From an uncultured Alphaproteobacteria bacterium (GTDB lineage: Bacteria; Pseudomonadota; Alphaproteobacteria; SP197), in NCBI GenBank assembly GCA_958295695.1, contig OY282363.1, positions 2,360,225 through 2,424,224 on the forward strand: DNA of 64,000 nt, written 5' to 3'. The translations under genes were made by a program, and so were the position numbers. Positions 1-64,000 of the stretch are shown here, one piece after another. Under the pieces are notes generated by a model, which was not told the DNA's origin, did no database searches, and saw only the letters and a program-made list of their open reading frames with translations. Numbering within the stretch: position 1 is the stretch's first letter; each line of letters starts with the position of its first letter.

Positions 1-785
<785 letters not shown>

Positions 786-1195
786 AGTCCAGCTCGACCG
801 CCTCGCCGTCGGGCGCGACCGGTTCGTCCGAACTCTCGACCAGAAAGTAGACCGGAGTGTAGGGGACGCCGGTCCAGGGGCTGATCCTGGTTCCAGGATC
901 GAGCAATTCCGCCGCCACCCGCACGTCCATGCCCGCCTCTTCCCCGAACTCGCGCGCGACGGCCTCCTCGGCGGTCTCGCCGGCCTCCACGCCTCCGCCC
1001 GGATACTTCCAGGCGAAAACCGGACCCACCCACTCCGCCGCGATCAGCACGCGGCCTCCGCGCAGCAGCACGCCGTAGGCGCGGTAGTTCTGGGGATGCC
1101 TCACGGCGGCTCCGGGTCCTTGGCGCGCCGCGGCTTCGCCGTTCCGCGGCGGCCTATGGTAGCCTGTTCCGTCCCGTTCCGCCGCCGGAGTTTCC

Positions 1196-2575
1196 ATGAC
1201 CGTTCACAGCAATGTCCTCGACATGATCGGCAACACGCCCGTGGTCGAGACGACCGCGTTCGACACCGGGCCCTGCCGCCTGTTCCTGAAGCTGGAGAAC
1301 CAGAACCCCGGCGGCTCGATCAAGGACAGGCCCGCCCTCACGATGGTCGAGGCGGCCGAGAAGTCGGGCGCGATCGGGCCCGGAGGCACGCTGGTCGAGG
1401 CCACGGCCGGCAACACGGGCCTCGGCCTCGCGCTCGTCGCGCGCCAGAAGGGCTACCGGCTCCTGCTGGTGATCCCCGACAAGATGAGCCAGGAGAAGAT
1501 CTTCAACCTCCAGGCCATGGGCGCCGAGGTCCTGCTCACCCGTTCGGACGTCGGCAAGGGCCATCCGGAATACTACCAGGACATGGCCCAGCGCATCGCG
1601 GCGGAAACCGGAAACAGCGTTTTCGTCAACCAGTTCGGCAACGAGGCCAACCCCTTGGCGCACGAGACCGGCACCGGCCCTGAGCTCTGGGACCAGACCG
1701 GGCGCGACCTCGACGCCGTGGTCTGCGGCGTGGGTTCCGGCGGCACGATCACGGGGCTGGGCCGTTTCTTCAGGAAGGTCAATCCGGCCCTGGAGATGGT
1801 GCTCGCCGACCCGGAGGGATCGGTGCTCGCCGACTATGTCAACACCGGCGAGATCGGCCCCCTGGGCTCCTGGCTCGTGGAGGGCATCGGCGAGGATTTC
1901 ATCCCCGACGTCAGCGATCTCTCGCTCGTGTCCAGGGCCTACACCGTCCCGGACAGGGAGGCGTTCCTCACGGCCCGCCGGCTCCTCCGGGACGAGGGCA
2001 TCCTGGCCGGCTCGTCCTCGGGAACGCTGATCGCGGGCGCCCTGGCCTACTGCCGCGACCAGACCGGGCCGAAGAACGTCGCCACCTTCGTCTGCGACAG
2101 CGGCAACAAGTATCTCTCCAAGATGTACAACGACTACTGGATGCTCGATCAGGGCTTCCTGGAGCGCGAGCGCCACGGCGACCTGCGCGACCTGATCGCG
2201 CGGTCCCACGCCGACGGGGCGGCGGTCACCGTGCGGCCCGAGGACACGCTGGCGACCGCGCTCTCGCGCATGAAGCTCTACGACGTGAGCCAGCTTCCCG
2301 TGCTCGACGGGGAGGACCGCGCCGTCGGCATCATCGACGAGTCCGACATCCTCTGGGCGGTCCACCACGAGCACGAGAGCTTCCAGGGCGGGGTGGCCTC
2401 GGCCATGTCGGCGAACCTGGAAACCGTCGAGCGGACAGCGGGCGTCGAGGCGCTGATCCCGATCTTCCGGCGCGACCTGACCGCGGTCGTGGTCGACGGC
2501 GACGCCTTCCTCGGCGTCGTCACCCGCATCGACCTGCTGAACCGCCTCCGCCGGGGCCTTCGGGAGACCTCCTAG
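1196..2575 (+). CDS. cbs: Cystathionine beta-synthase, PLP domain plus CBS pair
   Basis: Condenses serine with homocysteine to cystathionine, the first step of reverse transsulfuration (cytoplasmic, PLP-dependent). The 459-residue protein has a cysteine-synthase-fold catalytic domain (about residues 1-320) with the PLP lysine in GGSIKDRP (Lys43), the TAGNTG phosphate-binding loop and the GSGGTITG loop. Two CBS-type regulatory repeats follow (about 335-455, motifs SQLPVLDG and FLGVVTRIDLL). That layout is the CBS architecture rather than plain CysK. A cystathionine gamma-lyase/synthase-type gene lies 1.6 kb downstream on the same strand, supporting a transsulfuration role; an antisense amidase gene lies between them. 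The stop codon overlaps that of the convergent amidase gene by three bases (CTAG). The ligand of the CBS repeats is unknown. Confidence 0.88.
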   Translation: MTVHSNVLDMIGNTPVVETTAFDTGPCRLFLKLENQNPGGSIKDRPALTMVEAAEKSGAIGPGGTLVEATAGNTGLGLALVARQKGYRLLLVIPDKMSQEKIFNLQAMGAEVLLTRSDVGKGHPEYYQDMAQRIAAETGNSVFVNQFGNEANPLAHETGTGPELWDQTGRDLDAVVCGVGSGGTITGLGRFFRKVNPALEMVLADPEGSVLADYVNTGEIGPLGSWLVEGIGEDFIPDVSDLSLVSRAYTVPDREAFLTARRLLRDEGILAGSSSGTLIAGALAYCRDQTGPKNVATFVCDSGNKYLSKMYNDYWMLDQGFLERERHGDLRDLIARSHADGAAVTVRPEDTLATALSRMKLYDVSQLPVLDGEDRAVGIIDESDILWAVHHEHESFQGGVASAMSANLETVERTAGVEALIPIFRRDLTAVVVDGDAFLGVVTRIDLLNRLRRGLRETS

Positions 2576-3996
2576 AGCCGGGGCCGCCGTTCGGGCGTAT
2601 CGAGCCAGGGGCGGCGCGCCTCCAGCGCCGCGCCGACGCGGAAGACGGCGATGTCGTCGCAGGGGCGGCCGACGATCTGGATCCCGGTGGGCAGGCCGCC
2701 GTCGGTCATGCCCGACGGCGCGGCCAGCACGGGACAGCGGCCGAACATGTTCCACAGCACGGTCATGGCCGTCTGCGTATCGGTGAGCCGCCTGCCGTTG
2801 ACCTCGAAGGTGTCCTTCTGCCAGCCGGTCGCCGGCATGTCCGGGCACGACACCGTGGGCGTGACGAACGCGTCGTAGCGCGCGAACAGCGGGCCCAGAT
2901 GGTCGTTCCAGACCTCGCCCGCGACCCTCAGGGAGCGGGCCAGGTCCCCGGCCGTGAAGCTGTTGGCGGTCTCGGCAAGCTGCGGCACATAGTCGCTGAC
3001 GAGGTCGCCGTGCTCGGCGACGATCCCGTTGAGCTCCTGGGCGAACAGGACCTCCTGCCCGCCGTGGCCCAGGCGGATCGCCTCGCCCGCCCAATCGACC
3101 GGCACGTCCTCGACGACGGCGCCGGCGTCGCGCAGGGCGTCGAGCGCGGCCCGGGTCTCGCGCGCCACGTCGCCGACGACCTCGTAGTGGCCGAGATCGA
3201 CGGACGCGGCGATCCGCATGCCCGCTATGCCCCCCGGCGGGTCCGGGATCTCGACGCGGTCCAGCAGGCTGTTGTGGTCGCGCGGATCGGGACCCGACAT
3301 GATGTTGGCCATGAGCGCCGCGTCGGCCACGGTCCGCGTCAACGGACCGTGGTGAAGGTAGTAGGCGAAGCTCGACGGCCCCGGCATCGGGATGCGCCCG
3401 AACGGCGCCTGATAGCCCACCACGCCGCACTGGCTGGCGGGCTGGCGGATCGAGCCCGTGCTGTCCCCGCCGGTCGCGACCGTCGTGGCGCCCGCCGCGA
3501 GCGCCGCCGCGGAGCCGCCCGAGGACCCGCCCGGCGAGACGCCGTGGCGCCAGGGATTGTGGGTCACGCCCCAGATGCGCGATTGCGTCGTGTAGAGCCA
3601 GCCGAACTCCGGCGTCGTCGTCCGCGCGAAGAGGTTGGCGCCGGCCCCGAGCAACCGCTCGATGTCGGGGTCGCTCTCGTCGTCGACATGGTCCCTGTGG
3701 ACCATGGACCCCGTGGCGGTGCGCTTGCCCGCGATCCGGCTCGCGTCCTTCACGGCCAGCGGGATTCCGGCCAGCGGACCCGCATCCTCTCCCGAACCCG
3801 CGAACGCGGCCTCGGCCCGCTTCGCGCGCTCGCGCGCCTCGTCGAAGTAGCGGTCGCCGAAGGGATGGACGGTGTCCTCGATGGCCTCGGCCCTCGCGAT
3901 CAGGGCGTCCAGCAGTTCGACCGGCGAGATCGACCGGTCGCGGAACCGCCGCGCCGCCTCGCGGGCGGAGATGTATGTCAGGTCGTCGTCGGTCAT
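2572..3996 (-). CDS. Amidase signature family protein
   Basis: Ser-Ser-Lys amidohydrolase; family members hydrolyse small amides, carbamoyl or aryl amides, or act as GatA in tRNA amidation. The 474-residue protein shows the catalytic lysine in LAVKDASRIAG, the glycine/serine-rich signature SPGGSSGGSAAALAAG and the nucleophile region GGDSTGSIRQPA. The ATG at 3996 is chosen because GGGAG lies just upstream and similarity begins with TYISAREAARRFRD; the longer frame to 4179 adds only low-complexity sequence. No gatB or gatC is adjacent, so a catabolic amidase is more likely than GatA. It lies antisense between two transsulfuration genes. Substrate unknown. Confidence 0.85.
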   Translation of the reverse strand: MTDDDLTYISAREAARRFRDRSISPVELLDALIARAEAIEDTVHPFGDRYFDEARERAKRAEAAFAGSGEDAGPLAGIPLAVKDASRIAGKRTATGSMVHRDHVDDESDPDIERLLGAGANLFARTTTPEFGWLYTTQSRIWGVTHNPWRHGVSPGGSSGGSAAALAAGATTVATGGDSTGSIRQPASQCGVVGYQAPFGRIPMPGPSSFAYYLHHGPLTRTVADAALMANIMSGPDPRDHNSLLDRVEIPDPPGGIAGMRIAASVDLGHYEVVGDVARETRAALDALRDAGAVVEDVPVDWAGEAIRLGHGGQEVLFAQELNGIVAEHGDLVSDYVPQLAETANSFTAGDLARSLRVAGEVWNDHLGPLFARYDAFVTPTVSCPDMPATGWQKDTFEVNGRRLTDTQTAMTVLWNMFGRCPVLAAPSGMTDGGLPTGIQIVGRPCDDIAVFRVGAALEARRPWLDTPERRPRL

Positions 3997-4057
3997 GGCG
4001 CTCTCCCGTTCCGGCCGGGTCCGGAGCGTTATCCTACCGGATGGGACCGGGGTCGGT

Positions 4058-4080
4058 CCCCTTCGACAGGCTCGGGGGCC
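4058..4080. repeat. Partial copy of dispersed intergenic repeat
   Basis: The CCCTTCGACAGGCTCGGGG arm matches arms seen at 40348 and 58869. It lies between the divergent amidase and cystathionine gamma-lyase genes. Only one arm is present, so this is a fragment of the family described at 26255. Confidence 0.45.
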
Positions 4081-4205
4081 GCCGCGGCTTCCGGTTCGAG
4101 ACGACAGGACAAGGCTCCAAGGCACGGGGCGGCGGCCATCGTCCTTCCGCGACTTGACGCGGGCGGGCCCTGCGGCCATGGAAGGTCGCCCCCGAGGGAG
4201 GTTCC

Positions 4206-5381
4206 ATGCCCGAGCCCACGCGCCCCAACCGTCCCGGCTTCGCGACCCGCGCGATCCATGCCGGCCAGGAGCCGGACCCGGCCACGGGCGCCATCATGAC
4301 GCCGATCTACGCGACCTCGACCTATGTCCAGGAGAGTCCGGGCGTCCACAAGGGCTACGAGTACTCCCGCTCCCAGAACCCCACGCGCATGGCCTTCGAG
4401 GCCTGCGTCGCCGACCTCGAGGGCGGCACGAGGGGATTCGCCTTCGCCTCGGGCCTCGCGGCCTCGTCGACCGTCCTGGATCTGCTCGCGTCGGGCAGCC
4501 ATGTCGTCGCCGGCGACGACCTCTACGGCGGCACCTACAGGCTCTTCGCCGACGTGCGCGAGGCGAGCGCCGGGCTCCGGTTCACCTTCACCGGGATGAA
4601 CGACGAGGCCGCCCTGCGCGCGGCGGTCGGGCCGGACACCGGGCTCGTCTGGATCGAGACGCCGACCAACCCGCTGCTGACCGTGATCGACCTCGCCATG
4701 GTCGCGCGGGTGGCGCGCGAGGCCGGCGCCTTGTGCGTCTGCGACAACACCTTCGCGACGCCGTGGGCGCAGCGCCCCCTGGAGCTGGGTTTCGACATGG
4801 TGGTCCACTCGATCACCAAGTACCTCAACGGCCACTCCGACATGGTGGGCGGCGTCGTGGTCGTCGGCGGGAACGACGATCTCGCCGGGCGCATGGCCTT
4901 CCTGCAGAACGCCGTCGGCGGCGTCGCGGGGCCCTTCGACAGCTTCCTCGCCATGCGCGGCCTCAAGACGCTGCACCTGCGCATGGAACGCCATTGCGAG
5001 AACGCGCTGGCCGTCGCGCGCTATCTCGATGGCCATCCCAGGGTCGCCCGGGTCCACTATCCGGGGCTCGAAAGCCACCCCCAGCACGAGCTCGCCCGCC
5101 GCCAGATGGCGGGTTACGGCGGCATGGTGGCCGCGGTCCTCGACACCGACCTCGGGGGCGCGCGCCGCTTCCTCGAGCGCTGCGAGCTCTTCGCGCTCGC
5201 TGAAAGCCTCGGCGGGGTCGAGAGCCTGATCGAGCACCCCGCGATCATGACCCACGCTTCGGTCCCGAGAGAGATCCGCGAGGCGATCGGCATCTCCGAC
5301 AGCCTCGTGCGCCTGTCCGTCGGCGTCGAGGACGGCGACGACCTGATCCGGGAACTGGAGTGGGCTCTGACGGCGATCTGA
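4206..5381 (+). CDS. Cystathionine gamma-lyase / gamma-synthase family enzyme
   Basis: PLP-dependent Cys/Met-metabolism enzyme (391 residues, the usual length). It would cleave cystathionine to cysteine, or synthesise it, in the cytoplasm. Family landmarks are SRSQNPTRMAFE, the substrate loop DDLYGGTYRLF, ETPTNPLL, the PLP aspartate in VCDNTFATP, the Schiff-base lysine in HSITKYLNGHSD and the C-terminal SLGGVESLIEHP. A GAGGGAGG ribosome site precedes the ATG. The cystathionine beta-synthase gene upstream argues for the lyase direction (homocysteine to cysteine). Gamma-lyase, gamma-synthase and methionine gamma-lyase are hard to separate on motifs alone. Confidence 0.88.
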   Translation: MPEPTRPNRPGFATRAIHAGQEPDPATGAIMTPIYATSTYVQESPGVHKGYEYSRSQNPTRMAFEACVADLEGGTRGFAFASGLAASSTVLDLLASGSHVVAGDDLYGGTYRLFADVREASAGLRFTFTGMNDEAALRAAVGPDTGLVWIETPTNPLLTVIDLAMVARVAREAGALCVCDNTFATPWAQRPLELGFDMVVHSITKYLNGHSDMVGGVVVVGGNDDLAGRMAFLQNAVGGVAGPFDSFLAMRGLKTLHLRMERHCENALAVARYLDGHPRVARVHYPGLESHPQHELARRQMAGYGGMVAAVLDTDLGGARRFLERCELFALAESLGGVESLIEHPAIMTHASVPREIREAIGISDSLVRLSVGVEDGDDLIRELEWALTAI

Positions 5382-5425
5382 GGCGCGGCTTGGGTCCGCG
5401 GGCCGCCCCGTGGCACCATGACGGC

Positions 5426-6082
5426 ATGAACGACACCTATCTCGTGCGCGAGCTGAAGCGGCGCATGGCATTGGCGCGGCTGTCGCAGAAGCGGCTGGCG
5501 TTGACCGCCGGCCTCAACGAGACCGCCGTGCGCGACATCGTCGCCGGACGCTCGAGGCACCCCCGTCACGACACGCTGGAGAAGCTGGCGGACGCGCTGG
5601 AGTGCGCGGTGGCCGACCTGATCGACGAGCGCGCGGGCCCCGCGGCCCGCACGGGCGACGACGCCGACGCCTTCCTGCTCGTGGCGCGCTACGATCCCGA
5701 ACGCGACCGGGGCCGCGAGTCCCTCGCGCGCCACGACCGTGGAACCGCGGAGGTGGCCTTCCGGGCCGCCTGGCTCGCCGCCCTGACGCCGACGCCGGTG
5801 AACCGGCTGGCCGTGGTCGCCATGGACGGGGACGCGATGGCGCCCACCGTCTCGGCGGGCGACACCCTTCTCGTCGACCTCACCGAGTGGTCGCCGGGTG
5901 TCGACGGCCTTTACGTCCTGCGCCACGGCGACGGCGTCTTGGTCAAGCGGCTCACGGTCGATCCGCCGCGCCAGCGCGTCGCCATCTCCAGCGACAACCC
6001 GGCCTACCCCGCGCCGGACCCCGTGCCGCTGGCCGACCTGGACCTCGTGGGCCGGGTGATCTGGATCGGCCACCGGCTTTAG
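5426..6082 (+). CDS. XRE-family regulator with S24/LexA-like C-domain lacking catalytic Ser
   Basis: DNA-binding repressor of 218 residues. The N-terminal third is a helix-turn-helix (RLSQKRLALTAGLNETAVRDI, then SRHPRHDTLEKLADAL); the C-terminal part is an S24 peptidase fold (MDGDAMAPTVSAGDTLLVDL, then GVLVKRL). In self-cleaving relatives such as LexA and phage CI the motif is GDSM. Here the nucleophile position reads Ala (codon gcg), while the general-base lysine is kept, so autoproteolysis is not expected. The ATG at 5426 is chosen over an upstream in-frame start because the helix-turn-helix begins directly after it. It sits between the transsulfuration gene and an aminotransferase gene on the same strand and may control either. 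Its ligand is unknown. Confidence 0.82.
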   Translation: MNDTYLVRELKRRMALARLSQKRLALTAGLNETAVRDIVAGRSRHPRHDTLEKLADALECAVADLIDERAGPAARTGDDADAFLLVARYDPERDRGRESLARHDRGTAEVAFRAAWLAALTPTPVNRLAVVAMDGDAMAPTVSAGDTLLVDLTEWSPGVDGLYVLRHGDGVLVKRLTVDPPRQRVAISSDNPAYPAPDPVPLADLDLVGRVIWIGHRL

Positions 6083-6228
6083 ACGGGTGGGATCCGCGCC
6101 GCGGCCGTTGCGCTGGCCCGGTTGCCAAGCTCCGAAGCGGCGCGCTAGATTGCCCTCGACGGCAGGAGCCTGCCGCGCCGCCCTTGGCGGCCGTTCCGAT
6201 CCTCGCGACACTCGAAGGACGCAAAGCC

Positions 6229-7617
6229 ATGACCGTGCTCCCGAACTCGCCTCACGCGCGCGACATCGCGACCGTGATCCACCCCTACACGAACCTCGTG
6301 AAGCACGAGGAGCAGGGGCCGCTCATCATCGAGAAGGGCGACGGCATCTACGTCGAGGACACCGAGGGCAACCGCTACATCGAAGGTCTGGCGGGTCTGT
6401 GGTGCACCTCGCTGGGCTTCAACAACGAGCGCCTGGTCGAGGCGGCGGCGCGCCAGATGCGCAAGCTGCCCTACTACCACGCCTTCTTCCACCGCGGCTC
6501 GACGCCCTCGATCGAGCTCGCCGAGCGGCTGATCGCCATGGCGCCGGCGCCGATGTCGAAGGTGTGGTTCGCCAACTCGGGCTCGGAGGCGAACGACCAC
6601 ATGGTCAAGTTCGTCTGGTACTACAACAACGCCCGCGGCAAGCCCGAGAAGAAGAAGATCATCGCGCGCCAGGGCGGCTACCACGGCATCTGCGTGTCCT
6701 CGGGCAGCCTCACCGGCATGGCGGCGATGCACACCGGTTTCGACCTGCCGATCCAGAATATCCTGCACACCGGCTCGCCGCACTACTACCACCACGGCGC
6801 CGAGGGCGAATCGGAGGAGGACTTCGCCGCCCGCCGGGCCGACGAGCTGGAGCGGACGATCCTGGCCGAGGGACCCGAGACGGTGGCCGGCTTCATCGCC
6901 GAGCCGATCATGGGCGCGGGCGGCGCGATCACGCCGCCGAAGGGCTACTTCCAGAAGATCCAGGCTGTCCTGGAGAAGTACGACGTCCTGATGATCGCCG
7001 ACGAGGTCATCTGCGGCTTCCACCGCACGGGCGGCGTCTTCGGCTGCGACACGTACGGCATCAGGCCCGACATCGTCGTCGTGGCCAAGCAGCTTTCGTC
7101 GGCCTACCTGCCGATCAGCGCGGTCGTCTTGAACGAGAAGGTCTACGGACCCATCCGCGATTTCTCGAACGAGAACGGCGTGCTGGCGACCGGCTTCACC
7201 TATTCCGGCCATCCGGTGCCGGCCGCGGTCGCCATCGAGACGCTCAATATCTACGACGAGATGGACATCGCGAGCCACGTGGCGCGCGTGGCCCCCGTCA
7301 TGCAGGAGCGCCTGCACGCCCTCGCCGACCATCCGATCGTGGGCGAGACCCGGGGCGCCGGCCTCATCGGCGCGGCCGAACTGGTCAGGAACAAGGAGAC
7401 CCGCGAGAACTTCGACCCGTCGGTCGCGGGTTATTGCAACGACCGTTGCCTCGATCACGGCCTCATCCTGCGCGCGACCGCCGGCACGTCGGTCGCCGTC
7501 TGCCCGCCGCTCATCATCGAGGAGGATGAAGTCCACCGGCTCTTCGACCGCTTCAAGCTCGCGCTCGACGACACCTGGGATCACGTCAACAGGGAACGGC
7601 TCCTGGCCGCCGAATGA
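6229..7617 (+). CDS. Class III omega-amino acid:pyruvate-type aminotransferase
   Basis: PLP transaminase of 462 residues, fold type I, subgroup III; relatives move the omega-amino group of beta-alanine, GABA, putrescine or taurine to pyruvate. Landmarks are EGLAGLWCTSLGF, the phosphate-cup motif NSGSEANDHMVK, GGYHG, the conserved IADEVICGFHRTG aspartate and the lysine in VVVAKQLSSAYLP. The ATG at 6229 has AAGGA ten bases upstream. It is followed by a strong hairpin and a convergent FAD-dependent amine oxidase gene. With several polyamine- and amine-type genes in the window, a role in amine catabolism is likely; the exact amino donor is not determinable. Confidence 0.85.
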   Translation: MTVLPNSPHARDIATVIHPYTNLVKHEEQGPLIIEKGDGIYVEDTEGNRYIEGLAGLWCTSLGFNNERLVEAAARQMRKLPYYHAFFHRGSTPSIELAERLIAMAPAPMSKVWFANSGSEANDHMVKFVWYYNNARGKPEKKKIIARQGGYHGICVSSGSLTGMAAMHTGFDLPIQNILHTGSPHYYHHGAEGESEEDFAARRADELERTILAEGPETVAGFIAEPIMGAGGAITPPKGYFQKIQAVLEKYDVLMIADEVICGFHRTGGVFGCDTYGIRPDIVVVAKQLSSAYLPISAVVLNEKVYGPIRDFSNENGVLATGFTYSGHPVPAAVAIETLNIYDEMDIASHVARVAPVMQERLHALADHPIVGETRGAGLIGAAELVRNKETRENFDPSVAGYCNDRCLDHGLILRATAGTSVAVCPPLIIEEDEVHRLFDRFKLALDDTWDHVNRERLLAAE

Positions 7618-7637
7618 AGCCGGGAAGCGGCGCTTCC

Positions 7638-7672
7638 GGAGCCGCCGGAGCCGCGAAGTGTCCGGCGGCTCC
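7638..7672. terminator. Bidirectional hairpin terminator
   Basis: GGAGCCGCCGGA and TCCGGCGGCTCC form a perfect 12-bp stem with an 11-base loop. It lies 20 bases after the aminotransferase stop and 12 bases from the convergent oxidase stop. There is no U-tract, so efficiency without Rho is uncertain. Confidence 0.6.
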
Positions 7673-7684
7673 CGTTCGCCGCCG

Positions 7685-8815
7685 TCAACCCCGGACGAGG
7701 CGTCCGGGCGAGAACGTGTCCTTCGCGATCCCCATCGACGAGAGTCCCTCGGGCGGCGCGCGGTCCAGGATCGCCGCCGCCGCGTAGGCCGACAGCCCCG
7801 CCGAGGTCTGGATGCCGGCGCCGCCCTGGCCGACGTTCCAGAAGAACCCCTCCAGCGCCGGATCGAAGCCCGTCACGGGCAGACGGTCCGGAACGAAACT
7901 TCTCAAGCCGGCCCAGCGGCTCTCCATGCGGGCGATCTCCAGCGTCGTCCACGCCATGATGTTGTGGGCGGCCGTGGCGAGGTCGAGCTCCTCGGGCCGC
8001 GCGTCGCAGGGTTCGGACGGCGTTTCGTCGGCGAGCGAACCCATGATGAGTCCCGCGTCGGGCTTGAAGTAGAAGCTCTCGCCATCGTCGGCCGTGAGCG
8101 GCCATCCGCCGCAGTCGACCCCCTCGGGGCCGGCGAAACGGAAGGCGGTGCGGCGCATGGGCCGCAGGCCGACGGGGGTCGCGCCCGCCATCGCTCCCAG
8201 CGCGTCGCCCCAGGCACCGCAACAGTTGGCGACGACCGGCGCGCTGAACGCGCCCGCCTTCGTGTCGACCCGCCAGACGCCGTCCCGCCTGTCGAGGCCC
8301 AGGACCTCCGCGTCGCAGACCAGTTCGGCGCCGGCCCGGCGCGCGCCGCGCAGGTAGCCGCCGTGGATGGCGTGGACGTCGATGTCGCCGGCGGCGGGTT
8401 CCCACAGGCCGCTCTCGATCCTGTCCTCGCGCAGCACGGGACAGCGCGCCAGACAGGCCGCCGTGTCGATGGGATGGAGGACCGTGCCGATCAGATGCGC
8501 CAGCGCCTCCCGGTCGAAGTGCGGGTTCGCGGTGTCGCGGCCGATCAGCAGGAGGACGGGCCGGGGGTTGATGAGCGGCGTATCCGTGAAGCCCGCGGGC
8601 GGGTTGTCGATGAAACGGCGGGTTTCCCGCGACAGCGCCTGGATTTCGACACCGCCGATCGCGTCGGTGTAGTGCGCCGCCGAGCGTCCGGTGCTGTGGT
8701 AGCCGGGCCGCTCCTCGCGCTCGACCGTCACGACGCTGCGGTGGGGAGCGAGGCGGTAGGCCAGGGACGCGCCCACGGCGCCCGCTCCCACGACGATGAC
8801 GTCATGCTCCGACAC
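7685..8815 (-). CDS. FAD-dependent oxidoreductase, D-amino acid/glycine oxidase (DAO) family
   Basis: Flavoprotein of 376 residues that probably oxidises a C-N bond of an amino acid or amine. The N-terminal dinucleotide fold is IVVGAGAVGASLAYRL followed by an acidic residue in VVTVEREERPG. Then come STGRSAAHY, typical of DadA/SoxB/GlpD-like DAO proteins, and the C-terminal FWNVGQGGAGIQTSAG flavin motif. The start is a GTG at 8815, with AGGAGGG eight to fourteen bases upstream; the longer frame to 9136 crosses an intergenic repeat. It is convergent with the aminotransferase and divergent from the deacetylase operon. The substrate (D-arginine, glycine, hydroxy acid) cannot be fixed from sequence. 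Confidence 0.82.
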   Translation of the reverse strand: MSEHDVIVVGAGAVGASLAYRLAPHRSVVTVEREERPGYHSTGRSAAHYTDAIGGVEIQALSRETRRFIDNPPAGFTDTPLINPRPVLLLIGRDTANPHFDREALAHLIGTVLHPIDTAACLARCPVLREDRIESGLWEPAAGDIDVHAIHGGYLRGARRAGAELVCDAEVLGLDRRDGVWRVDTKAGAFSAPVVANCCGAWGDALGAMAGATPVGLRPMRRTAFRFAGPEGVDCGGWPLTADDGESFYFKPDAGLIMGSLADETPSEPCDARPEELDLATAAHNIMAWTTLEIARMESRWAGLRSFVPDRLPVTGFDPALEGFFWNVGQGGAGIQTSAGLSAYAAAAILDRAPPEGLSSMGIAKDTFSPGRLVRG

Positions 8816-8925
8816 GATGGTCCCTCCTTCCCGCGGAAAGCCGCGCCACACCTTCCGCCGGGTTCCGCCAACGGAACCATAGCACCGCCAGTCCTCCGAC
8901 GAGATACGGGGGGGAAACCCAAATT

Positions 8926-8974
8926 CTCCCCTCACCCCGAGGCGCGTCCCGCGGAGGCGCGTATCGAAGGGGCC
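8926..8974. repeat. Dispersed intergenic repeat, single arm
   Basis: CCCCTCACCCCGAG, a GC-rich stem (GGCGCGTCCCGCGGAGGCGC) and GTATCGAAGGGG match the family consensus described at 26255. The rest of the 319-base gap between divergent genes (8816-9134) holds no ORF I trust. A weak TTCGAT-17-TACACT promoter-like pair lies near 9005-9033, ahead of the deacetylase gene. Confidence 0.65.
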
Positions 8975-9134
8975 TGTCCGGGAACGGGAATGGCGGGAAC
9001 CCTTCGATTCGCCGGCGCCGGCGTGTACACTCGGCGACCACGAACGAGGCCCGGATCGGGTCCGGGCCGTCACGACGGCCAAAGCGGCGGGCCGAGCCCC
9101 ATGTCCGGCCGCGGAACTTTCCGGGACTGCGCGC

Positions 9135-10082
9135 ATGGCGACCCACTACTACACGCACGATGCATGCCTCGGTCACGACACCGGGCCCCATCACCCCGAA
9201 CGGACCGACCGGCTGCGTTCGGTCCGCGACATCCTTGCCGGCGACGCCTTCGACGGCCTCGTGCGAATGTCCGCGCCGAGAGCCGGGCGCGACCGGCTGG
9301 CGCTGGCGCATCCGGCCGCCCATGTCGACGCCGTGCTGGACGCGGTTCCGGACGAAGGCCATCGACGCCTCGACCCGGACACCGTCGTGTCGCCGGGCTC
9401 CGGCGAGGCGGCCCTGCGCGCCTCGGGCGCGCTGGTGGCCGCCGTCGACGCGGTCGTCGGGGGCGAGGCGGACAACGCCTTCTGCGCGGTGCGCCCGCCC
9501 GGCCATCACGCCGAGCCGGGACGCGCCATGGGCTTCTGCCTCTTCAACTCCGTCGCCGTCGGCGCCGGGCACGCCCGCGAACGCCATGGCCTGGCGCGCG
9601 CCGCGGTCGTCGATTTCGACGTGCATCACGGCAACGGGACCCAGGCCATGTTCTGGGACGACGAAGGTCTCTTCTACGCCTCCACGCACCAGTATCCCCA
9701 CTATCCCGGCACCGGCGCGGCCGACGAGACCGGCCGGTACGGCAACATCGTCAACGCGCCGCTGGCGCCCGGTTCGGGGAGCGAGAGCTTCCGCGCGGCC
9801 TTCGAGCGCGTCGTGATTCCCGCGCTCGACGGGTTCCGCCCCGAGATCGTTCTCGTCTCGGCGGGGTTCGACGCCCACGAGCGCGACCCGCTCGCCCAGA
9901 TCAACCTGGTCGAGGAGGACTACGCCTGGGCGACCGACCGGCTCCTGTCGGTGGCCGACGTCCACGCGGGCGGACGCGTTGTCTCCGTCCTCGAAGGGGG
10001 GTATGACCTGACCGCGCTCGCAGCCAGCGTCGCGGCCCATGTGTCGCGCCTGATGGCGGCGGGAAACGTGGAGCAGCGATGA
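9135..10082 (+). CDS. Histone-deacetylase-like amidohydrolase
   Basis: Zinc amidohydrolase of the HDAC / acetylpolyamine amidohydrolase superfamily (315 residues). The catalytic His pair is in RPPGHHAEPG, zinc ligands are in VVDFDVHHGNGTQ and the third ligand aspartate is in VSAGFDAHERDPL; HPERTDRL near the N-terminus is typical. Bacterial members deacetylate acetyl-polyamines or protein lysines, and substrates are often unknown. Its stop overlaps the xseB start by four bases (ATGA), so it is the first gene of the isoprenoid operon and probably translationally coupled. This order is common in alphaproteobacteria. Confidence 0.88.
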   Translation: MATHYYTHDACLGHDTGPHHPERTDRLRSVRDILAGDAFDGLVRMSAPRAGRDRLALAHPAAHVDAVLDAVPDEGHRRLDPDTVVSPGSGEAALRASGALVAAVDAVVGGEADNAFCAVRPPGHHAEPGRAMGFCLFNSVAVGAGHARERHGLARAAVVDFDVHHGNGTQAMFWDDEGLFYASTHQYPHYPGTGAADETGRYGNIVNAPLAPGSGSESFRAAFERVVIPALDGFRPEIVLVSAGFDAHERDPLAQINLVEEDYAWATDRLLSVADVHAGGRVVSVLEGGYDLTALAASVAAHVSRLMAAGNVEQR

Positions 10083-10330
10083 CCGGACCGGCCGCGCGCG
10101 ACGACATCGGGAAGATGAGCTTCGAGGAGGCCATGGTCGAACTCGAGGCCATCGTCGAGCGCCTCGAGAGCGGCGAGGCGAAACTCGACGACGCGATCGG
10201 CGCCTACGAGCGCGGCGCTGCCCTGAAGCGGCATTGCGAATCCAAGCTGCGCGAGGCCCAGGACAAGATCGAGAAGATCCGCCTGTCCGCCGATGGCGGC
10301 GTCACCGCCGAACCGTCGGAGATCGGATGA
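10079..10330 (+). CDS. xseB: Exodeoxyribonuclease VII small subunit
   Basis: Small helical subunit (83 residues) that partners XseA in exonuclease VII, which degrades single-stranded DNA. The family pattern is clear: MSFEEAMVELEAIVERLESG, then LDDAIGAYERGAALKRHCE and KLREAQDKIE. It is coupled by ATGA overlaps to the deacetylase gene upstream and to ispA downstream. The large subunit is not in the window, as is usual where xseB sits beside ispA. Confidence 0.95.
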   Translation: MTGPAARDDIGKMSFEEAMVELEAIVERLESGEAKLDDAIGAYERGAALKRHCESKLREAQDKIEKIRLSADGGVTAEPSEIG

Positions 10331-11241
10331 ACGTCCCGGCGACCGCCGAAACGCCCGTCGACATCGCCGGGGTCCTGGACGCCCACGCCGAGCGGATCGA
10401 AGCCTTGCTCGACCGTCTCCTGCCCGATGGCGAGGGCCCGGAGCGGCCGCTGCTGGAGGCCATGCGCTACGCCTGTCTCGACGGCGGCAAACGCTTGCGC
10501 CCGTATCTCGTGACGGCGACGGCCGCGCTGTTCGGCGTCGACGGGGAGCGGGCGGCGCGCGCCGCGGCCGCGGTCGAGATGCTGCACTGCTACTCGCTGA
10601 TCCATGACGACCTGCCGGCCATGGACGACGACGAGCTCCGGCGCGGACGGCCGACCTGTCACATCGCCTTCGACGAGGCCACGGCCATCCTCGCCGGCGA
10701 CGCGCTGTTGACCCTGGCCTTCGAGGTGCTCGCCGATCCCGCGACCCACGACGACGCGGACGTGCGGATCGAACTGGTGCGCGGCCTGTCCGGGACCGCC
10801 GGCGCCCACGGCATGGTGGCCGGCCAGATGATCGACCTCGCCGTCGAGCACCGCGCCGTCGACGCCGCCACGGTGGAGCGGCTCCAGGCGCTCAAGACCG
10901 GCGCCCTGATCGCGTTCTCGGCCGAGGCCGGCGCGATCCTGGGCGAGGCCGGCCCCGACGCCCACGAAGCCGTTCTCGCCTATGGCCGGGACCTCGGCCG
11001 CTCGTTCCAGATCGTCGACGACCTGCTCGACGAGGAGGGCGACGAGGAAGCCATGGGCAAGGCCGTGGGCAAGGACGCGACCGCCGGCAAGGCCACGCTG
11101 GTCGGCGTCCTGGGCCGGGACGGCGCGCGCGCCAGGGCCGAGGAGCTCGCCGAACGCGCCATCGCGTCTCTCGACCGGTTCGGCGCGGCCGCGGAAACCC
11201 TGCGCGACGTGGCGCGCTTCGTCGTCACCCGACGGACCTGA
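10327..11241 (+). CDS. ispA: Polyprenyl (farnesyl) diphosphate synthase
   Basis: Builds farnesyl (or geranyl) diphosphate from IPP and DMAPP. The 304-residue protein has the first aspartate-rich motif in [17 protein letters not shown], the upstream GGKRLRPYL, the central GQMIDL and the second aspartate-rich motif in [12 protein letters not shown]. The ATG at 10327 overlaps the xseB stop (ATGA); the longer frame to 10234 runs through xseB. dxs begins 19 bases after the stop, so the operon couples precursor supply and chain elongation. Product chain length is inferred from family and context. Confidence 0.93.
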
Positions 11242-11260
11242 ACCCGGGAGCGCGCCCGAC

Positions 11261-13183
11261 ATGACCCTCTCCAACACCACGCCGCTCCTCGACAGGATCG
11301 AGGCCCCCGCCGACATGCGCGACCTCACGATCGCGGAGCTCAAACAGCTCGCCGCCGAGCTCCGGCGCGAGACGATCGACGCCGTCTCGATCACCGGCGG
11401 CCACCTCGGGGCCGGACTGGGGGTCGTCGAGCTCACCGTCGCGATCCATCACGTCTTCGACACGCCCCGCGACCGGCTGATCTGGGACGTCGGCCACCAG
11501 TGCTATCCCCACAAGATCCTCACCGGGCGGCGCGACCGGATCCGCACGCTGCGCCAGAAGGACGGGCTCTCCGGCTTCACGAAACGCGCCGAGAGCGAAT
11601 ACGACCCCTTCGGCGCGGCCCACAGCTCCACCTCGATCTCGGCGGGCCTCGGCATGGCCGTCGCCCGCGACCTCAGGGGCGAACGGCGCGAGGTGGTCTG
11701 CGTGATCGGCGACGGCGCCATGTCGGCCGGCATGGCCTACGAGGCCATGAACAACGCCGGCGCCCGCGATTCGCGCCTGATCGTGATCCTCAACGACAAC
11801 GAGATGTCGATCGCGCGCCCGGTGGGCGCGATGAGCGCCTATCTCGCCAGGGTGCTGTCCTCGCGAACCTACCGGTCGGCGCGCCATGTGGCCATGGAGA
11901 TCGCCTCGCGTTTCCCCAAGACGGTCGGGACGACGGCCCGGCGGTTCGAGGGCTACGCCAAGGGGATGGTCACGGGCGGCGCGCTCTTCGAGGATCTGGG
12001 TTTCTACTACATCGGCCCGATCGACGGGCACGACCTCGACCACCTGGTGCCCATCCTCAGGAACCTGCGCGACACGAAAGAGGACGCGCCGGTGCTGATC
12101 CACTGCATCACGCGGAAGGGCAAGGGCTACGAGCCCGCGGAGCAGGCCGACGACAAGTACCACGGCGTCGCGACGTTCGACGTCGTCACCGGCGCCCAGG
12201 CCAAGGCGGCCCCCAAGGCGCCGAGCTACACGAGCGTCTTCGCCAGGGCGCTGATCGCGGAGGCCGAGGCCGACGAGCGGATCTGCGCGATCACCGCGGC
12301 GATGCCGTCGGGCACCGGCGTCGACAAGTTCGCCGAGGCGTTCCCCGGCCGCGCCTTCGATGTCGGGATCGCGGAACAGCACGGCGTGACCTTCTGCGCC
12401 GGGCTGGCCGCCGAGGGCTACCGGCCCTTCGCTGTCATCTATTCCACGTTCCTGCAGCGCGCCTACGATCAGGTCGTCCACGACGTGGCGGTCCAGAAGC
12501 TGCCCGTGCGTTTCGCGATCGACCGGGCGGGCCTGGTCGGCGCCGACGGCCCAACCCACGCCGGCGCCTTCGACGTCGCCTATCTCGGCGCCCTGCCCCA
12601 TTTCGTCACCATGGCGGCGGCGGACGAGCTGGAGTTGATGCACATGGTCGCCACGGCCGCGCGGATCGACGACCGGCCTTCGGCCGTGCGCTATCCGCGC
12701 GGGGAAGGCGTGGGGGCGGAGCTCCCCGAACGCGGAACGCCCCTCGAGATCGGACGGGGGCGGATCCTGCGCGAAGGCGCCACGGTCGCGCTTCTGTCGT
12801 TCGGCGCGCGCCTCCAGGAGTGTCTGGCGGCGGCCGACGAACTGGCCGCCCGAGGGCATTCCACGACGGTGGCCGACGCCCGCTTCTGCACGCCGCTCGA
12901 CACCGATCTGGTCGGCCGTCTGGCGCGCGGGCACGAGGTCCTGGTCACGGTCGAGGAAGGCTCGATCGGCGGCTTTTCGGCCCATGTTCTCGATCACCTT
13001 GCCCGCGGCGACCTGCTCGAAGGCGGCCTGAAGGTGCGTCCGATGATGTTGCCGCCGGTCTTCATCGATCAGGCCAAGCCCCGGGACATGTACGACGCCG
13101 CGGGCCTCAACGCGCCCCACATCGTCGAGACGGCGCTCGCCGCCCTGGGCCGCGGCCTTTCGGAGAGGCTGGCCAGGGCCTAG
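11261..13183 (+). CDS. dxs: 1-deoxy-D-xylulose-5-phosphate synthase
   Basis: First enzyme of the MEP isoprenoid pathway: condenses pyruvate and glyceraldehyde-3-phosphate using thiamine diphosphate. The 640-residue length matches the family. Seen are [33 protein letters not shown], the ThDP motif beginning [18 protein letters not shown], the catalytic-domain DVGIAEQH and [15 protein letters not shown], and the C-terminal transketolase domain. The ATG at 11261 follows a GGGAG site. It sits between ispA and tlyA, the standard alphaproteobacterial arrangement. Confidence 0.96.
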
Positions 13184-13230
13184 GGCGGATCCCGCCCGGA
13201 CCGGCCCGCGCCCCGTCCATCGTCCACGCC

Positions 13231-13992
13231 ATGGCGGCGTCCAGGCGTGAGCGGATCGACCGGCTTCTCGTCCGGCGGGGCCTGGCCGAGAGCCGGACGC
13301 GCGCCCAGGCGCTGGTGATGGCGGGCGTCGTGTTCTCGGGCGAAGCGCGGATCGACAAGCCGGGCCTGCTGGTCGCGCCCGAAACCGCCCTCGAGGTGCG
13401 CGGCCGCGACCACCCCTGGGTCTCGCGCGGCGGGTTGAAGCTCGACCACGCGCTCGGGCGCTTCGGCATCGATGTCGGCGGCAAGGTCGCGCTCGATCTG
13501 GGCGCATCGACGGGCGGCTTCACCGATGTCCTGCTGAGCCGGGGCGCGTCGCGCGTCTACGCCGTCGATGTCGGGCGAGGGCAGCTCGCCTGGTCCCTGC
13601 GCCGGGACGACCGGGTGACCGTGCTGGAGAGGACCAACGCCCGCGCCCTCGACCGCGCGCTGATTCCTCACGGGCCCGAGGCGGTCGCGGCCGACCTCTC
13701 CTTCATCTCGCTCAAGGCGGCCCTGCCCGCCGCGCTGTCCCTGGCCGCTCCCGGCGCGGTCCTCGTCGCCCTGATCAAGCCCCAGTTCGAGGCCGGGCCC
13801 GAGCGGGTCGGCAAGGGCGGCGTCGTGCGGGACAGCGTCGTCCACGACGAGGTCTGCGGCTCGGTCGCGGCCTGGCTCGACGGCGCCATGGAATGGAGGG
13901 TCCTCGGCCTCACGCCGAGTCCGGTCGCCGGAGCCGGCGGCAACCGCGAGTTCCTGATCGCCGCGGCCAAGCCCGGCCGGACGGGCGGATGA
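13231..13992 (+). CDS. tlyA: TlyA-family rRNA methyltransferase / hemolysin-like protein
   Basis: S4 RNA-binding domain (RIDRLLVRRGLAESRTRAQA, residues 7-65) followed by an FtsJ/RrmJ-like SAM domain (ALDLGASTGGFTDVLLSRGA, then VYAVDVG). Family members 2'-O-methylate 16S/23S rRNA cytidines; some were first named hemolysins. Length (253 residues) is normal. The ATG at 13231 lies 47 bases after the dxs stop, and co-transcription is likely. The gene is followed by a convergent repeat and the polyamine ABC operon. Confidence 0.9.
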   Translation: MAASRRERIDRLLVRRGLAESRTRAQALVMAGVVFSGEARIDKPGLLVAPETALEVRGRDHPWVSRGGLKLDHALGRFGIDVGGKVALDLGASTGGFTDVLLSRGASRVYAVDVGRGQLAWSLRRDDRVTVLERTNARALDRALIPHGPEAVAADLSFISLKAALPAALSLAAPGAVLVALIKPQFEAGPERVGKGGVVRDSVVHDEVCGSVAAWLDGAMEWRVLGLTPSPVAGAGGNREFLIAAAKPGRTGG

Positions 13993-14000
13993 ACGCCAAC

Positions 14001-14118
14001 TCCCCTCATCCCGAAGTGGCGCGGAGCGCCGCATCGAGAGCCTGCCCCGGGCCTGTCGAGGGGGACGCCTCTCGATACGCCCACCCGCGGCGGGCTAACC
14101 GGGGTGAGGGAGAGGCGG
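14001..14118. repeat. Dispersed intergenic repeat, two arms
   Basis: A forward arm (CCCCTCATCCCGAAG to GCATCGAGAG) and a reverse arm (CTCTCGATACGCCC to CCGGGGTGAGGGAG) lie between the convergent tlyA and ABC permease genes, where they could act as a bidirectional terminator. The stem of the first arm is less perfect than in other copies. Confidence 0.65.
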
Positions 14119-14148
14119 CCGGGTGGACAACCTGTCGAAAGATCGCAT

Positions 14149-14988
14149 CTAGCGGACCGGGCCCGTCTTGCCGTCTTCGCCGTACATCATGAAGACGGAG
14201 ATCAGGATCAGCACGATGGAGACGACGACGATGATGGCGCCGATGGCGTTGATCTCCGGCGTGATGCCGCGGCGGATCACCGACCAGATGTACATCGGCA
14301 GCGTGTTGTCGCGACCGGTCAGGAAGAACGTCACCGGGATTTCGTCGAACGACAGCGTGAACGAGATCAGCGACGAGCCGACGATCGCCGACCGGATATT
14401 GGGCAGCGTGACGTAACGGAAGGTCTGCCACGGCGTCGCGCCGAGATCGGCGGAAGCTTCCTCGATCCTGCGGTCGAAGCGCTGCAGCCGGGCGAAGACG
14501 TTGGTGACGACGATGGCCGTGAGCGCGGTGCCGTGGCCGACGATGACCGTCCAGATGCTGAGGTCCACGCCGACGGACCGGAAGAAGGTCAGCATCGACA
14601 CGCCGGTGATCAGGCCCGGCAGCGTGATCGGCAGGATGACCAGCCGCCGGAACACCGTCTTGCCCGGGAAGTCGTAACGGTCCAGCGCCAGCGCCGTCGG
14701 AATGCCGATGACGAGGCAGATCGCCACGGCGGCCAGCCCGACGATCACGGAGTTCCAGAGCGCCGTCATCAGGTCCGGGTTGCTCAGCGCCTTCGCGTAC
14801 CAATCCAGGGTGAAGTCCTCGAGCGGCAGGCGCGTGATGGAATTCGAGTTGAAGCTGAAGACGATCAGCGTGGCGATGGGCGTGTAGAGGAACGCCAGCA
14901 CGCACAGGGTCGCGACGCCGAGGCCGGCGGCGCCGACATCCACCGGCTTCCTGCGGAGACCTCCACCGTTGACGGCGGCGACGGCCAT
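14149..14988 (-). CDS. potC: Polyamine-type ABC permease, PotC-like
   Basis: Inner-membrane permease of 279 residues with about six hydrophobic segments. The EAA cytoplasmic loop is EEASADLGATPWQTFRYVTL, contacting the ATPase. LSFDEIPVTFFLTG near the C-terminus is characteristic of PotC/PotI-type permeases. It is the last gene of a four-gene minus-strand operon (binding protein, ATPase, PotB-like, PotC-like) and starts nine bases after the PotB-like stop. The substrate may be putrescine, spermidine or another cationic or betaine-like solute. Confidence 0.87.
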   Translation of the reverse strand: MAVAAVNGGGLRRKPVDVGAAGLGVATLCVLAFLYTPIATLIVFSFNSNSITRLPLEDFTLDWYAKALSNPDLMTALWNSVIVGLAAVAICLVIGIPTALALDRYDFPGKTVFRRLVILPITLPGLITGVSMLTFFRSVGVDLSIWTVIVGHGTALTAIVVTNVFARLQRFDRRIEEASADLGATPWQTFRYVTLPNIRSAIVGSSLISFTLSFDEIPVTFFLTGRDNTLPMYIWSVIRRGITPEINAIGAIIVVVSIVLILISVFMMYGEDGKTGPVR

Positions 14989-14997
14989 GGCCCTCTC

Positions 14998-15867
14998 CTA
15001 GCCCATGTTGAGCCGGCCGACGCGCTCGAGCTTGTCGGAGGCGGTGATGACGCCGAGAACGATGAACAGCAGGACGACGCCCAGGGCCGATCCCAGCGGC
15101 CAGTTCATGGCCATGCCGAATTGCGTGGCGACCACGTTGGCGATCATGTTCGAGTAGGGCCCGCCCACGAGGATCGGCGAGATGAAGTCGCCGATCGAAA
15201 GGCCGAAGGTGAAGGTGAAGCCGGCCAGGACGCCGGGCATCGAGAGCGGCAGCGTGATCTTCAGGAAGGTCATGAGGCGCGGCGCGCCGAGGTCCTTGGA
15301 CGCCTCGATCAGGCTGCGCGGGATCTTCTCGAGCGCGGCGTAGATCGGCATGATCATGAACGGCGTGAAGATGTAGGCCATGGTCACCACCATCGCGCCC
15401 TGGTTGTAGAGGAAGATGGTGGACGGCTCGTCGATGATCCCGATCCACATCAGGAACGAGTTCAGGATACCCTCGCTTCCCAGGATCGTCTTCCAAGTGT
15501 AGGCCCTCAGCAGGTAGCTCACCCACAGCGGCACGATCGTCGCCGTGTAGAGGAAGAGCCGCAACCGGTCGGACCGCACCTTGAACGCCAGGAAGTACGC
15601 GAGAGGATAGCCCAGCGCGAAGGCCGTGACCGACACCGCGAGCGAGATCCACAGGCTGCGGAAGAGCACGGTGTAGTACTGCGAATCCTCGACCAGCGTC
15701 GCATAGTTGCCGAACTGGAAGTCCGGCACGTGGAAGGGGAACTGGCGCGTATAGAAGCTGATCGCCAGCATGATGAGATAGGGCGTCAGAAGGACCGCGC
15801 CCCACCAGATCGCCGGGCCCGAGAACAGGGCCCAGAAGTTGAGGGTGCGCCGCGCCCGGTGGTTCAC
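14998..15867 (-). CDS. potB: Polyamine-type ABC permease, PotB-like
   Basis: Inner-membrane permease, 289 residues from a GTG start at 15867 that overlaps the ATPase stop (GTGA), implying translational coupling. The longer frame to 16092 is an out-of-frame run through the ATPase gene. The EAA loop is IEASKDLGAPRLMTFLKITL, and there are six predicted membrane segments beginning after FSGPAIWWGAVLLTPYLIML. It pairs with the PotC-like permease to form the channel. Confidence 0.87.
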   Translation of the reverse strand: MNHRARRTLNFWALFSGPAIWWGAVLLTPYLIMLAISFYTRQFPFHVPDFQFGNYATLVEDSQYYTVLFRSLWISLAVSVTAFALGYPLAYFLAFKVRSDRLRLFLYTATIVPLWVSYLLRAYTWKTILGSEGILNSFLMWIGIIDEPSTIFLYNQGAMVVTMAYIFTPFMIMPIYAALEKIPRSLIEASKDLGAPRLMTFLKITLPLSMPGVLAGFTFTFGLSIGDFISPILVGGPYSNMIANVVATQFGMAMNWPLGSALGVVLLFIVLGVITASDKLERVGRLNMG

Positions 15868-16994
15868 GCCGCGGCCTCTTCCGCTTCGACGGCGGCCACC
15901 TCGGCCGTATCGAACAGCTTCAGCGTGTCGTGCCCGACCGCGCAGGCGACCCTGTCGCCGACGCCCGGGAGACCGGCGGCGGCGAGGCCCGTATCGAGCG
16001 GATGATGGACCGTGACGGGGCGGTCGGCGCCGACCTCCAGGTCGATCCGGACCGCGTTGCCGCTGAAGAAGAGCTCCTTGACGGTGCCGCAAAAGGCGCT
16101 GGCGCCGGCGCCCGCACCGGCGCCGTCGGCCAGCAGGCGGATTTTCTCCGGCCGCATGAAGAGCGACCGCACGCTGCCGTCCGCGGCGTCCCCGGCGTCG
16201 GGCACGCGGACCGACAGGTCGCCCGCCCTGGCCACCGCGCCGGCGCCGTCGCGCGCGACCGTCGCGGGGATCATGTTCGACGCGCCCAGGAACTCCGCGA
16301 CATAGGCGGTCTCGGGACGGTCGTAGAGATCGGTCGGCCGGCCGATCTGCTCGATGCGGCCCGCCCGCATCACCATGATGCGGTCGGACATGATCATCGA
16401 TTCGGTCTGGTCGTGGGTCACCATGACGAAGGTGACGCCCACCCGGTCGTGGATGTGGCGCAGCTCGACCTGCATGGTCTCCTTGAGCTTGGCGTCGAGC
16501 GCTGACAGCGGCTCGTCGAGCAGGAGGATGCGCGGATTGTTGACGAGCGCGCGGGCCAGCGCGACGCGCTGGCGCTGGCCGATCGAAAGCTGCGACGGCA
16601 TGCGCCCGCCCATCTCCGACAACTCGATCATGTCGAGCATGGCGCGGACCCGCTCCTCGGTCTCGCCGCGACCGACGCCGGCGATCCTGAGGCCGTAGCC
16701 GATGTTCTCGGCGGCGGTCATGTGGGGAAACAGCGCGAAATCCTGGAACATCATGTTGACCGGCCGGCGGAACGGCGGGTCGTCCGTGATGTCGCGGCCG
16801 TCCAGCATGATCGAACCGCGGTCGGGATACTCGAAGCCGCCGATCATGCGCAGGGTCGTGGTCTTGCCGCAGCCCGACGGGCCCAGCATCGTCAGGTACT
16901 CGCCCTCGCTGATGCCGAGCGAGATGTCGTCGACCGCGACCACGCCGCCCCGGAAGGTCTTGGTGACGCCGCCGAGCTCAAGGATGTGCGCCAT
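15864..16994 (-). CDS. potA: Polyamine-type ABC transporter ATPase, PotA-like
   Basis: ATP-hydrolysing subunit (376 residues). Walker A is GPSGCGKTTTLRMI, the signature is LSIGQRQRVALARAL (LSIGQ in place of the common LSGGQ) and Walker B is ILLLDEPLSALDAK; the H-loop is VTHDQTESM. The C-terminal third (about 245-365) is a TOBE regulatory domain, as in PotA/MalK. It is separated from the binding-protein gene by a hairpin that may lower its expression. The LSIGQ variant is mild and probably functional. Confidence 0.88.
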   Translation of the reverse strand: MAHILELGGVTKTFRGGVVAVDDISLGISEGEYLTMLGPSGCGKTTTLRMIGGFEYPDRGSIMLDGRDITDDPPFRRPVNMMFQDFALFPHMTAAENIGYGLRIAGVGRGETEERVRAMLDMIELSEMGGRMPSQLSIGQRQRVALARALVNNPRILLLDEPLSALDAKLKETMQVELRHIHDRVGVTFVMVTHDQTESMIMSDRIMVMRAGRIEQIGRPTDLYDRPETAYVAEFLGASNMIPATVARDGAGAVARAGDLSVRVPDAGDAADGSVRSLFMRPEKIRLLADGAGAGAGASAFCGTVKELFFSGNAVRIDLEVGADRPVTVHHPLDTGLAAAGLPGVGDRVACAVGHDTLKLFDTAEVAAVEAEEAAA

Positions 16995-17028
16995 CGCGCC
17001 CCGCGCCCTTCTTTCCCGTCCGGAGAGG

Positions 17029-17062
17029 CGGGACGGGCCGGCCCACGCGATGGCCCGTCCCG
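17029..17062 (-). terminator. Intra-operon hairpin between binding protein and ATPase genes
   Basis: CGGGACGGGCC and GGCCCGTCCCG form an 11-bp perfect stem with a 12-base loop in the 81-base gap. In many ABC operons such a hairpin protects binding-protein mRNA and reduces downstream expression; that role here is inferred. Confidence 0.5.
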
Positions 17063-17075
17063 TCGTCCTCGCCGC

Positions 17076-18146
17076 CTACTGCGCGGCCTTCACCGCGTTC
17101 CAGGTGTTGATGTAGGCGTCGACCCTGGCCGGCTCCTCCCACAGGACGAGGCCGTCGATGTACTTGAAGTCGGCTTGGTTCAGCGCCTCGAAGGTCGCCT
17201 CGTCCAGGCACTCCCTCAGCACGACCGGGTTCGAGCCCGAATAGCCGGTCACGCCGACGACGCCGCACTGGCCGCCCGGGGCGATGGCGTAGTTGAGCCA
17301 CTCGTAGGCGCAGTCCTCGTTGGGCGAGCCCTTCACGATCTGCCAGGCGTCGGCCCACCCGTCGGCCTTCTCGACCGGGATGAACTCGATCGTCTCGATG
17401 CCCTCGTCGGCCAGCAGCGCGGACTGGTAGCCGCCCCAGGTGTTGGAGATGGCGACCTCGCCGTTGGCGTAGAGGTTCACCAGCTCGCCCGCGGTGGACC
17501 AGAACTTGCGGATGTTGGGCTTGAGCTCGATCAGCTTGTCGCGGACCTGGGCGAGCTGGTCGTCGGAGAGGTCGTAGACGTCGATGTCCGCGCCGAACAG
17601 CATGCGGGCGACGATGTAGATGTTGGTCTTGTCGTCCCACAGGCTGACCTTCCCGGCCAGCGCCTCGTCGGTCCACAGGCCGGCGATGCCGGTGGGCGCC
17701 GTGTCGAACATGTCGGCGCGGTACATGAAGGGGATCGAGCCCCAGGTGAACGGCACGCCGTAGACGCCGCCGTCGTGGTTCACGCCCACGTGGTCGCGGA
17801 ACTGCTCGTAGAGCTCGTCCCAGCGCGCGAGACGGCCGGTGTCGATTTCCTCGACCAGCCCGGCCTTCATGAGGATCGTGGTGGTGTCGACCGAGGGCGA
17901 GACGAGGTCGTAGACCCCGCCGCCGCCGGCGAGCTTCGCCGGAAACTCGTCGTTCGAGCCGACATAGGTCGGAGTGACCTCGCAGCCCGTCGCTTCCGTG
18001 AACGGCTCGACGAAGCTGGGATCCGTGTAGCCCTCCCAGGTCAGAACGTTGAGCTCGCCCTCGGCTTGCGCCGGGGCGGCGAGCCCCGCGGCGGCGAGAG
18101 CCGCGGCGGCGACCGCCGCGCTCAGCTTGGTTCCGGTCGGTATCAT
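17076..18146 (-). CDS. potD: Polyamine-type periplasmic substrate-binding protein
   Basis: Extracytoplasmic solute receptor of the PotD/PotF family, 356 residues. The ATG at 18146 follows GGAGGAGGAGC and opens a Sec signal peptide (alanine-rich core, cleavage after AQA before EGELNV). The mature protein begins NVLTWEGYTDPSFVEPF, the usual PotD-like opening, followed by SNDEFPAKLAGG and YDLVSPSVDT. It is the first gene of the transporter operon. Two glutamine-synthetase-family ligases and a dioxygenase lie just upstream on the same strand, suggesting uptake of an amine that is then ligated to glutamate. The actual ligand is not known. Confidence 0.87.
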   Translation of the reverse strand: MIPTGTKLSAAVAAAALAAAGLAAPAQAEGELNVLTWEGYTDPSFVEPFTEATGCEVTPTYVGSNDEFPAKLAGGGGVYDLVSPSVDTTTILMKAGLVEEIDTGRLARWDELYEQFRDHVGVNHDGGVYGVPFTWGSIPFMYRADMFDTAPTGIAGLWTDEALAGKVSLWDDKTNIYIVARMLFGADIDVYDLSDDQLAQVRDKLIELKPNIRKFWSTAGELVNLYANGEVAISNTWGGYQSALLADEGIETIEFIPVEKADGWADAWQIVKGSPNEDCAYEWLNYAIAPGGQCGVVGVTGYSGSNPVVLRECLDEATFEALNQADFKYIDGLVLWEEPARVDAYINTWNAVKAAQ

Positions 18147-18368
18147 GGCTTTGCTCCTCCTCCATTGCCCCGTCGTGTCCACCGCCTCGCCGGCGGGCGC
18201 GGCGCGTTCCACGGCGGCGGGAACGATCCGTTGTAGCGCCGAACAGGCCGCGATGAAACGGCGCAGTTGCCCGGTCTCCTCTCTCCCGCGCCGAACGAGC
18301 CCCTCGTCCCGCCCTCCTCCGGAGAGCTTCTCGGGGCGGGGAGATTTTGGATGGGGGCGAAGCACGAC

Positions 18369-18410
18369 TCCCCTCGTCCCGAGCGGGTCCGAAGGACCGT
18401 ATCGAGGGAC
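18369..18410. repeat. Dispersed intergenic repeat, single arm
   Basis: CCCCTCGTCCCGAGC, the stem GGTCCgaaGGACC and GTATCGAGGGAC match the family described at 26255. A GGGCGGGG-type spacer remnant lies just before it (18333-18362). The copy sits in the 285-base gap between the dioxygenase and binding-protein genes; the rest of that gap shows no gene. Confidence 0.65.
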
Positions 18411-18431
18411 GGCCCTTCGACGGGCCCGCCG

Positions 18432-19298
18432 TCACGCCGCCGCCAGGTAGTCCTCGATCCAGCCGGTGCGGCGGCCGTCCCTCGTCCACAGGATCGGAAA
18501 GTAAGCTTCGTCCATCGCCCGGTCGCCGTCGCGGCGCATGTAGCGGCCGTAGATGGGGCCGACGCCGACGCCGATGTGTTCGGGCGCGTAGCGGGTTTCC
18601 GACGAGATGCAGTGGACCACGAGCGAGCGGCGCGGATTGCCGCCGAGATTGGGTCCTGACCCGTGCCATGTCCGGCCGTGGTGGAACGAGCCGGACCCCT
18701 TCTTCACGACGATCGGCGCGACCTCGGGCTCGTCGACGCCCTCGGCCGCCGCGGCCTTGCGCATGTATCGCCGATAGTCCTCGGGACCGTGGAACTCCCC
18801 CTCGGGCCTCGAGACCGCCCACCTGTGGGATCCCTTCACGACCTCCATGGTGCCGCCGTCGGCGGCCGTGTCGTCCAGCGCGATCCAGCAGGAGACCATC
18901 TCCCGCGGGTCCATCCACGGCAGATAGGCCGTGTCCTGGTGCATCCCCAGCGGACGGGCGCCGGCGGGCTTCCAGAGCACGTTGTCGACGAACACGCGGG
19001 CGCCGGGCCAGCCCGCGAGCGTGGCGCAGGCGCGGCCGATGTCCTCGCGCAACACGGTGCGCGCCACCGTGAGGTCGCCCTTCCAGCCGCAACAGATCTG
19101 GCGCGTCAGCGACGGGTCGCTCCCGCCCTCCCGCCAGTTCACCTCGTCCGGCAGGACCCCGGTCTCGAACTCGCCGCGGAACATGCGTTCGTAGCGCGCG
19201 CGGAGCGCGTCGATCGCGGCCTCGTCGACGATCGGCCCGGCGAGGACATAGCCGTCCTCGTGGAAGGCGTCGATCCGGTCCTGCGTCAACTCGAGCAT
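18432..19298 (-). CDS. Phytanoyl-CoA dioxygenase (PhyH) family oxygenase
   Basis: Fe(II)/2-oxoglutarate-dependent hydroxylase of 288 residues. The iron triad is visible: HxD in LGMHQDTAYLPW and the distal His in GSFHHGRTWHGSG, with the oxoglutarate-binding Arg in RRSLVVH. The second ATG (19298) is preferred because GAGGAGG lies six bases before it but abuts the first ATG at 19304. The family includes ectoine hydroxylase and small-molecule hydroxylases. It lies directly downstream of two glutamine-synthetase-family genes and upstream of the ABC operon, so it may hydroxylate the imported compound. Substrate unknown. Confidence 0.82.
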   Translation of the reverse strand: MLELTQDRIDAFHEDGYVLAGPIVDEAAIDALRARYERMFRGEFETGVLPDEVNWREGGSDPSLTRQICCGWKGDLTVARTVLREDIGRACATLAGWPGARVFVDNVLWKPAGARPLGMHQDTAYLPWMDPREMVSCWIALDDTAADGGTMEVVKGSHRWAVSRPEGEFHGPEDYRRYMRKAAAAEGVDEPEVAPIVVKKGSGSFHHGRTWHGSGPNLGGNPRRSLVVHCISSETRYAPEHIGVGVGPIYGRYMRRDGDRAMDEAYFPILWTRDGRRTGWIEDYLAAA

Positions 19299-19309
19299 GG
19301 ACATCCTCC

Positions 19310-20779
19310 TCAGGGCAGGCAGTCGATGTACCGTTCGAGGTCCCAGTTGCTGACCTCGGCGTTGAAGCGGTCCCACTCGTCGCGCTTGTACTCGTCGTAG
19401 ATCTCGTAGAGGCGGCCGGGCATGGCCGATCTTACGACATCGTCGGCCGCGAGCGCATCCAGCGCCTCGCCGAAGTACCTGGGCAGCCGCTTGACCTCCT
19501 TGCCGGCCTCCATCGCCTCGTAGATGTTGCGCTGCTCCGGCCGGCCGGGATCGAGGCCGCGCCGGATGCCGTCGTCCATGGCCTTCAGGAGGGCCGCGGC
19601 CATCAGGTAGGGGTTCACCATGGAGTCGACGGCGCGGTACTCCAGCCGGCCCGGCGCGGAGACCCGCAAGGCCGTCGTGCGGTTCTGGTAGCCCCAGTCG
19701 GCGTAGACCGGCGCCCACAGGCCCAGATCGAGCATGCGGCGGTAGGAGTTGACGGTCGACGAGCCGACCGCGGTCAACGCCGGCAGGTGCTCCATCACGC
19801 CACCGATAGCCTTGAGGCCGGTCGGACCGGGCGTCCAGCCGCCGGGGTCGCCGAGAAACAGGTTCTCGCCTCCCCGACGGTGGGCGAAAACGCCGTCGAC
19901 TCCCGGCCGAGGGTCGCCGGCGTGGCAGACCGCCTCGTCGCCGCCGCCGCGCCACAGCGACATGTTGTGATGGCAGCCGTTCGCCGACACGCCCATGAAG
20001 GGCTTCGCCATGAAACACGCGATCAGCCCCTCCTCACGCGCGACCTGGGCGCAGATCTGGCGGTAGGTCGTGAGCCGGTCGCAGGTCCTGAGCGCGTCGT
20101 CGAAGGTGAAGTTGAGCTCCAACTGGCCCGGCGCGTCCTCGTGGTCGCCCTGGATCATGTCGAGGCCCATGGCCTGGCCGTAGTCGATCACCTTCATGTA
20201 GACGCGGGAGAGCTCCTCGAACTGGTCGATATGGTAGGCCAGCGGCTTGGTCGGCCCGCCGTCGGGCATGCCGTCCGGACCCTTGTTGAGCCAGGCCATC
20301 TCCGGCTCGCAGCCGTGACGCATGTGGAGCCCGTCGTGATCGTCCCCGAACCTCGCGTGGACGCGCCGCAGGTTGCCGCGGCAATCCTCCTCCATGAAGC
20401 CGCCCGGGTTCTCGTCCTCCTCGCGGCCGTGGAACACCGTGCAGAAGACGCGGGCCGCCCGCTTGTTCCAGGGGAGCCGGCAGAAGGTGTCCGGGTCGGG
20501 AATGGCGACCAGCTCGTGCGCGTTCGGGGGAAAGCCCAGGAGGTTGCCGGCGCGGTCCGGCAGCACGTTCGTGAGACCGCCGTACCATGTCTGGACGCCC
20601 TTCGCCGCCATGGTTTCCCAGTGCGGCGCCGGCGCGGCCTTGCCCATGACGCGGCCCGTGATCGAGATGTACTGGTAGTAGATGAAGTCGATCCCGAGCT
20701 CGTCGATCTTCGCCCGGACCCGTTCGATCGACTCGCCGCGCCCCGGGGCGTCGCAGTAGGTCTCCACATCCATGGCCAC
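19310..20779 (-). CDS. Glutamine synthetase family ligase (type III / GMAS-like)
   Basis: ATP-dependent ligase joining ammonia or an amine to the gamma-carboxyl of glutamate; 489 residues. GS signatures are EPEMAWLNKG, the metal/glutamate region HEDAPGQLELNF, the ATP-binding FMAKPFMG with HHNMSLW, and NSYRRMLD...NRTTALRV. The sequence departs from the dodecameric type I enzyme and resembles GlnT / gamma-glutamylmethylamide synthetase-like members. Such ligases often lie beside glxBCD/mgsABC glutamate-synthase-like genes, and such an operon is 6 kb away here. The start is GTG at 20779 or ATG two codons later; GGGAGAGG fits either. Primary ammonia assimilation is the less likely alternative. 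Confidence 0.8.
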   Translation of the reverse strand: MAMDVETYCDAPGRGESIERVRAKIDELGIDFIYYQYISITGRVMGKAAPAPHWETMAAKGVQTWYGGLTNVLPDRAGNLLGFPPNAHELVAIPDPDTFCRLPWNKRAARVFCTVFHGREEDENPGGFMEEDCRGNLRRVHARFGDDHDGLHMRHGCEPEMAWLNKGPDGMPDGGPTKPLAYHIDQFEELSRVYMKVIDYGQAMGLDMIQGDHEDAPGQLELNFTFDDALRTCDRLTTYRQICAQVAREEGLIACFMAKPFMGVSANGCHHNMSLWRGGGDEAVCHAGDPRPGVDGVFAHRRGGENLFLGDPGGWTPGPTGLKAIGGVMEHLPALTAVGSSTVNSYRRMLDLGLWAPVYADWGYQNRTTALRVSAPGRLEYRAVDSMVNPYLMAAALLKAMDDGIRRGLDPGRPEQRNIYEAMEAGKEVKRLPRYFGEALDALAADDVVRSAMPGRLYEIYDEYKRDEWDRFNAEVSNWDLERYIDCLP

Positions 20780-20806
20780 GGAACCTCTCCCTCGATGCCG
20801 GGCCGT

Positions 20807-22153
20807 TCAGACGGCCTCGATGTAGCGCGCCCGCTCGAAGGCGCTGACGTGCTTGCGCACGACCGCCTCCTCATGGCGGCGCGTGGCGCAGAAATGGTCG
20901 ATGAAGCGCTCGCCGAACAGGGCGCGCGCCGGCCCGCAGGCCTCGAGCCGTTCGGCGGCCTCCAGCAGGTCGTGCGGCAGGCCCGGAACGCCCTCGGGCG
21001 TCTCGTCGGGACCGCCCCGGACGATCGGCGGGGGAAGCGCCGCCTCCGTTTCGACGCCGTGGAGCGCGCCGGCGAGCGTCAGCGCGATCGCGAGGTAGGG
21101 GTTCGTGTCGGCGGCCGGCAGCCGGAACTCCATCCGCGCCAGCCCGGCGGGCGCCGGCACGACGCGCACGGCGGCCGCGTAGTTCCGCACCGCCCAGGTG
21201 GCCGTCCTCGGGGCCCAGTTGCCCGGCGTCAGGCGGCGATAGGCGTTCACCGTGTGGGCGCAGAGCGCGAGGGCTTCGGGCGCGAGCTCCACGAGACCGG
21301 CCACCGCGTGGCGCATGGTCCCGCTCATGCCGTCGGGATCCTCGCCGTCATGGAACAGCGGCTCGCCGGACCCGGCGTGGCTGAGCGAAAGGTGGACATG
21401 GCCCGAAAGCCCGGGAAACCCGGCGCCGAGCTGCGCCATGAAGCTCGCGGTCAGGCCCGACCGGCGCGAGAAGGCCTTGGCGAAGGTCTTGAAGAGGACC
21501 GCGTCGTCGGCCGCGCGCAGCGGGTCCGTCGCGCGCAGGGTGGCCTCGAAGCATCCCGGACCCAGTTCCAGGCCCAGACCGAAAAGGCCGACGCCCGCCG
21601 TCCGCATCACGGCCTCGAGGTCGGCGACGTAGTCGCTGTAGACCGCCGCCGACTGGCTGCCCCAGCAGCGGTTGTCGGGCGCGTACATGGCGAAGCCGTC
21701 GAAGCCCCGGGCGCGCAGCCCTTCCGCGTCTTCGTCGAGCACGTGGAACTCGAACTCCAGCGCCGCCTTCGCCGAAAAGCCCATCCCGGCGGCGCGCGCC
21801 ACCACCGCCTTGAGGATTTCGCGCGGACTCAAGGCGGCCGAGGGCCCCGCATAGTCGGCGAAGACCAGGGCGGCGTCCTTCTCGAAGGGATAGTCGCGCG
21901 CGCTCGCCCAGTCGAGCGCCACCGCCTCGCCGGTGAAAGGCGGCTCGCCGGTCACGGCGTCGCCCGTATCCCACTTGTGGAGCACGTTCACGAAAGCGCC
22001 GCCGGGACCGAAGGCCGTCTCGACGTCGTCGAGCGCGAGGCGTCGCTCGCGCAGGCTGGCGTCGAGATCGGGAATGGCGACGTGGACCGTGCGCACGCCC
22101 TTCCCGCGCAAAGCCTCGACAGGTTCGCGTTGGGATCTCTTCCTCGCCGCCAT
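20807..22153 (-). CDS. Second glutamine synthetase family ligase (PuuA-like)
   Basis: 448-residue paralogue in tandem with the previous gene (27-base gap). Metal-ligand and active-site regions are ALEFEFHVLD, GLELGPGCFEATL in place of the canonical EVAPGQ motif, GHVHLSL, and NAYRRL...RMEFRLPAADTNPYLA. The pattern is that of gamma-glutamylputrescine synthetase-like enzymes, which ligate polyamines to glutamate as the first step of the Puu pathway. The adjacent polyamine-type ABC transporter supports this. Two paralogues in a row suggest two amine substrates or a hetero-oligomer; neither can be settled here. Confidence 0.78.
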   Translation of the reverse strand: MAARKRSQREPVEALRGKGVRTVHVAIPDLDASLRERRLALDDVETAFGPGGAFVNVLHKWDTGDAVTGEPPFTGEAVALDWASARDYPFEKDAALVFADYAGPSAALSPREILKAVVARAAGMGFSAKAALEFEFHVLDEDAEGLRARGFDGFAMYAPDNRCWGSQSAAVYSDYVADLEAVMRTAGVGLFGLGLELGPGCFEATLRATDPLRAADDAVLFKTFAKAFSRRSGLTASFMAQLGAGFPGLSGHVHLSLSHAGSGEPLFHDGEDPDGMSGTMRHAVAGLVELAPEALALCAHTVNAYRRLTPGNWAPRTATWAVRNYAAAVRVVPAPAGLARMEFRLPAADTNPYLAIALTLAGALHGVETEAALPPPIVRGGPDETPEGVPGLPHDLLEAAERLEACGPARALFGERFIDHFCATRRHEEAVVRKHVSAFERARYIEAV

Positions 22154-22220
22154 CGGCCGCGCCTCCCCGGCCGCAACCTAACCCGGATGCCCCGCCACGG
22201 CCACGGCCCGTCCCGGTTCG

Positions 22221-22440
22221 CCCCTTCGATACACCGCCTTCGGCGGCCATCCGGGGCGAGGGAGAGGTTGGGCGGGGAACGAGAACGGAATGATGTCGAC
22301 AAAGAACATCGGCACAACATCTTGTGTGTGCATTCGCTTATGTCATCATCGCGGTGTGCGATCGTCGCCAGTGGATACAATCCCGAACAGGACCCCCCAT
22401 CCCGGGTAGCGCCCCGCGGGAGCGCGTATCGAGGGACGCC
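22221..22440. repeat. Dispersed intergenic repeat, two arms around an AT-richer spacer
   Basis: The reverse arm (CCCCTTCGATACACCGCC to CCGGGGCGAGGGAG) is followed by the GGGCGGGGAACGA spacer motif, and the forward arm (CCCCCATCCCGGGTAG to GTATCGAGGGACG) lies at 22392-22440. The 110 bases between them (22282-22391) are clearly less GC-rich than the rest and hold no ORF; promoter activity for the ligase operon is possible but no clean -35/-10 pair is visible. Confidence 0.65.
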
Positions 22441-22466
22441 GGCGGATGGTTCCGGCGGCCGTCCCG

Positions 22467-23132
22467 CTATCCGTCCCGTCCGCCCGCGCGTTGCGTCCAG
22501 TCGCGGCAGAGCGCTTCGGGGTCGATCCGGCGGCGGGCCTGCTCGCGCACGTCGCGCCAGCGGAAGCGGATGGAGTTGGTGACGATCTCGCGGTCGAGGT
22601 CCTTGTAGGCGTCGATGACGGGGGCGAACCGGACGAGGTCGGCCTCGCTCCCCCCGAACGCCGTCCGTCCCCGCGCCGCCGCGGACCAGACGGTCGCGTC
22701 CGCGCGGGCGTCGAACGCCGCCAGCGCGTCGGCGGGCGCGCCGCCTTCCTCCTCGGGGAGGCCGTGGAGGGCGGCGCGGCGGAAGCAGTGCTTGGCCAGC
22801 GCCGCGGCCTCGGCGGGGGCGAGCGCGCCCTCCCGGTTCGCGGTCGCCACCGCGAAGACGGTGAGGTCGGCGAGGCACGACAGGAACAGCTTGACCGCCG
22901 CGGCGCGGATCGAGGCGGAGAACGTGTCGTCCTCGAAGTAGAGGCGGTAGCTCGTCCCCATGCGCGCCTTGAGATAGCCGTAGAGCGCGGTCTGCGCGAC
23001 ATAGGAGGCCCTGGTGCGGACGAACGCCGCGAGCGCGTCGGCGGACCGGAGCCCGCTGTTGTCGAACCGTATGGCGAGACGCCCGACAACGCCGGAGAGC
23101 CGGGGAGCGAGGGCGCGCGGCAATTTCCACAT
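22467..23132 (-). CDS. Conserved-looking protein of unknown function
   Basis: 221 residues from an ATG at 23132 (WKLPRALAPRLSGVVGR). I do not recognise a family. The protein is soluble, alanine-rich and helical, without signal peptide or long membrane segment. Conserved-looking patches are IRFDNSGLRSADALAAFVR, YLKARMGTSYRLYFED and the C-terminal RFRWRDVREQARRRIDPEAL. It is divergent from the symporter operon, sharing a 128-base intergenic region with a good promoter-like pair, so it may be co-regulated with, or act on, that transporter. Coding character is good (third-position GC) despite an unremarkable ribosome site. Confidence 0.65.
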   Translation of the reverse strand: MWKLPRALAPRLSGVVGRLAIRFDNSGLRSADALAAFVRTRASYVAQTALYGYLKARMGTSYRLYFEDDTFSASIRAAAVKLFLSCLADLTVFAVATANREGALAPAEAAALAKHCFRRAALHGLPEEEGGAPADALAAFDARADATVWSAAARGRTAFGGSEADLVRFAPVIDAYKDLDREIVTNSIRFRWRDVREQARRRIDPEALCRDWTQRAGGRDG

Positions 23133-23138
23133 CGAGGG

Positions 23139-23166
23139 TTGAAACCGGTTGGTCTTCAAGTATAAG
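23139..23166 (+). promoter_or_regulatory. Putative sigma70 promoter for symporter operon
   Basis: TTGAAA (23139-23144) and TATAAG (23161-23166) are separated by 16 bases, about 95 bases before the first symporter gene. Both boxes are near consensus in an otherwise GC-rich background, which makes chance less likely. Confidence 0.5.
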
Positions 23167-23260
23167 CCCGCTGCCGTCGTGGAACATCCCCTCCCGGCGA
23201 ACGCCGCCGTCGCGGCGAGCGGGCGGGGGAGCTGCGGCCTCATGGCAAGGGAGGATCGTT

Positions 23261-23524
23261 ATGTCGGACGTGAGTTCTGACAATCGCCGGCTGCACTGGC
23301 AGAGATCGTCGAAGCTGACCTATGTCATCCTGGCGATCTGGTTCGTGTTCGGTTTCGTGGTGCCGTGGTTCGCCAAGGACCTCAACGCAGGATCGTTCCT
23401 CGGCTTCCCGCTCGGCTACTACTTCATCGTCCAAGGCTCGCTCATCGTCTTCGTGCTCCTCATCGTCGTCCACAACCTGCTTCAGGACCGGATCGACGAG
23501 GAGTGCGGCATGAGCGACGAATAG
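23261..23524 (+). CDS. Sodium:solute symporter small subunit (DUF4212)
   Basis: 87-residue membrane protein with two hydrophobic segments (LTYVILAIWFVFGFVVPWF; GYYFIVQGSLIVFVLLIVV) and charged ends. This is the pattern of the small partner encoded immediately before a VC_2705-type sodium:solute symporter. The large subunit gene starts 11 bases after the stop, so the two are co-translated. The small subunit's role in transport or stability is not well defined in the family. Confidence 0.88.
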   Translation: MSDVSSDNRRLHWQRSSKLTYVILAIWFVFGFVVPWFAKDLNAGSFLGFPLGYYFIVQGSLIVFVLLIVVHNLLQDRIDEECGMSDE

Positions 23525-23535
23525 GGAGGCGCGCG

Positions 23536-25356
23536 ATGAGCGAACAAGCACAGGGGACGCGTTTCGTCGACAAGCTGCACAAGGTCTACGGAATCTACAC
23601 CCTGGGATTCCTCGGTTTCTTCGCCCTGATGGCGATCCTCGAGCAGCTCGGCATCGCCGACGCCAACGCCATCGGCCTCCTGTTCCTGCTGTTCACGATC
23701 GCGATCTACGCCACCATCGGCTACCTGTCGCGCACGATGCAGGTCAACTTCTACTACGTCGCCGGGCGCGAGGTGCCGTCCCTCTACAACGGCATGGCGA
23801 CGGCGGCGGACTGGATGTCCGGCGCGTCCTTCGTGGCGCTGGCCGGCGGCATCTTCTTCGGCGGCTACCCCTACCTGGGCTTCGTCATCGGCTGGACCGG
23901 CGGCTACGTGCTGGTCAACGCCCTGATGGCGCCCTACCTGCGCAAGTTCGGCTGCTACACGGTGCCCGACTTCATCGGCACCCGCTACGGCGGCAACGGC
24001 GCGCGCCTGTGCGCCGTCATCGTGCTCGTGGTGGCGTCGTTCACCTACGTGACGGCGCAGATCAACGCCACCGGCACGATCGCCTCCCGCGCGCTCCGGA
24101 TCCCGTTCGAGTTGGGCGTCTGGTTCGGCCTTCTGGGCATCCTGCTGTGCTCCATGCTGGGCGGCATGAGGGGCGTGACCTGGACTCAGGTGGCGCAGTA
24201 CATCGTGCTCATCATCGCCTACCTGGTGCCGGTGGTCTGGATGTCGAACGCGCAGGGCTTCGGCGTCATCCCGCACTTCGGCTACGGCGAGGCCGCCGAG
24301 CGCATCGCCGAACTCGAGGGGATCTACGGGCTTGGCGGCGCCGCCGAGGCGATCGCCGGGCTCAAAGTGCTGACCACGCCGCACTTCGACCCGCAGGGCG
24401 GTCTGGACTCGTGGAAGTTCGTCACCCTGGCGCTGTGCATGATGGCGGGCACCGCCTCGCTGCCGCACATCTTGATGCGCTACTTCACGACGCCGACGGT
24501 GCGCTCCGCGCGCAAGTCGGTGGGCTGGTCGCTGTTCTTCATCTTCCTGCTCTACTTCACGGCGCCGGCGCTCGCCACGCTGACCAAGCTGCAGCTGCTC
24601 GATCCCACCCTGGCGACGGCGGTCGTCGGCAAGGCGGTCGAGGACGTCGCGAACCTGGAGTGGATCCAGAGGTGGACGGAGGTCGGCATGCTCGCGGTCG
24701 CCGACCAGAACGGCGACGGCATCGTCCAGCTCAACGAGTTCTTCCTGCGTCCCGACATCGTCGTGCTGGCCACCCCCGAGATCGCGGGGCTTCCCTATGT
24801 GATCTCCGGACTGGTGGCGGCCGGCGGCATGGCCGCGGCCATGTCGACCGCCGACGGGCTCCTGCTGGCGATCGCCAACGCGCTCAGCCACGATCTCTAC
24901 TACAAGATCATCGACCCCAAGGCCGACACCAAGCACCGGCTTCTGGTGGCGCGCGTGCTGCTGTTGGTGATCGGAGCGGCGGCGGCGGCGATCGCCTCGC
25001 TGCAGCTCACCGGGATCCTCGGCGCGGTGGCGTGGGCGTTCTGCTTCGCCTGCTCCGGCCTCTTCTTCCCCTTGGTGCTCGGCATCTGGTGGAAGCGGGC
25101 CAACCGGCAGGGCGCGATCGCCGGTATGATCGCGGGCTTCCTGGCGGGCTCGATCTACCTCTGGCACGTCTACAGCGGCGGCGATCCGCTCTGGTCCATC
25201 GACCATCTGCGCTTCGGCATGATCGGCATGCCGGTGTCGCTGGTGGCCATGGTGGTCGTCTCGCTGATGACGCCGGAGCCGGACGCGGAAACCCAGGCCA
25301 TGGTGGACGAGACCCGTATCCCGACGGGCAAGCCGATCCTGGCCGACACGCACTAG
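23536..25356 (+). CDS. Sodium:solute symporter, VC_2705-type large subunit
   Basis: Inner-membrane cation/solute symporter of the SSS family, 606 residues with about 13 membrane segments. Family landmarks are FYYVAGREVPSLYNGMATAA, ADWMSGASFVALAGGI, YTVPDFIGTRYGG and LSTADGLLL-like MSTADGLLLAIANALSHDL. Relatives carry acetate or other short carboxylates, but substrates are mostly untested. An EF-hand-like calcium loop (DQNGDGIVQLNE, residues 390-401) lies in an extramembrane loop. The ATG at 23536 follows GGGAGG. Two tandem hairpins follow the stop. Confidence 0.9.
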   Translation: MSEQAQGTRFVDKLHKVYGIYTLGFLGFFALMAILEQLGIADANAIGLLFLLFTIAIYATIGYLSRTMQVNFYYVAGREVPSLYNGMATAADWMSGASFVALAGGIFFGGYPYLGFVIGWTGGYVLVNALMAPYLRKFGCYTVPDFIGTRYGGNGARLCAVIVLVVASFTYVTAQINATGTIASRALRIPFELGVWFGLLGILLCSMLGGMRGVTWTQVAQYIVLIIAYLVPVVWMSNAQGFGVIPHFGYGEAAERIAELEGIYGLGGAAEAIAGLKVLTTPHFDPQGGLDSWKFVTLALCMMAGTASLPHILMRYFTTPTVRSARKSVGWSLFFIFLLYFTAPALATLTKLQLLDPTLATAVVGKAVEDVANLEWIQRWTEVGMLAVADQNGDGIVQLNEFFLRPDIVVLATPEIAGLPYVISGLVAAGGMAAAMSTADGLLLAIANALSHDLYYKIIDPKADTKHRLLVARVLLLVIGAAAAAIASLQLTGILGAVAWAFCFACSGLFFPLVLGIWWKRANRQGAIAGMIAGFLAGSIYLWHVYSGGDPLWSIDHLRFGMIGMPVSLVAMVVVSLMTPEPDAETQAMVDETRIPTGKPILADTH

Positions 25357-25409
25357 CGCGCCGTCGGCGCGCCGGGAACCGGGGGCGGGGCGGCTGTGTC
25401 CCGCCCCCG
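25356..25409 (+). terminator. Two tandem hairpins after the symporter gene
   Basis: Stem 1 is GCGCGCC/GGCGCGC (25356-25372, loop GTC). Stem 2 is CGGGGGCGGG/CCCGCCCCCG (25380-25409). A short TGTTCCTT follows, a weak U-tract. A small membrane-protein gene follows 35 bases later, so this may attenuate rather than fully stop transcription. Confidence 0.6.
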
Positions 25410-25444
25410 TGTTCCTTAGACCGCAAACTCCGAGGGTCCGCGCC

Positions 25445-25813
25445 ATGGAATCCCTGGCCGCCGTTCTTCCCTGGTGGATCGTCGCGCTCGACTACGTCCT
25501 GGGCGCGGCGATGTGGACTCTGATCGGCCGGTCGGCCATGAACATCTTCCTGCCCGTCACCTCGCCCTTCTTCTTCATGAGGGCGTTCGTGAAGCTGACG
25601 GACCCGATCCTCAAGGTCTTCTCTCCCATCACCCCCGGCTTTCTGATCGAGCCGGTGGCGCCGCTCTACGTCGCCTGGTTCTTCTTCCTCGTCCGCTTCT
25701 ACGCCGTGCCTTGGCTCCTGGGCTACTCGGTGCTGGGCATGCTCTCCTTCCCGCTCGAAGGCGAGGTCGCGGCCGTGCTCTACGACCTGTTCGGAAGCAC
25801 GATCCGGCCCTGA
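25445..25813 (+). CDS. Small membrane protein of unknown function
   Basis: 122 residues with three or so hydrophobic stretches (IVALDYVLGAAMWTLIG, LYVAWFFFLVRFYAVPWLLG) and a conserved-looking RSAMNIFLPVTSPFFFMRAF; loosely like YggT-type proteins, but I cannot assign it. The ATG at 25445 is chosen over an in-frame start at 25409, which lies in the terminator tail. It follows the symporter gene and may belong to the same transcription unit. Confidence 0.65.
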   Translation: MESLAAVLPWWIVALDYVLGAAMWTLIGRSAMNIFLPVTSPFFFMRAFVKLTDPILKVFSPITPGFLIEPVAPLYVAWFFFLVRFYAVPWLLGYSVLGMLSFPLEGEVAAVLYDLFGSTIRP

Positions 25814-25938
25814 ACCCCATCCTCCGGCGCGGCGGCCACGCCGAGCGTTTCACGTGAAACGCATGGGGAACATTCGCGGCCGCTCGAGTCGCGGCGCGCC
25901 ATGCTATGCTCGCCCCCCGAGGCAAGCGGAGACCGGCG

Positions 25939-26235
25939 ATGGCGAAGGCATACTGGATCGCGGCGTATCGTTCCGTGTCCGACCCGGCGGCGCTCGCGGC
26001 CTACGCCCGGCTCGCGGGCCCGGCCATCGAGGCGGCCGGCGGGCGGTTCCTCGCCCGCGGCGGCCGGGTTCGGGCCTATGAGGCGGGCGCCGCCGAACGC
26101 ACCGTGGTGATCGAGTTCCCCGACTTCGAGAGCGCCGTCGCCGCCCACGACGGCGAGGGATACCAAGCCGCCCTCGCGGCGCTCGGGACGGACGCGGTGG
26201 CGCGCGACCTGCGCATCGTCGAAGGGGTCGAGTAG
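25939..26235 (+). CDS. DUF1330 family protein
   Basis: 98-residue small ferredoxin-like-fold protein. The family pattern is MAKAYWIAAYRSVSDPAALAAYARL at the start, then GGRFLARGGRVRAYE and VVIEFPDFESAVAAHDGEGYQ. Family members dimerise and have no agreed function. The ATG at 25939 is chosen because similarity begins there. It stands alone before a convergent repeat region. Confidence 0.85.
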   Translation: MAKAYWIAAYRSVSDPAALAAYARLAGPAIEAAGGRFLARGGRVRAYEAGAAERTVVIEFPDFESAVAAHDGEGYQAALAALGTDAVARDLRIVEGVE

Positions 26236-26254
26236 ACCGGAGATCCGGCCGCCG

Positions 26255-26368
26255 CCCTTCGATACGCGGCCTTCGGCCGCTACCCGGGGTGAGGGGTATT
26301 TCGGGCGGGGACGAAGCGCACAACTCCCCTCATCCCGAGTAGGTCCGAAGGACCGTATCGAGGGACGC
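26255..26368. repeat. Dispersed intergenic repeat, complete two-arm unit
   Basis: Best-formed copy. The reverse arm (CCCTTCGATACGCGGCC to CCGGGGTGAGGGG) and spacer (TATTTCGGGCGGGGACGAA) are followed by the forward arm (CCCCTCATCCCGAGTAG, stem GGTCCgaaGGACC, GTATCGAGGGACG). Each arm folds as a hairpin with a GAA-type loop, and the two arms are inverted relative to each other. It lies between convergent genes. Other copies are at 8926, 14001, 18369, 22221, 40345, 46867 and 58869, with a fragment at 4058. Confidence 0.75.
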
Positions 26369-26387
26369 CCCCCGGGGAGGGACCGCC

Positions 26388-28916
26388 CTAATGCTTGCCG
26401 GCCAGGGTGACGCCGGTGGCTTCGGCCGTGGCCAGCGTCAGCGCGCGGAGGTCCTCGGGCTCGAGGTTGTGAAGGTTCGTCTTGCCGGTGCAACGGGCCA
26501 TCATCGAGGCCTCGCCCGAGGCCGACTTCAGGATGTTGGCGACCGCGCGCGCCCGCTCGTCCTCGCCGCGGTCGGGCGCGAAGACGACCGCGCGGTCGCC
26601 GACGATCTCGCCGCCCGCCGCCAGGGCCACGGTCATGCCGAAAACGACGGATTTCGCGCCCATGGCGATCAGCTTGGCCGCGTCGGTGCCCGAACGCAGA
26701 CCGCCGAACCACAGGAGGTCGATCTCCTCCTCGCGGTTGAGACGGCGCAGGATGCGGATGGCGTCGCGCATGAGCGAGAGGTCCGGCGCGCCGTCGAGCT
26801 CGGGCCAGTCGCGGCCGACGGCCGCGTTGCCGTTGAGCAGCAGCACGTCGAGTCCGTTCTCGAGGCCGAAGACGATGGCCTCCTCCAGGGCGCCGGCGTG
26901 CGAGACGGCGAGTCCGAGGAGCTGATCGTCGCGCAGGCGCCCGAGGGCGGCCGGCGCCTGGAACCGCGGGCCGACGGCATGGACGAGCCCCGCCGCCCCG
27001 GCGTCGGGCGCGATCTGGCCGGGCAGCACGAGCTGGACCCAGGGGGCGCCGCCGCCGATCGGCCGGACGCCGATGTAGCCCGCCGCGCCGCCCTCGACGC
27101 CCTTGGCGACGCCGGCCCTCACATCCACCGGCGCGTTGTCGAAGCCGGCCACGAACAGGGGCTGGGCGATCTCCATGCGGCCGGAGCCCAGATCGGTCGC
27201 CACCTTGCAGGCCTCGCGGTAAGGGTCGATCACGAGGCGCGAGAGGTTCGCGGGCAGGAACACGAGGTCGTCGACCGTCGCCGGACGTTCCGCCGGAAAC
27301 GGGTTCTCGCGCGGCCGCAGACGCTTGGCGAGCATCCCGGCCTGACGCGCCGCGTCGGCCCTGGCGGTGCGGGCCATCAGGAAGATGTCCTCGCGGTTCC
27401 GCACGGAGTAGTCGGCCGAACCCGTCTCGGCGTCGCAGCGGTAGCAGCGCGCCGCCTCGTTGCGCGCCGCCTCCCAGGTGTAGGTCGATTCGATCTCCGG
27501 GAACGCGACCGGGTTGTCTCCGACGCCGTGGAACGGCGGGTGGTGCACCCCGAGCGTCTCCCAGTCGAGGTCCTGGGCCACCGGCACCCGGCGCGTCCGC
27601 CAGGGCGTCCGGTAGGGCAAGGGGTTGTCGTTGCCTTCCAGGAAGGCCTTCACGTAGTAGGCGAGGCGCTGGCCGTGGCCCATGGCCATCACGATGGTCG
27701 AGCCGCCGAAAGCGCCGTCGCCCGCCGCGAAGACCTTGGGGTCGGCGGTCCGCATGGTCTCCCATTCCGTGTCGACGCGATCCGCGCCCATGAGCGCCCC
27801 GGTGGCGGCGTCCTCGCAGGCGCCGAACTGGCCCACCGCGGCGATCACCATGCCGCAGGCGATATCGTGCCCGGAGCCCGCGACCGGCACGGGCCGGCGG
27901 CGTCCGTCGTCGTCCGGATCGCCCGGGACCGTCCTGACGCAACGCAAGGTGAGCCCATCGTCGCCGTCCGCGACGATCTCGACCTGCTGCGTGTTGTAGA
28001 CGAACTCGATTCCCTCCTCGACCGCGCCCTCCAGCTCGATCCCGCGCGCGGGGATCTCGTCGGGCCCGCGGCGGTACACGACCTTGACGTGCTCGCAGCC
28101 CGGCAGCCGCAGGGCCACGCGGCAGGCGTCCATGGCGACATCGCCGCCGCCGATCACCACCACGGCCTTCGGCATCTGGGGGCGGTCGCCGTCGTTGACG
28201 CGGCGCAGGAATTCGACGCCGTCGATCACGCGCGGGTCGTCCTCGCCGGGAACGCCCATCTTCTTGCCCCACCAGGAGCCGATGGTGAGGCACACCGCGT
28301 CGTGGCGCTCCTTGAGCTCCTCGAGCGCGATGTCGCGCCCCAGGCCCATGTTGGTGTGGATCGCGAGACCCGGACAGCGGGCGGCCAGACGGTCGAGGTC
28401 CTCGTCGATGACGCCGGGCGGAAGGCGGAAGGCCGGGATGCCCCAGATCATCATGCCGCCGGGCCGGTCGGTCATCTCGTAGACGTCCACCTTGAAGCCG
28501 GCGACCGCGAGGTCGTGCGCCGCGACGAGGCCGGCCGGCCCCGCGCCGACGACGCCCACGCTTTGTTCGCGGGTGACGGGCGCGGGCTCCGGCTTCCAGG
28601 CGGCGCCGAGCTTGTCCATCACGAAACGCTTGAGGTTCCGGATCTGCAGGGGTCCGTCGCTCGCCGTGCGCCGGCACGCGGGCTCGCAGGGCGCGTCGCA
28701 CACCCGCCCGCAGATCGAGCTGAACGGGTTGGTCGCGGTGATCGCCTCGAAGGCCGCCTCGAACTTCCCCTCCCAGATGTAGCCGATGTAGGACGGCGCG
28801 TCCGTGCCGACCGGGCAGGCGATCTGGCAGGGCGCGGGCACGTAGTGCCTGTCGTCGGTGTCGTCGGCGAGTTCGGGCGGCAACAGGTTCGCGCCGGCGT
28901 CGTCGAGGGCGGCCAT
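26388..28916 (-). CDS. GltD-like FAD oxidoreductase fused to FMN glutamate-synthase-type barrel
   Basis: 842 residues. The N-terminal half (about 1-500) is glutamate synthase small-subunit-like: Fe-S cysteines in APCQIACPVGTDAPS and CGRVCDAPCEPACRR, FAD fold VVGAGPAGLVAAHDL and NAD(P) fold VVIGGGDVAMDACR. The C-terminal part (about 545-842) resembles half of an FMN-binding glutamate-synthase barrel (LLWFGGLRSGTDAAKLIAMG), ending with CTGKTNLHNLEPEDLRALT, which is typical of the MgsC/GlxD type. It would pass NAD(P)H electrons to the partner encoded just upstream (11-base gap). The ATG at 28916 is chosen because the frame further upstream is antiparallel noise through the next gene. The barrel looks shortened, so its FMN binding is uncertain. 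Confidence 0.82.
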   Translation of the reverse strand: MAALDDAGANLLPPELADDTDDRHYVPAPCQIACPVGTDAPSYIGYIWEGKFEAAFEAITATNPFSSICGRVCDAPCEPACRRTASDGPLQIRNLKRFVMDKLGAAWKPEPAPVTREQSVGVVGAGPAGLVAAHDLAVAGFKVDVYEMTDRPGGMMIWGIPAFRLPPGVIDEDLDRLAARCPGLAIHTNMGLGRDIALEELKERHDAVCLTIGSWWGKKMGVPGEDDPRVIDGVEFLRRVNDGDRPQMPKAVVVIGGGDVAMDACRVALRLPGCEHVKVVYRRGPDEIPARGIELEGAVEEGIEFVYNTQQVEIVADGDDGLTLRCVRTVPGDPDDDGRRRPVPVAGSGHDIACGMVIAAVGQFGACEDAATGALMGADRVDTEWETMRTADPKVFAAGDGAFGGSTIVMAMGHGQRLAYYVKAFLEGNDNPLPYRTPWRTRRVPVAQDLDWETLGVHHPPFHGVGDNPVAFPEIESTYTWEAARNEAARCYRCDAETGSADYSVRNREDIFLMARTARADAARQAGMLAKRLRPRENPFPAERPATVDDLVFLPANLSRLVIDPYREACKVATDLGSGRMEIAQPLFVAGFDNAPVDVRAGVAKGVEGGAAGYIGVRPIGGGAPWVQLVLPGQIAPDAGAAGLVHAVGPRFQAPAALGRLRDDQLLGLAVSHAGALEEAIVFGLENGLDVLLLNGNAAVGRDWPELDGAPDLSLMRDAIRILRRLNREEEIDLLWFGGLRSGTDAAKLIAMGAKSVVFGMTVALAAGGEIVGDRAVVFAPDRGEDERARAVANILKSASGEASMMARCTGKTNLHNLEPEDLRALTLATAEATGVTLAGKH

Positions 28917-28927
28917 CGTCCGCCGCC

Positions 28928-30880
28928 CTAGCCCGCGGCCCGGAAGGGTCCGGCGTCGCGCAGCCCGGGCTCGTAGGGCAGGCCCGCGATCTCCGCCGCC
29001 TCGGGCGTCAGCGCCACGAGGTCGTCGCGCCGGAGCTGGCGCACGTCGGCGTAGCCCAGCGCCTTGACGATCGCGGCGATCTGCCAGCGGACGCTCTCCA
29101 GGAACGTGTAGATGTGCCGGGCCTCCACCTTCGACTTGTAGCGGGCCTCGTGCTCGGGGTCCTGCGTGGCGATGCCGGTGACGCACTGGCCGACGTGGCA
29201 CTGCATGCAGGCGATGCAGCCGCCGGCGATGATCGCCGCAGTGCCGAGCGCGATGGCGTCCGCGCCCAGGCACAGGCCCTTCACGGCGTCGACCCCGTCG
29301 CGCAGGCCGCCCATGAGGACGATCTCGATGTCGTCGCGCCGGCCGATCGAGGCGAGGGCCGTCTCGGCCTCGCAGATCGCGGAGATGGTCGGGATGCCGA
29401 CATACTCCATGACCTCGGCGCCGCCCGCGCCCGTCGAGCCCTGCATGCCGTCGAGCTCGACGAAGTCGAAGCCGTCCTTCACGGCGATCTTGATGTCGTC
29501 GTGGATGCGGCCCGCGCCGAGCTTCACGCTCACGGGAAGGCGGTAGCCCGTGGCCTCGCGCAGCTCCTCGACCTTGATGACGAGGTCGTCGGCGCCGAGG
29601 ATGTCGGGATGACGCGAGGGGGAGCGCAGGTCGATGCCCGCCGGGATCCCCCGGATCTCCGCCAGCTCCTTCGTGACCTTCTTGGCCATGAGCTGGCCGC
29701 CGAAGCCCGGTTTCGCGCCCTGCGAGATGTAGATCTCCAGGCCGTCGGCGCGGTTCATGTCGTGGATGTTCCAGCCCAGGCGCCCGCCCAGCATCTGGAA
29801 GATGAGCTGGCCCGCGGCGTCGCGCTGGGCGTCGCTCATGCCGCCCTCCCCCGTGTTCTCGGCGATGCCGGCCATGCCCGAGGCGATGGCGACCGCCTGC
29901 TTGGCCGAACGGGAGAGCGCGCCGTAGCTCATGGGCGCGATCAGGACCGGCATGGTGAGGTCGAGCGGGTTGGCCCCGTTCTTGCCGCCGATCTTCGTGC
30001 GCATCTCGACATCGCCCACCGGGTCGTCCCCGACCGCGGCCATGGCGATATCCTTCCTGAAGGCGAGATCGGAGAGATGGGGCAGCTCGCGGGCGCCGCC
30101 GTAGCCGCGCACGCGGTAGCGGCCGATCTGCGACTTGATGTAGACGTCCTCCTGGATCTTGCGGTTCCAGTAGTCGCTGTCGCCCGAGAAACCGAAGTAG
30201 GGGATCGAGCGAACCTGACGCTCGGCGGCGCCGTAGCGCAGCTTCTTGCCGGCGTTCACGACCTTCCTGAACGCGCCCTTGAAGGGGATCTCGTAGCGGT
30301 CGAGGAACGCCAGGACCTCGTCGATCTCGGCGGATTCGGTATCGACCAGTTCGGCGTCGGAACCCAGCGACCGCAACTCCCCGCCCAGGAAGATCTCGCC
30401 GCCCGTCATGTCCTCTCCCAGCCGTTCGCCCGACTGGCCCAGGATGACCATGCGGCCGCCGTACATCATGTAGCCCGCCATGAAGTTGGCGTTGCCGCAG
30501 CACAGCAGCGTGCCCTTCTTCATGACTTGGCCCGCGCGGGAGCCCATGTTGCCCTTGATGACGACCTCGGCGCCGCGGATCGCCACGCCGGCGATCGCGC
30601 CCGCGTTGCCGCCCACCACGACCGAACCGCGGTACATGTTGTCGGCGAGGCCCCAGCCCACGTTGCTTTCGACGTGGAAGCGCGGCGTGTCGGTGAGGCC
30701 CGCGCAGAAGTAGCCCGCGGACCCGCGGACGTGGATGTCGACGGGATGGATGACGCCGACGCCGATGTGGTGGCGCGCGTCGGGGTTCAGGACCTCGACG
30801 CTCTCCCCGGCCGCGGCGGCCTCGCGGATCCGCTCGTTGGCGCGGCGGATCTCCAGACCGCTCAGATCGATCGTGACCAT
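28928..30880 (-). CDS. Fused GXGXG plus FMN glutamate-synthase-like protein (GlxC-GlxD / MgsB-MgsC-like)
   Basis: 650 residues. Residues 1-225 form a GXGXG beta-helix domain (SNVGWGLADNMYRGSVVVGG, GNMGSRAGQVMKKG). From about 226 an FMN-binding glutamate-synthase barrel follows (ENTGEGGMSDAQRD, ISQGAKPGFGGQLMAKK, VELDGMQGSTGAGG, VLMGGLRDGVDAVKGLCLG) with a 3Fe-4S cysteine set in CIACMQCHVGQCVTGIATQD. In standard GltB the GXGXG domain is C-terminal; here it is N-terminal and fused, following the mgsB-mgsC gene order. The ATG at 30880 overlaps the amidotransferase gene by 19 bases. Related three-gene sets make N-methylglutamate from glutamate and methylamine, or glutamate. Confidence 0.85.
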   Translation of the reverse strand: MVTIDLSGLEIRRANERIREAAAAGESVEVLNPDARHHIGVGVIHPVDIHVRGSAGYFCAGLTDTPRFHVESNVGWGLADNMYRGSVVVGGNAGAIAGVAIRGAEVVIKGNMGSRAGQVMKKGTLLCCGNANFMAGYMMYGGRMVILGQSGERLGEDMTGGEIFLGGELRSLGSDAELVDTESAEIDEVLAFLDRYEIPFKGAFRKVVNAGKKLRYGAAERQVRSIPYFGFSGDSDYWNRKIQEDVYIKSQIGRYRVRGYGGARELPHLSDLAFRKDIAMAAVGDDPVGDVEMRTKIGGKNGANPLDLTMPVLIAPMSYGALSRSAKQAVAIASGMAGIAENTGEGGMSDAQRDAAGQLIFQMLGGRLGWNIHDMNRADGLEIYISQGAKPGFGGQLMAKKVTKELAEIRGIPAGIDLRSPSRHPDILGADDLVIKVEELREATGYRLPVSVKLGAGRIHDDIKIAVKDGFDFVELDGMQGSTGAGGAEVMEYVGIPTISAICEAETALASIGRRDDIEIVLMGGLRDGVDAVKGLCLGADAIALGTAAIIAGGCIACMQCHVGQCVTGIATQDPEHEARYKSKVEARHIYTFLESVRWQIAAIVKALGYADVRQLRRDDLVALTPEAAEIAGLPYEPGLRDAGPFRAAG

Positions 30881-31773
30881 GTGTCGTAGCTTCCCGGCGG
30901 GGGTTCGCGGGTGTCGAGCGCGCGGCCGGGGAACAGCCGGTTGAGCGACACCTCCTCGGAGGCGATCGCGATCAAATCGTCGTTCTCGAACATGATCATC
31001 GGCTTGGCGGCGAGCCGGTCCTTGGCGTAGCCGATCTCGTCCTTGGTGGAGACCAGGAAGGAGAAGGTGCCGTCCATGTCGTCGATGGAGCTCGCCAGCG
31101 CGTCCTTGAGCGCGACGCCCTGGCTCAGTTTGTCGGCGAGGTAGACGGCGATCAGCTCGCTGTCGTTGTCGGTGGCGAAGGCGAAGCCCCGGCGCTCCAG
31201 GCGGCGGCGCATCTTCCAGTAGTTCGTGATCTGGCCGTTGTGGACGATGGCCACGTCCGAGAACCCGGTCGCCCAGAACGGATGGGAGGCCTCGGGCTTC
31301 ACGTCGGACTCGGTGGCGAGCCTGACGTGGCCCAGGCCGTGGCTGCCCTTGAAGACGTGGACGTCGTAGACGTCGTCCACGTCGTGGGCGCCGCCGACAT
31401 CCTTGACGATCTCCAGGCTCTCGCCGATGGAGAGCACCTTGGCGGCGTGCTCGACCGCGTAGGAGAACCGCTGGAGGTCGCCGCCGAAGCGGACCACGGC
31501 CCGGTAGCAGCCGCCCACCCGCTCGTCGGCGACGATGTCCGCGCCGTGCTCCCGGAAGACCCCCTTGAGCCGGCCGATCGCGTCGCCCGCCTCGTTGTCG
31601 GAGCCGACATAGAAGCGGAGCTTGAGCTGGCCCTTCTCCTCGCCGCCGTAGAGCGCGAAGCCGGTCGAGTCCGGCCCCCGGTGCTGGCAGCCGTCCAGCA
31701 TGTCGATCAGCGCCCGGCCGGTGTCGACCGCGACGCCGTCGCGCTTCAACAGGATGCCCGCGATTCCGCACAT
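30862..31773 (-). CDS. Class II glutamine amidotransferase (GlxB / MgsA-like)
   Basis: 303-residue amidotransferase domain that releases ammonia from glutamine for the partner synthase. It starts M-CGIAGILL, so Cys2 becomes the N-terminal nucleophile after Met removal; QHRGPDSTGFALYGG, VRLATESDVKPEASHPFW and VHNGQITNYW complete the Ntn pattern. GAGGAAA precedes the ATG. It is the first gene of the three-gene operon and overlaps the next by 19 bases. In methylamine users the equivalent subunit belongs to N-methylglutamate synthase. Confidence 0.87.
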   Translation of the reverse strand: MCGIAGILLKRDGVAVDTGRALIDMLDGCQHRGPDSTGFALYGGEEKGQLKLRFYVGSDNEAGDAIGRLKGVFREHGADIVADERVGGCYRAVVRFGGDLQRFSYAVEHAAKVLSIGESLEIVKDVGGAHDVDDVYDVHVFKGSHGLGHVRLATESDVKPEASHPFWATGFSDVAIVHNGQITNYWKMRRRLERRGFAFATDNDSELIAVYLADKLSQGVALKDALASSIDDMDGTFSFLVSTKDEIGYAKDRLAAKPMIMFENDDLIAIASEEVSLNRLFPGRALDTREPPPGSYDTWSRSI

Positions 31774-31820
31774 GGGATTGTTTCCTCGGATGAAACGAAG
31801 TGTCCTCGACCGGGCTCCAT

Positions 31821-31849
31821 CCTATAGCGATTCGCGCCCCGCGACGCAA
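31821..31849 (-). promoter_or_regulatory. Putative sigma70 promoter for the glutamate-synthase-like operon
   Basis: Reading the minus strand, TTGCGT (31849-31844) and TATAGG (31826-31821) are 17 bases apart and end about 48 bases before the amidotransferase ATG. They lie in the only AT-richer patch of this gap. Confidence 0.5.
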
Positions 31850-31883
31850 CGGAACGCGCGGGCGGCGCGAGACGCGCCGTCGG

Positions 31884-33110
31884 TCACGGCGCTCCCACCC
31901 GCCCGGAAGCGAGTCCGAACACCGTATCGGTCAGCCAGCGCTTGAAGCCTTCGTTGTCCACGAATTGTTTGAAGAGCACATTGTCATCCTTCACCATCGA
32001 GGTCATCACACGCCTCAGGGCCTTGTCGTGCTCGATGCGGGCGTTGTCCCTGTCCGAGTTCCTCCGGGCGTTCCTGAAGGCGGTGTCCGCGGCCACTCGG
32101 GCGGGAATGGTTTCGGTTATGAGCCGCCGCACACGGTCGGCGTCGTCCCACTGGATATCGCCGAACAGGTCGTTGAAGGCCCTGACGATGTTCGAAAGAC
32201 GATCCAGCTCCGGCTCGGTCCGATGGCCGCCGGCGCCGGCCGGCGTCGGTTCGATCTCGGCCTCCTCGTCGGGCGGCGCGATCTTCCGCGTCGCCCGCTT
32301 CTCGACCCGGTAGCTGTCCATGTCGATAGCGTCGAGAATGCCCCTCGACAGATCCTCCTCCCGTGGAGCCGGAAGCTTCGCGATCAGGAAGTTGAGGAAG
32401 ATCGAACGTTTCTCCCAGGCTTCGTCGGTGTAGGGCAGAACGCATGAGAGGAAGGCGTAGGTCCGCACAAAGCTCTTGGCCTTGCCCTTGAAGTCCACCT
32501 GCCCGTCCTCGTCCAGGTCGTTCAGGTAGACCGCCACGCAAGCGTCGAGGATCGGGTCGAGCCGATCCCGGTCCGCGCCATCGAGATAGCGCCGCGCGAA
32601 GTCCTCGACCTGCCCGGCCGAGTAGACCCGGGCGCCATCGAGGTCCGCCAGCAGGTCGTGCAGCTTGTCGGGATCGGTCTCGTCGGACAGGATCGTCGCG
32701 CGGTAGAAGTCCGCGAAGGCGTCGCGGATGGTCTCGGCGTCGTTCAGGAAATCCAGCACGAAGACATCGTGCTTCTTGGGATGCGCCCGGTTGAGGCGCG
32801 AGAGCGTCTGCACCGCCTTGACGCCGGAGAGCGTCTTGTCCACGTACATCGTGTGCGGCAAGGGCTCGTCGTAGCCGGTCTGGAACTTGTCGGCGCAGAC
32901 GAGGAACCGGTAGGGGTCTTCCCGGATTTTCCCGGCGATCCGGCCCGACGGAAAGCCGTTCAACGACGCCTCGCTCACCCTCGCGCCGCCGAACTCGTGC
33001 TCGCCGGAAAAGGCCACGATGGCCCGGTGTCGACTCTTGCGCTCGATCAGGTAGTCGCGGATGGCGTGGAAATACTGGATCGCGCGCTCGACCCCGTTGG
33101 CGACCACCAT
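31884..33110 (-). pseudogene. hsdR: Type I restriction enzyme R subunit, C-terminal remnant
   Basis: About 408 residues matching the second helicase domain and C-terminal part of HsdR: ARAMVVANGVERAIQYFHAI, VCADKFQTGYDEPLPHTMYV, the motif VI region TLSRLNRAHPKKHDVFVLDF, then the helical tail through GFKRWLTDTVFG. A full HsdR has roughly 1000 residues; the nuclease (PD-ExK) and first helicase domain with Walker A and DEAH are missing, and no hsdM or hsdS is in the window. The first in-frame Met is at 33110; recognisable similarity may start slightly earlier (about 33134). It cannot cut DNA as encoded and is best read as a relic of a deleted system. Confidence 0.8.
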
Positions 33111-33399
33111 CGCCCGCGCCTCGCCGCCGATCCCGTGCCGCGCCCGTCCCCCGACGCCATCGCCGTCGTGGCCGATCGTGGCGCGGGGAGCAAGGCCCGG
33201 AAGCCCACGCGGCGGCGCACGCCGGGAGGCCGTCCCGCGAGGACCGCCCTTCGCGCGCGAGCTCGAACAGCCGGGTCTTCCCGACGAGCGGGTCGAGGCC
33301 TCGGCGGCGAATCGGCCGGGCGTCTCGCGGCCGGGGCGGACCCGCTCCCGGTCGAGCCGCCGCCCGCCCGTCCGTTCTCCGCCGGAACCCCTCCCCGCG
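33111..33399. other. Gene-free decayed stretch upstream of the hsdR remnant
   Basis: About 290 bases between the hsdR remnant and the cupin gene. One minus-strand frame gives a short protein-like piece (LDPLVGKTRLFELAREGR) that I could not assign. It looks like the scar of a deletion that removed the 5' end of hsdR. Confidence 0.4.
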
Positions 33400-33933
33400 T
33401 CAGCGGATGAGCCGGTCCACGAAGTCCGCGCCCAGGCCGACCTTCTCGAAGTGCTCCCGGAAGACGCGGATGAGGCCGAGGTTGTCCTCGACATAGGTCA
33501 CGTTGTTGTCGTCGTCGACGTAGAGCACCGGGCCGTTGACGAAGAAGAAGGTCTGCATCTCGTCGCAGTCGGTGCAGGTCAGCGTGTGCTCCTCGCCGGG
33601 CGGCTCGAAGACGTAGGCGCCCTCGCGGGCGACCCAGGAATGCTCCAGATAATGCCACTGGCCCTTCAGCACGAAGCCGTGGACCGGCGTCGGGTGGCGG
33701 TGCTTGCTGAGGATCCCGCCCTTGCGGACCTTCAGGATCTCGCAGTGCGAGCCCGTCGTCATGTCGAACATCAGCGGACGCGAGAAGACGTTGGGCTCGA
33801 TCTCCGCCCACAGGCGCTCGTCGTCCGACGGCAGGCCGACCAGCTCGGGCCGCATGCCGAGCGAGCCGTAGACCGGCGGGTCGGCGGCGATGAAGTCCTT
33901 GAACGCGTCGAGACGCGCGTCGATCTCGTTCAT
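33400..33933 (-). CDS. Cupin protein, 2,4'-dihydroxyacetophenone dioxygenase-like
   Basis: 177-residue single-domain cupin. Metal-site histidines are in LSKHRHPTPVHGFVLKGQW and EHTL, and PPGEEHTLTC shows the second cupin motif. The overall pattern resembles dihydroxyacetophenone-dioxygenase-type (ChrR-like) cupins that bind non-haem iron. The motif spacing does not match DMSP-lyase cupins (DddL/Q/W), so I do not call it one. Its ATG overlaps the stop of the acyl-CoA dehydrogenase-like gene (ATGA), implying coupled translation and a joint pathway step. Substrate unknown. Confidence 0.75.
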   Translation of the reverse strand: MNEIDARLDAFKDFIAADPPVYGSLGMRPELVGLPSDDERLWAEIEPNVFSRPLMFDMTTGSHCEILKVRKGGILSKHRHPTPVHGFVLKGQWHYLEHSWVAREGAYVFEPPGEEHTLTCTDCDEMQTFFFVNGPVLYVDDDNNVTYVEDNLGLIRVFREHFEKVGLGADFVDRLIR

Positions 33934-35339
33934 GAGTCCCTCCCTCGGTCCGAGCCGCCGAGTTCGGCGCCCAGCCTCTCCATGATGGCTCGCTTGCCGG
34001 CGGCGTCCAGCTTGTCGAGCTCGTTGTCGAGCAGGCCCCGGTTGACCCGCTGGTTCCACCAGTCGACGGCCTCGTGGCCGTGGAGCGCCCATCGCCCCAC
34101 GATGCCGCGCGTAACCTCGTTCGTCGGACCCATGATCCAGCCCGCCTTGGAATCCCGGAGCACGCGCTCGATCTCGAGCCGGCGGCTGTAGGCGGCGCCG
34201 CCGTAAAGGTTGAACATGCCGTCGGCGACCTCGCCGGCGACCCGGGCGGCCATTTCCTTCGCGACCAGCCCCCAGCAGATGTAGGGCGTGCGCGGCCGCG
34301 CGTCCGGGTCCGCCTCGTAGATCGTCCAGTCGCCGCCGCCGGTGGCCCGGTCGAGCTCCCGGCTCAAGGCGTAGAGGTAGCCCCGCGAGACCTGCGTGTC
34401 GATCACGCTCTTGCCGTAGGCCGCCTGCGTGGTGGGATAGTCCGCGACGCTCTGGCCGTACTGGGCGTGGCGCCGTCGCGTGGTGTAGCGCCGGGCGAGG
34501 TCGAGGGCGCCCATGGCGACGCCGTTGTAGAGCGCGCCGTAGAGGATCATCCCGACTAGGTTGACCGCCTCGTCGTTGGACGCCGCCCCGTCGCCCGGCG
34601 CGCCGATCAGGCGGTTCTCCGGCAACACGGCGTCGATCTCCACGGGGCCGGACACCGTGGCCCGCATGCCCATGACATCCCACCGGCCCGGGTCGGCCTT
34701 CAGTTCGTCGGCGTAGACCAGAAAGTCGGAGATGTCGGAATAGTCGCCGTCGAAACCGGGGCTGGTCGTCTGGGTCACCACCCACCTGGCGTGGCCGCAG
34801 GAGGTGGTGAACGAGGCCTTCTTGCGGACGCGCCAGCCGCCCTCGACCTTCTCGACGGCGGAAATCTTGGGGTACCAGAAGTGGCCGCCCGTCTCCGGGT
34901 CGGTGAACGACGCGGACCCGATCATCACGTCGGAATCGAGGCGCCGGAGCAGGGACAGGATCTCCTCGTTGCCGCCGGCGCGGAAGAGCAGCGCCGCCAG
35001 GCCGGCCATGTGCATCATGAAGATCACGCCGGTCGAAGGGCAGCCGTAGCGCGTGACGGTCTCGCCGATCATCGCGAGGCCCACATGGTTCTCGCCGCTC
35101 CCGCCCCACCGTTCGGGCACGATGCAGCCGAGCAGGCGCAGTTCCGCCAGGGCCTCCACGCTCTTCCAGGGATACTCGCCCGTTTCGTCGCAGCGGATCG
35201 CCTCGGGCCGGATCACGTCGTGGCAAGCCTCGATGAGGCGCTTCTGAAGGTCCTTCTGCGCGTCGGTCAGATACCATTGCGGATCGAAGTCGTACCCCAG
35301 GCCGTAGTAGGGTTCGCCGCCCCAAAGCTTGTGCTCCAT
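33930..35339 (-). CDS. Acyl-CoA dehydrogenase family flavoprotein
   Basis: 469-residue FAD enzyme, longer than the usual 380. Family regions are IVPERWGGSGENHVGLAMIGE, the substrate/FAD loop SASFTDPETGGHFWYPKISAV, VMGMRATVSGPVEID and the C-terminal YGGAAYSRRLEIERVLRDSK. Glu/Asp catalytic assignment is uncertain. A partner cupin gene overlaps its stop. The extra N-terminal part (GGEPYYGLGYDFDPQWYL) is unlike fatty-acid enzymes and suggests a specialised substrate. No electron-transfer flavoprotein gene is nearby. Confidence 0.8.
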   Translation of the reverse strand: MEHKLWGGEPYYGLGYDFDPQWYLTDAQKDLQKRLIEACHDVIRPEAIRCDETGEYPWKSVEALAELRLLGCIVPERWGGSGENHVGLAMIGETVTRYGCPSTGVIFMMHMAGLAALLFRAGGNEEILSLLRRLDSDVMIGSASFTDPETGGHFWYPKISAVEKVEGGWRVRKKASFTTSCGHARWVVTQTTSPGFDGDYSDISDFLVYADELKADPGRWDVMGMRATVSGPVEIDAVLPENRLIGAPGDGAASNDEAVNLVGMILYGALYNGVAMGALDLARRYTTRRRHAQYGQSVADYPTTQAAYGKSVIDTQVSRGYLYALSRELDRATGGGDWTIYEADPDARPRTPYICWGLVAKEMAARVAGEVADGMFNLYGGAAYSRRLEIERVLRDSKAGWIMGPTNEVTRGIVGRWALHGHEAVDWWNQRVNRGLLDNELDKLDAAGKRAIMERLGAELGGSDRGRDS

Positions 35340-35504
35340 CGCCGCCGCCTCCGTCGCGGACCGCCGTCCCGGAAGAGACTACCCCAAACGCCCGGCCTGT
35401 CGAGCGCGGCGGTCCGCGCGAAGCCGGCCGCGCCAGGGGACTCGCCAAACCTCCCGGCGCGGGGCATCCTTGCCGGACGACCATGCGACGGGCGCGGGAA
35501 GAAC

Positions 35505-35530
35505 ACGGCCGCCGGGCGTGGCGGCCGTTT
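35505..35530 (+). terminator. Hairpin followed by TTT
   Basis: ACGGCCGCC and GGCGGCCGT form a 9-bp stem around GGGCGT, followed by TTTGGAATGTTT. It sits 27 bases before a short ORF with a strong ribosome site and could be a leader terminator. No gene transcribed towards it from the left is evident. Confidence 0.4.
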
Positions 35531-35556
35531 GGAATGTTTCAGCAAGGAGGACTCCC

Positions 35557-35769
35557 ATGAGCGGTTTGGGCAAGATGCTGCCGGGCGCGACCGGTCCGGC
35601 CGTCGCGGCGGACATTCCGGAGAGCGATCGCCCGACCGCGGTCCCGACGCACAACTGGACCGGCGCCACGATCGCCGGCCAGATCCCGCGGGACATGGGC
35701 TACTCGGCCAGACGGCCGATATCGGCGGAATCGTCGCCGCCGGCCGGCGGCGCGCCTTGGAGGGCCTGA
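35557..35769 (+). CDS. Hypothetical small protein
   Basis: 70 residues (MSGLGKMLPGATGPAV...). The main support is an excellent ribosome site, AAGGAGG, seven bases before the ATG. The second half becomes Pro/Ala/Ser-rich, while the next frame reads TADIGGIVAAGRRRALEGL, so a frameshift may have truncated it. No family recognised; it may be a decaying gene. Confidence 0.35.
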   Translation: MSGLGKMLPGATGPAVAADIPESDRPTAVPTHNWTGATIAGQIPRDMGYSARRPISAESSPPAGGAPWRA

Positions 35770-35772
35770 AGG

Positions 35773-35928
35773 ATGGAAGCCAAATTGACGCTTTCGGAAG
35801 AGCGGGCGATGGACGCGATCCGGCGAGCGCTCCGCGCGCAGGCGGCCGAGGATCCGGAGCCGGAGACGAGAGCGGCCAAGGAAGCGTTCTCCCGGAAGCC
35901 AGTCCGGCTCGCCCCGCCGACCCGGTAG
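35773..35928 (+). CDS. Hypothetical very small protein
   Basis: 51 residues starting MEAKLTLSEERAMDAIRRAL, hydrophilic and helical with a basic C-terminus; GGAGG lies about ten bases upstream. It starts three bases after the previous stop, so the two could be co-translated. No homologue recognised; coding evidence is modest. Confidence 0.3.
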   Translation: MEAKLTLSEERAMDAIRRALRAQAAEDPEPETRAAKEAFSRKPVRLAPPTR

Positions 35929-36011
35929 AGTCCGACGCGCGGCGGGACGCTCCGGAGGCGGACGCGCTCGCGGACCGGGCGGACGCCGACGAGCTCGCGG
36001 CGCGCGCCGAC

Positions 36012-36282
36012 ATGACCGCGGACCGGCTCGAGGACGCCGCCGTCGACACGCTGAATGTCGAATTCGTCGCGATCGCCGTCTTTTCCGCCGCACCGGCCAT
36101 CGCCGACGGCGAGATCGCCTCTTCGCCCGAACCGTGGGACAACAACATGGGCGAGAGCTTTCCGAAACCGCTCGCCGAGGACAAGATGGCCGGTCGGCTC
36201 GCGCTTCATCCAGAACTTCCGGATCGACAACAACCCGGACAAGTGGCGACCCTTCGTGGACGCCGCGATGGCCGGTTCGTAA
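36012..36282 (+). pseudogene. Possible frameshifted small secreted protein
   Basis: From an ATG at 36012 the frame encodes MTADRLEDAAVDTLNVEF, then a signal-peptide-like stretch (FVAIAVFSAAPAIADGE). The mature-looking PWDNNMGESFPKPLAEDKMAG then continues only in another frame as GRFIQNFRIDNNPDKWRPFV, to a stop at 36282. One base change near 36195-36205 would join them. The family is not recognised. The whole gap 35340-36334 holds only this and the two small ORFs before it. Confidence 0.3.
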
Positions 36283-36334
36283 CCCGGACCTCCGCTTCCG
36301 GGACGAGGGCCGGGGCGGGAAACCGGGCGGAGCG

Positions 36335-37780
36335 TCAGGCCACGTCCGGCATCGGGGTGTAGGCGAGGCCGCCGCCGGCCGCCGCGTCGCTCAGCGCGAT
36401 GGCGCGCCCGCCCAGGGCGGCGATCCTGCGCGCCTGGTCGGCGAAGCAGCGGGCGTTGGCCTCCTCGTAGTCGACGACGCCGCGCAGCCTGGAGTCGCAG
36501 GCCGCGACCGTGGCGGCGTGGGCCGGATCGCCCGCGAGGTCGCGGGCCTCGACCGGGTCCGCCGCCATGTCGAAGAGCTGCGGCGGGTAGCCGGGATAGG
36601 CGATGTACTTCCAGTCCCTCCAGCGCAGCATGAACATGCCGGCGATCGCGCCGATCTCGTGATACTCGCTGATGACGGCCCTGTCGCCGTGGCCGCCCCG
36701 CGCCAGCTCCTGCAGGGCGACGCCGGGCAGTCCGGCGGCGGCGGGATCGTCCAGGCCGTGCGCCCCGAGCACGGTCTGATGAAGGTCGACATGGGAGGCG
36801 GGGTCGTCGCACACGACGCCCTCGGGCATGCCGGGGCCCGCCGCGATCAGCGGGATGGCCGAGGCTTCCTCGTACATGTTCATCTTGGCCCACATGCCGT
36901 GGTTGCCCAGCATCTCGCCGTGGTCGCTGGTGTAGATCACGAGCGTGTCGCGGGCCTGGCCCGAGGCCTCCAGCGCGTCGAGCACGAGGCCGACGTGACG
37001 GTCGAGGAAGGAGACGTAGGCGTAGTAGCTCAGCCTGGCCTCGCGGATGTGCTCGTCGTCGCGGAAATGGCGGTCGTAGTCCCAGACCCTGTTCCGGACA
37101 TCGAGCACGGGGTGCCTCGGCCGCTCGCCGGCGTCCCGCAGGCGCGGCATGTCGATCGCGTCCCGGTCGTAGAGGTCGTGGAACGCGCCCGGCGCGACGA
37201 TCGGGTGGTGGGGCGCGACGAAGGACGAGAACAGCGTCCAGGGCCGGCCGAGCCCGGGCGCCGTCTCGCGCAGCCAGGCGCAGGTCAGCTCGCAGACCTT
37301 GCGGTCGTAGAGCGTGTAGCGGGATTCGCCCCGGCCGATCTCGGTCGCGAAGTCCGCGTTGCTGGGATAGGGCTCCTCGGAATCCCGCACCATGCTCGAG
37401 GTGAAGCCGACGCCGTTCAGCACATGGACGGGAACGATCTCCTCGGAGAACCCGTTGTCGTCCTCGGTCGAGCGGAAGTGGAGCTTGCCGATGGAGACCG
37501 AGGCCCGGCCCTCGTCCCGCAACCGGTGGCCCCAGCCGCGGATCGCGCCGTCGTAGGGTTCCGCGCTCGACCAGCAGCCGTGCCGGTGGACCCAGCGCCC
37601 GGTCTGCATGCTGGCGCGCGTCGCGACGCAGCAGGGATCGGCGCAATAGGCCCGCGTGAAGAGCGCGCCGCGCGCCGCCAGCCGGTCCATGTTGGGCGTC
37701 TTCACCAGCGGATGGCCGTAGCAGCCCGCCGCGTCGCGCCAGTGCTGGTCGGAGCAGACGATGAGGACATTGTGGGCCAT
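36335..37780 (-). CDS. Sulfatase, choline-sulfatase-like
   Basis: Sulfuric-ester hydrolase of the alkaline-phosphatase superfamily, 481 residues, no signal peptide (cytoplasmic, as for choline sulfatase BetC). The calcium site begins IVCSDQHWRD, and the formylglycine motif is C51-V-A-T-R in PCCVATRASMQTGRW, a CxAxR variant of the usual CxPxR. GKLHF (catalytic Lys/His) and YTSDHGEMLGNHG complete the site. Maturation needs a formylglycine-generating enzyme, not in the window. It is divergent from the TMADH-like gene. Choline-O-sulfate fits the betaine/amine theme but is an inference. Confidence 0.85.
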   Translation of the reverse strand: MAHNVLIVCSDQHWRDAAGCYGHPLVKTPNMDRLAARGALFTRAYCADPCCVATRASMQTGRWVHRHGCWSSAEPYDGAIRGWGHRLRDEGRASVSIGKLHFRSTEDDNGFSEEIVPVHVLNGVGFTSSMVRDSEEPYPSNADFATEIGRGESRYTLYDRKVCELTCAWLRETAPGLGRPWTLFSSFVAPHHPIVAPGAFHDLYDRDAIDMPRLRDAGERPRHPVLDVRNRVWDYDRHFRDDEHIREARLSYYAYVSFLDRHVGLVLDALEASGQARDTLVIYTSDHGEMLGNHGMWAKMNMYEEASAIPLIAAGPGMPEGVVCDDPASHVDLHQTVLGAHGLDDPAAAGLPGVALQELARGGHGDRAVISEYHEIGAIAGMFMLRWRDWKYIAYPGYPPQLFDMAADPVEARDLAGDPAHAATVAACDSRLRGVVDYEEANARCFADQARRIAALGGRAIALSDAAAGGGLAYTPMPDVA

Positions 37781-37843
37781 GACGGGCTCTCCGTTCGGAA
37801 GTGGGCGGCGGGAACGCTCCCGGCGGCCAGCATCCGGGATGGT

Positions 37844-37879
37844 CCGCCGTCCGGCAAGCCGGGCCTCGCCGGACGGCGG
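37844..37879. other. Perfect inverted repeat in divergent intergenic region
   Basis: CCGCCGTCCGGC and GCCGGACGGCGG, 12-bp arms around a 12-base loop, lie 64 bases upstream of the sulfatase start. This could be a regulator site or a leader hairpin. The remaining 460 bases to the TMADH-like gene (37781-38240) hold no credible ORF. Confidence 0.45.
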
Positions 37880-38240
37880 CGGACGCCGGGCGCCCCCGCG
37901 GACGCGGACGGGATTCCCTCGCCGTGGCGGTGCGCGAACCGCCGCAAACGAAAGCTCCAACGCATGGCCGGCGTTCGGAAAAAGGTTGTCGTCGATCGGC
38001 GGCCGGCCGCGTTCATGGAGCTCCTCGCGGGTTCGACCGGGCGGGCGCCGCGTCGAAGAGACCGACGCCGGGATCTCCGGCAAGCGCCTCGGACGCGGTC
38101 GCCTGGAGTTCGCCGGCCGTCTCGGTCGTGTCCTTACCTTGACGGCGCCCGGATCGCGCCTCGCCCGCCGTCGTTTCCGCTCGACATCCCGGGGCGGGCG
38201 CAAGAGGATTCCGCCCCTTGAGCGGAAGCGGGAGGCGGCC

Positions 38241-40310
38241 ATGGCGCGAGACCCGCGCTACGACATCCTCTTCGAGCCGGTGCGAATCGGCCCGGTGACG
38301 GCGAGGAACCGGTTCTACCAGGTTCCCCACTGCAACGGCATGGGGCGCAAGCATCCCACGGCCATGGCGGCGATGCGGGGCGTCAAGGCGGAGGGCGGCT
38401 GGGCCGTGGTGTGCACCGAGCAGTGCGACATCCACGTCACCTCCGACACCGAGCGCGAGATCAGGCTGTGGGACGACCGCGACATCCCTCCCCTCGCGCG
38501 CATGGTCGACCGGGTGCACGGGCGCGGCGCGCTGGCGGGGCTGGAGCCGACCCACATGGGCTACCACGCCGGCAACTTCATCGGCCGCGAGATTCCCATG
38601 GCGCCCTCCGGCAGGCCGGCCCACGGCATCCTGCCCTTCCACGCCCGCGCGATGGACAAGACCGACATCGCCGACTACCGGCGCTGGCACCGCAACGCCG
38701 TCATCCGCGGCAAGAAGGCGGGCTTCGACATCATCTATGTCTACGCCGGCCACGGCCTGTCGCTGCCGATGCACTTCCTGTCGCCGCGCCACAACCGCCG
38801 CGCGGACGAATACGGCGGACGGGTGGAGAACCGCGTCAGGCTCCTGCGCGAGGTGATCGAGGACACGAAGGAGGCGGTGGGCGACGCCTGCGGCGTCGCC
38901 GTGCGTCTGGCGGTCAACGAACTCCTGGGCCCCCGGGGCATCACGCCCGACGAGGAAGGCCGCGCCGCGATCGAGATGCTGGGCGAGCTGCCGGACCTGT
39001 GGGACGTGAACGTCAGCGAGTGGGAGAACGACAGCGAGTCCAGCCGCTTCGCCGAGGAGGGCTATCAGGAAGAGCACATCGCCTTCGTCAAGTCGCGCAC
39101 CACCAAGCCCGTCGTCGGCGTGGGCCGCTACACCAGCCCCGACCGCATGGTCTCGCTGGTGAGGAACGGCGTGCTCGACATGATCGGCGCGGCCCGGCCC
39201 TCGATCGCCGATCCCTTCCTGCCCCGGAAGATCGAGGAGGGCCGGATCGACGACATCCGGGAGTGCATCGGCTGCAACGTCTGCGTCGGCACCGCGAACC
39301 AGAACACCTACATGCGCTGCACCCAGAACCCGACCATGAGCGAGGAGTGGCGGCGCGGCTGGCACCCCGAGACGATCCCGCCCGCCGACACCGACGACCG
39401 CATCCTCGTGGTCGGCGCCGGGCCCGCGGGCCTCGAGGCGGCGCGCGCGCTGGGCCAGCGCGGCTACGACGTGACGCTGGCCGAGGCGGGCGCGGAACTC
39501 GGTGGCCGGGTCGCGCGCGAAAGCCGTCTTCCGGGGCTCGCCGCCTGGGGCCGGGTGCGCGACTGGCGCGTCGGCCAGCTCCGCAAGCTGCCCAACGTCG
39601 AGATCTTCATGGCGTCGGAGATGACCGCCGACACCGTGCGCGAGACCGGCGCCGGCATGGTCGCGCTGGCGACCGGCGCGGTCTGGCGGCGCGACGGCAG
39701 CGGCCGCTATCACGATTTTCCGCTTCCCGGCGCGGCGGCCCAGGCCCGCCGCGTCCTCACGCCCGACGACATCATGGCGGGCGCGGAGCCGGAAGGGCCG
39801 GTCGCGGTCTACGACGACGACCACTACTACATGGGCGGCGCGATCGCCGAGAAGCTGGCGCGCGACGGCCATGCCGTGAGCCTCGTGACGCCGGCGCGCG
39901 CGGTCTCCTCCTGGACCGAGTTCACCCTGGAGATCGACCGCATCCAGACCCGCATGCGGGAGCTCGGCGTCACCCTCCACCTGTCCCATGCGGTGACCCG
40001 GATCGACGAACGCGAGGTGGAGATCGAGGACATGTACTCGCGCCGCGCGGCGCGGATCGAGGCCGGCGCGGTGGTGATGGTGACGGCCCAGGACCCGGTC
40101 GACGGCCTCTACCGCGACCTGATGGCCGACGAGGACGCCAACCGGAAGGCCGGCATCCGCCGCGTCTCGCGCATCGGCGACTGCTACGGCCCCGGCCCCA
40201 TCGCCGCGGCCGTGTTCGGCGGCTACCGCTACGCCCGCGAACTGGGCGAGGCCATCGGCGACGGCTGCCCCTGGAAACGGGAGACGGTCGAACTCGCCGC
40301 GGAGGTCTGA
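38241..40310 (+). CDS. Trimethylamine/dimethylamine dehydrogenase family flavoprotein
   Basis: 689 residues: an Old-Yellow-Enzyme-type FMN barrel, a 4Fe-4S cluster and C-terminal nucleotide folds. The opening MARDPRYDILFEPVRIGP and FYQVPHCNGMG follow TMADH closely, and the cysteine that carries 6-S-cysteinyl-FMN there (Cys30) is kept. The cluster cysteines are C342-IG-C-NV-C and C360. The proton-relay Tyr and His (VYAGH) and the catalytic Asp in SEWENDSESSRF are kept. The trimethylamine cage is mostly lost: positions of Tyr60, Trp105 and Trp355 appear as Gln, Thr and a non-aromatic residue; Trp264 remains. A secondary or tertiary amine other than trimethylamine is therefore likely. GGGAGG precedes the ATG. 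Confidence 0.88.
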   Translation: MARDPRYDILFEPVRIGPVTARNRFYQVPHCNGMGRKHPTAMAAMRGVKAEGGWAVVCTEQCDIHVTSDTEREIRLWDDRDIPPLARMVDRVHGRGALAGLEPTHMGYHAGNFIGREIPMAPSGRPAHGILPFHARAMDKTDIADYRRWHRNAVIRGKKAGFDIIYVYAGHGLSLPMHFLSPRHNRRADEYGGRVENRVRLLREVIEDTKEAVGDACGVAVRLAVNELLGPRGITPDEEGRAAIEMLGELPDLWDVNVSEWENDSESSRFAEEGYQEEHIAFVKSRTTKPVVGVGRYTSPDRMVSLVRNGVLDMIGAARPSIADPFLPRKIEEGRIDDIRECIGCNVCVGTANQNTYMRCTQNPTMSEEWRRGWHPETIPPADTDDRILVVGAGPAGLEAARALGQRGYDVTLAEAGAELGGRVARESRLPGLAAWGRVRDWRVGQLRKLPNVEIFMASEMTADTVRETGAGMVALATGAVWRRDGSGRYHDFPLPGAAAQARRVLTPDDIMAGAEPEGPVAVYDDDHYYMGGAIAEKLARDGHAVSLVTPARAVSSWTEFTLEIDRIQTRMRELGVTLHLSHAVTRIDEREVEIEDMYSRRAARIEAGAVVMVTAQDPVDGLYRDLMADEDANRKAGIRRVSRIGDCYGPGPIAAAVFGGYRYARELGEAIGDGCPWKRETVELAAEV

Positions 40311-40337
40311 GCGTTTCCGTCCCCGACGGAAACGCTC
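40309..40337. terminator. Perfect 13-bp hairpin at the stop codon
   Basis: GAGCGTTTCCGTC and GACGGAAACGCTC around CCC, starting inside the stop codon of the TMADH-like gene. It probably ends that transcript; the region is convergent with phnX. Confidence 0.65.
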
Positions 40338-40344
40338 CGGCCGC

Positions 40345-40470
40345 CCCCTTCGACAGGCCCGGGGCCGCCCTCCGATACGCCGCCTTCGGCGGCTACCCGG
40401 GGTGAGGGAGAGATTGGATGGGGAACGGGGAAACCCTCATCCCGAGTAGCCCCGAGCTTGCCGAAGGAGA
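40345..40470. repeat. Dispersed intergenic repeat, two arms
   Basis: Reverse arms CCCTTCGACAGGCCCGGGG and CCGATACGCCGCCTTCGGCG to CCGGGGTGAGGGAG, spacer GATTGGATGGGGAACGGGG, then a forward arm CCCTCATCCCGAGTAG to CTTGCCGAAGGAGACGG. It lies between the convergent TMADH-like and phnX genes. Confidence 0.7.
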
Positions 40471-40480
40471 CGGACCCGCT

Positions 40481-41266
40481 TCAGGAAGCGGCCTCGAGGC
40501 GGGCGATCAGGGCCGGCAGGTCGGCGACCGTGTCGATCACGTGCCGGGCGCCGGCCGCCCCGAGCCGCGACGCGGCGCGGTCGCGCAAGGGCGCGATCTC
40601 CTCCTCCGTCATGGCGGCAAGGTCCTCGGGCGTCCTTGCGGCGTGGTTGCCGGAGAGCGCGACGCCCACGGCGAGGCAGCCCGCGGCGACCCCTTCGGCG
40701 ATCCCGGGCTCCGTGTCGTCGACCTTGACCACGGCCTCGGGCGGATGGACGGCGAGATCGACGAAGCACCGGTACATGGCGAGCGGCCCGGGCCGGCCCT
40801 CGGCGAGGTCGTCGGCGCAGACCAGGTTGTCGGGCGCATAGCCCTGAGCGGCGGCGGCGGGCAGGATTCGCTCCATGATCGAGCGGGAATAGCCCGTGGT
40901 GGAGCCGATCTTCATGCCGCGGGCGCGCAGTTCGCGGACCGCGCCGGCGGCGCCCGGCGCCAGGGTCGCATGCCGGGCGACAACCTCCTCGCTCTTCGGG
41001 ACGAAGACTTCGTAGACCGCGTCGATGTCGTCCCGTGTCGGCCGGCCGCCGCGCGCCTCGGCCCATTGCCGCGAAAGGCGCGGCGTCCGGAGCATGGCCT
41101 CGATGTGGTCCCGCTTGGGCAGGCCCATCGGCGCGCGCGCCTCCCCGACCGTCGCCTCGACGCCGAATTCGGCGAAGGTCTCCACGAACGCGGCCACGGG
41201 CGCGAAGGAGCCGAAATCGATCATGGTGCCCGCCCAATCGAATACCGCGGCCTTGAACCTCGCCAT
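40481..41266 (-). CDS. phnX: Phosphonoacetaldehyde hydrolase
   Basis: HAD-superfamily enzyme (261 residues) cleaving the C-P bond of phosphonoacetaldehyde to acetaldehyde and phosphate. The nucleophile aspartate is in FDWAGTMIDFGSF (Asp10) and the Schiff-base lysine characteristic of PhnX is in MGLPKRDHI (Lys51); STTGYSR and VKVDDTEPGI give the remaining HAD motifs. The ATG at 41266 is chosen because the domain starts there. Its usual partner, 2-aminoethylphosphonate transaminase PhnW, is absent nearby, so phosphonoacetaldehyde must come from elsewhere. Confidence 0.9.
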   Translation of the reverse strand: MARFKAAVFDWAGTMIDFGSFAPVAAFVETFAEFGVEATVGEARAPMGLPKRDHIEAMLRTPRLSRQWAEARGGRPTRDDIDAVYEVFVPKSEEVVARHATLAPGAAGAVRELRARGMKIGSTTGYSRSIMERILPAAAAQGYAPDNLVCADDLAEGRPGPLAMYRCFVDLAVHPPEAVVKVDDTEPGIAEGVAAGCLAVGVALSGNHAARTPEDLAAMTEEEIAPLRDRAASRLGAAGARHVIDTVADLPALIARLEAAS

Positions 41267-41427
41267 GTCACAACCCCCACGAATGTCCGCGAGAGGAACC
41301 CGGAGACGGAACGCTCCCGCCACGGCGGAGCTTTCCCGGCGAAATCGACGCCGGGCCGGTTGAGCGACCCCGGGGCCCGCCTGTATGCATGCCTACACGA
41401 CCGGCCGGGACGCGGACAATTCCGAAC

Positions 41428-42927
41428 ATGACCGACCTGCCGCGGCAAACCGACGTGCTCGTGATCGGCGCGGGCAACGCCGCCTTCGCCGCGGCGCACG
41501 CCGCGCGCGAGCACGGCCGCCGCGTCACCGTGCTGGAACGCGCGGCGGAGGCGGAGGCGGGCGGCAACACCCGCTTCACGGCGGGCGCCATGCGCTTCGC
41601 GTACCGCGGCGTCGACGACCTGACGGCCCTGATGCCCGACCTCTCCGAGGAAGAGCTGGCGATCACCGACTTCGGCGCCTACGCGGAAGACCGGTTCTTC
41701 GACGACATGGGCCGGGTCACCGAGTACCGCACCGATCCCGACCTCTGCGAGCTCCTGGTCGCCCGGAGCCGCGAGACCGTGATGTGGATGCGGTCGAAAG
41801 GCGTCCGCTTCGCGCCGATCTACGGACGCCAGGCCTTCAAGGTCGGCGGACGTTTCACGTTCTGGGGCGGGCTCACGGTCGAAGTCCACGGCGGCGGGCC
41901 GGGCCTGCTCGAAGCCTGGACGAACGCCGCCGCCCGCGAGGGTATCGAGGTCGTCTACCGGGCCCGGGCCGACAGCCTGATCGTCGACGACGGCCGCGTC
42001 GCCGGCGCGATGGTGCGCCGCGGCGGCGTCACGGTTCCCGTCCGCGCGCGCGGCGTCGTCCTCGCCTGCGGCGGCTTCGAGGCCAATCCCGAATGGCGCG
42101 CGCGCTATCTGGGGCCCGGCTGGGAGCTCGCCAAGGTGCGCGGCAGCCGGTTCAACACCGGCGAGGGCATCCGCATGGCGCTCGATATCGGCGCGGCGCC
42201 TTACGGCAACTGGTCCGGTTGCCACGCCGTGGGCTGGGAGCGCAACGCGCCGGAGTTCGGCGACCTTTCGGTCGGCGACCACTTCCAGAAGCACAGCTAC
42301 CCCTGGGGCGTCATGCTGAACGCCCGGGGCGAGCGCTTCGTCGACGAAGGCGCCGACTTCCGCAACTACACCTACGCCAAATACGGCCGACTGATCCTCG
42401 AACAGCCGGGCCAGTTCGCCTGGCAGGTGTTCGACGCCAAGGTCGCGGACCTCCTGAGACCCGAATACCGCATCAGGCAAGTCACGAAGGTCCGCGCCGA
42501 CACGCTGGAAGACCTCTGCGCCGGGCTGGAGGACATGGACTCCGAACGCGCGCTCGAGACCGTCGGGGCCTACAACGCGGCGGTCCGCGCCGACATCCCG
42601 TTCGACCCGAACGTCAAGGACGGCCGCCGGACGGAAGGGCTCGCGGTCGCGAAGTCGAACTGGGCCAACACGATCGACACGCCGCCCTTCGAGGCCTACG
42701 CCGTGACCTGCGGCATCACCTTCACCTTCGGAGGCCTGCGGATCGACACCCAGGCGCGGGTGCTCGACCGCGACCTCGAACCGATTCCGGGGCTCCACGC
42801 CGCGGGAGAGCTCGTCGGCGGCCTCTTCTACTTCAACTATCCGGGCGGGACCGGCCTCATGTCGGGGTCGGTCTTCGGCCGCCTCGCCGGGGACACGGCC
42901 GGGAAACGGGCGTCCGGCCCCGGGTGA
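41428..42927 (+). CDS. tcuA: FAD-dependent tricarballylate dehydrogenase-like protein
   Basis: 499-residue flavoprotein of the fumarate-reductase/succinate-dehydrogenase-like group. The FAD fold is VLVIGAGNAAFAAAHAAREH with GGNTRFTAGAMRF. Catalytic-domain landmarks are VLACGGFEANPEWR, YAVTCGITFTFGGLRID and GELVGGLFYFNYPGGTGLMSG. The pattern fits TcuA, which oxidises tricarballylate to cis-aconitate, but no tcuB or tcuC is adjacent, so another dicarboxylic or keto-steroid-like substrate is possible. The ATG at 41428 is chosen over 41389 because the dinucleotide fold begins soon after. Confidence 0.8.
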   Translation: MTDLPRQTDVLVIGAGNAAFAAAHAAREHGRRVTVLERAAEAEAGGNTRFTAGAMRFAYRGVDDLTALMPDLSEEELAITDFGAYAEDRFFDDMGRVTEYRTDPDLCELLVARSRETVMWMRSKGVRFAPIYGRQAFKVGGRFTFWGGLTVEVHGGGPGLLEAWTNAAAREGIEVVYRARADSLIVDDGRVAGAMVRRGGVTVPVRARGVVLACGGFEANPEWRARYLGPGWELAKVRGSRFNTGEGIRMALDIGAAPYGNWSGCHAVGWERNAPEFGDLSVGDHFQKHSYPWGVMLNARGERFVDEGADFRNYTYAKYGRLILEQPGQFAWQVFDAKVADLLRPEYRIRQVTKVRADTLEDLCAGLEDMDSERALETVGAYNAAVRADIPFDPNVKDGRRTEGLAVAKSNWANTIDTPPFEAYAVTCGITFTFGGLRIDTQARVLDRDLEPIPGLHAAGELVGGLFYFNYPGGTGLMSGSVFGRLAGDTAGKRASGPG

Positions 42928-43015
42928 GGGAGCGGTCCGGCCCGCAATCCGATTGACGCGGCGGGGGCCGGTCTGGCACGTGGGGCGCCTTCCCGACGGA
43001 TCCAGAGGCCGCCCC

Positions 43016-44176
43016 ATGAGCCAGCCCATCCTCGCGGTCTCGCGCCGCACGCGCCGCACGCCGCTCTCCCCGAGGGTCGAGGCCCACGGCGTCAAGGGCT
43101 ACACCGTCTACAACCACATGCTGCTGGCGACCGCCTTCCGTTCGTTCGAGGAGGACTACCGCCACCTCAAGCGCCATGTGCAGGTCTGGGATGTCGTCTG
43201 CGAGCGCCAGGTCGAGATCGCCGGGCCGGACGCCGGGCGCCTCGTCCAGTTCATGACGCCCCGCGACATGGGCGGGGTCGCCGTCGGACAATGCGCCTAC
43301 GCCCCGTTCGTCGACGAGAACGGCGGCATGATCAACGATCCGGTCGTGCTGAAGCTCGCCGACGACCGTTTCTGGGTGTCGGTCGCCGATTCCGACGTGG
43401 TGCTCTGGTCCAAGGGCCTCGCCCGCGGCATGGGGCTCGACGTGTCCGTCTTCGAACCCGAGGTCGGACCGCTGGCCGTCCAGGGCCCCAGGGCCGACGA
43501 CCTCGCCGCCCGCGTCTTCGGCGAGGATGTGCGCGCCATCCGGTTTTTCCGCTTCGCGCGCCTGCCGTTCCAGGGACGCGAGCTGGTCGTCGCGCGGTCG
43601 GGCTGGTCGAAGCAGGGCGGCTTCGAAATCTACATCGACGACGCCGACAACGGCCTCGCCCTCTACGACGCGCTCTTCGCGGCCGGCGCCGACCTCGACG
43701 TGCGGCCGGGATGCCCCAACCTGATCGAGCGCATCGAAGGCGGGCTCCTCTCCTACGGCAACGACATGACGATCGGGAACGATCCGTTCGAATGCGCGCT
43801 CGACCGCTACTGCCACCTGGACGCGGACACGGACTTCATCGGGCGCGCCGCGCTGGAGGCGATTCGCGACGCGGGCGGGCCCGGACGCGCCGTCCGGGGC
43901 GTGACGTTCGAGGGCGAAACCTGTCCCGCCTGCGTCGAAGCCTGGCCCGTCGCCGCGGGCGGCGCCCACGCGGGATACCTGACCTCGGCCGCCCGCTCGC
44001 CCGACCTCGGCGTCAACATCGGCCTCGCGATGATCGAGCGGGACCGCTGGGAGCCCGGGACCGCCGTGACGGTCGAGACGCCGGAGGGCGCGAGAGCGGG
44101 CGCCGTGACCGGACTGCCGTTCATCGAGCCGCGCCCGCGGAGCGTTCAGGCGAGCAGCGCCTCCTCGAAGGGATAG
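43016..44176 (+). CDS. dmdA: DMSP demethylase DmdA-like, GcvT family
   Basis: 386-residue tetrahydrofolate-dependent methyltransferase-fold protein. In marine bacteria DmdA moves a methyl group of dimethylsulfoniopropionate to THF, giving methylmercaptopropionate. Stretches I remember from characterised DmdA are SRRTRRTPLSPRVEAHGVKG, YTVYNHMLL, HVQVWDVVCERQVEI, RSGWSKQGGFEIYI and CPNLIERIEGGLLSYGND. Plain GcvT proteins lack the RSGWSKQGG and ERIEGGLLSYGND combination. Its 3' end overlaps the convergent DddP-like gene by 31 bases. Close paralogues with untested substrates exist, so function needs confirmation. The ATG at 43016 is chosen at the start of similarity. Confidence 0.75.
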   Translation: MSQPILAVSRRTRRTPLSPRVEAHGVKGYTVYNHMLLATAFRSFEEDYRHLKRHVQVWDVVCERQVEIAGPDAGRLVQFMTPRDMGGVAVGQCAYAPFVDENGGMINDPVVLKLADDRFWVSVADSDVVLWSKGLARGMGLDVSVFEPEVGPLAVQGPRADDLAARVFGEDVRAIRFFRFARLPFQGRELVVARSGWSKQGGFEIYIDDADNGLALYDALFAAGADLDVRPGCPNLIERIEGGLLSYGNDMTIGNDPFECALDRYCHLDADTDFIGRAALEAIRDAGGPGRAVRGVTFEGETCPACVEAWPVAAGGAHAGYLTSAARSPDLGVNIGLAMIERDRWEPGTAVTVETPEGARAGAVTGLPFIEPRPRSVQASSASSKG

Positions 44177-45366
44177 GACGTCAGCAGTTCGCAGCCGTCC
44201 GCCTTGACCAGCACCATCTGCTCCAGCTTCGCGCCCGGTCCGCCCCGGTCCGAACCGCAGTAGCTCTCGACGCAAAGCGTCATGTTCTCCTCGATCAGAC
44301 CGTCGTAGGCGCCGTTGTCGCGGTCCTGGCGGTGGTGGAGCTTGGGATACTCGTCGGACATGCCGATGCCGTGACAGGGCGTCGGATAGCGCCGGGCGAT
44401 GAGATGTCCGGGTTGCCGGTAGGCCTTCTCCATGAACTCGAAGAAGGTCACGCCGGGCCGCACCAGACCGATGTTGTGACGCACCTCGTCATGGGCGCGG
44501 CGGTAGACGTCGCGCTGCTCGGCGGTCGGCTCGGCCGGACCACAGAGCCACGTGCGCGAGATGTCGGCGCAGTAGCCGAACGGGCCGATCATGTCGGTGT
44601 CGAAGGCCACGAAGTCGCCCGCCTCGATCGCCCGGCCGGTCGCCTCCTGAAGCCATGGATTCGTGCGCGGTCCCGAGCAGAGCATGCGGCCCTCGAACCA
44701 GTCGCCGTCGTGGGCGGCGTTGACCTGATGCATGATCGACCACAGCTCGGTCTCCCCGATCCCCGGCTCCATCGCCTCGCGCATGCGCGCCATGCCGAGT
44801 TCCGCGACCGCGATGGAGTGGCGCATGCAGCGGATTTCCTCGCCGGACTTGATCGAGCGCGCCCTCTCCACCACCGGTTCCGCATCGACAGGCTCCAGGC
44901 CGGCCCGCAGCATGGCCAGGGCGGCGCTGGGATTGAGCATCTCGACCGCCACCCCGCGCTCTCCCGGAAGACCGAGTTCGGCGAGGAAATCCCTCGCCGC
45001 GGCGGCGAGCGCCCGGGCATGGCCGGAAAGGTCCAGGCCGCCCTCGAAGGTGTTGAGCTTCGCGGCCGGGCGATAGTCGTCGACACCGTCGTAGTCCCGC
45101 CGCGAGGCCCCGAACAGGACGACGGGACCTTCCGCCGGCACGAAGAGGTACATGGCGGGAATGTGGGACTGGAAGCCCTGATACTCCCGGCAGTCGACCG
45201 CGTAACGCAGGCTGATGGGGTTGACGAGCACGCAGAACGCGACGCCGCGTTCCCGGAGGAGGCCGCGAATGCGCCCGAGCCGGTAGGCCCGCAACGCCTG
45301 GAGGTCGATCTCCGGCTTGTCGATGACTGCGCGATAGGGCGGAAGGCCCGATTCCGTGACGGTCAT
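44146..45366 (-). CDS. dddP: DMSP lyase DddP-like, M24 creatinase fold
   Basis: 406 residues of the M24 peptidase/creatinase fold. DddP proteins of this fold cleave DMSP to dimethyl sulfide and acrylate instead of hydrolysing peptides. The metal set is complete: Asp256, Asp258 (FDTDMIG), Asp268 (CADISRTW), His332 (CHGIG), Glu367 (CVESY) and Glu382 (KLEQMV). The segment FEGRMLCSGPRTNPWLQE and the aspartate after the metal His (GMSDEY, proposed catalytic base in DddP) match remembered DddP sequences better than prolidases. It sits tail-to-tail with the DmdA-like gene. Alternatives are creatinase or a DddP-like paralogue with another betaine substrate. Confidence 0.68.
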   Translation of the reverse strand: MTVTESGLPPYRAVIDKPEIDLQALRAYRLGRIRGLLRERGVAFCVLVNPISLRYAVDCREYQGFQSHIPAMYLFVPAEGPVVLFGASRRDYDGVDDYRPAAKLNTFEGGLDLSGHARALAAAARDFLAELGLPGERGVAVEMLNPSAALAMLRAGLEPVDAEPVVERARSIKSGEEIRCMRHSIAVAELGMARMREAMEPGIGETELWSIMHQVNAAHDGDWFEGRMLCSGPRTNPWLQEATGRAIEAGDFVAFDTDMIGPFGYCADISRTWLCGPAEPTAEQRDVYRRAHDEVRHNIGLVRPGVTFFEFMEKAYRQPGHLIARRYPTPCHGIGMSDEYPKLHHRQDRDNGAYDGLIEENMTLCVESYCGSDRGGPGAKLEQMVLVKADGCELLTSYPFEEALLA

Positions 45367-45416
45367 GGCCGCTCGCCCCCGTCCCATGTCGCTCCGGACC
45401 GGCCGGCCGCGACGGC

Positions 45417-46721
45417 TCAGCGCTCGGCGATGTCGGCCATGTGGCGCCGGATGTGGCGCCGGCCGATCAGGCCGCGGAGCGGTTCGGGCGGCATCCAGCG
45501 GGGCGCCGGAATCCGCCGCTGGTCGTCCAGCAGGTCCGAGTCCCGGCCGACGATGAGATCGGCGAGCAAGGTGCCCGCCATGGCGCCGCGCGACACTCCC
45601 GCGCCGTTGCAGCCGATCGAAGCCCACAGGCCGTCGCCGATGGCGCCGAAGATGTGGCCTTCGTTCCGCGTGATGGCGACACACCCGCCCCAGGTGTGCT
45701 CGATGTCGATGCCCGCGATCGCGGGCCAGCGCTTGCGGATCGAGTCCGCGTGATTCAGCCGCATCTCCGCGAGCCGCTCCCGGTCGGAAGTGTCGCCGGG
45801 TCCGTATCCCAGCGTGTTGCGGATCAGCAGCCGGCCGTCCGGCGCGCGCTGGATGGTCGAGCCGCCCGTGGCCGCTGGAAGAAGGCCGAAACCGCGCCGG
45901 TCGCCACCGACGGCGTCCCGCTCGCCGGGCGTCATCGGCCGGGTCAGGCTGGCGTAGACGACCAGCGGCGCCATCGCCGACCGGGCCACGCCGATGGACG
46001 GCGAAAAGACGTTGGTCGCCAGGAGGACGTTGTCGGCGACCACCTCGCCGGCGGGCGTCTCCAGCCTGTGCGGGCGTCCCCCGCGATGGCGCAGCACGGG
46101 CGATTCCTCGTAGAGGGCGACGTTGGCCGGCAGCGCGTCCGCGAGGCCCCGGCACAGGGCCGCGGGATTGACGAGCGCGGCGCCCTCGACCTTCAGGCCG
46201 CCGCTGTAGAAGCGCGTGCCGGCGACCGCCTCGACGCCGTCGCGGTCGAGGGTCTCGCAGGGGATGCCGAGCGCGTCGTTGCCCTGGCGCTGGCGAACCA
46301 GCCCCCGCTCCCCGCCGGGTCCGGCGGCGACCCAGAGCTTGCCCCAGTCATGCCAGTGGCAGTCGATCCGGTTCTCCCGCGCCAGCGTTTCGAGGATGTC
46401 CCGGCCTCCGGCGCACAGCCGGGTCCGCGCCCGGGCGAGATCCAGGTCCGGAAACGGGAGCTGCTGGGGCATGAAGTGGGAGTCCAGGACGAAGCCGGAG
46501 TTGCGGCCGGACGTGCCGAAGCCCACCCGTTCGGCCTCGATCAGCGCGACAGGATCGTCCGGCCGGTGGCCGGCGAGCCGGCGAGCCGCCGAAAGCCCCG
46601 TGAAGCCGGCACCGACCACCGCCCAGGGCGCGCGCACCGCGCCCGAAACGCGCCGCGCGGGCGGCGGCGCGGGAAGGATGTTGTACCAGCCGTTGGTGGC
46701 TGCGTTCGCCGGCGGTTTCAA
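45417..46721 (-). CDS. FAD-dependent amine oxidoreductase, PuuB-like (1)
   Basis: 434-residue DAO-family flavoprotein beginning NGWYNILPAPPP, an N-terminal pattern of gamma-glutamylputrescine oxidase-like enzymes. The FAD fold is AVVGAGFTGLSAARRL with an acidic residue in ALIEAERVGFGTSGRNSGF. The C-terminal flavin region is GCNGAGVSRGAMAGTLLADL. The only start in frame after the upstream stop is a TTG at 46721, which is unusual. It lies 50 bases before the DddP-like gene on the same strand and could be co-transcribed. Substrate: an amine or glutamyl-amine is likely but unproven. Confidence 0.78.
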   Translation of the reverse strand: MKPPANAATNGWYNILPAPPPARRVSGAVRAPWAVVGAGFTGLSAARRLAGHRPDDPVALIEAERVGFGTSGRNSGFVLDSHFMPQQLPFPDLDLARARTRLCAGGRDILETLARENRIDCHWHDWGKLWVAAGPGGERGLVRQRQGNDALGIPCETLDRDGVEAVAGTRFYSGGLKVEGAALVNPAALCRGLADALPANVALYEESPVLRHRGGRPHRLETPAGEVVADNVLLATNVFSPSIGVARSAMAPLVVYASLTRPMTPGERDAVGGDRRGFGLLPAATGGSTIQRAPDGRLLIRNTLGYGPGDTSDRERLAEMRLNHADSIRKRWPAIAGIDIEHTWGGCVAITRNEGHIFGAIGDGLWASIGCNGAGVSRGAMAGTLLADLIVGRDSDLLDDQRRIPAPRWMPPEPLRGLIGRRHIRRHMADIAER

Positions 46722-46866
46722 CGGTTCATGTCCCGCGGATCGTCAGGCCCGGCGCACGCTAGAGCGGATCGCGGCCGGGCGAAACCGTCGAAGGGTTGGC
46801 GGCGCCAGGGTCGGCGACGCGATGGGCGCCGTCGCGATCCGCATCCCGATCGACCGACGGCGGGCG

Positions 46867-46956
46867 CCCCCCTTCGATACGCCCACCCGCGGCGAGGGGA
46901 GAAGCGAGCGACATCCCCCGTCCCGAGTAGCGGCGAAGCCGCGTATCGAGGGACGG
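46867..46956. repeat. Dispersed intergenic repeat, two arms
   Basis: Reverse arm CCCCCCTTCGATACGCCC and forward arm CCCCCGTCCCGAGTAG, stem GCGGCgaaGCCGC, GTATCGAGGGACGG. The stem sequence differs from the copy at 26255 yet stays self-complementary. It lies between two same-strand FAD oxidoreductase genes. Confidence 0.7.
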
Positions 46957-46963
46957 AACCGCT

Positions 46964-48268
46964 CTAGCCGCGCATCGTCCTCCGGTCCCGCCACTTGAGC
47001 CAGGCGACGACCAGCGGCAGGAACCAGGGGTCGCCCGTGTAGAAGGGCCACGTGGGGAAACGCCGGTTGTCGAGCGGGGTCGCGGCGTCGGGGTCGCCGA
47101 CGATCCGGAGCGCGGTCTTGTGGCCCAGGTAGGTGCCCATGGGAACGCCCGACGCGCACCATCCCATGGCGTAGTGCAGGCCGTCGTGGACGCCGGCGTG
47201 CGGCAGCATGTCGAAGCTGAAGGCGACCTTGCCGGTCCAGCAGTGGGTCAGCTTCACGCCGTCGAGATCGGGCGCCACGGCGGTCATCTCGCGGTAGAGA
47301 TGGCCGGCCTTGTCGCGGAGCGAGGCGAGGTCCTCGCCGGTCGTCCCGCCGAACAGGATGCGCGCGCCGTCCTCGTTCGGCCGGATCCAGCGCGGCGTGT
47401 CGCGGTTCTCGATCATCGGCCGGCCGCTGGGCAGCACCTTCGCCATCAATCCGGGCGGGAGCGCCTCGGTGGCGACCATGTAGGCCGAGACCGGCACCAC
47501 CCTGCGCCGCTGCCAGGGCAGGGCCCTGGGCGTGTAGCCGTTCGTGGCGACGAACGCCTCCTTCGCCGCGACCGCGCCCCTGGGCGTCGCGACCCTGAAT
47601 CCGTTCCGCTCCCGCTCCACCGCCGTGACCGGGCAGAACCCGACCACCGCGGCGCCCTCGCCGCGCACCCGCTCGAGCAGGCCCCGGTGATAGAGGCCGG
47701 CGTGGATGACGCCGTTGCCGCGCAGGATCTGCCCGCCGCGGTAGAGGCCGCTTCCGACCTCGCCGCGCTGGCGTTCGGGGCCGATCATCTCGGCGTCGAC
47801 CGGAACGCCGTCGGCGATCATCATCTCGAGATCCTTCTCGAGCTTGTCGTAGGCGCGCTTCGAGGGCGCGGCGATGAACCGGCCGGTGTCGCGGTGGAAG
47901 CAGGCGATCTGTTCGTCGCGGATGAGGCCCGCGGCGTAGTCGTGCGCCTCCACGGCCACGCCGGCGAGGGCGCCGGCCCGTTCGCGGCCGACCGCCTTCG
48001 CCATGTCGCCGTACTTGAACCAGAGGCCCCGGCCCAGATAGCCGGCGTTCCGCGTGCTGGCGCCGTGACCGGCGGCCTCCGCGTCCAGCACGACCACATC
48101 GCGTCCGCGGCGGGCCAGGGTGAGGGCGCAGGACAGCCCGGCGTTGCCGGAGCCGATCACGACCGCGTCCGCCTTTTCGGGCGGCGTCCGGTCGTCCGGC
48201 TCCGCGCGCGGCGCGAGGTCCCACCAGTAGGGCGTCTCCTTGTAGCCCTCGGCAAAGATGTCGGCCAT
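46964..48268 (-). CDS. FAD-dependent amine oxidoreductase, PuuB-like (2)
   Basis: 434 residues, DAO family, with YKETPYWWDLAP at the N-terminus, AVVIGSGNAGLSCALTLARR as FAD fold and HGASTRNAGYLGRGLWFKYG after it; the C-terminal LPHAGVHDGLHYAMGWCASG closes the flavin site. It is the same length and family as the oxidoreductase upstream but not a recent duplicate by sequence. GGGGAGGCGAGG precedes the ATG at 48268; the longer frame to 48484 lies in the divergent promoter region. It probably oxidises an amine or N-methyl group. Confidence 0.8.
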   Translation of the reverse strand: MADIFAEGYKETPYWWDLAPRAEPDDRTPPEKADAVVIGSGNAGLSCALTLARRGRDVVVLDAEAAGHGASTRNAGYLGRGLWFKYGDMAKAVGRERAGALAGVAVEAHDYAAGLIRDEQIACFHRDTGRFIAAPSKRAYDKLEKDLEMMIADGVPVDAEMIGPERQRGEVGSGLYRGGQILRGNGVIHAGLYHRGLLERVRGEGAAVVGFCPVTAVERERNGFRVATPRGAVAAKEAFVATNGYTPRALPWQRRRVVPVSAYMVATEALPPGLMAKVLPSGRPMIENRDTPRWIRPNEDGARILFGGTTGEDLASLRDKAGHLYREMTAVAPDLDGVKLTHCWTGKVAFSFDMLPHAGVHDGLHYAMGWCASGVPMGTYLGHKTALRIVGDPDAATPLDNRRFPTWPFYTGDPWFLPLVVAWLKWRDRRTMRG

Positions 48269-48393
48269 GGCCTCGCCTCCCCTTCCCCGACCGACGCCAA
48301 CGACACGGCCAGCGCGACGCACTCGACGGAACCGCGTCCGGTTACTATACTCGAAAGCATTATCCGCCACGCCCGTAGGCGGGCGCCGTATGC

Positions 48394-48430
48394 GGAGGCC
48401 TCTCACGGGTCGATCCCCTGGGAGGCCTCT
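48394..48430. promoter_or_regulatory. Repeated GGAGGCCTCT palindromes
   Basis: GGAGGCCTCT occurs at 48394-48403 and again at 48421-48430, 27 bases apart, each containing the palindrome GAGGCCTC, in the 338-base divergent region between the FAD oxidoreductase and CoA-ligase genes. They may be operators for a dimeric regulator. TATACT at 48346 and TATGAT at 48565 are possible -10 boxes. No ORF is credible in this gap. Confidence 0.35.
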
Positions 48431-48606
48431 TTCCCTGGCGCTTCGGCTTTCCGGCTTCCGGTGGGTAACCGCGGTCCCGTTCATTGTCGCGACGCGGCCG
48501 CGTCGGAGGGCCGCCGGGATCCGCCGCGCCCACGGCCGGCGCTGGCGCGCGCCATCCCAGTCGTTATGATCGCGGCCCGACGAGAGGCTCTTTCCGGGGG
48601 ACCGCC

Positions 48607-50264
48607 ATGCTGCAAGGCCGGATGATGGATCGGCCGCTGCTGATCATCGACATCCTGAAGCACGCCGCCGACGCCTTCCCGGCCGTCGAGGTCGTCTCGC
48701 GCACGGTCGAGGGGCCGGTGCACCGCTACGGCTACGCGGACGCCTACAGGCGCGTCGCGCGACTGGCCCATGCGCTGAAGCAGCTCGGCGTCGAGGAAGG
48801 CGACAGGGTCGCCACCGTCGCCTGGAACACATACCGGCACTTCGAGCTCTACTACGGCGTCTCCGGCGTCGGCGCGGTCTGCCACACGATCAATCCGCGG
48901 CTGTTCGAGGACCAGCTCGAGTACATCGTCAACCATGCCGGCGACCGGGCGGTCTTCGTCGACGCCGACCTCGTGCCGCTGGCCGAGAAGATGGCCGCCC
49001 GTTTCGGTTGCGTGGAGCACTGGGTCGTCATGACCGACCGGGAGCGCATGCCCGAGACGACGCTGCCCGGCGCGCTCTGCTACGAGGAGCTCCTGGCGGA
49101 CAAGCCGGAGACCTACGACTGGCCGGAGCTCGACGAACGGGCCGCGGCCGCCATGTGCTACACGTCCGGCACGACGGGCAACCCGAAGGGGGCGCTCTAT
49201 CATCACCGCTCGACCGTCCTGCACGCCCTGGGGCTCCTGGCGGCGGGCGTCGTTCCCCTCCGCCAGGGTTCGGTCGTGATGCCGGCGGTGCCGATGTTCC
49301 ACGTCCAGGCCTGGGGCCAGCCCTACGCGGCGCCGATCGCGGGCGCGAAGATCGTCCTGCCCGGCCGGAAGCTCGACGGCGGGAGCCTCCGGGAGCTGAT
49401 GGAAGCCGAGGGCGTGACGGTGACGCTGGGCGTGCCGACCGTCTGGCTCGGCCTCCTCGCCCACCTGCGCGAGACCGGCGGGACGCTCACCACGCTGAAG
49501 CACCTGATGTCCGGCGGGTCCGCCGCCCCCGTCTCGATGGTCCGGGCCTACGAGGAGGAGTTCGGCGTCGCCGTCAGCCAGGGCTGGGGCATGACCGAGA
49601 CGAGCCCGGTCTGCGCCTGCGGCGCCGACGGCCCGCGAATGGACGCCGCCCGGGGCGACGCGCGCTACGCGCTCAAGCTGAAGCAGCGGCGCCTCTTCGG
49701 CGTCGAGTTCCGCCTGGTCGGCGACGACGGCGAGCCCGCGCCCCTCGACGGCGAGAGCCAGGGCGAGCTGCAGTGCCGGGGGCCGTGGGTCGTCGGCGGC
49801 TACTACGACGACGAGGCCGCCACCGCCGACGCGATGACCGGCGACGGCTGGTTCCGGACCGGCGACGTCGCGTCGATCGACGGCGAGGCGATGCTCCAGA
49901 TCGCCGACCGCACCAAGGACCTCATCAAGTCCGGCGGCGAATGGATCAGCTCGATCGACCTCGAGAACGAGGCGATGAGCCACCCCGAGGTCGCGGAGGC
50001 CGCCGCGATCGCCATGCCGCATCCCAGGTGGCAGGAGCGCCCGATGCTCGTGGTCGCGCCGCGCAAGGGCGCGAGCCCCACGGCCGACGACATCCGCGGC
50101 CATCTCGAGGGCCGGGTCGCCAGGTGGTGGATGCCCGACGACATCGTCTTCGTCGACGAGCTGCCGCACACCGCCACCGGCAAGGTCTCCAAGCTGCGGC
50201 TGCGCGAGCGCTTCGGGAACCGTGTCCCGCCGGCGGCCCGAACCCTCCCGAGCGAGACGGAACC

Positions 50265-50292
<28 letters not shown>
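48607..50292 (+). CDS. Acyl-CoA ligase, DmdB/FadD-like
   Basis: AMP-forming CoA ligase of 561 residues. The P-loop-like motif is [17 protein letters not shown] (about residue 183), with [23 protein letters not shown] and the C-terminal catalytic lysine in [12 protein letters not shown]-terminal [19 protein letters not shown] is shared with the clade holding 3-methylmercaptopropionyl-CoA ligase DmdB and medium-chain ligases; LvaE-type ligases are another possibility. It overlaps the following acyl-CoA dehydrogenase gene by 28 bases. With a DmdA-like gene 4 kb away a DMSP role is attractive, but the downstream genes fit general or 4-hydroxy-acid oxidation equally well. Confidence 0.82.
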
Positions 50293-51518
<1,226 letters not shown>

Positions 51519-51609
51519 CGGTTCCGGCCTCGTTCGGACGGACGCGGGCTTGACCGGCGCGCCGCGAACCGCTTCCCTCGGCGCGGCGGCGGGGAAGGGA
51601 GAGCGGCCC

Positions 51610-52980
51610 ATGACGCTCGGGCGCGAGGGCGCGCCGCGCGCCAGACTCGAACGGGTTCGCGCCAGCCTCGAACGGGTTCGGAGGCAACCCGTGCTCGCGA
51701 TTCTCGGCGCGGTGCTGGCCGGTTTGCTCGCGGTTTTCGCGATCGTCGGATTTTTCGACCCGGCATGTGTCCATGATTTCTTCTTCGGCGCGCCGGAGGG
51801 CACGGAGGGCGCGCGGGAGGGAACGGGGAAGTTCCGGATCCTGGAGTTCGTCGGCGTCGGCATGGGCGGCGTGCTGCTCGCCATCGGAGCCGCGATCGCC
51901 AACCGCCGCGCCGCGGCGATGGAGGAGACCGCGAAGCAGCAGGCGACGGCCAACGAGGGCGCGGAGGACGGGCGGCGGCAGGAGCGGCTGAAGAACGCCA
52001 TCGAGCATCTGGGCCACGAGTCGGACTCGGTGCGCCTGGGCGGAGCCTATGAGCTCTTCCATCTGGCGCGGGACACCGGGGACTTGCGCCAGACGGCGAT
52101 GGACATCCTCTGCGCCCACATCCGCCGGACGACGGGGGAAAGCGAGTATCGGGAAACGCACGAGGCGAAACCCTCGACGGAGGTTCAGAGCCTGTTGACG
52201 CTGTTGTTCACACAGGAGCATGAAGTCTTCGCGGGCCGCCGCATCGACTTGCGGGGAAGCTGGCTGAACGGGGCCATGCTCAAGCGGGCGCGGCTGCAAG
52301 GGGCGGACCTTGGCCGGACGCAATTGCAAAGGGCGGACCTTTCCGAGGCGCAACTGCAAGGGGCGGAGCTTTTCGGGACGCAACTGCAAGGGGCGAACCT
52401 TTACAGGGCGCAACTGCAAGGGGCGAGCCTTCCCGGGGCGCGACTGCAAGGAGCAGACCTTTACGAGGCACAACTGCAAGGGTCGGACCTTTTCGGGACG
52501 CAACTGCAAGGGGCGAACCTTTACAGGGCGCAACTGCAAGGGGCGAACCTTTACAGGGCGCGACTGCAAGGAGCAGACCTTTACGAGGCGCAACTGCAAG
52601 GGACGGAGCTTCTCGGGGCACAACTGCAAGAGGCATATCTTCTCGAGGCGGAACTGCAAGGGGTTACCTGCCAGGGTCTCAATTTTTTATCGTTCGAGGA
52701 GCGTATCCGCGAGGGGACCGGTCGGGAGAGCGATCTGTCGAAGGCGACGTTCGCGGGCGGGTTGCGCCGGGAAGACGTGGACTCCCTCGTCGAGGGCGTG
52801 CCCGACGAGAGAGCGGGAAGATTGCGGGAGACACTGGAACCGCATATCGACCGACCGCCGAGCCACGAGCTGCCAAAAGACAACGACGCCATCGTCAGAC
52901 CCTATACGGAGGAAGAAGCCGAGCGGTGGATCGCCGAATACGAGAAAGCCATGCGCGGCGTTCCGAAGGCGGACGGATAG
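51610..52980 (+). CDS. Membrane-anchored pentapeptide-repeat protein, copy 1
   Basis: 456 residues. There are two hydrophobic segments (AILGAVLAGLLAVFAIVGFF, about 30-50; VGVGMGGVLLAIGAAIA, about 85-101) and a charged linker. A conserved domain follows (RQERLKNAIEHLGHESDSVR, LGGAYELFHLARD), as often found before such repeats. Twelve decapeptide units of the type AQLQG-ANLYR, i.e. paired pentapeptides A(D/N)LxX, come next. The tail is TFEERI-like to YTEEEAERWIAEY. Pentapeptide stacks form right-handed beta-helices; some mimic DNA (Qnr, MfpA), others are of unknown role. Location next to a type III restriction-modification pair suggests a defence or anti-restriction function, which is inference. 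GGGAAGGGAGAG precedes the ATG. Confidence 0.85.
   Translation: MTLGREGAPRARLERVRASLERVRRQPVLAILGAVLAGLLAVFAIVGFFDPACVHDFFFGAPEGTEGAREGTGKFRILEFVGVGMGGVLLAIGAAIANRRAAAMEETAKQQATANEGAEDGRRQERLKNAIEHLGHESDSVRLGGAYELFHLARDTGDLRQTAMDILCAHIRRTTGESEYRETHEAKPSTEVQSLLTLLFTQEHEVFAGRRIDLRGSWLNGAMLKRARLQGADLGRTQLQRADLSEAQLQGAELFGTQLQGANLYRAQLQGASLPGARLQGADLYEAQLQGSDLFGTQLQGANLYRAQLQGANLYRARLQGADLYEAQLQGTELLGAQLQEAYLLEAELQGVTCQGLNFLSFEERIREGTGRESDLSKATFAGGLRREDVDSLVEGVPDERAGRLRETLEPHIDRPPSHELPKDNDAIVRPYTEEEAERWIAEYEKAMRGVPKADG
52288..52677 (+). repeat. 30-bp tandem coding repeats, copy 1
   Basis: Twelve full 30-base units plus a diverged thirteenth, each near GCGCAACTGCAAGGGGCGRA plus a variable CCTTTWCRRG part. 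Conservation of CAACTGCAAGGGGCG at the DNA level, beyond what the protein requires, suggests recent amplification or homogenisation. Confidence 0.85.
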
Positions 52981-52983
52981 CCG

Positions 52984-53118
52984 ATGCCGACGCTCCACTG
53001 GCTGACGCGGGACGAGGACATCGGCGCGGCGGCGCGCGCGCCCTACCGGCTGCTGGAGGAAGCGCCGGAGCTCTCCGCCGGGGACGCGGGTCGCCGGGGA
53101 AGGGAGAGCGGCCCATGA
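52984..53118 (+). pseudogene. Duplicated 5' fragment of the type III methyltransferase gene
   Basis: The first 35 codons are identical in protein (MPTLHWLTRDEDIGAAARAP onward to SAGDA) to the start of the methyltransferase gene at 54489. The frame then crosses a junction into the leader of the second pentapeptide gene and stops at 53116-53118, overlapping that gene's ATG (ATGA). It is the scar of a tandem duplication of about 1.5 kb. The 44-residue peptide has no motif, but its translation could couple to the second pentapeptide gene. Confidence 0.88.
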
Positions 53119-54485
53119 CGATCGGGCGCGAGGGCGCGCCGCGCGCCAGCCTCGAACGGGTTCGGAGGCAACCCGTGCTCGCGGTTCTCGTCGCGCTGCT
53201 GGTCGTTTTGCTCGCGGTTTTCACGGTCGTCGGAGTTTGCGACCCGGCGTGGGTCCATGGTTTCTTCTTCGGCGCGCCGGAGGGAACGGGGAAGTTCCGG
53301 ATCCTGGAATTCGTCGGCGTCGGCATGGGCGGCGTGCTGCTCGCCATCGGAGCCGCGATCGCCCACCGCCGCGCCGCGGCGATGGAAGAGACCGCGACGG
53401 CGCAGGCGAAGGCGGCGGAGGCGCAGGCCGAAGCGGCGGCGCAACAGGCGGCGGCCAACCGGGGCGCGGAGGACGGGCGGCGGCAGGAGCGGCTGAAGAA
53501 CGCCATCGAGCATCTGGGCCACGAGTCGGACTCGGTGCGCCTGGGCGGAGCCTACGAGCTGTTTCATCTGGCGCGGGACACCGGGGACTTGCGCCAGACG
53601 GCGATGGACATCCTCTGCGCCCACATCCGCCGGACGACGGGGGAAAGCGAGTATCTGGAAAAGCACAAGACGAAACCGTCGACGGAGGTCCAGAGCCTGT
53701 TGACGCTGTTGTTCATACAGGAGCATGAAGTCTTCGTGGGCCGCCGCATCGATTTGCGGGGAAGCTGGCTGAACGGAGCCATGCTCGAGCGGGCGCGACT
53801 GCAAGGGGCGGATCTTTCCGAGGCGCAACTACAAGGGGCAAACCTTCTCTGGACGCAACTGCAAGGGGCTGACCTTTCCGAGGCACAATTGCAAGGGGCG
53901 GACCTTCGCTGGGCGCAATTGCAAGGGGCGAGGCTTCCCGGGGCGCAACTGCAAGGGGCGATCCTTCCCGGGGCGCAACTGCAAGAGGCGATCCTTTCCA
54001 GGGCGCGACTGCAAGGGGCGATCCTTTCCGAGGCGCAACTGCAAGGGGCGCACCTTCTCGGGGTGCGACTGCAAGGGGCGATCCTTTCCGAGGCGCAACT
54101 GCAAGGAACGAACCTTCTCGGGGCGCAGCTGCAAGGGGCGGAACTGCAAGGGGCGGAACTGCAAGGGGCTACCTGCCAGCTTTCCAGTGGTTTGACGTTC
54201 GAGGAGCGCATCCACGAGGGGACCGGTCGGGAGAGCGATCTGTCGAAGGCGACGTTCGCGGGCGGGTTGCGCCGGGAAGACGTGGACTCCCTCGTCGAGG
54301 GCGTGCCCGACGAGGGAGCGGGAGAGTTGCGGCAGGAACTGGAACCGCATATCTACTGGCCGCCGAGCCACGAGCCGCCGGAAGACAGCGGCGCCATCGT
54401 CGGAACCTATACGGAGGAAGAAGCCGAACGGTGGATCGCCGAATACCGGGAAGCCATGCGCGGCGTTCCGAAGGCGGACGGATAA
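53115..54485 (+). CDS. Membrane-anchored pentapeptide-repeat protein, copy 2
   Basis: 456 residues, exactly the length of copy 1, with the same architecture: transmembrane segments (VLAVLVALLVVLLAVFTVVG; VGVGMGGVLLAIGAAIA), coiled-coil-like AQAKAAEAQAEAAAQQAA (absent from copy 1), the same RQERLKNAIEHLGHESDSVR domain, twelve decapeptide units and a near-identical C-terminal domain. The repeats have changed most (GAILSE, GAHLLG and so on), while flanking domains stay nearly identical. This suggests diversification of the helix surface or gene conversion elsewhere. The methyltransferase gene starts three bases after its stop. Its function would parallel that of copy 1. Confidence 0.85.
   Translation: MTIGREGAPRASLERVRRQPVLAVLVALLVVLLAVFTVVGVCDPAWVHGFFFGAPEGTGKFRILEFVGVGMGGVLLAIGAAIAHRRAAAMEETATAQAKAAEAQAEAAAQQAAANRGAEDGRRQERLKNAIEHLGHESDSVRLGGAYELFHLARDTGDLRQTAMDILCAHIRRTTGESEYLEKHKTKPSTEVQSLLTLLFIQEHEVFVGRRIDLRGSWLNGAMLERARLQGADLSEAQLQGANLLWTQLQGADLSEAQLQGADLRWAQLQGARLPGAQLQGAILPGAQLQEAILSRARLQGAILSEAQLQGAHLLGVRLQGAILSEAQLQGTNLLGAQLQGAELQGAELQGATCQLSSGLTFEERIHEGTGRESDLSKATFAGGLRREDVDSLVEGVPDEGAGELRQELEPHIYWPPSHEPPEDSGAIVGTYTEEEAERWIAEYREAMRGVPKADG
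53793..54167 (+). repeat. 30-bp tandem coding repeats, copy 2
   Basis: Twelve 30-base units plus half a unit, with the same CAACTGCAAGGGGCG core as copy 1 but different variable halves (ATCCTTTCC, CACCTTCTC and others). Confidence 0.85.
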
Positions 54486-54488
54486 CCG

Positions 54489-56051
54489 ATGCCGACGCTC
54501 CACTGGCTGACGCGGGACGAGGACATCGGCGCGGCGGCGCGCGCGCCCTACCGGCTGCTGGAGGAAGCGCCGGAGCTCTCCGCCGGGGACGCGGCGGCGG
54601 ACAACATGCTGATCCACGGCGACAACCTGGAAGCGCTGAAGGCGCTGCTGCCGTTCTACGCCGGGCGGGTGAAGTGCATTTATATCGACCCGCCCTACAA
54701 CACGCGCTCGGCCTTCGCGCACTACGACGACAACCTGGAGCACGCCCAGTGGCTCGCCACGATGTGGCCGCGGCTGGAGCTCCTGCGCGACCTGCTGGCG
54801 GACGACGGCTCGATCTGGGTGCAGCTTGACGATAACGAAGCTCACTACGCCCGTGTTGTCCTTGATGAATTGATGGGGCGAAGAAATTTCGTCGCTGACA
54901 TTACTTGGAAGAAATCATATGCGGTCCGAAGCAATTCGGAATTTGTGTCGACTTCAACGGAGCATATATTCTGGTATTGCAAGGATAGAAACAGACATAT
55001 GCCGAACAAGCTACCAAGATCCGATATTCAGACTTCCCGCTTTACTAACCCCGACAACGATCCTCGCGGCCCGTGGCAATCCATCACCTTTACGATTAGT
55101 CTCTTATCTGGCGCACGGGGGCGGCAATACGCACGGACCGGAACATCACCCAACCTCTACGAAGTGACCTCCCCGGCTGGTTTGGCGATAAACCCACCGC
55201 CAGGCAGATGCTGGGCTCGGGCCAAGCCGGTCTTTGAGGAGTTCGACGCGGATGGCCGACTCTGGTGGGGGCCGAAGAAGAATCGCACACCACGTCTCAA
55301 GATGTTTTTGTCGGAGGCGGAACAAGGAGTGTTACCCACTACGCTTTGGGCCGATGGTGACGAGTACGGTTTCAATCAGGATGGCGTTCGTGAGCTTCGC
55401 GCCTTGGGCATCGCGTTCCCTACACCCAAGCCCGAACGCCTGATCCAGCGCATCCTGCACATCGCCACCGACCCCGGCGACCTCGTGCTCGACTCCTTCC
55501 TCGGCTCCGGCACCACGGCCGCCGTCGCCCACAAGATGGGCCGGCGCTGGATCGGCGTCGAGATGGGCGAGCACGCCGTCACCCACTGCGCGCCGCGCCT
55601 GAAGAAGGTCATCGAGGGCGAACAAGGCGGTATCTCCGGGGCCGTCGGCTGGAAGGGCGGCGGCGGCTTCCGCTTCCATCGCCTGGGCCCGCCCGCGTTC
55701 GACGCCGAAGGGCGCATCCGGCCGGACGTGGCCTTCCCCGTGCTCGCCGCCCACGTCTGGTTCGCCGAGACCGGCCGGCCGTGGACCGCGCCGGCCGAAC
55801 CCACCCCCTTCCTCGGGGCGCACGGGGGGCGGGGCTACGCGCTGCTCTACAACGGCGTGTTGCGCGACCGCTCCGCCGGCGGCGGCAACGTGCTGACCCG
55901 CCGCGCGCTGGCGGCCGTCCGCGCCGCCGCGGGCGGCTTCGACGGGCCGATGGTCGTCTACGCCGCGCGGTCGGCGTTCCGGGACGCGACGCTGAAGGCC
56001 GAGGGGCTGACCTTCCGGCAGACCCCCTACGACGTGACGGCGCGGGCCTGA
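54489..56051 (+). CDS. mod: Type III DNA adenine methyltransferase (Mod)
   Basis: 520 residues, beta-class N6-adenine methyltransferase. The catalytic DPPY (67-70, IYIDPPYNTRSAF) comes first, a target-recognition region follows (about 115-315), and the SAM motif FLGSGTT (LDSFLGSGTTAAV, about 334-346) comes after it. A C-terminal extension with GWKGGGGFRFHRLG is typical of Mod proteins paired with Res. It modifies one strand of an asymmetric site and guides the nuclease. The recognition region has far lower GC and different codon use from the flanks. The Res gene starts three bases after the stop. Confidence 0.9.
   Translation: MPTLHWLTRDEDIGAAARAPYRLLEEAPELSAGDAAADNMLIHGDNLEALKALLPFYAGRVKCIYIDPPYNTRSAFAHYDDNLEHAQWLATMWPRLELLRDLLADDGSIWVQLDDNEAHYARVVLDELMGRRNFVADITWKKSYAVRSNSEFVSTSTEHIFWYCKDRNRHMPNKLPRSDIQTSRFTNPDNDPRGPWQSITFTISLLSGARGRQYARTGTSPNLYEVTSPAGLAINPPPGRCWARAKPVFEEFDADGRLWWGPKKNRTPRLKMFLSEAEQGVLPTTLWADGDEYGFNQDGVRELRALGIAFPTPKPERLIQRILHIATDPGDLVLDSFLGSGTTAAVAHKMGRRWIGVEMGEHAVTHCAPRLKKVIEGEQGGISGAVGWKGGGGFRFHRLGPPAFDAEGRIRPDVAFPVLAAHVWFAETGRPWTAPAEPTPFLGAHGGRGYALLYNGVLRDRSAGGGNVLTRRALAAVRAAAGGFDGPMVVYAARSAFRDATLKAEGLTFRQTPYDVTARA
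54826..55440 (+). other. Low-GC target-recognition segment inside mod
   Basis: From about codon 113 to codon 317 the sequence contains many A/T third positions (gataacgaagctcac, gaaatcatatgcggtc), unlike the G/C-ending codons on both sides. The change is abrupt at both ends and coincides with the expected target-recognition domain, indicating replacement by recombination with a foreign allele. Confidence 0.8.
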
Positions 56052-56054
56052 CCG

Positions 56055-58703
56055 GTGGAGCTCAAGCCCTACCAGGCCGAGGCGCTCGACACGCTCCGCC
56101 GCTTCCTGGAGGAGGCGCGGACCGCCGGGCCGGCGGCGGCCTACGAACGGATCGTCCGCGAACCGGAGCTGGCGGCGCGGCTCGGGCGTTACGCCGGGAC
56201 CTACCGGCCGCTCGCCGGCCTGCCCGGCGCGCCGCACGTCTGCCTGCGCCTGCCGACCGGCGGCGGCAAGACGCTCCTCGCCGCCCACGCCGTCGCCGTC
56301 GCCCGCCGCGCCTGGATCGAGCGGGACCGTCCCCTCGTCCTGTGGCTCGCGCCGACCGCGGTCATCCGCCGCCAGACGGCGGAGGCGCTGAAGAACCCGC
56401 GCCACCCGTGCCGCCGCGCCCTCGACGCGGCGTTCGCGGGCCGGACGCGCGTCCTCGACATCGCCGACTTCGCCCAACTCCGCCCCCACGACCTGCGCGA
56501 CAGGTGCTGCGTCGTCGTCGGCACCATCCAGACGCTGCGGGTCCGGAACACCGAAGGCCGCAAGGTCTACGCCCACCACGAGGACATGGAGGCGCACTTC
56601 GCCGCCCTGCCCGCCGCCGCGACCGCCGCGCCGGGGCTGGAGCGGCTGGAGAACGGCCGGGTCAAGTTCTCCTTCGCCAACCTGCTGCATCTCCATCGCC
56701 CGCTGATGATCGTCGACGAGGCGCACAACGCCGTCACCGGGCTCACGCGCGAGATGCAGGCGCGGGTGAACCCGTGCGCGGCGATCGAGTTCACGGCCAC
56801 GCCGCGCGCCGCCTCCAACGTCCTGTTCAACGCCCGGGCGTCGGAACTGAAGCGCGAGGCGATGATCAAGCTGCCGGTGGCGCTCGCCGAGCACGAGACC
56901 TGGCAAGGCGCGGCGAACGCCGCCGTCGCCGCGCGCGCGGCGCTGGCCGAGGCGGCGAAGGCCGACCGCGGGCCTATCCGCCCGGTGGCCCTGTTCCAGG
57001 CGCAACCGAGGAACCGCGAGGTGACGGCGGAGGCGCTGAAGCGGCACCTGATCGAGGTCGAGCGCGTGCCGGAGGAACGCATCGCCGTCGCCACCGGCGA
57101 CCAGCGCGAGCTCGACGGCGTCGACCTGTTCGACCCCGCCTGCCCGGTCGAGCACGTCGTCACCGTCCAGGCCCTGAAGGAGGGCTGGGACTGCTCCTTC
57201 GCCTACGTCTTCTGCTCGGTGTCGCGGATCGGGAGCGCCGCCGACGTGGAGCAGCTCCTGGGCCGGGTGCTGCGGATGCCCTACGCCGAGCGGCGCGCGG
57301 ACGCCGCCCTGAACAAGGCCTACGCCTTCGTCTGCGAACCCACGTTCGGCGCCGCGGCGAAGGCGCTGGCGGACAAGCTGGTGGCCATGGGGTTCGAGGA
57401 GGACGAGGCGGAGGACGCCATCGAGCCGGCGCAGGCGTCGCTGGACGTGGACGCCGGCCCGCTCGCCGCGTCCGGACGGCCGCGGCCCGTGTTCCGCCAC
57501 GCGGTCGCCTTGCCGCCCGAAGCCGCGCCGGCCCTCGAGGGCGCGTTGCCGGAAGGCGCGGCGGCGCGCGCGACGGACGACGGCGCGGTCGAGATCGCGG
57601 TCGACGGTTGGGTGGACGGCGCGCGGGAGACGGCGATCCGCGACGCCCTGCCCCCGGACGCGCGGGCGGGCTTCGCGGAAGCGGCCGCGCGGTTCCGCCG
57701 CGAGGAAGGGCGCCGGTTCCCGCCGTCGGCGCGCGGAACGACGTTCGAGGTTCCGGCCCTGGCCGCGGTGGTGCAGGGGGAGCTGGAACTCGCCGACGCC
57801 GACCTGTTCATGGAGAACCACGACTGGTCGCTCTCCGACCGTCCGTTCCGGCCCGACGCGAGCGAGTTCGCGATCCGCCGGACGGCGCGCGGGTTCGAGA
57901 TCGACATCGACCGCGACCGGGTGTTCTACACGGAGACCGGCGCCGAGGCGCAACTCGCGCTCGACGTCGACGTGGAGGGCTGGACGCCGCGGAACCTGGC
58001 GCTGTGGCTCGACCGCGAGGTCCGCGCCATCGACATCGACCAGGGCGACCTGATCGCCTGGCTCTCCGATCTCGTGAACCACCTGACCGTCGCGCGCGGC
58101 CTCTCCATCGCCGCGCTCACGCGCGCCAAGTTCCAGCTCGCGCGCAAGGTCCGCGACCGGATCGCCGCCATCCGCCGCGAGGAGCGCGAGGCGGTCTACC
58201 AGCGCCACCTGTTCGCGCCGGAGGCCCGGCCGCGGGTCTCCTTCGACCGAACCTTCGCGTTCCGGGACGGCATGTACGCGGACGAGCGGCGCTACCGCGG
58301 GCGCTGGCGTCCGCGCCGGCACTTCCTCGGGGCGGACGCGGTGCCCGCCTTCGACGGCGCCGACAACGGCGAGGAAGTCCGCTGTGCCCAGGCGCTCGAC
58401 GACCTTCCCGGCGTGAAGCACTGGATCCGCAACGTCGCCCGCCACCCGGAGTCGTTCCGGCTGCCGACGGCCTCGGGCCGGTTCTACCCCGACTTCGTGG
58501 CCGAACTCGACGACGGGCGGCTGCTCGTCGTCGAATACAAGGGCGCGCACCTCGCCGACGGCGCCGACGCGGCCGGGAAGCGCGCCGTCGGCGAACTGTG
58601 GGAGCGCGCGTCCGGGGGCCGGGGCCTGTTCCTCGTCGTCGAGCGGGACATCGACGGCAAGGGCGCGCGCGAGCAACTGGCGGAGAAGGCGGGGGTCGCG
58701 TAA
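56055..58703 (+). CDS. res: Type III restriction endonuclease (Res), SF2 helicase plus nuclease
   Basis: 882 residues from a GTG start three bases after mod. SF2 helicase motifs are Walker A LRLPTGGGKTLLAAH (about 68), DEAH box MIVDEAHNAVTG, motif III FTATPRA and motif VI VEQLLGRVLRMPYA, with the type III landmark ALKEGWDCSFAYVFC. The C-terminal PD-(D/E)xK nuclease is FYPDFVAELDD...VVEYKG (about 810-830). All catalytic motifs are intact, so the system looks active. Length is slightly below typical Res (about 950-1000). Confidence 0.9.
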   Translation: MELKPYQAEALDTLRRFLEEARTAGPAAAYERIVREPELAARLGRYAGTYRPLAGLPGAPHVCLRLPTGGGKTLLAAHAVAVARRAWIERDRPLVLWLAPTAVIRRQTAEALKNPRHPCRRALDAAFAGRTRVLDIADFAQLRPHDLRDRCCVVVGTIQTLRVRNTEGRKVYAHHEDMEAHFAALPAAATAAPGLERLENGRVKFSFANLLHLHRPLMIVDEAHNAVTGLTREMQARVNPCAAIEFTATPRAASNVLFNARASELKREAMIKLPVALAEHETWQGAANAAVAARAALAEAAKADRGPIRPVALFQAQPRNREVTAEALKRHLIEVERVPEERIAVATGDQRELDGVDLFDPACPVEHVVTVQALKEGWDCSFAYVFCSVSRIGSAADVEQLLGRVLRMPYAERRADAALNKAYAFVCEPTFGAAAKALADKLVAMGFEEDEAEDAIEPAQASLDVDAGPLAASGRPRPVFRHAVALPPEAAPALEGALPEGAAARATDDGAVEIAVDGWVDGARETAIRDALPPDARAGFAEAAARFRREEGRRFPPSARGTTFEVPALAAVVQGELELADADLFMENHDWSLSDRPFRPDASEFAIRRTARGFEIDIDRDRVFYTETGAEAQLALDVDVEGWTPRNLALWLDREVRAIDIDQGDLIAWLSDLVNHLTVARGLSIAALTRAKFQLARKVRDRIAAIRREEREAVYQRHLFAPEARPRVSFDRTFAFRDGMYADERRYRGRWRPRRHFLGADAVPAFDGADNGEEVRCAQALDDLPGVKHWIRNVARHPESFRLPTASGRFYPDFVAELDDGRLLVVEYKGAHLADGADAAGKRAVGELWERASGGRGLFLVVERDIDGKGAREQLAEKAGVA

Positions 58704-58868
58704 CCGGGCGCCGACGCCCACCCGGATCGGGAACGGTCCGACGCGAACGCCCACCGGCGCGAGGGTCGTGGAGAGGCGCGCCCGGCCGAAGAAACCCTCC
58801 CGCCCCATACGCCCCGAACCGGGAGGCCGTGTCCCGGCTCGAAGTCCGGCGCTTCCCGCAAGCGGCGT

Positions 58869-59161
58869 TCCCTTCGACAGGCTCGGGGCAGGCTCTCGAT
58901 ACGGCCCTTCGGGCCACCTCGGGATGAGGGGGGTGCCTTGTTCCCGCCCAAATATCCCCCTCACCCTGAGTAGCCCTCCACAGGAGGGCGTATCGAAGGG
59001 CGTTCCTCGATACGGTCCTTCGGACCTACTCGGGATGAGGGGTATTTGTTGAGGGAATGTATTGAGGGGAGTTGTGTTCGTTCCCATCCCAAACACCTCT
59101 CACCCCGCCCAAAAACTCCCTCACCCCGGGTAGCCGCCGAAGGCGGCGTATCGAAGGGGCG
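58869..59161. repeat. Cluster of four dispersed-repeat arms
   Basis: Alternating reverse and forward arms at about 58869-58929, 58954-59001, 59005-59042 and 59094-59161 are separated by the spacer motif in both orientations (GTTCCCGCCCAAATA; GTTCCCATCCCAAACA). The stems differ (GGTCCttcGGACC, GCCGCCgaaGGCGGC and CCCTCCacaGGAGGG) yet are all complementary. It fills most of the 588-base gap between res and the fadB-like gene; no ORF there is credible. Confidence 0.75.
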
Positions 59162-59291
59162 CCCGGCGCGGCGCGCGGCCCCGGGATTCCAAACCGGGAC
59201 GCCGCCGACCGGGACAAACGATTCCGTCGAGGACGAAAACGCTATAGCGTCGCGCGGCGCACCATCGAACGCGCGGATGCGGGAGGTAAGA

Positions 59292-61406
<2,115 letters not shown>

Positions 61407-61437
61407 ACCCGGCCTCTTGGGACAAGGAACCGGAACC

Positions 61438-62622
61438 ATGCGCGAGGCCGTCATCGTTTCCACCGCACGCACGCCGATCGGCAAGGCCTACCGCGGCGCC
61501 TTCAACAACACCCACGGCGCGACGCTGACGGGCCACGTCATCGGGCGCGCCGTGGAGCGGGCCGGGATCGAGGGCGCGGAGGTCGAGGACGTCGTCATCG
61601 GCTGCGGCCTGCCCGAAGGCGCGACCGGCCACAACATGGCGCGGCTGTCGGCCATCCGCGCGGGCCTGCCGGTGACGACCGCCGCCGCCACGATCAACCG
61701 CTTCTGCAGCTCGGGCCTTCAGGCGATCAGTTCGGCGGCCCACCGCATCGTCGTCGACAAGGTCGAGTGCGCGGTCGCCGGCGGCGTCGAGCAGATCAGC
61801 CTGGTCCAGAACGAGCACATGAACCGCCACAGGGCCCGGGAGGACTGGCTGGAGGAGCACAAGCCCGAACTCTGGATGCCGATGATCGAGACCGCCGACA
61901 TCGTGGCCGAACGCTACGGAATCGGCCGCGAGCGGCAGGACGACTATGCGCTCCAGAGCCAGACGCGCACCGCCGCGGGCCAGCGGGACGGCCGCTTCGA
62001 CGACGAGATCGCGCCCCTGGCGACCGTCAAGCTGGTCCAGGACAAGGAGACCGGGGCGATCGGCGAGGAAGCCGTGACGCTCGAAAGGGACGAGGGCAAC
62101 CGGCCGGCCACGACGATGGAGGGCCTCGCCGGCCTGCAACCCGTCCGCGGCGACGGCCAAACCGTCACCGCCGGCAACGCCAGCCAGCTTTCGGACGGCG
62201 CCTCGGCCTGCGTGCTGATGGAGCGTTCGGCGGCCGAACGGCGGGGCCTGGAGCCGCTCGGGGTCTACCGCGGCATGGCGGTCTCCGGCTGCGAGCCCGA
62301 CGAGATGGGGATCGGACCGGTCTTCGCCGTGCCGAGGCTCCTGGAGCGCCACGGGCTCGCGGTCGGCGACATCGACCTCTGGGAGCTCAACGAAGCCTTC
62401 GCCGTGCAGGCGATCTACTGCCGCGACAAGCTGGGAATCGACAACGACAGGTTCAACGTGGACGGCGGCTCGATCTCGATCGGCCACCCCTACGGCATGT
62501 CGGGCGCCCGGATGACCGGACACGGCCTGATCGAGGGCAAGCGCCGGGGCGCCAGGACCCTCGTCGTGACCATGTGCATCGGCGGCGGCCAGGGCATGGC
62601 GGGACTGTTCGAGATCTGCTGA
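61438..62622 (+). CDS. Acetyl-CoA acyltransferase (thiolase)
   Basis: 394-residue thiolase that cleaves 3-ketoacyl-CoA. The nucleophile Cys is in [13 protein letters not shown], the His motif in [28 protein letters not shown] carries the second His, and the proton-transfer Cys is in [13 protein letters not shown]. The GHPYGMSG version departs slightly from the common GHPLGASG. AAGGAAC lies upstream of the ATG at 61438. Together with the FadB-type enzyme it completes one beta-oxidation turn. Confidence 0.92.
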
Positions 62623-62626
62623 CGCC

Positions 62627-63712
62627 ATGGCCCCGCCGCGGCGGCCGGACCGGACCGCGCCCGACCCGGAAACCATCGACGTCCGGCCCGACGAGGCGCT
62701 CGACGTCTCCCGGCTGGAGCCGTGGCTGCGTGAGAACCTGGAGGGCGCCGAGGGAGCGCTGTCGATCCGCCAGTTCGGCGGCGGACACGCCAACCTCACC
62801 TACCTCCTGACGTTCGGCGAGCGGGAGTTCGTGCTGCGCCGGCCGCCGCTCGGCCCCGTGGCGCCCTCGGCCCACGACATGCGGCGCGAGCACCGCATCC
62901 TCTCGCGCCTGTGGCGCGCGTGGGACCTGGCTCCGCGCAGCCATGTCCTCTGCGCCGACCCCGGCGTCATCGGCGCGGACTTCCACGTGCTGGAGCGCCG
63001 CCGCGGCATCGTCCTGCGGGCGACCAATCCCGAGGTCACCGACGGCCGGCCGGAGCTCCGCCGCCGGATCGGCGAGACGATGGCCGATGTCCTGGCGGGC
63101 TTCCACCGCGTCGATCCGGACGACGTCGGCCTCGGCGACCTGGGCCGGCCGGAAGGTTTCGTCGAACGGCAGGTGGCGGGCTGGTCGAAGCGCTGGGAGG
63201 CCGCGTCCGACGACGCCGCGCCGGACGCCTCGGCCGCGATCGACTGGTTCAGGGCCGACATTCCGAAAGCCCAGGCGGCGACCTTCGTCCACAACGACTA
63301 CAAGCTCGACAACGTCATGGTCGCCGCGGACGACCCGGCCCGCGCCGTGGCCGTGCTCGACTGGGACATGTGCACCCGGGGCGACCCCCTGCTCGACCTC
63401 GCCAACCTCACGATCTACTGGAGCGAGGAAACGGACGACGGCGTCTGGCGCGAGGCGGTCTGGATGCCGACCGACAAGCCCGGCTTCCCGTCGCGCGCGG
63501 AGCTGGTGGAGCGCTACGCGGCCGGGACCGGCTTCGACGTTTCGCGCTTCGCCTGGTACGAGGCGTTCGGCCGCTTCAAGGTGGCCGTCATCCTGCAGCA
63601 GATCTACATCCGCTACCTGCGCGGCCAGACGCGGGACGAACGCTTCGCCGTGCTGGGCGGGCGCGTCGAGGCCCTGATCCGGTGCTGCGAGGAACTGATC
63701 GCGCGGACCTGA
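62627..63712 (+). CDS. APH-fold phosphotransferase, ACAD10/LvaA-like
   Basis: 361-residue kinase-fold protein. The nucleotide-binding start is SIRQFGGGHANLTYLL, the catalytic loop is FVHNDYKLDNVMV and the metal-binding motif is VLDWDMCTRGDPLLDLANL. Members linked to ACAD10/11-type dehydrogenases phosphorylate 4-hydroxyacyl-CoA so that the dehydrogenase partner can eliminate phosphate; LvaA in levulinate catabolism is similar. The likely partner dehydrogenase lies 11 kb upstream, beyond the restriction insert. It starts four bases after the thiolase stop. Confidence 0.85.
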   Translation: MAPPRRPDRTAPDPETIDVRPDEALDVSRLEPWLRENLEGAEGALSIRQFGGGHANLTYLLTFGEREFVLRRPPLGPVAPSAHDMRREHRILSRLWRAWDLAPRSHVLCADPGVIGADFHVLERRRGIVLRATNPEVTDGRPELRRRIGETMADVLAGFHRVDPDDVGLGDLGRPEGFVERQVAGWSKRWEAASDDAAPDASAAIDWFRADIPKAQAATFVHNDYKLDNVMVAADDPARAVAVLDWDMCTRGDPLLDLANLTIYWSEETDDGVWREAVWMPTDKPGFPSRAELVERYAAGTGFDVSRFAWYEAFGRFKVAVILQQIYIRYLRGQTRDERFAVLGGRVEALIRCCEELIART

Positions 63713-63723
63713 CGCCCCCCGGC

Positions 63724-63742
63724 GGCGGCCCGTCAGGCCGCC
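63724..63742. terminator. Short bidirectional hairpin
   Basis: GGCGGCC and GGCCGCC around CGTCA, between the convergent kinase and msrA genes and overlapping the msrA stop region. The stem is short but fully paired. Confidence 0.45.
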
Positions 63743-64000
63743 CCGAAGCCGAAGAAGCGGGAGCGGCGTTTCTCCATGAAACGCTGGTGGTAGTCCTCGG
63801 CGCGCCAGAAGGTCGGCGCATCGACGATCTCGGTGACGATCGCGCGCCCGTCGCGGCGGGCGGCCCGCCGCGCCTCCCGCGACGCCTCGGCCGCCGCGCG
63901 CTGGCCCGCGTCGTGGGTGAAGATCGCGGAGCGGTACTGGGGCCCGGCGTCCGGCCCCTGACGGTTGAGCGACGTGGGATCGTGGATGTCCCAGAACACC
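63733..64000 (-). CDS. msrA: Peptide methionine sulfoxide reductase MsrA, C-terminal part
   Basis: Only the last 89 or so residues are inside the window; the catalytic GCFW region lies beyond the right edge. The visible part has the family signature WDIHDPTSLNRQGPDAGPQY, RSAIFTHD, IVTEIVDAPTFWRAEDYHQ and a basic end. It repairs oxidised methionine (S-sulfoxide) in proteins. Confidence 0.88.
   Translation of the reverse strand, partial: VFWDIHDPTSLNRQGPDAGPQYRSAIFTHDAGQRAAAEASREARRAARRDGRAIVTEIVDAPTFWRAEDYHQRFMEKRRSRFFGFGAA

Follow-up and report, generated by a model that had tools for sequence, protein, structure and literature searches.

The genome of an uncultured alphaproteobacterium holds two convergent genes that share their last 31 bases, one encoding what is very probably a true marine DMSP demethylase, DmdA (ORF A), and the other a protein of the M24/creatinase fold that only resembles the DMSP lyase DddP (ORF B). 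We consider it likely that ORF A is a genuine DmdA, that ORF B belongs to a separate M24 branch acting on some other substrate, and that the overlap is passive. The locus contributes a further DmdA, encoded by an uncultured lineage that is Rhodospirillaceae-like. Both proteins are ordinary enzymes, and the lesson that they hold is that the residue set used to recognize DddP is not specific. The pair lies in a stretch of 64,000 nucleotides, referred to here as the window.

Layout of the convergent pair

The features of the pair are as follows.

43016..44176, + strand: ORF A, very probably DMSP demethylase DmdA, 386 aa; NF009133 555 bits, DmdA clade
44146..45366, - strand: ORF B, DddP-like M24/creatinase-fold protein, not DddP proper, 406 aa; NF043017 279 bits
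44146..44176: 31-base 3' overlap of ORF A and ORF B, containing both stop codons
44126..44176, + strand: DmdA C-terminal tail, 16 residues followed by the stop, lacking in relatives and overlapping ORF B at its end

Both frames are open at these coordinates and have exactly 31 bases in common. The convergent arrangement and its overlap had been claimed in a preliminary description of this DNA, and the shared stretch, 44146-44176, bears that out. Eleven other family genomes encode relatives of ORF A, at 55 to 75% identity, and for ORF B a single ortholog, 74% identical, was found in family genome G009; both are therefore real genes and not chance reading frames. A search of the window against Rfam gave no matches.

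ORF A groups with DmdA

ORF A scored 555 bits against the NCBIfam DmdA equivalog NF009133, above the cutoff of 410, and it alone exceeded that cutoff among the 15 GcvT-family matches in the 3.45-Mb genome. It is 46% identical to the DmdA of P. ubique, for which a structure has been solved (3TFH). The hallmark segments SGWSKQGG.E.Y and PGCPNLIERIE..L.SYGND, which the preliminary description had also noted, are both present. Residues W171, E178, and Y180 of DmdA have been tied to DMSP and folate binding (PMC7487153); assigned by spacing, they correspond to W197, E204, and Y206 of ORF A, all of which are kept.

Eighty DmdA loci were kept for comparison. The nearest three, at 67 to 74% identity to ORF A, are all from MAGs, one of a Rhodospirillaceae bacterium and two of alphaproteobacteria, and most of the others, including those of Ruegeria, Phaeobacter, and Roseovarius, are 55 to 61% identical. 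The GcvT-like paralogs in the family genomes are only 39 to 44% identical to ORF A. In a maximum-likelihood tree, in which Ruegeria was represented by DmdA sequences other than that of R. pomeroyi, ORF A fell inside the DmdA clade and apart from the GcvT-like paralogs, the branch separating the two being 1.08 changes per column long with support of 97/93. ORF A was closer to the Roseobacter group in this tree than P. ubique DmdA is. One paralog on a very long branch (L007) was misplaced within the DmdA clade, an artefact that is to be discounted. Two DmdA-like genes at 58 to 59% identity to ORF A were seen on contigs labeled Ilumatobacter and Nitriliruptorales (L073 and L103, Actinomycetota MAGs), and they possibly reflect transfer or binning error.

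ORF B lies outside the DddP clade

The M24-type fold of ORF B is clear from its sequence and would not distinguish DddP from its relatives. The Pfam domains are Peptidase_M24 and Creatinase_N, the best PDB matches are DddP structures (about 1e-65), peptidases match at 1e-12 or worse, and creatinase is a weak sequence match. Against the DddP equivalog NF043017, ORF B scored 279 bits and did not reach the cutoff of 600. It ranked fourth in its own genome for that model; the three others, at 405 to 416 bits, likewise failed, and no gene in the window's genome exceeded the cutoff, in a family whose genomes carry several DddP-like M24 genes. The identity of ORF B to RdDddP and RlDddP is 32 to 33%.

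A tree of 77 M24 proteins, from which the fungal FgDddP was left out, contained a DddP clade of 24 rows (support, 100/99) that takes in both solved DddPs, a protein from Oceanisphaera carrying the DddP annotation, and every one of the 12 sequences over the cutoff, with ORF B outside it. Forcing ORF B and its ortholog into the clade was 144 log-likelihood units worse (AU p 1.4e-62), for a DddP group defined after the tree had been seen. The preliminary description had proposed phylogeny as a check on both identities. The demethylase came through it, ORF A grouping with DmdA and not with the GcvT-like paralogs; the lyase did not.

The full set of DddP metal ligands, which had been offered as evidence for a lyase, is indeed present. 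ORF B carries the six metal ligands and the equivalents of Tyr366 and Asp377, the residue set described for DddP (PMC4108388). What fell away is their weight as an identifier, since the same eight residues are kept in 58 to 60 of 60 non-DddP relatives (97 to 100%), rhizobial and Pseudomonas ones included. A set that is near universal in the wider M24 subfamily is therefore not diagnostic of DddP and is unfit for calling it, and surveys accepting such DddP-like matches would overcount DMS producers. DddP sequences have 139 conserved positions, 55 of which are changed in ORF B; one of these, Trp95 in the N-terminal domain, invariant in 15/15 DddP sequences, is Phe in ORF B. Two observations count against excluding a DddP role: every residue proposed for DddP catalysis is kept, and ORF B, at 32 to 33% identity, is not more distant from RdDddP than is FgDddP, a fungal enzyme reported to release DMS from DMSP and 32% identical to RdDddP (PMC4108388). 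From sequence and tree together, ORF B lies outside the tested DddP clade, and identity as DddP is not supported.

Four further DddP-like M24 genes were seen in the window's own genome (G000), at contig 1 loci L009, L010, and L013 (1529703-1530869, 1598724-1601139, and 1540252-1541157). Two of these extra genes lie in tandem, with an FAD/GcvT fusion of 811 residues about 2.4 kb upstream of them, and a TGA interrupts one extra copy. Related genomes carry 2 to 8 DddP-like M24 genes each.

The pairing is confined to one genome of the family

The family search covered 16 genomes, and a search at the level of the order gave the same 16. DmdA of this type occurs in 12 of them, and a close M24 relative adjoins it only in the window's genome; none of the 11 others (0/11) has one beside the demethylase gene. 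The closest approach among these was in G007, where the DmdA and M24 genes lie about 15 kb apart on the same contig. In G009, the ORF B ortholog is on a different contig from DmdA. There it converges tail to tail on another DddP-like M24 gene, separated from it by a few bases (L154; contig 450, 2-1090 and 1096-2265). Outside the family, a Deltaproteobacteria contig (L125) carries, at 1290 (-) and 8517-9617 (+), a DmdA gene and a DddP-like M24 gene, the latter 42% identical, about 6 kb apart and nonoverlapping.

The DmdA proteins of relatives end directly after the LPF(I/V) of the domain, with different genes next to them; in G007, a convergent 604-residue ORF lies 1 base away. The window's DmdA has an extra 16-residue tail that extends into ORF B and is absent from relatives. 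With a tail that relatives lack and a pairing seen in one genome, we read the overlap as incidental, and on these comparisons it is best read as a probable lineage-specific by-product.

Surrounding genes and the relatives of ORF B

The genes flanking the pair make up an osmolyte-rich region.

36338-37780: choline-sulfatase-like gene, 281 bits, cutoff 433, same osmolyte-rich region
38241..40310, + strand: trimethylamine/histamine dehydrogenase family flavoprotein; 3K30 (histamine dehydrogenase) 798 bits, TMADH 565 bits
40481..41266, - strand: PhnX, phosphonoacetaldehyde hydrolase; TIGR01422 316 bits versus 220
41389..42927, + strand: TcuA-like FAD dehydrogenase, upstream of DmdA; NF006130 586 bits versus 369
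45417..46721, - strand: DAO1, FAD-dependent amine oxidase-like, Pfam DAO; directly upstream of ORF B, gap about 50 bp
46964..48277, - strand: DAO2, second FAD-dependent amine oxidase-like, Pfam DAO
48625..50292, + strand: DmdB-like acyl-CoA ligase; NF005426 729 bits, below cutoff 822; PDB 6IHK 523 bits
50265..51518, + strand: acyl-CoA dehydrogenase, ACAD11 type

The gene order PhnX-TcuA-DmdA is conserved in G008 and G009. The DmdB-like ligase gene is the genome's sole such match at E<=1e-100, and its position about 4.5 kb from the genome's only DmdA fits the demethylation route; no DmdB-like gene was seen near DmdA in the relatives' loci compared. DAO1 has orthologs in 5 genus members, none of which has an M24 neighbor beside it. 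ORF B and DAO1 might conceivably form an operon like that of creatinase and sarcosine oxidase, but their adjacency is not conserved in relatives.

The closest plasmid relatives of ORF B, from Mesorhizobium (47 to 50%) and Pseudomonas sp. MPC6 (51%), are labeled Xaa-Pro peptidase family proteins by NCBI. Within about 9 kb of them are betaine/proline/choline ABC transporters, and further genes nearby encode trimethylamine-methyltransferase (MttB)-like proteins, SDRs, and a tautomerase. Other relatives adjoin Rieske oxygenases, a beta-keto acid cleavage enzyme (BKACE), or a run of M20, SDR, and glyoxalase genes plus a second M24. These neighborhoods point to betaine or methylated-amine catabolism rather than to DMSP, and by analogy with relatives at 43 to 52% identity they suggest such a role for ORF B. 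A broader idea, that the wider M24 subfamily consists of onium lyases/hydrolases for nitrogen betaines, with DddP as its sulfur-specialized branch and M24 DMSP cleavage derived from betaine chemistry, is speculative and rather unlikely.

Alternative readings of the locus

The preliminary description held that two fates of DMSP, demethylation and cleavage, are encoded convergently, and half of that stands: DmdA is convincing by score, tree, and motifs. The other half would require ORF B to be a true DddP-type lyase competing for the same substrate. DddP structures being the top PDB matches of ORF B and the presence of all the metal ligands and Tyr366/Asp377 equivalents speak for this. Yet the score is below half of the DddP cutoff, the protein falls outside the clade, the hallmark residues are common to about 60 non-DddP relatives, the nearest plasmid relatives come from soil and other non-DMSP settings, and the DmdA/M24 pair is not conserved. 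With ORF B outside the clade and the pair in this genome alone, two competing DMSP fates are not supported, and we hold them to be quite improbable. ORF B could instead be a conventional member of M24, a Xaa-Pro peptidase or creatinase that plays no part in osmolyte metabolism, as its Pfam domains and the NCBI name of its plasmid relatives would have it; but DddP matches it far better than any peptidase does, and the Asp297/Tyr366/Asp377 set is complete in ORF B but not in the genome's two M24 outgroup proteins. We regard this as unlikely.

The overlap had also been proposed to allow antisense interplay, which would make it a functional switch between ORF A and ORF B. It is real, and convergent transcripts could collide there, but one family genome only has the arrangement and the DmdA tail is not conserved. 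Short convergent overlaps are, moreover, common in bacteria. A switch is thus not supported and seems extremely improbable.

Predicted functions and comparison with known systems

In the reading that we prefer, of a genuine DmdA beside an M24 protein with another substrate, ORF A would demethylate DMSP, with tetrahydrofolate as the methyl acceptor, to methylmercaptopropionate, which could then be converted to its CoA thioester by the DmdB-like ligase encoded about 4.5 kb further downstream, both steps being predicted from family membership. ORF B would represent a separate branch of the broad M24 subfamily that shares the DddP metal site and the proposed Tyr/Asp pair. Its most likely substrate would be a different small osmolyte, either an onium compound or an N-methylated one; betaines and derivatives of N-methyl amino acids are examples. 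Judging from the gene neighborhoods, it may catalyze one step in a methylated-amine catabolic route, perhaps including the neighboring amine oxidase. The tail-to-tail pair presumably arose once ORF B had become positioned behind dmdA in this lineage, and the dmdA frame, running past the stop position of its relatives, would end 31 bases inside ORF B as a passive overprint and not as regulation.

Compared with known DmdA proteins (P. ubique 3TFH and Ruegeria DmdA), ORF A has the same domain layout, the Trp197/Glu204/Tyr206 motif, and the GCPNLIERIE segment, but it differs in its 16-residue C-terminal tail and in its host, an uncultured Rhodospirillaceae-like alphaproteobacterium as judged by nearest relatives. 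ORF B shares with DddP (RdDddP 4B28 and RlDddP 4RZY) the fold family, all six metal ligands, and counterparts of Tyr366 and Asp377, and departs from it in identity (32 to 33%), score (279 versus 600 bits), placement outside the clade, 55/139 changed positions, and Trp95 to Phe. The M24 proteins of rhizobia and of Pseudomonas plasmids named as Xaa-Pro peptidase family are closer, at 43 to 52% identity with the same eight residues and with betaine/amine genes nearby; ORF B differs in lying beside dmdA and amine oxidases. As in the pairing of creatinase with sarcosine oxidase, an M24-fold enzyme here adjoins a DAO-type amine oxidase; unlike that system, ORF B is a weak match to creatinase and its adjacency to DAO1 is not conserved.
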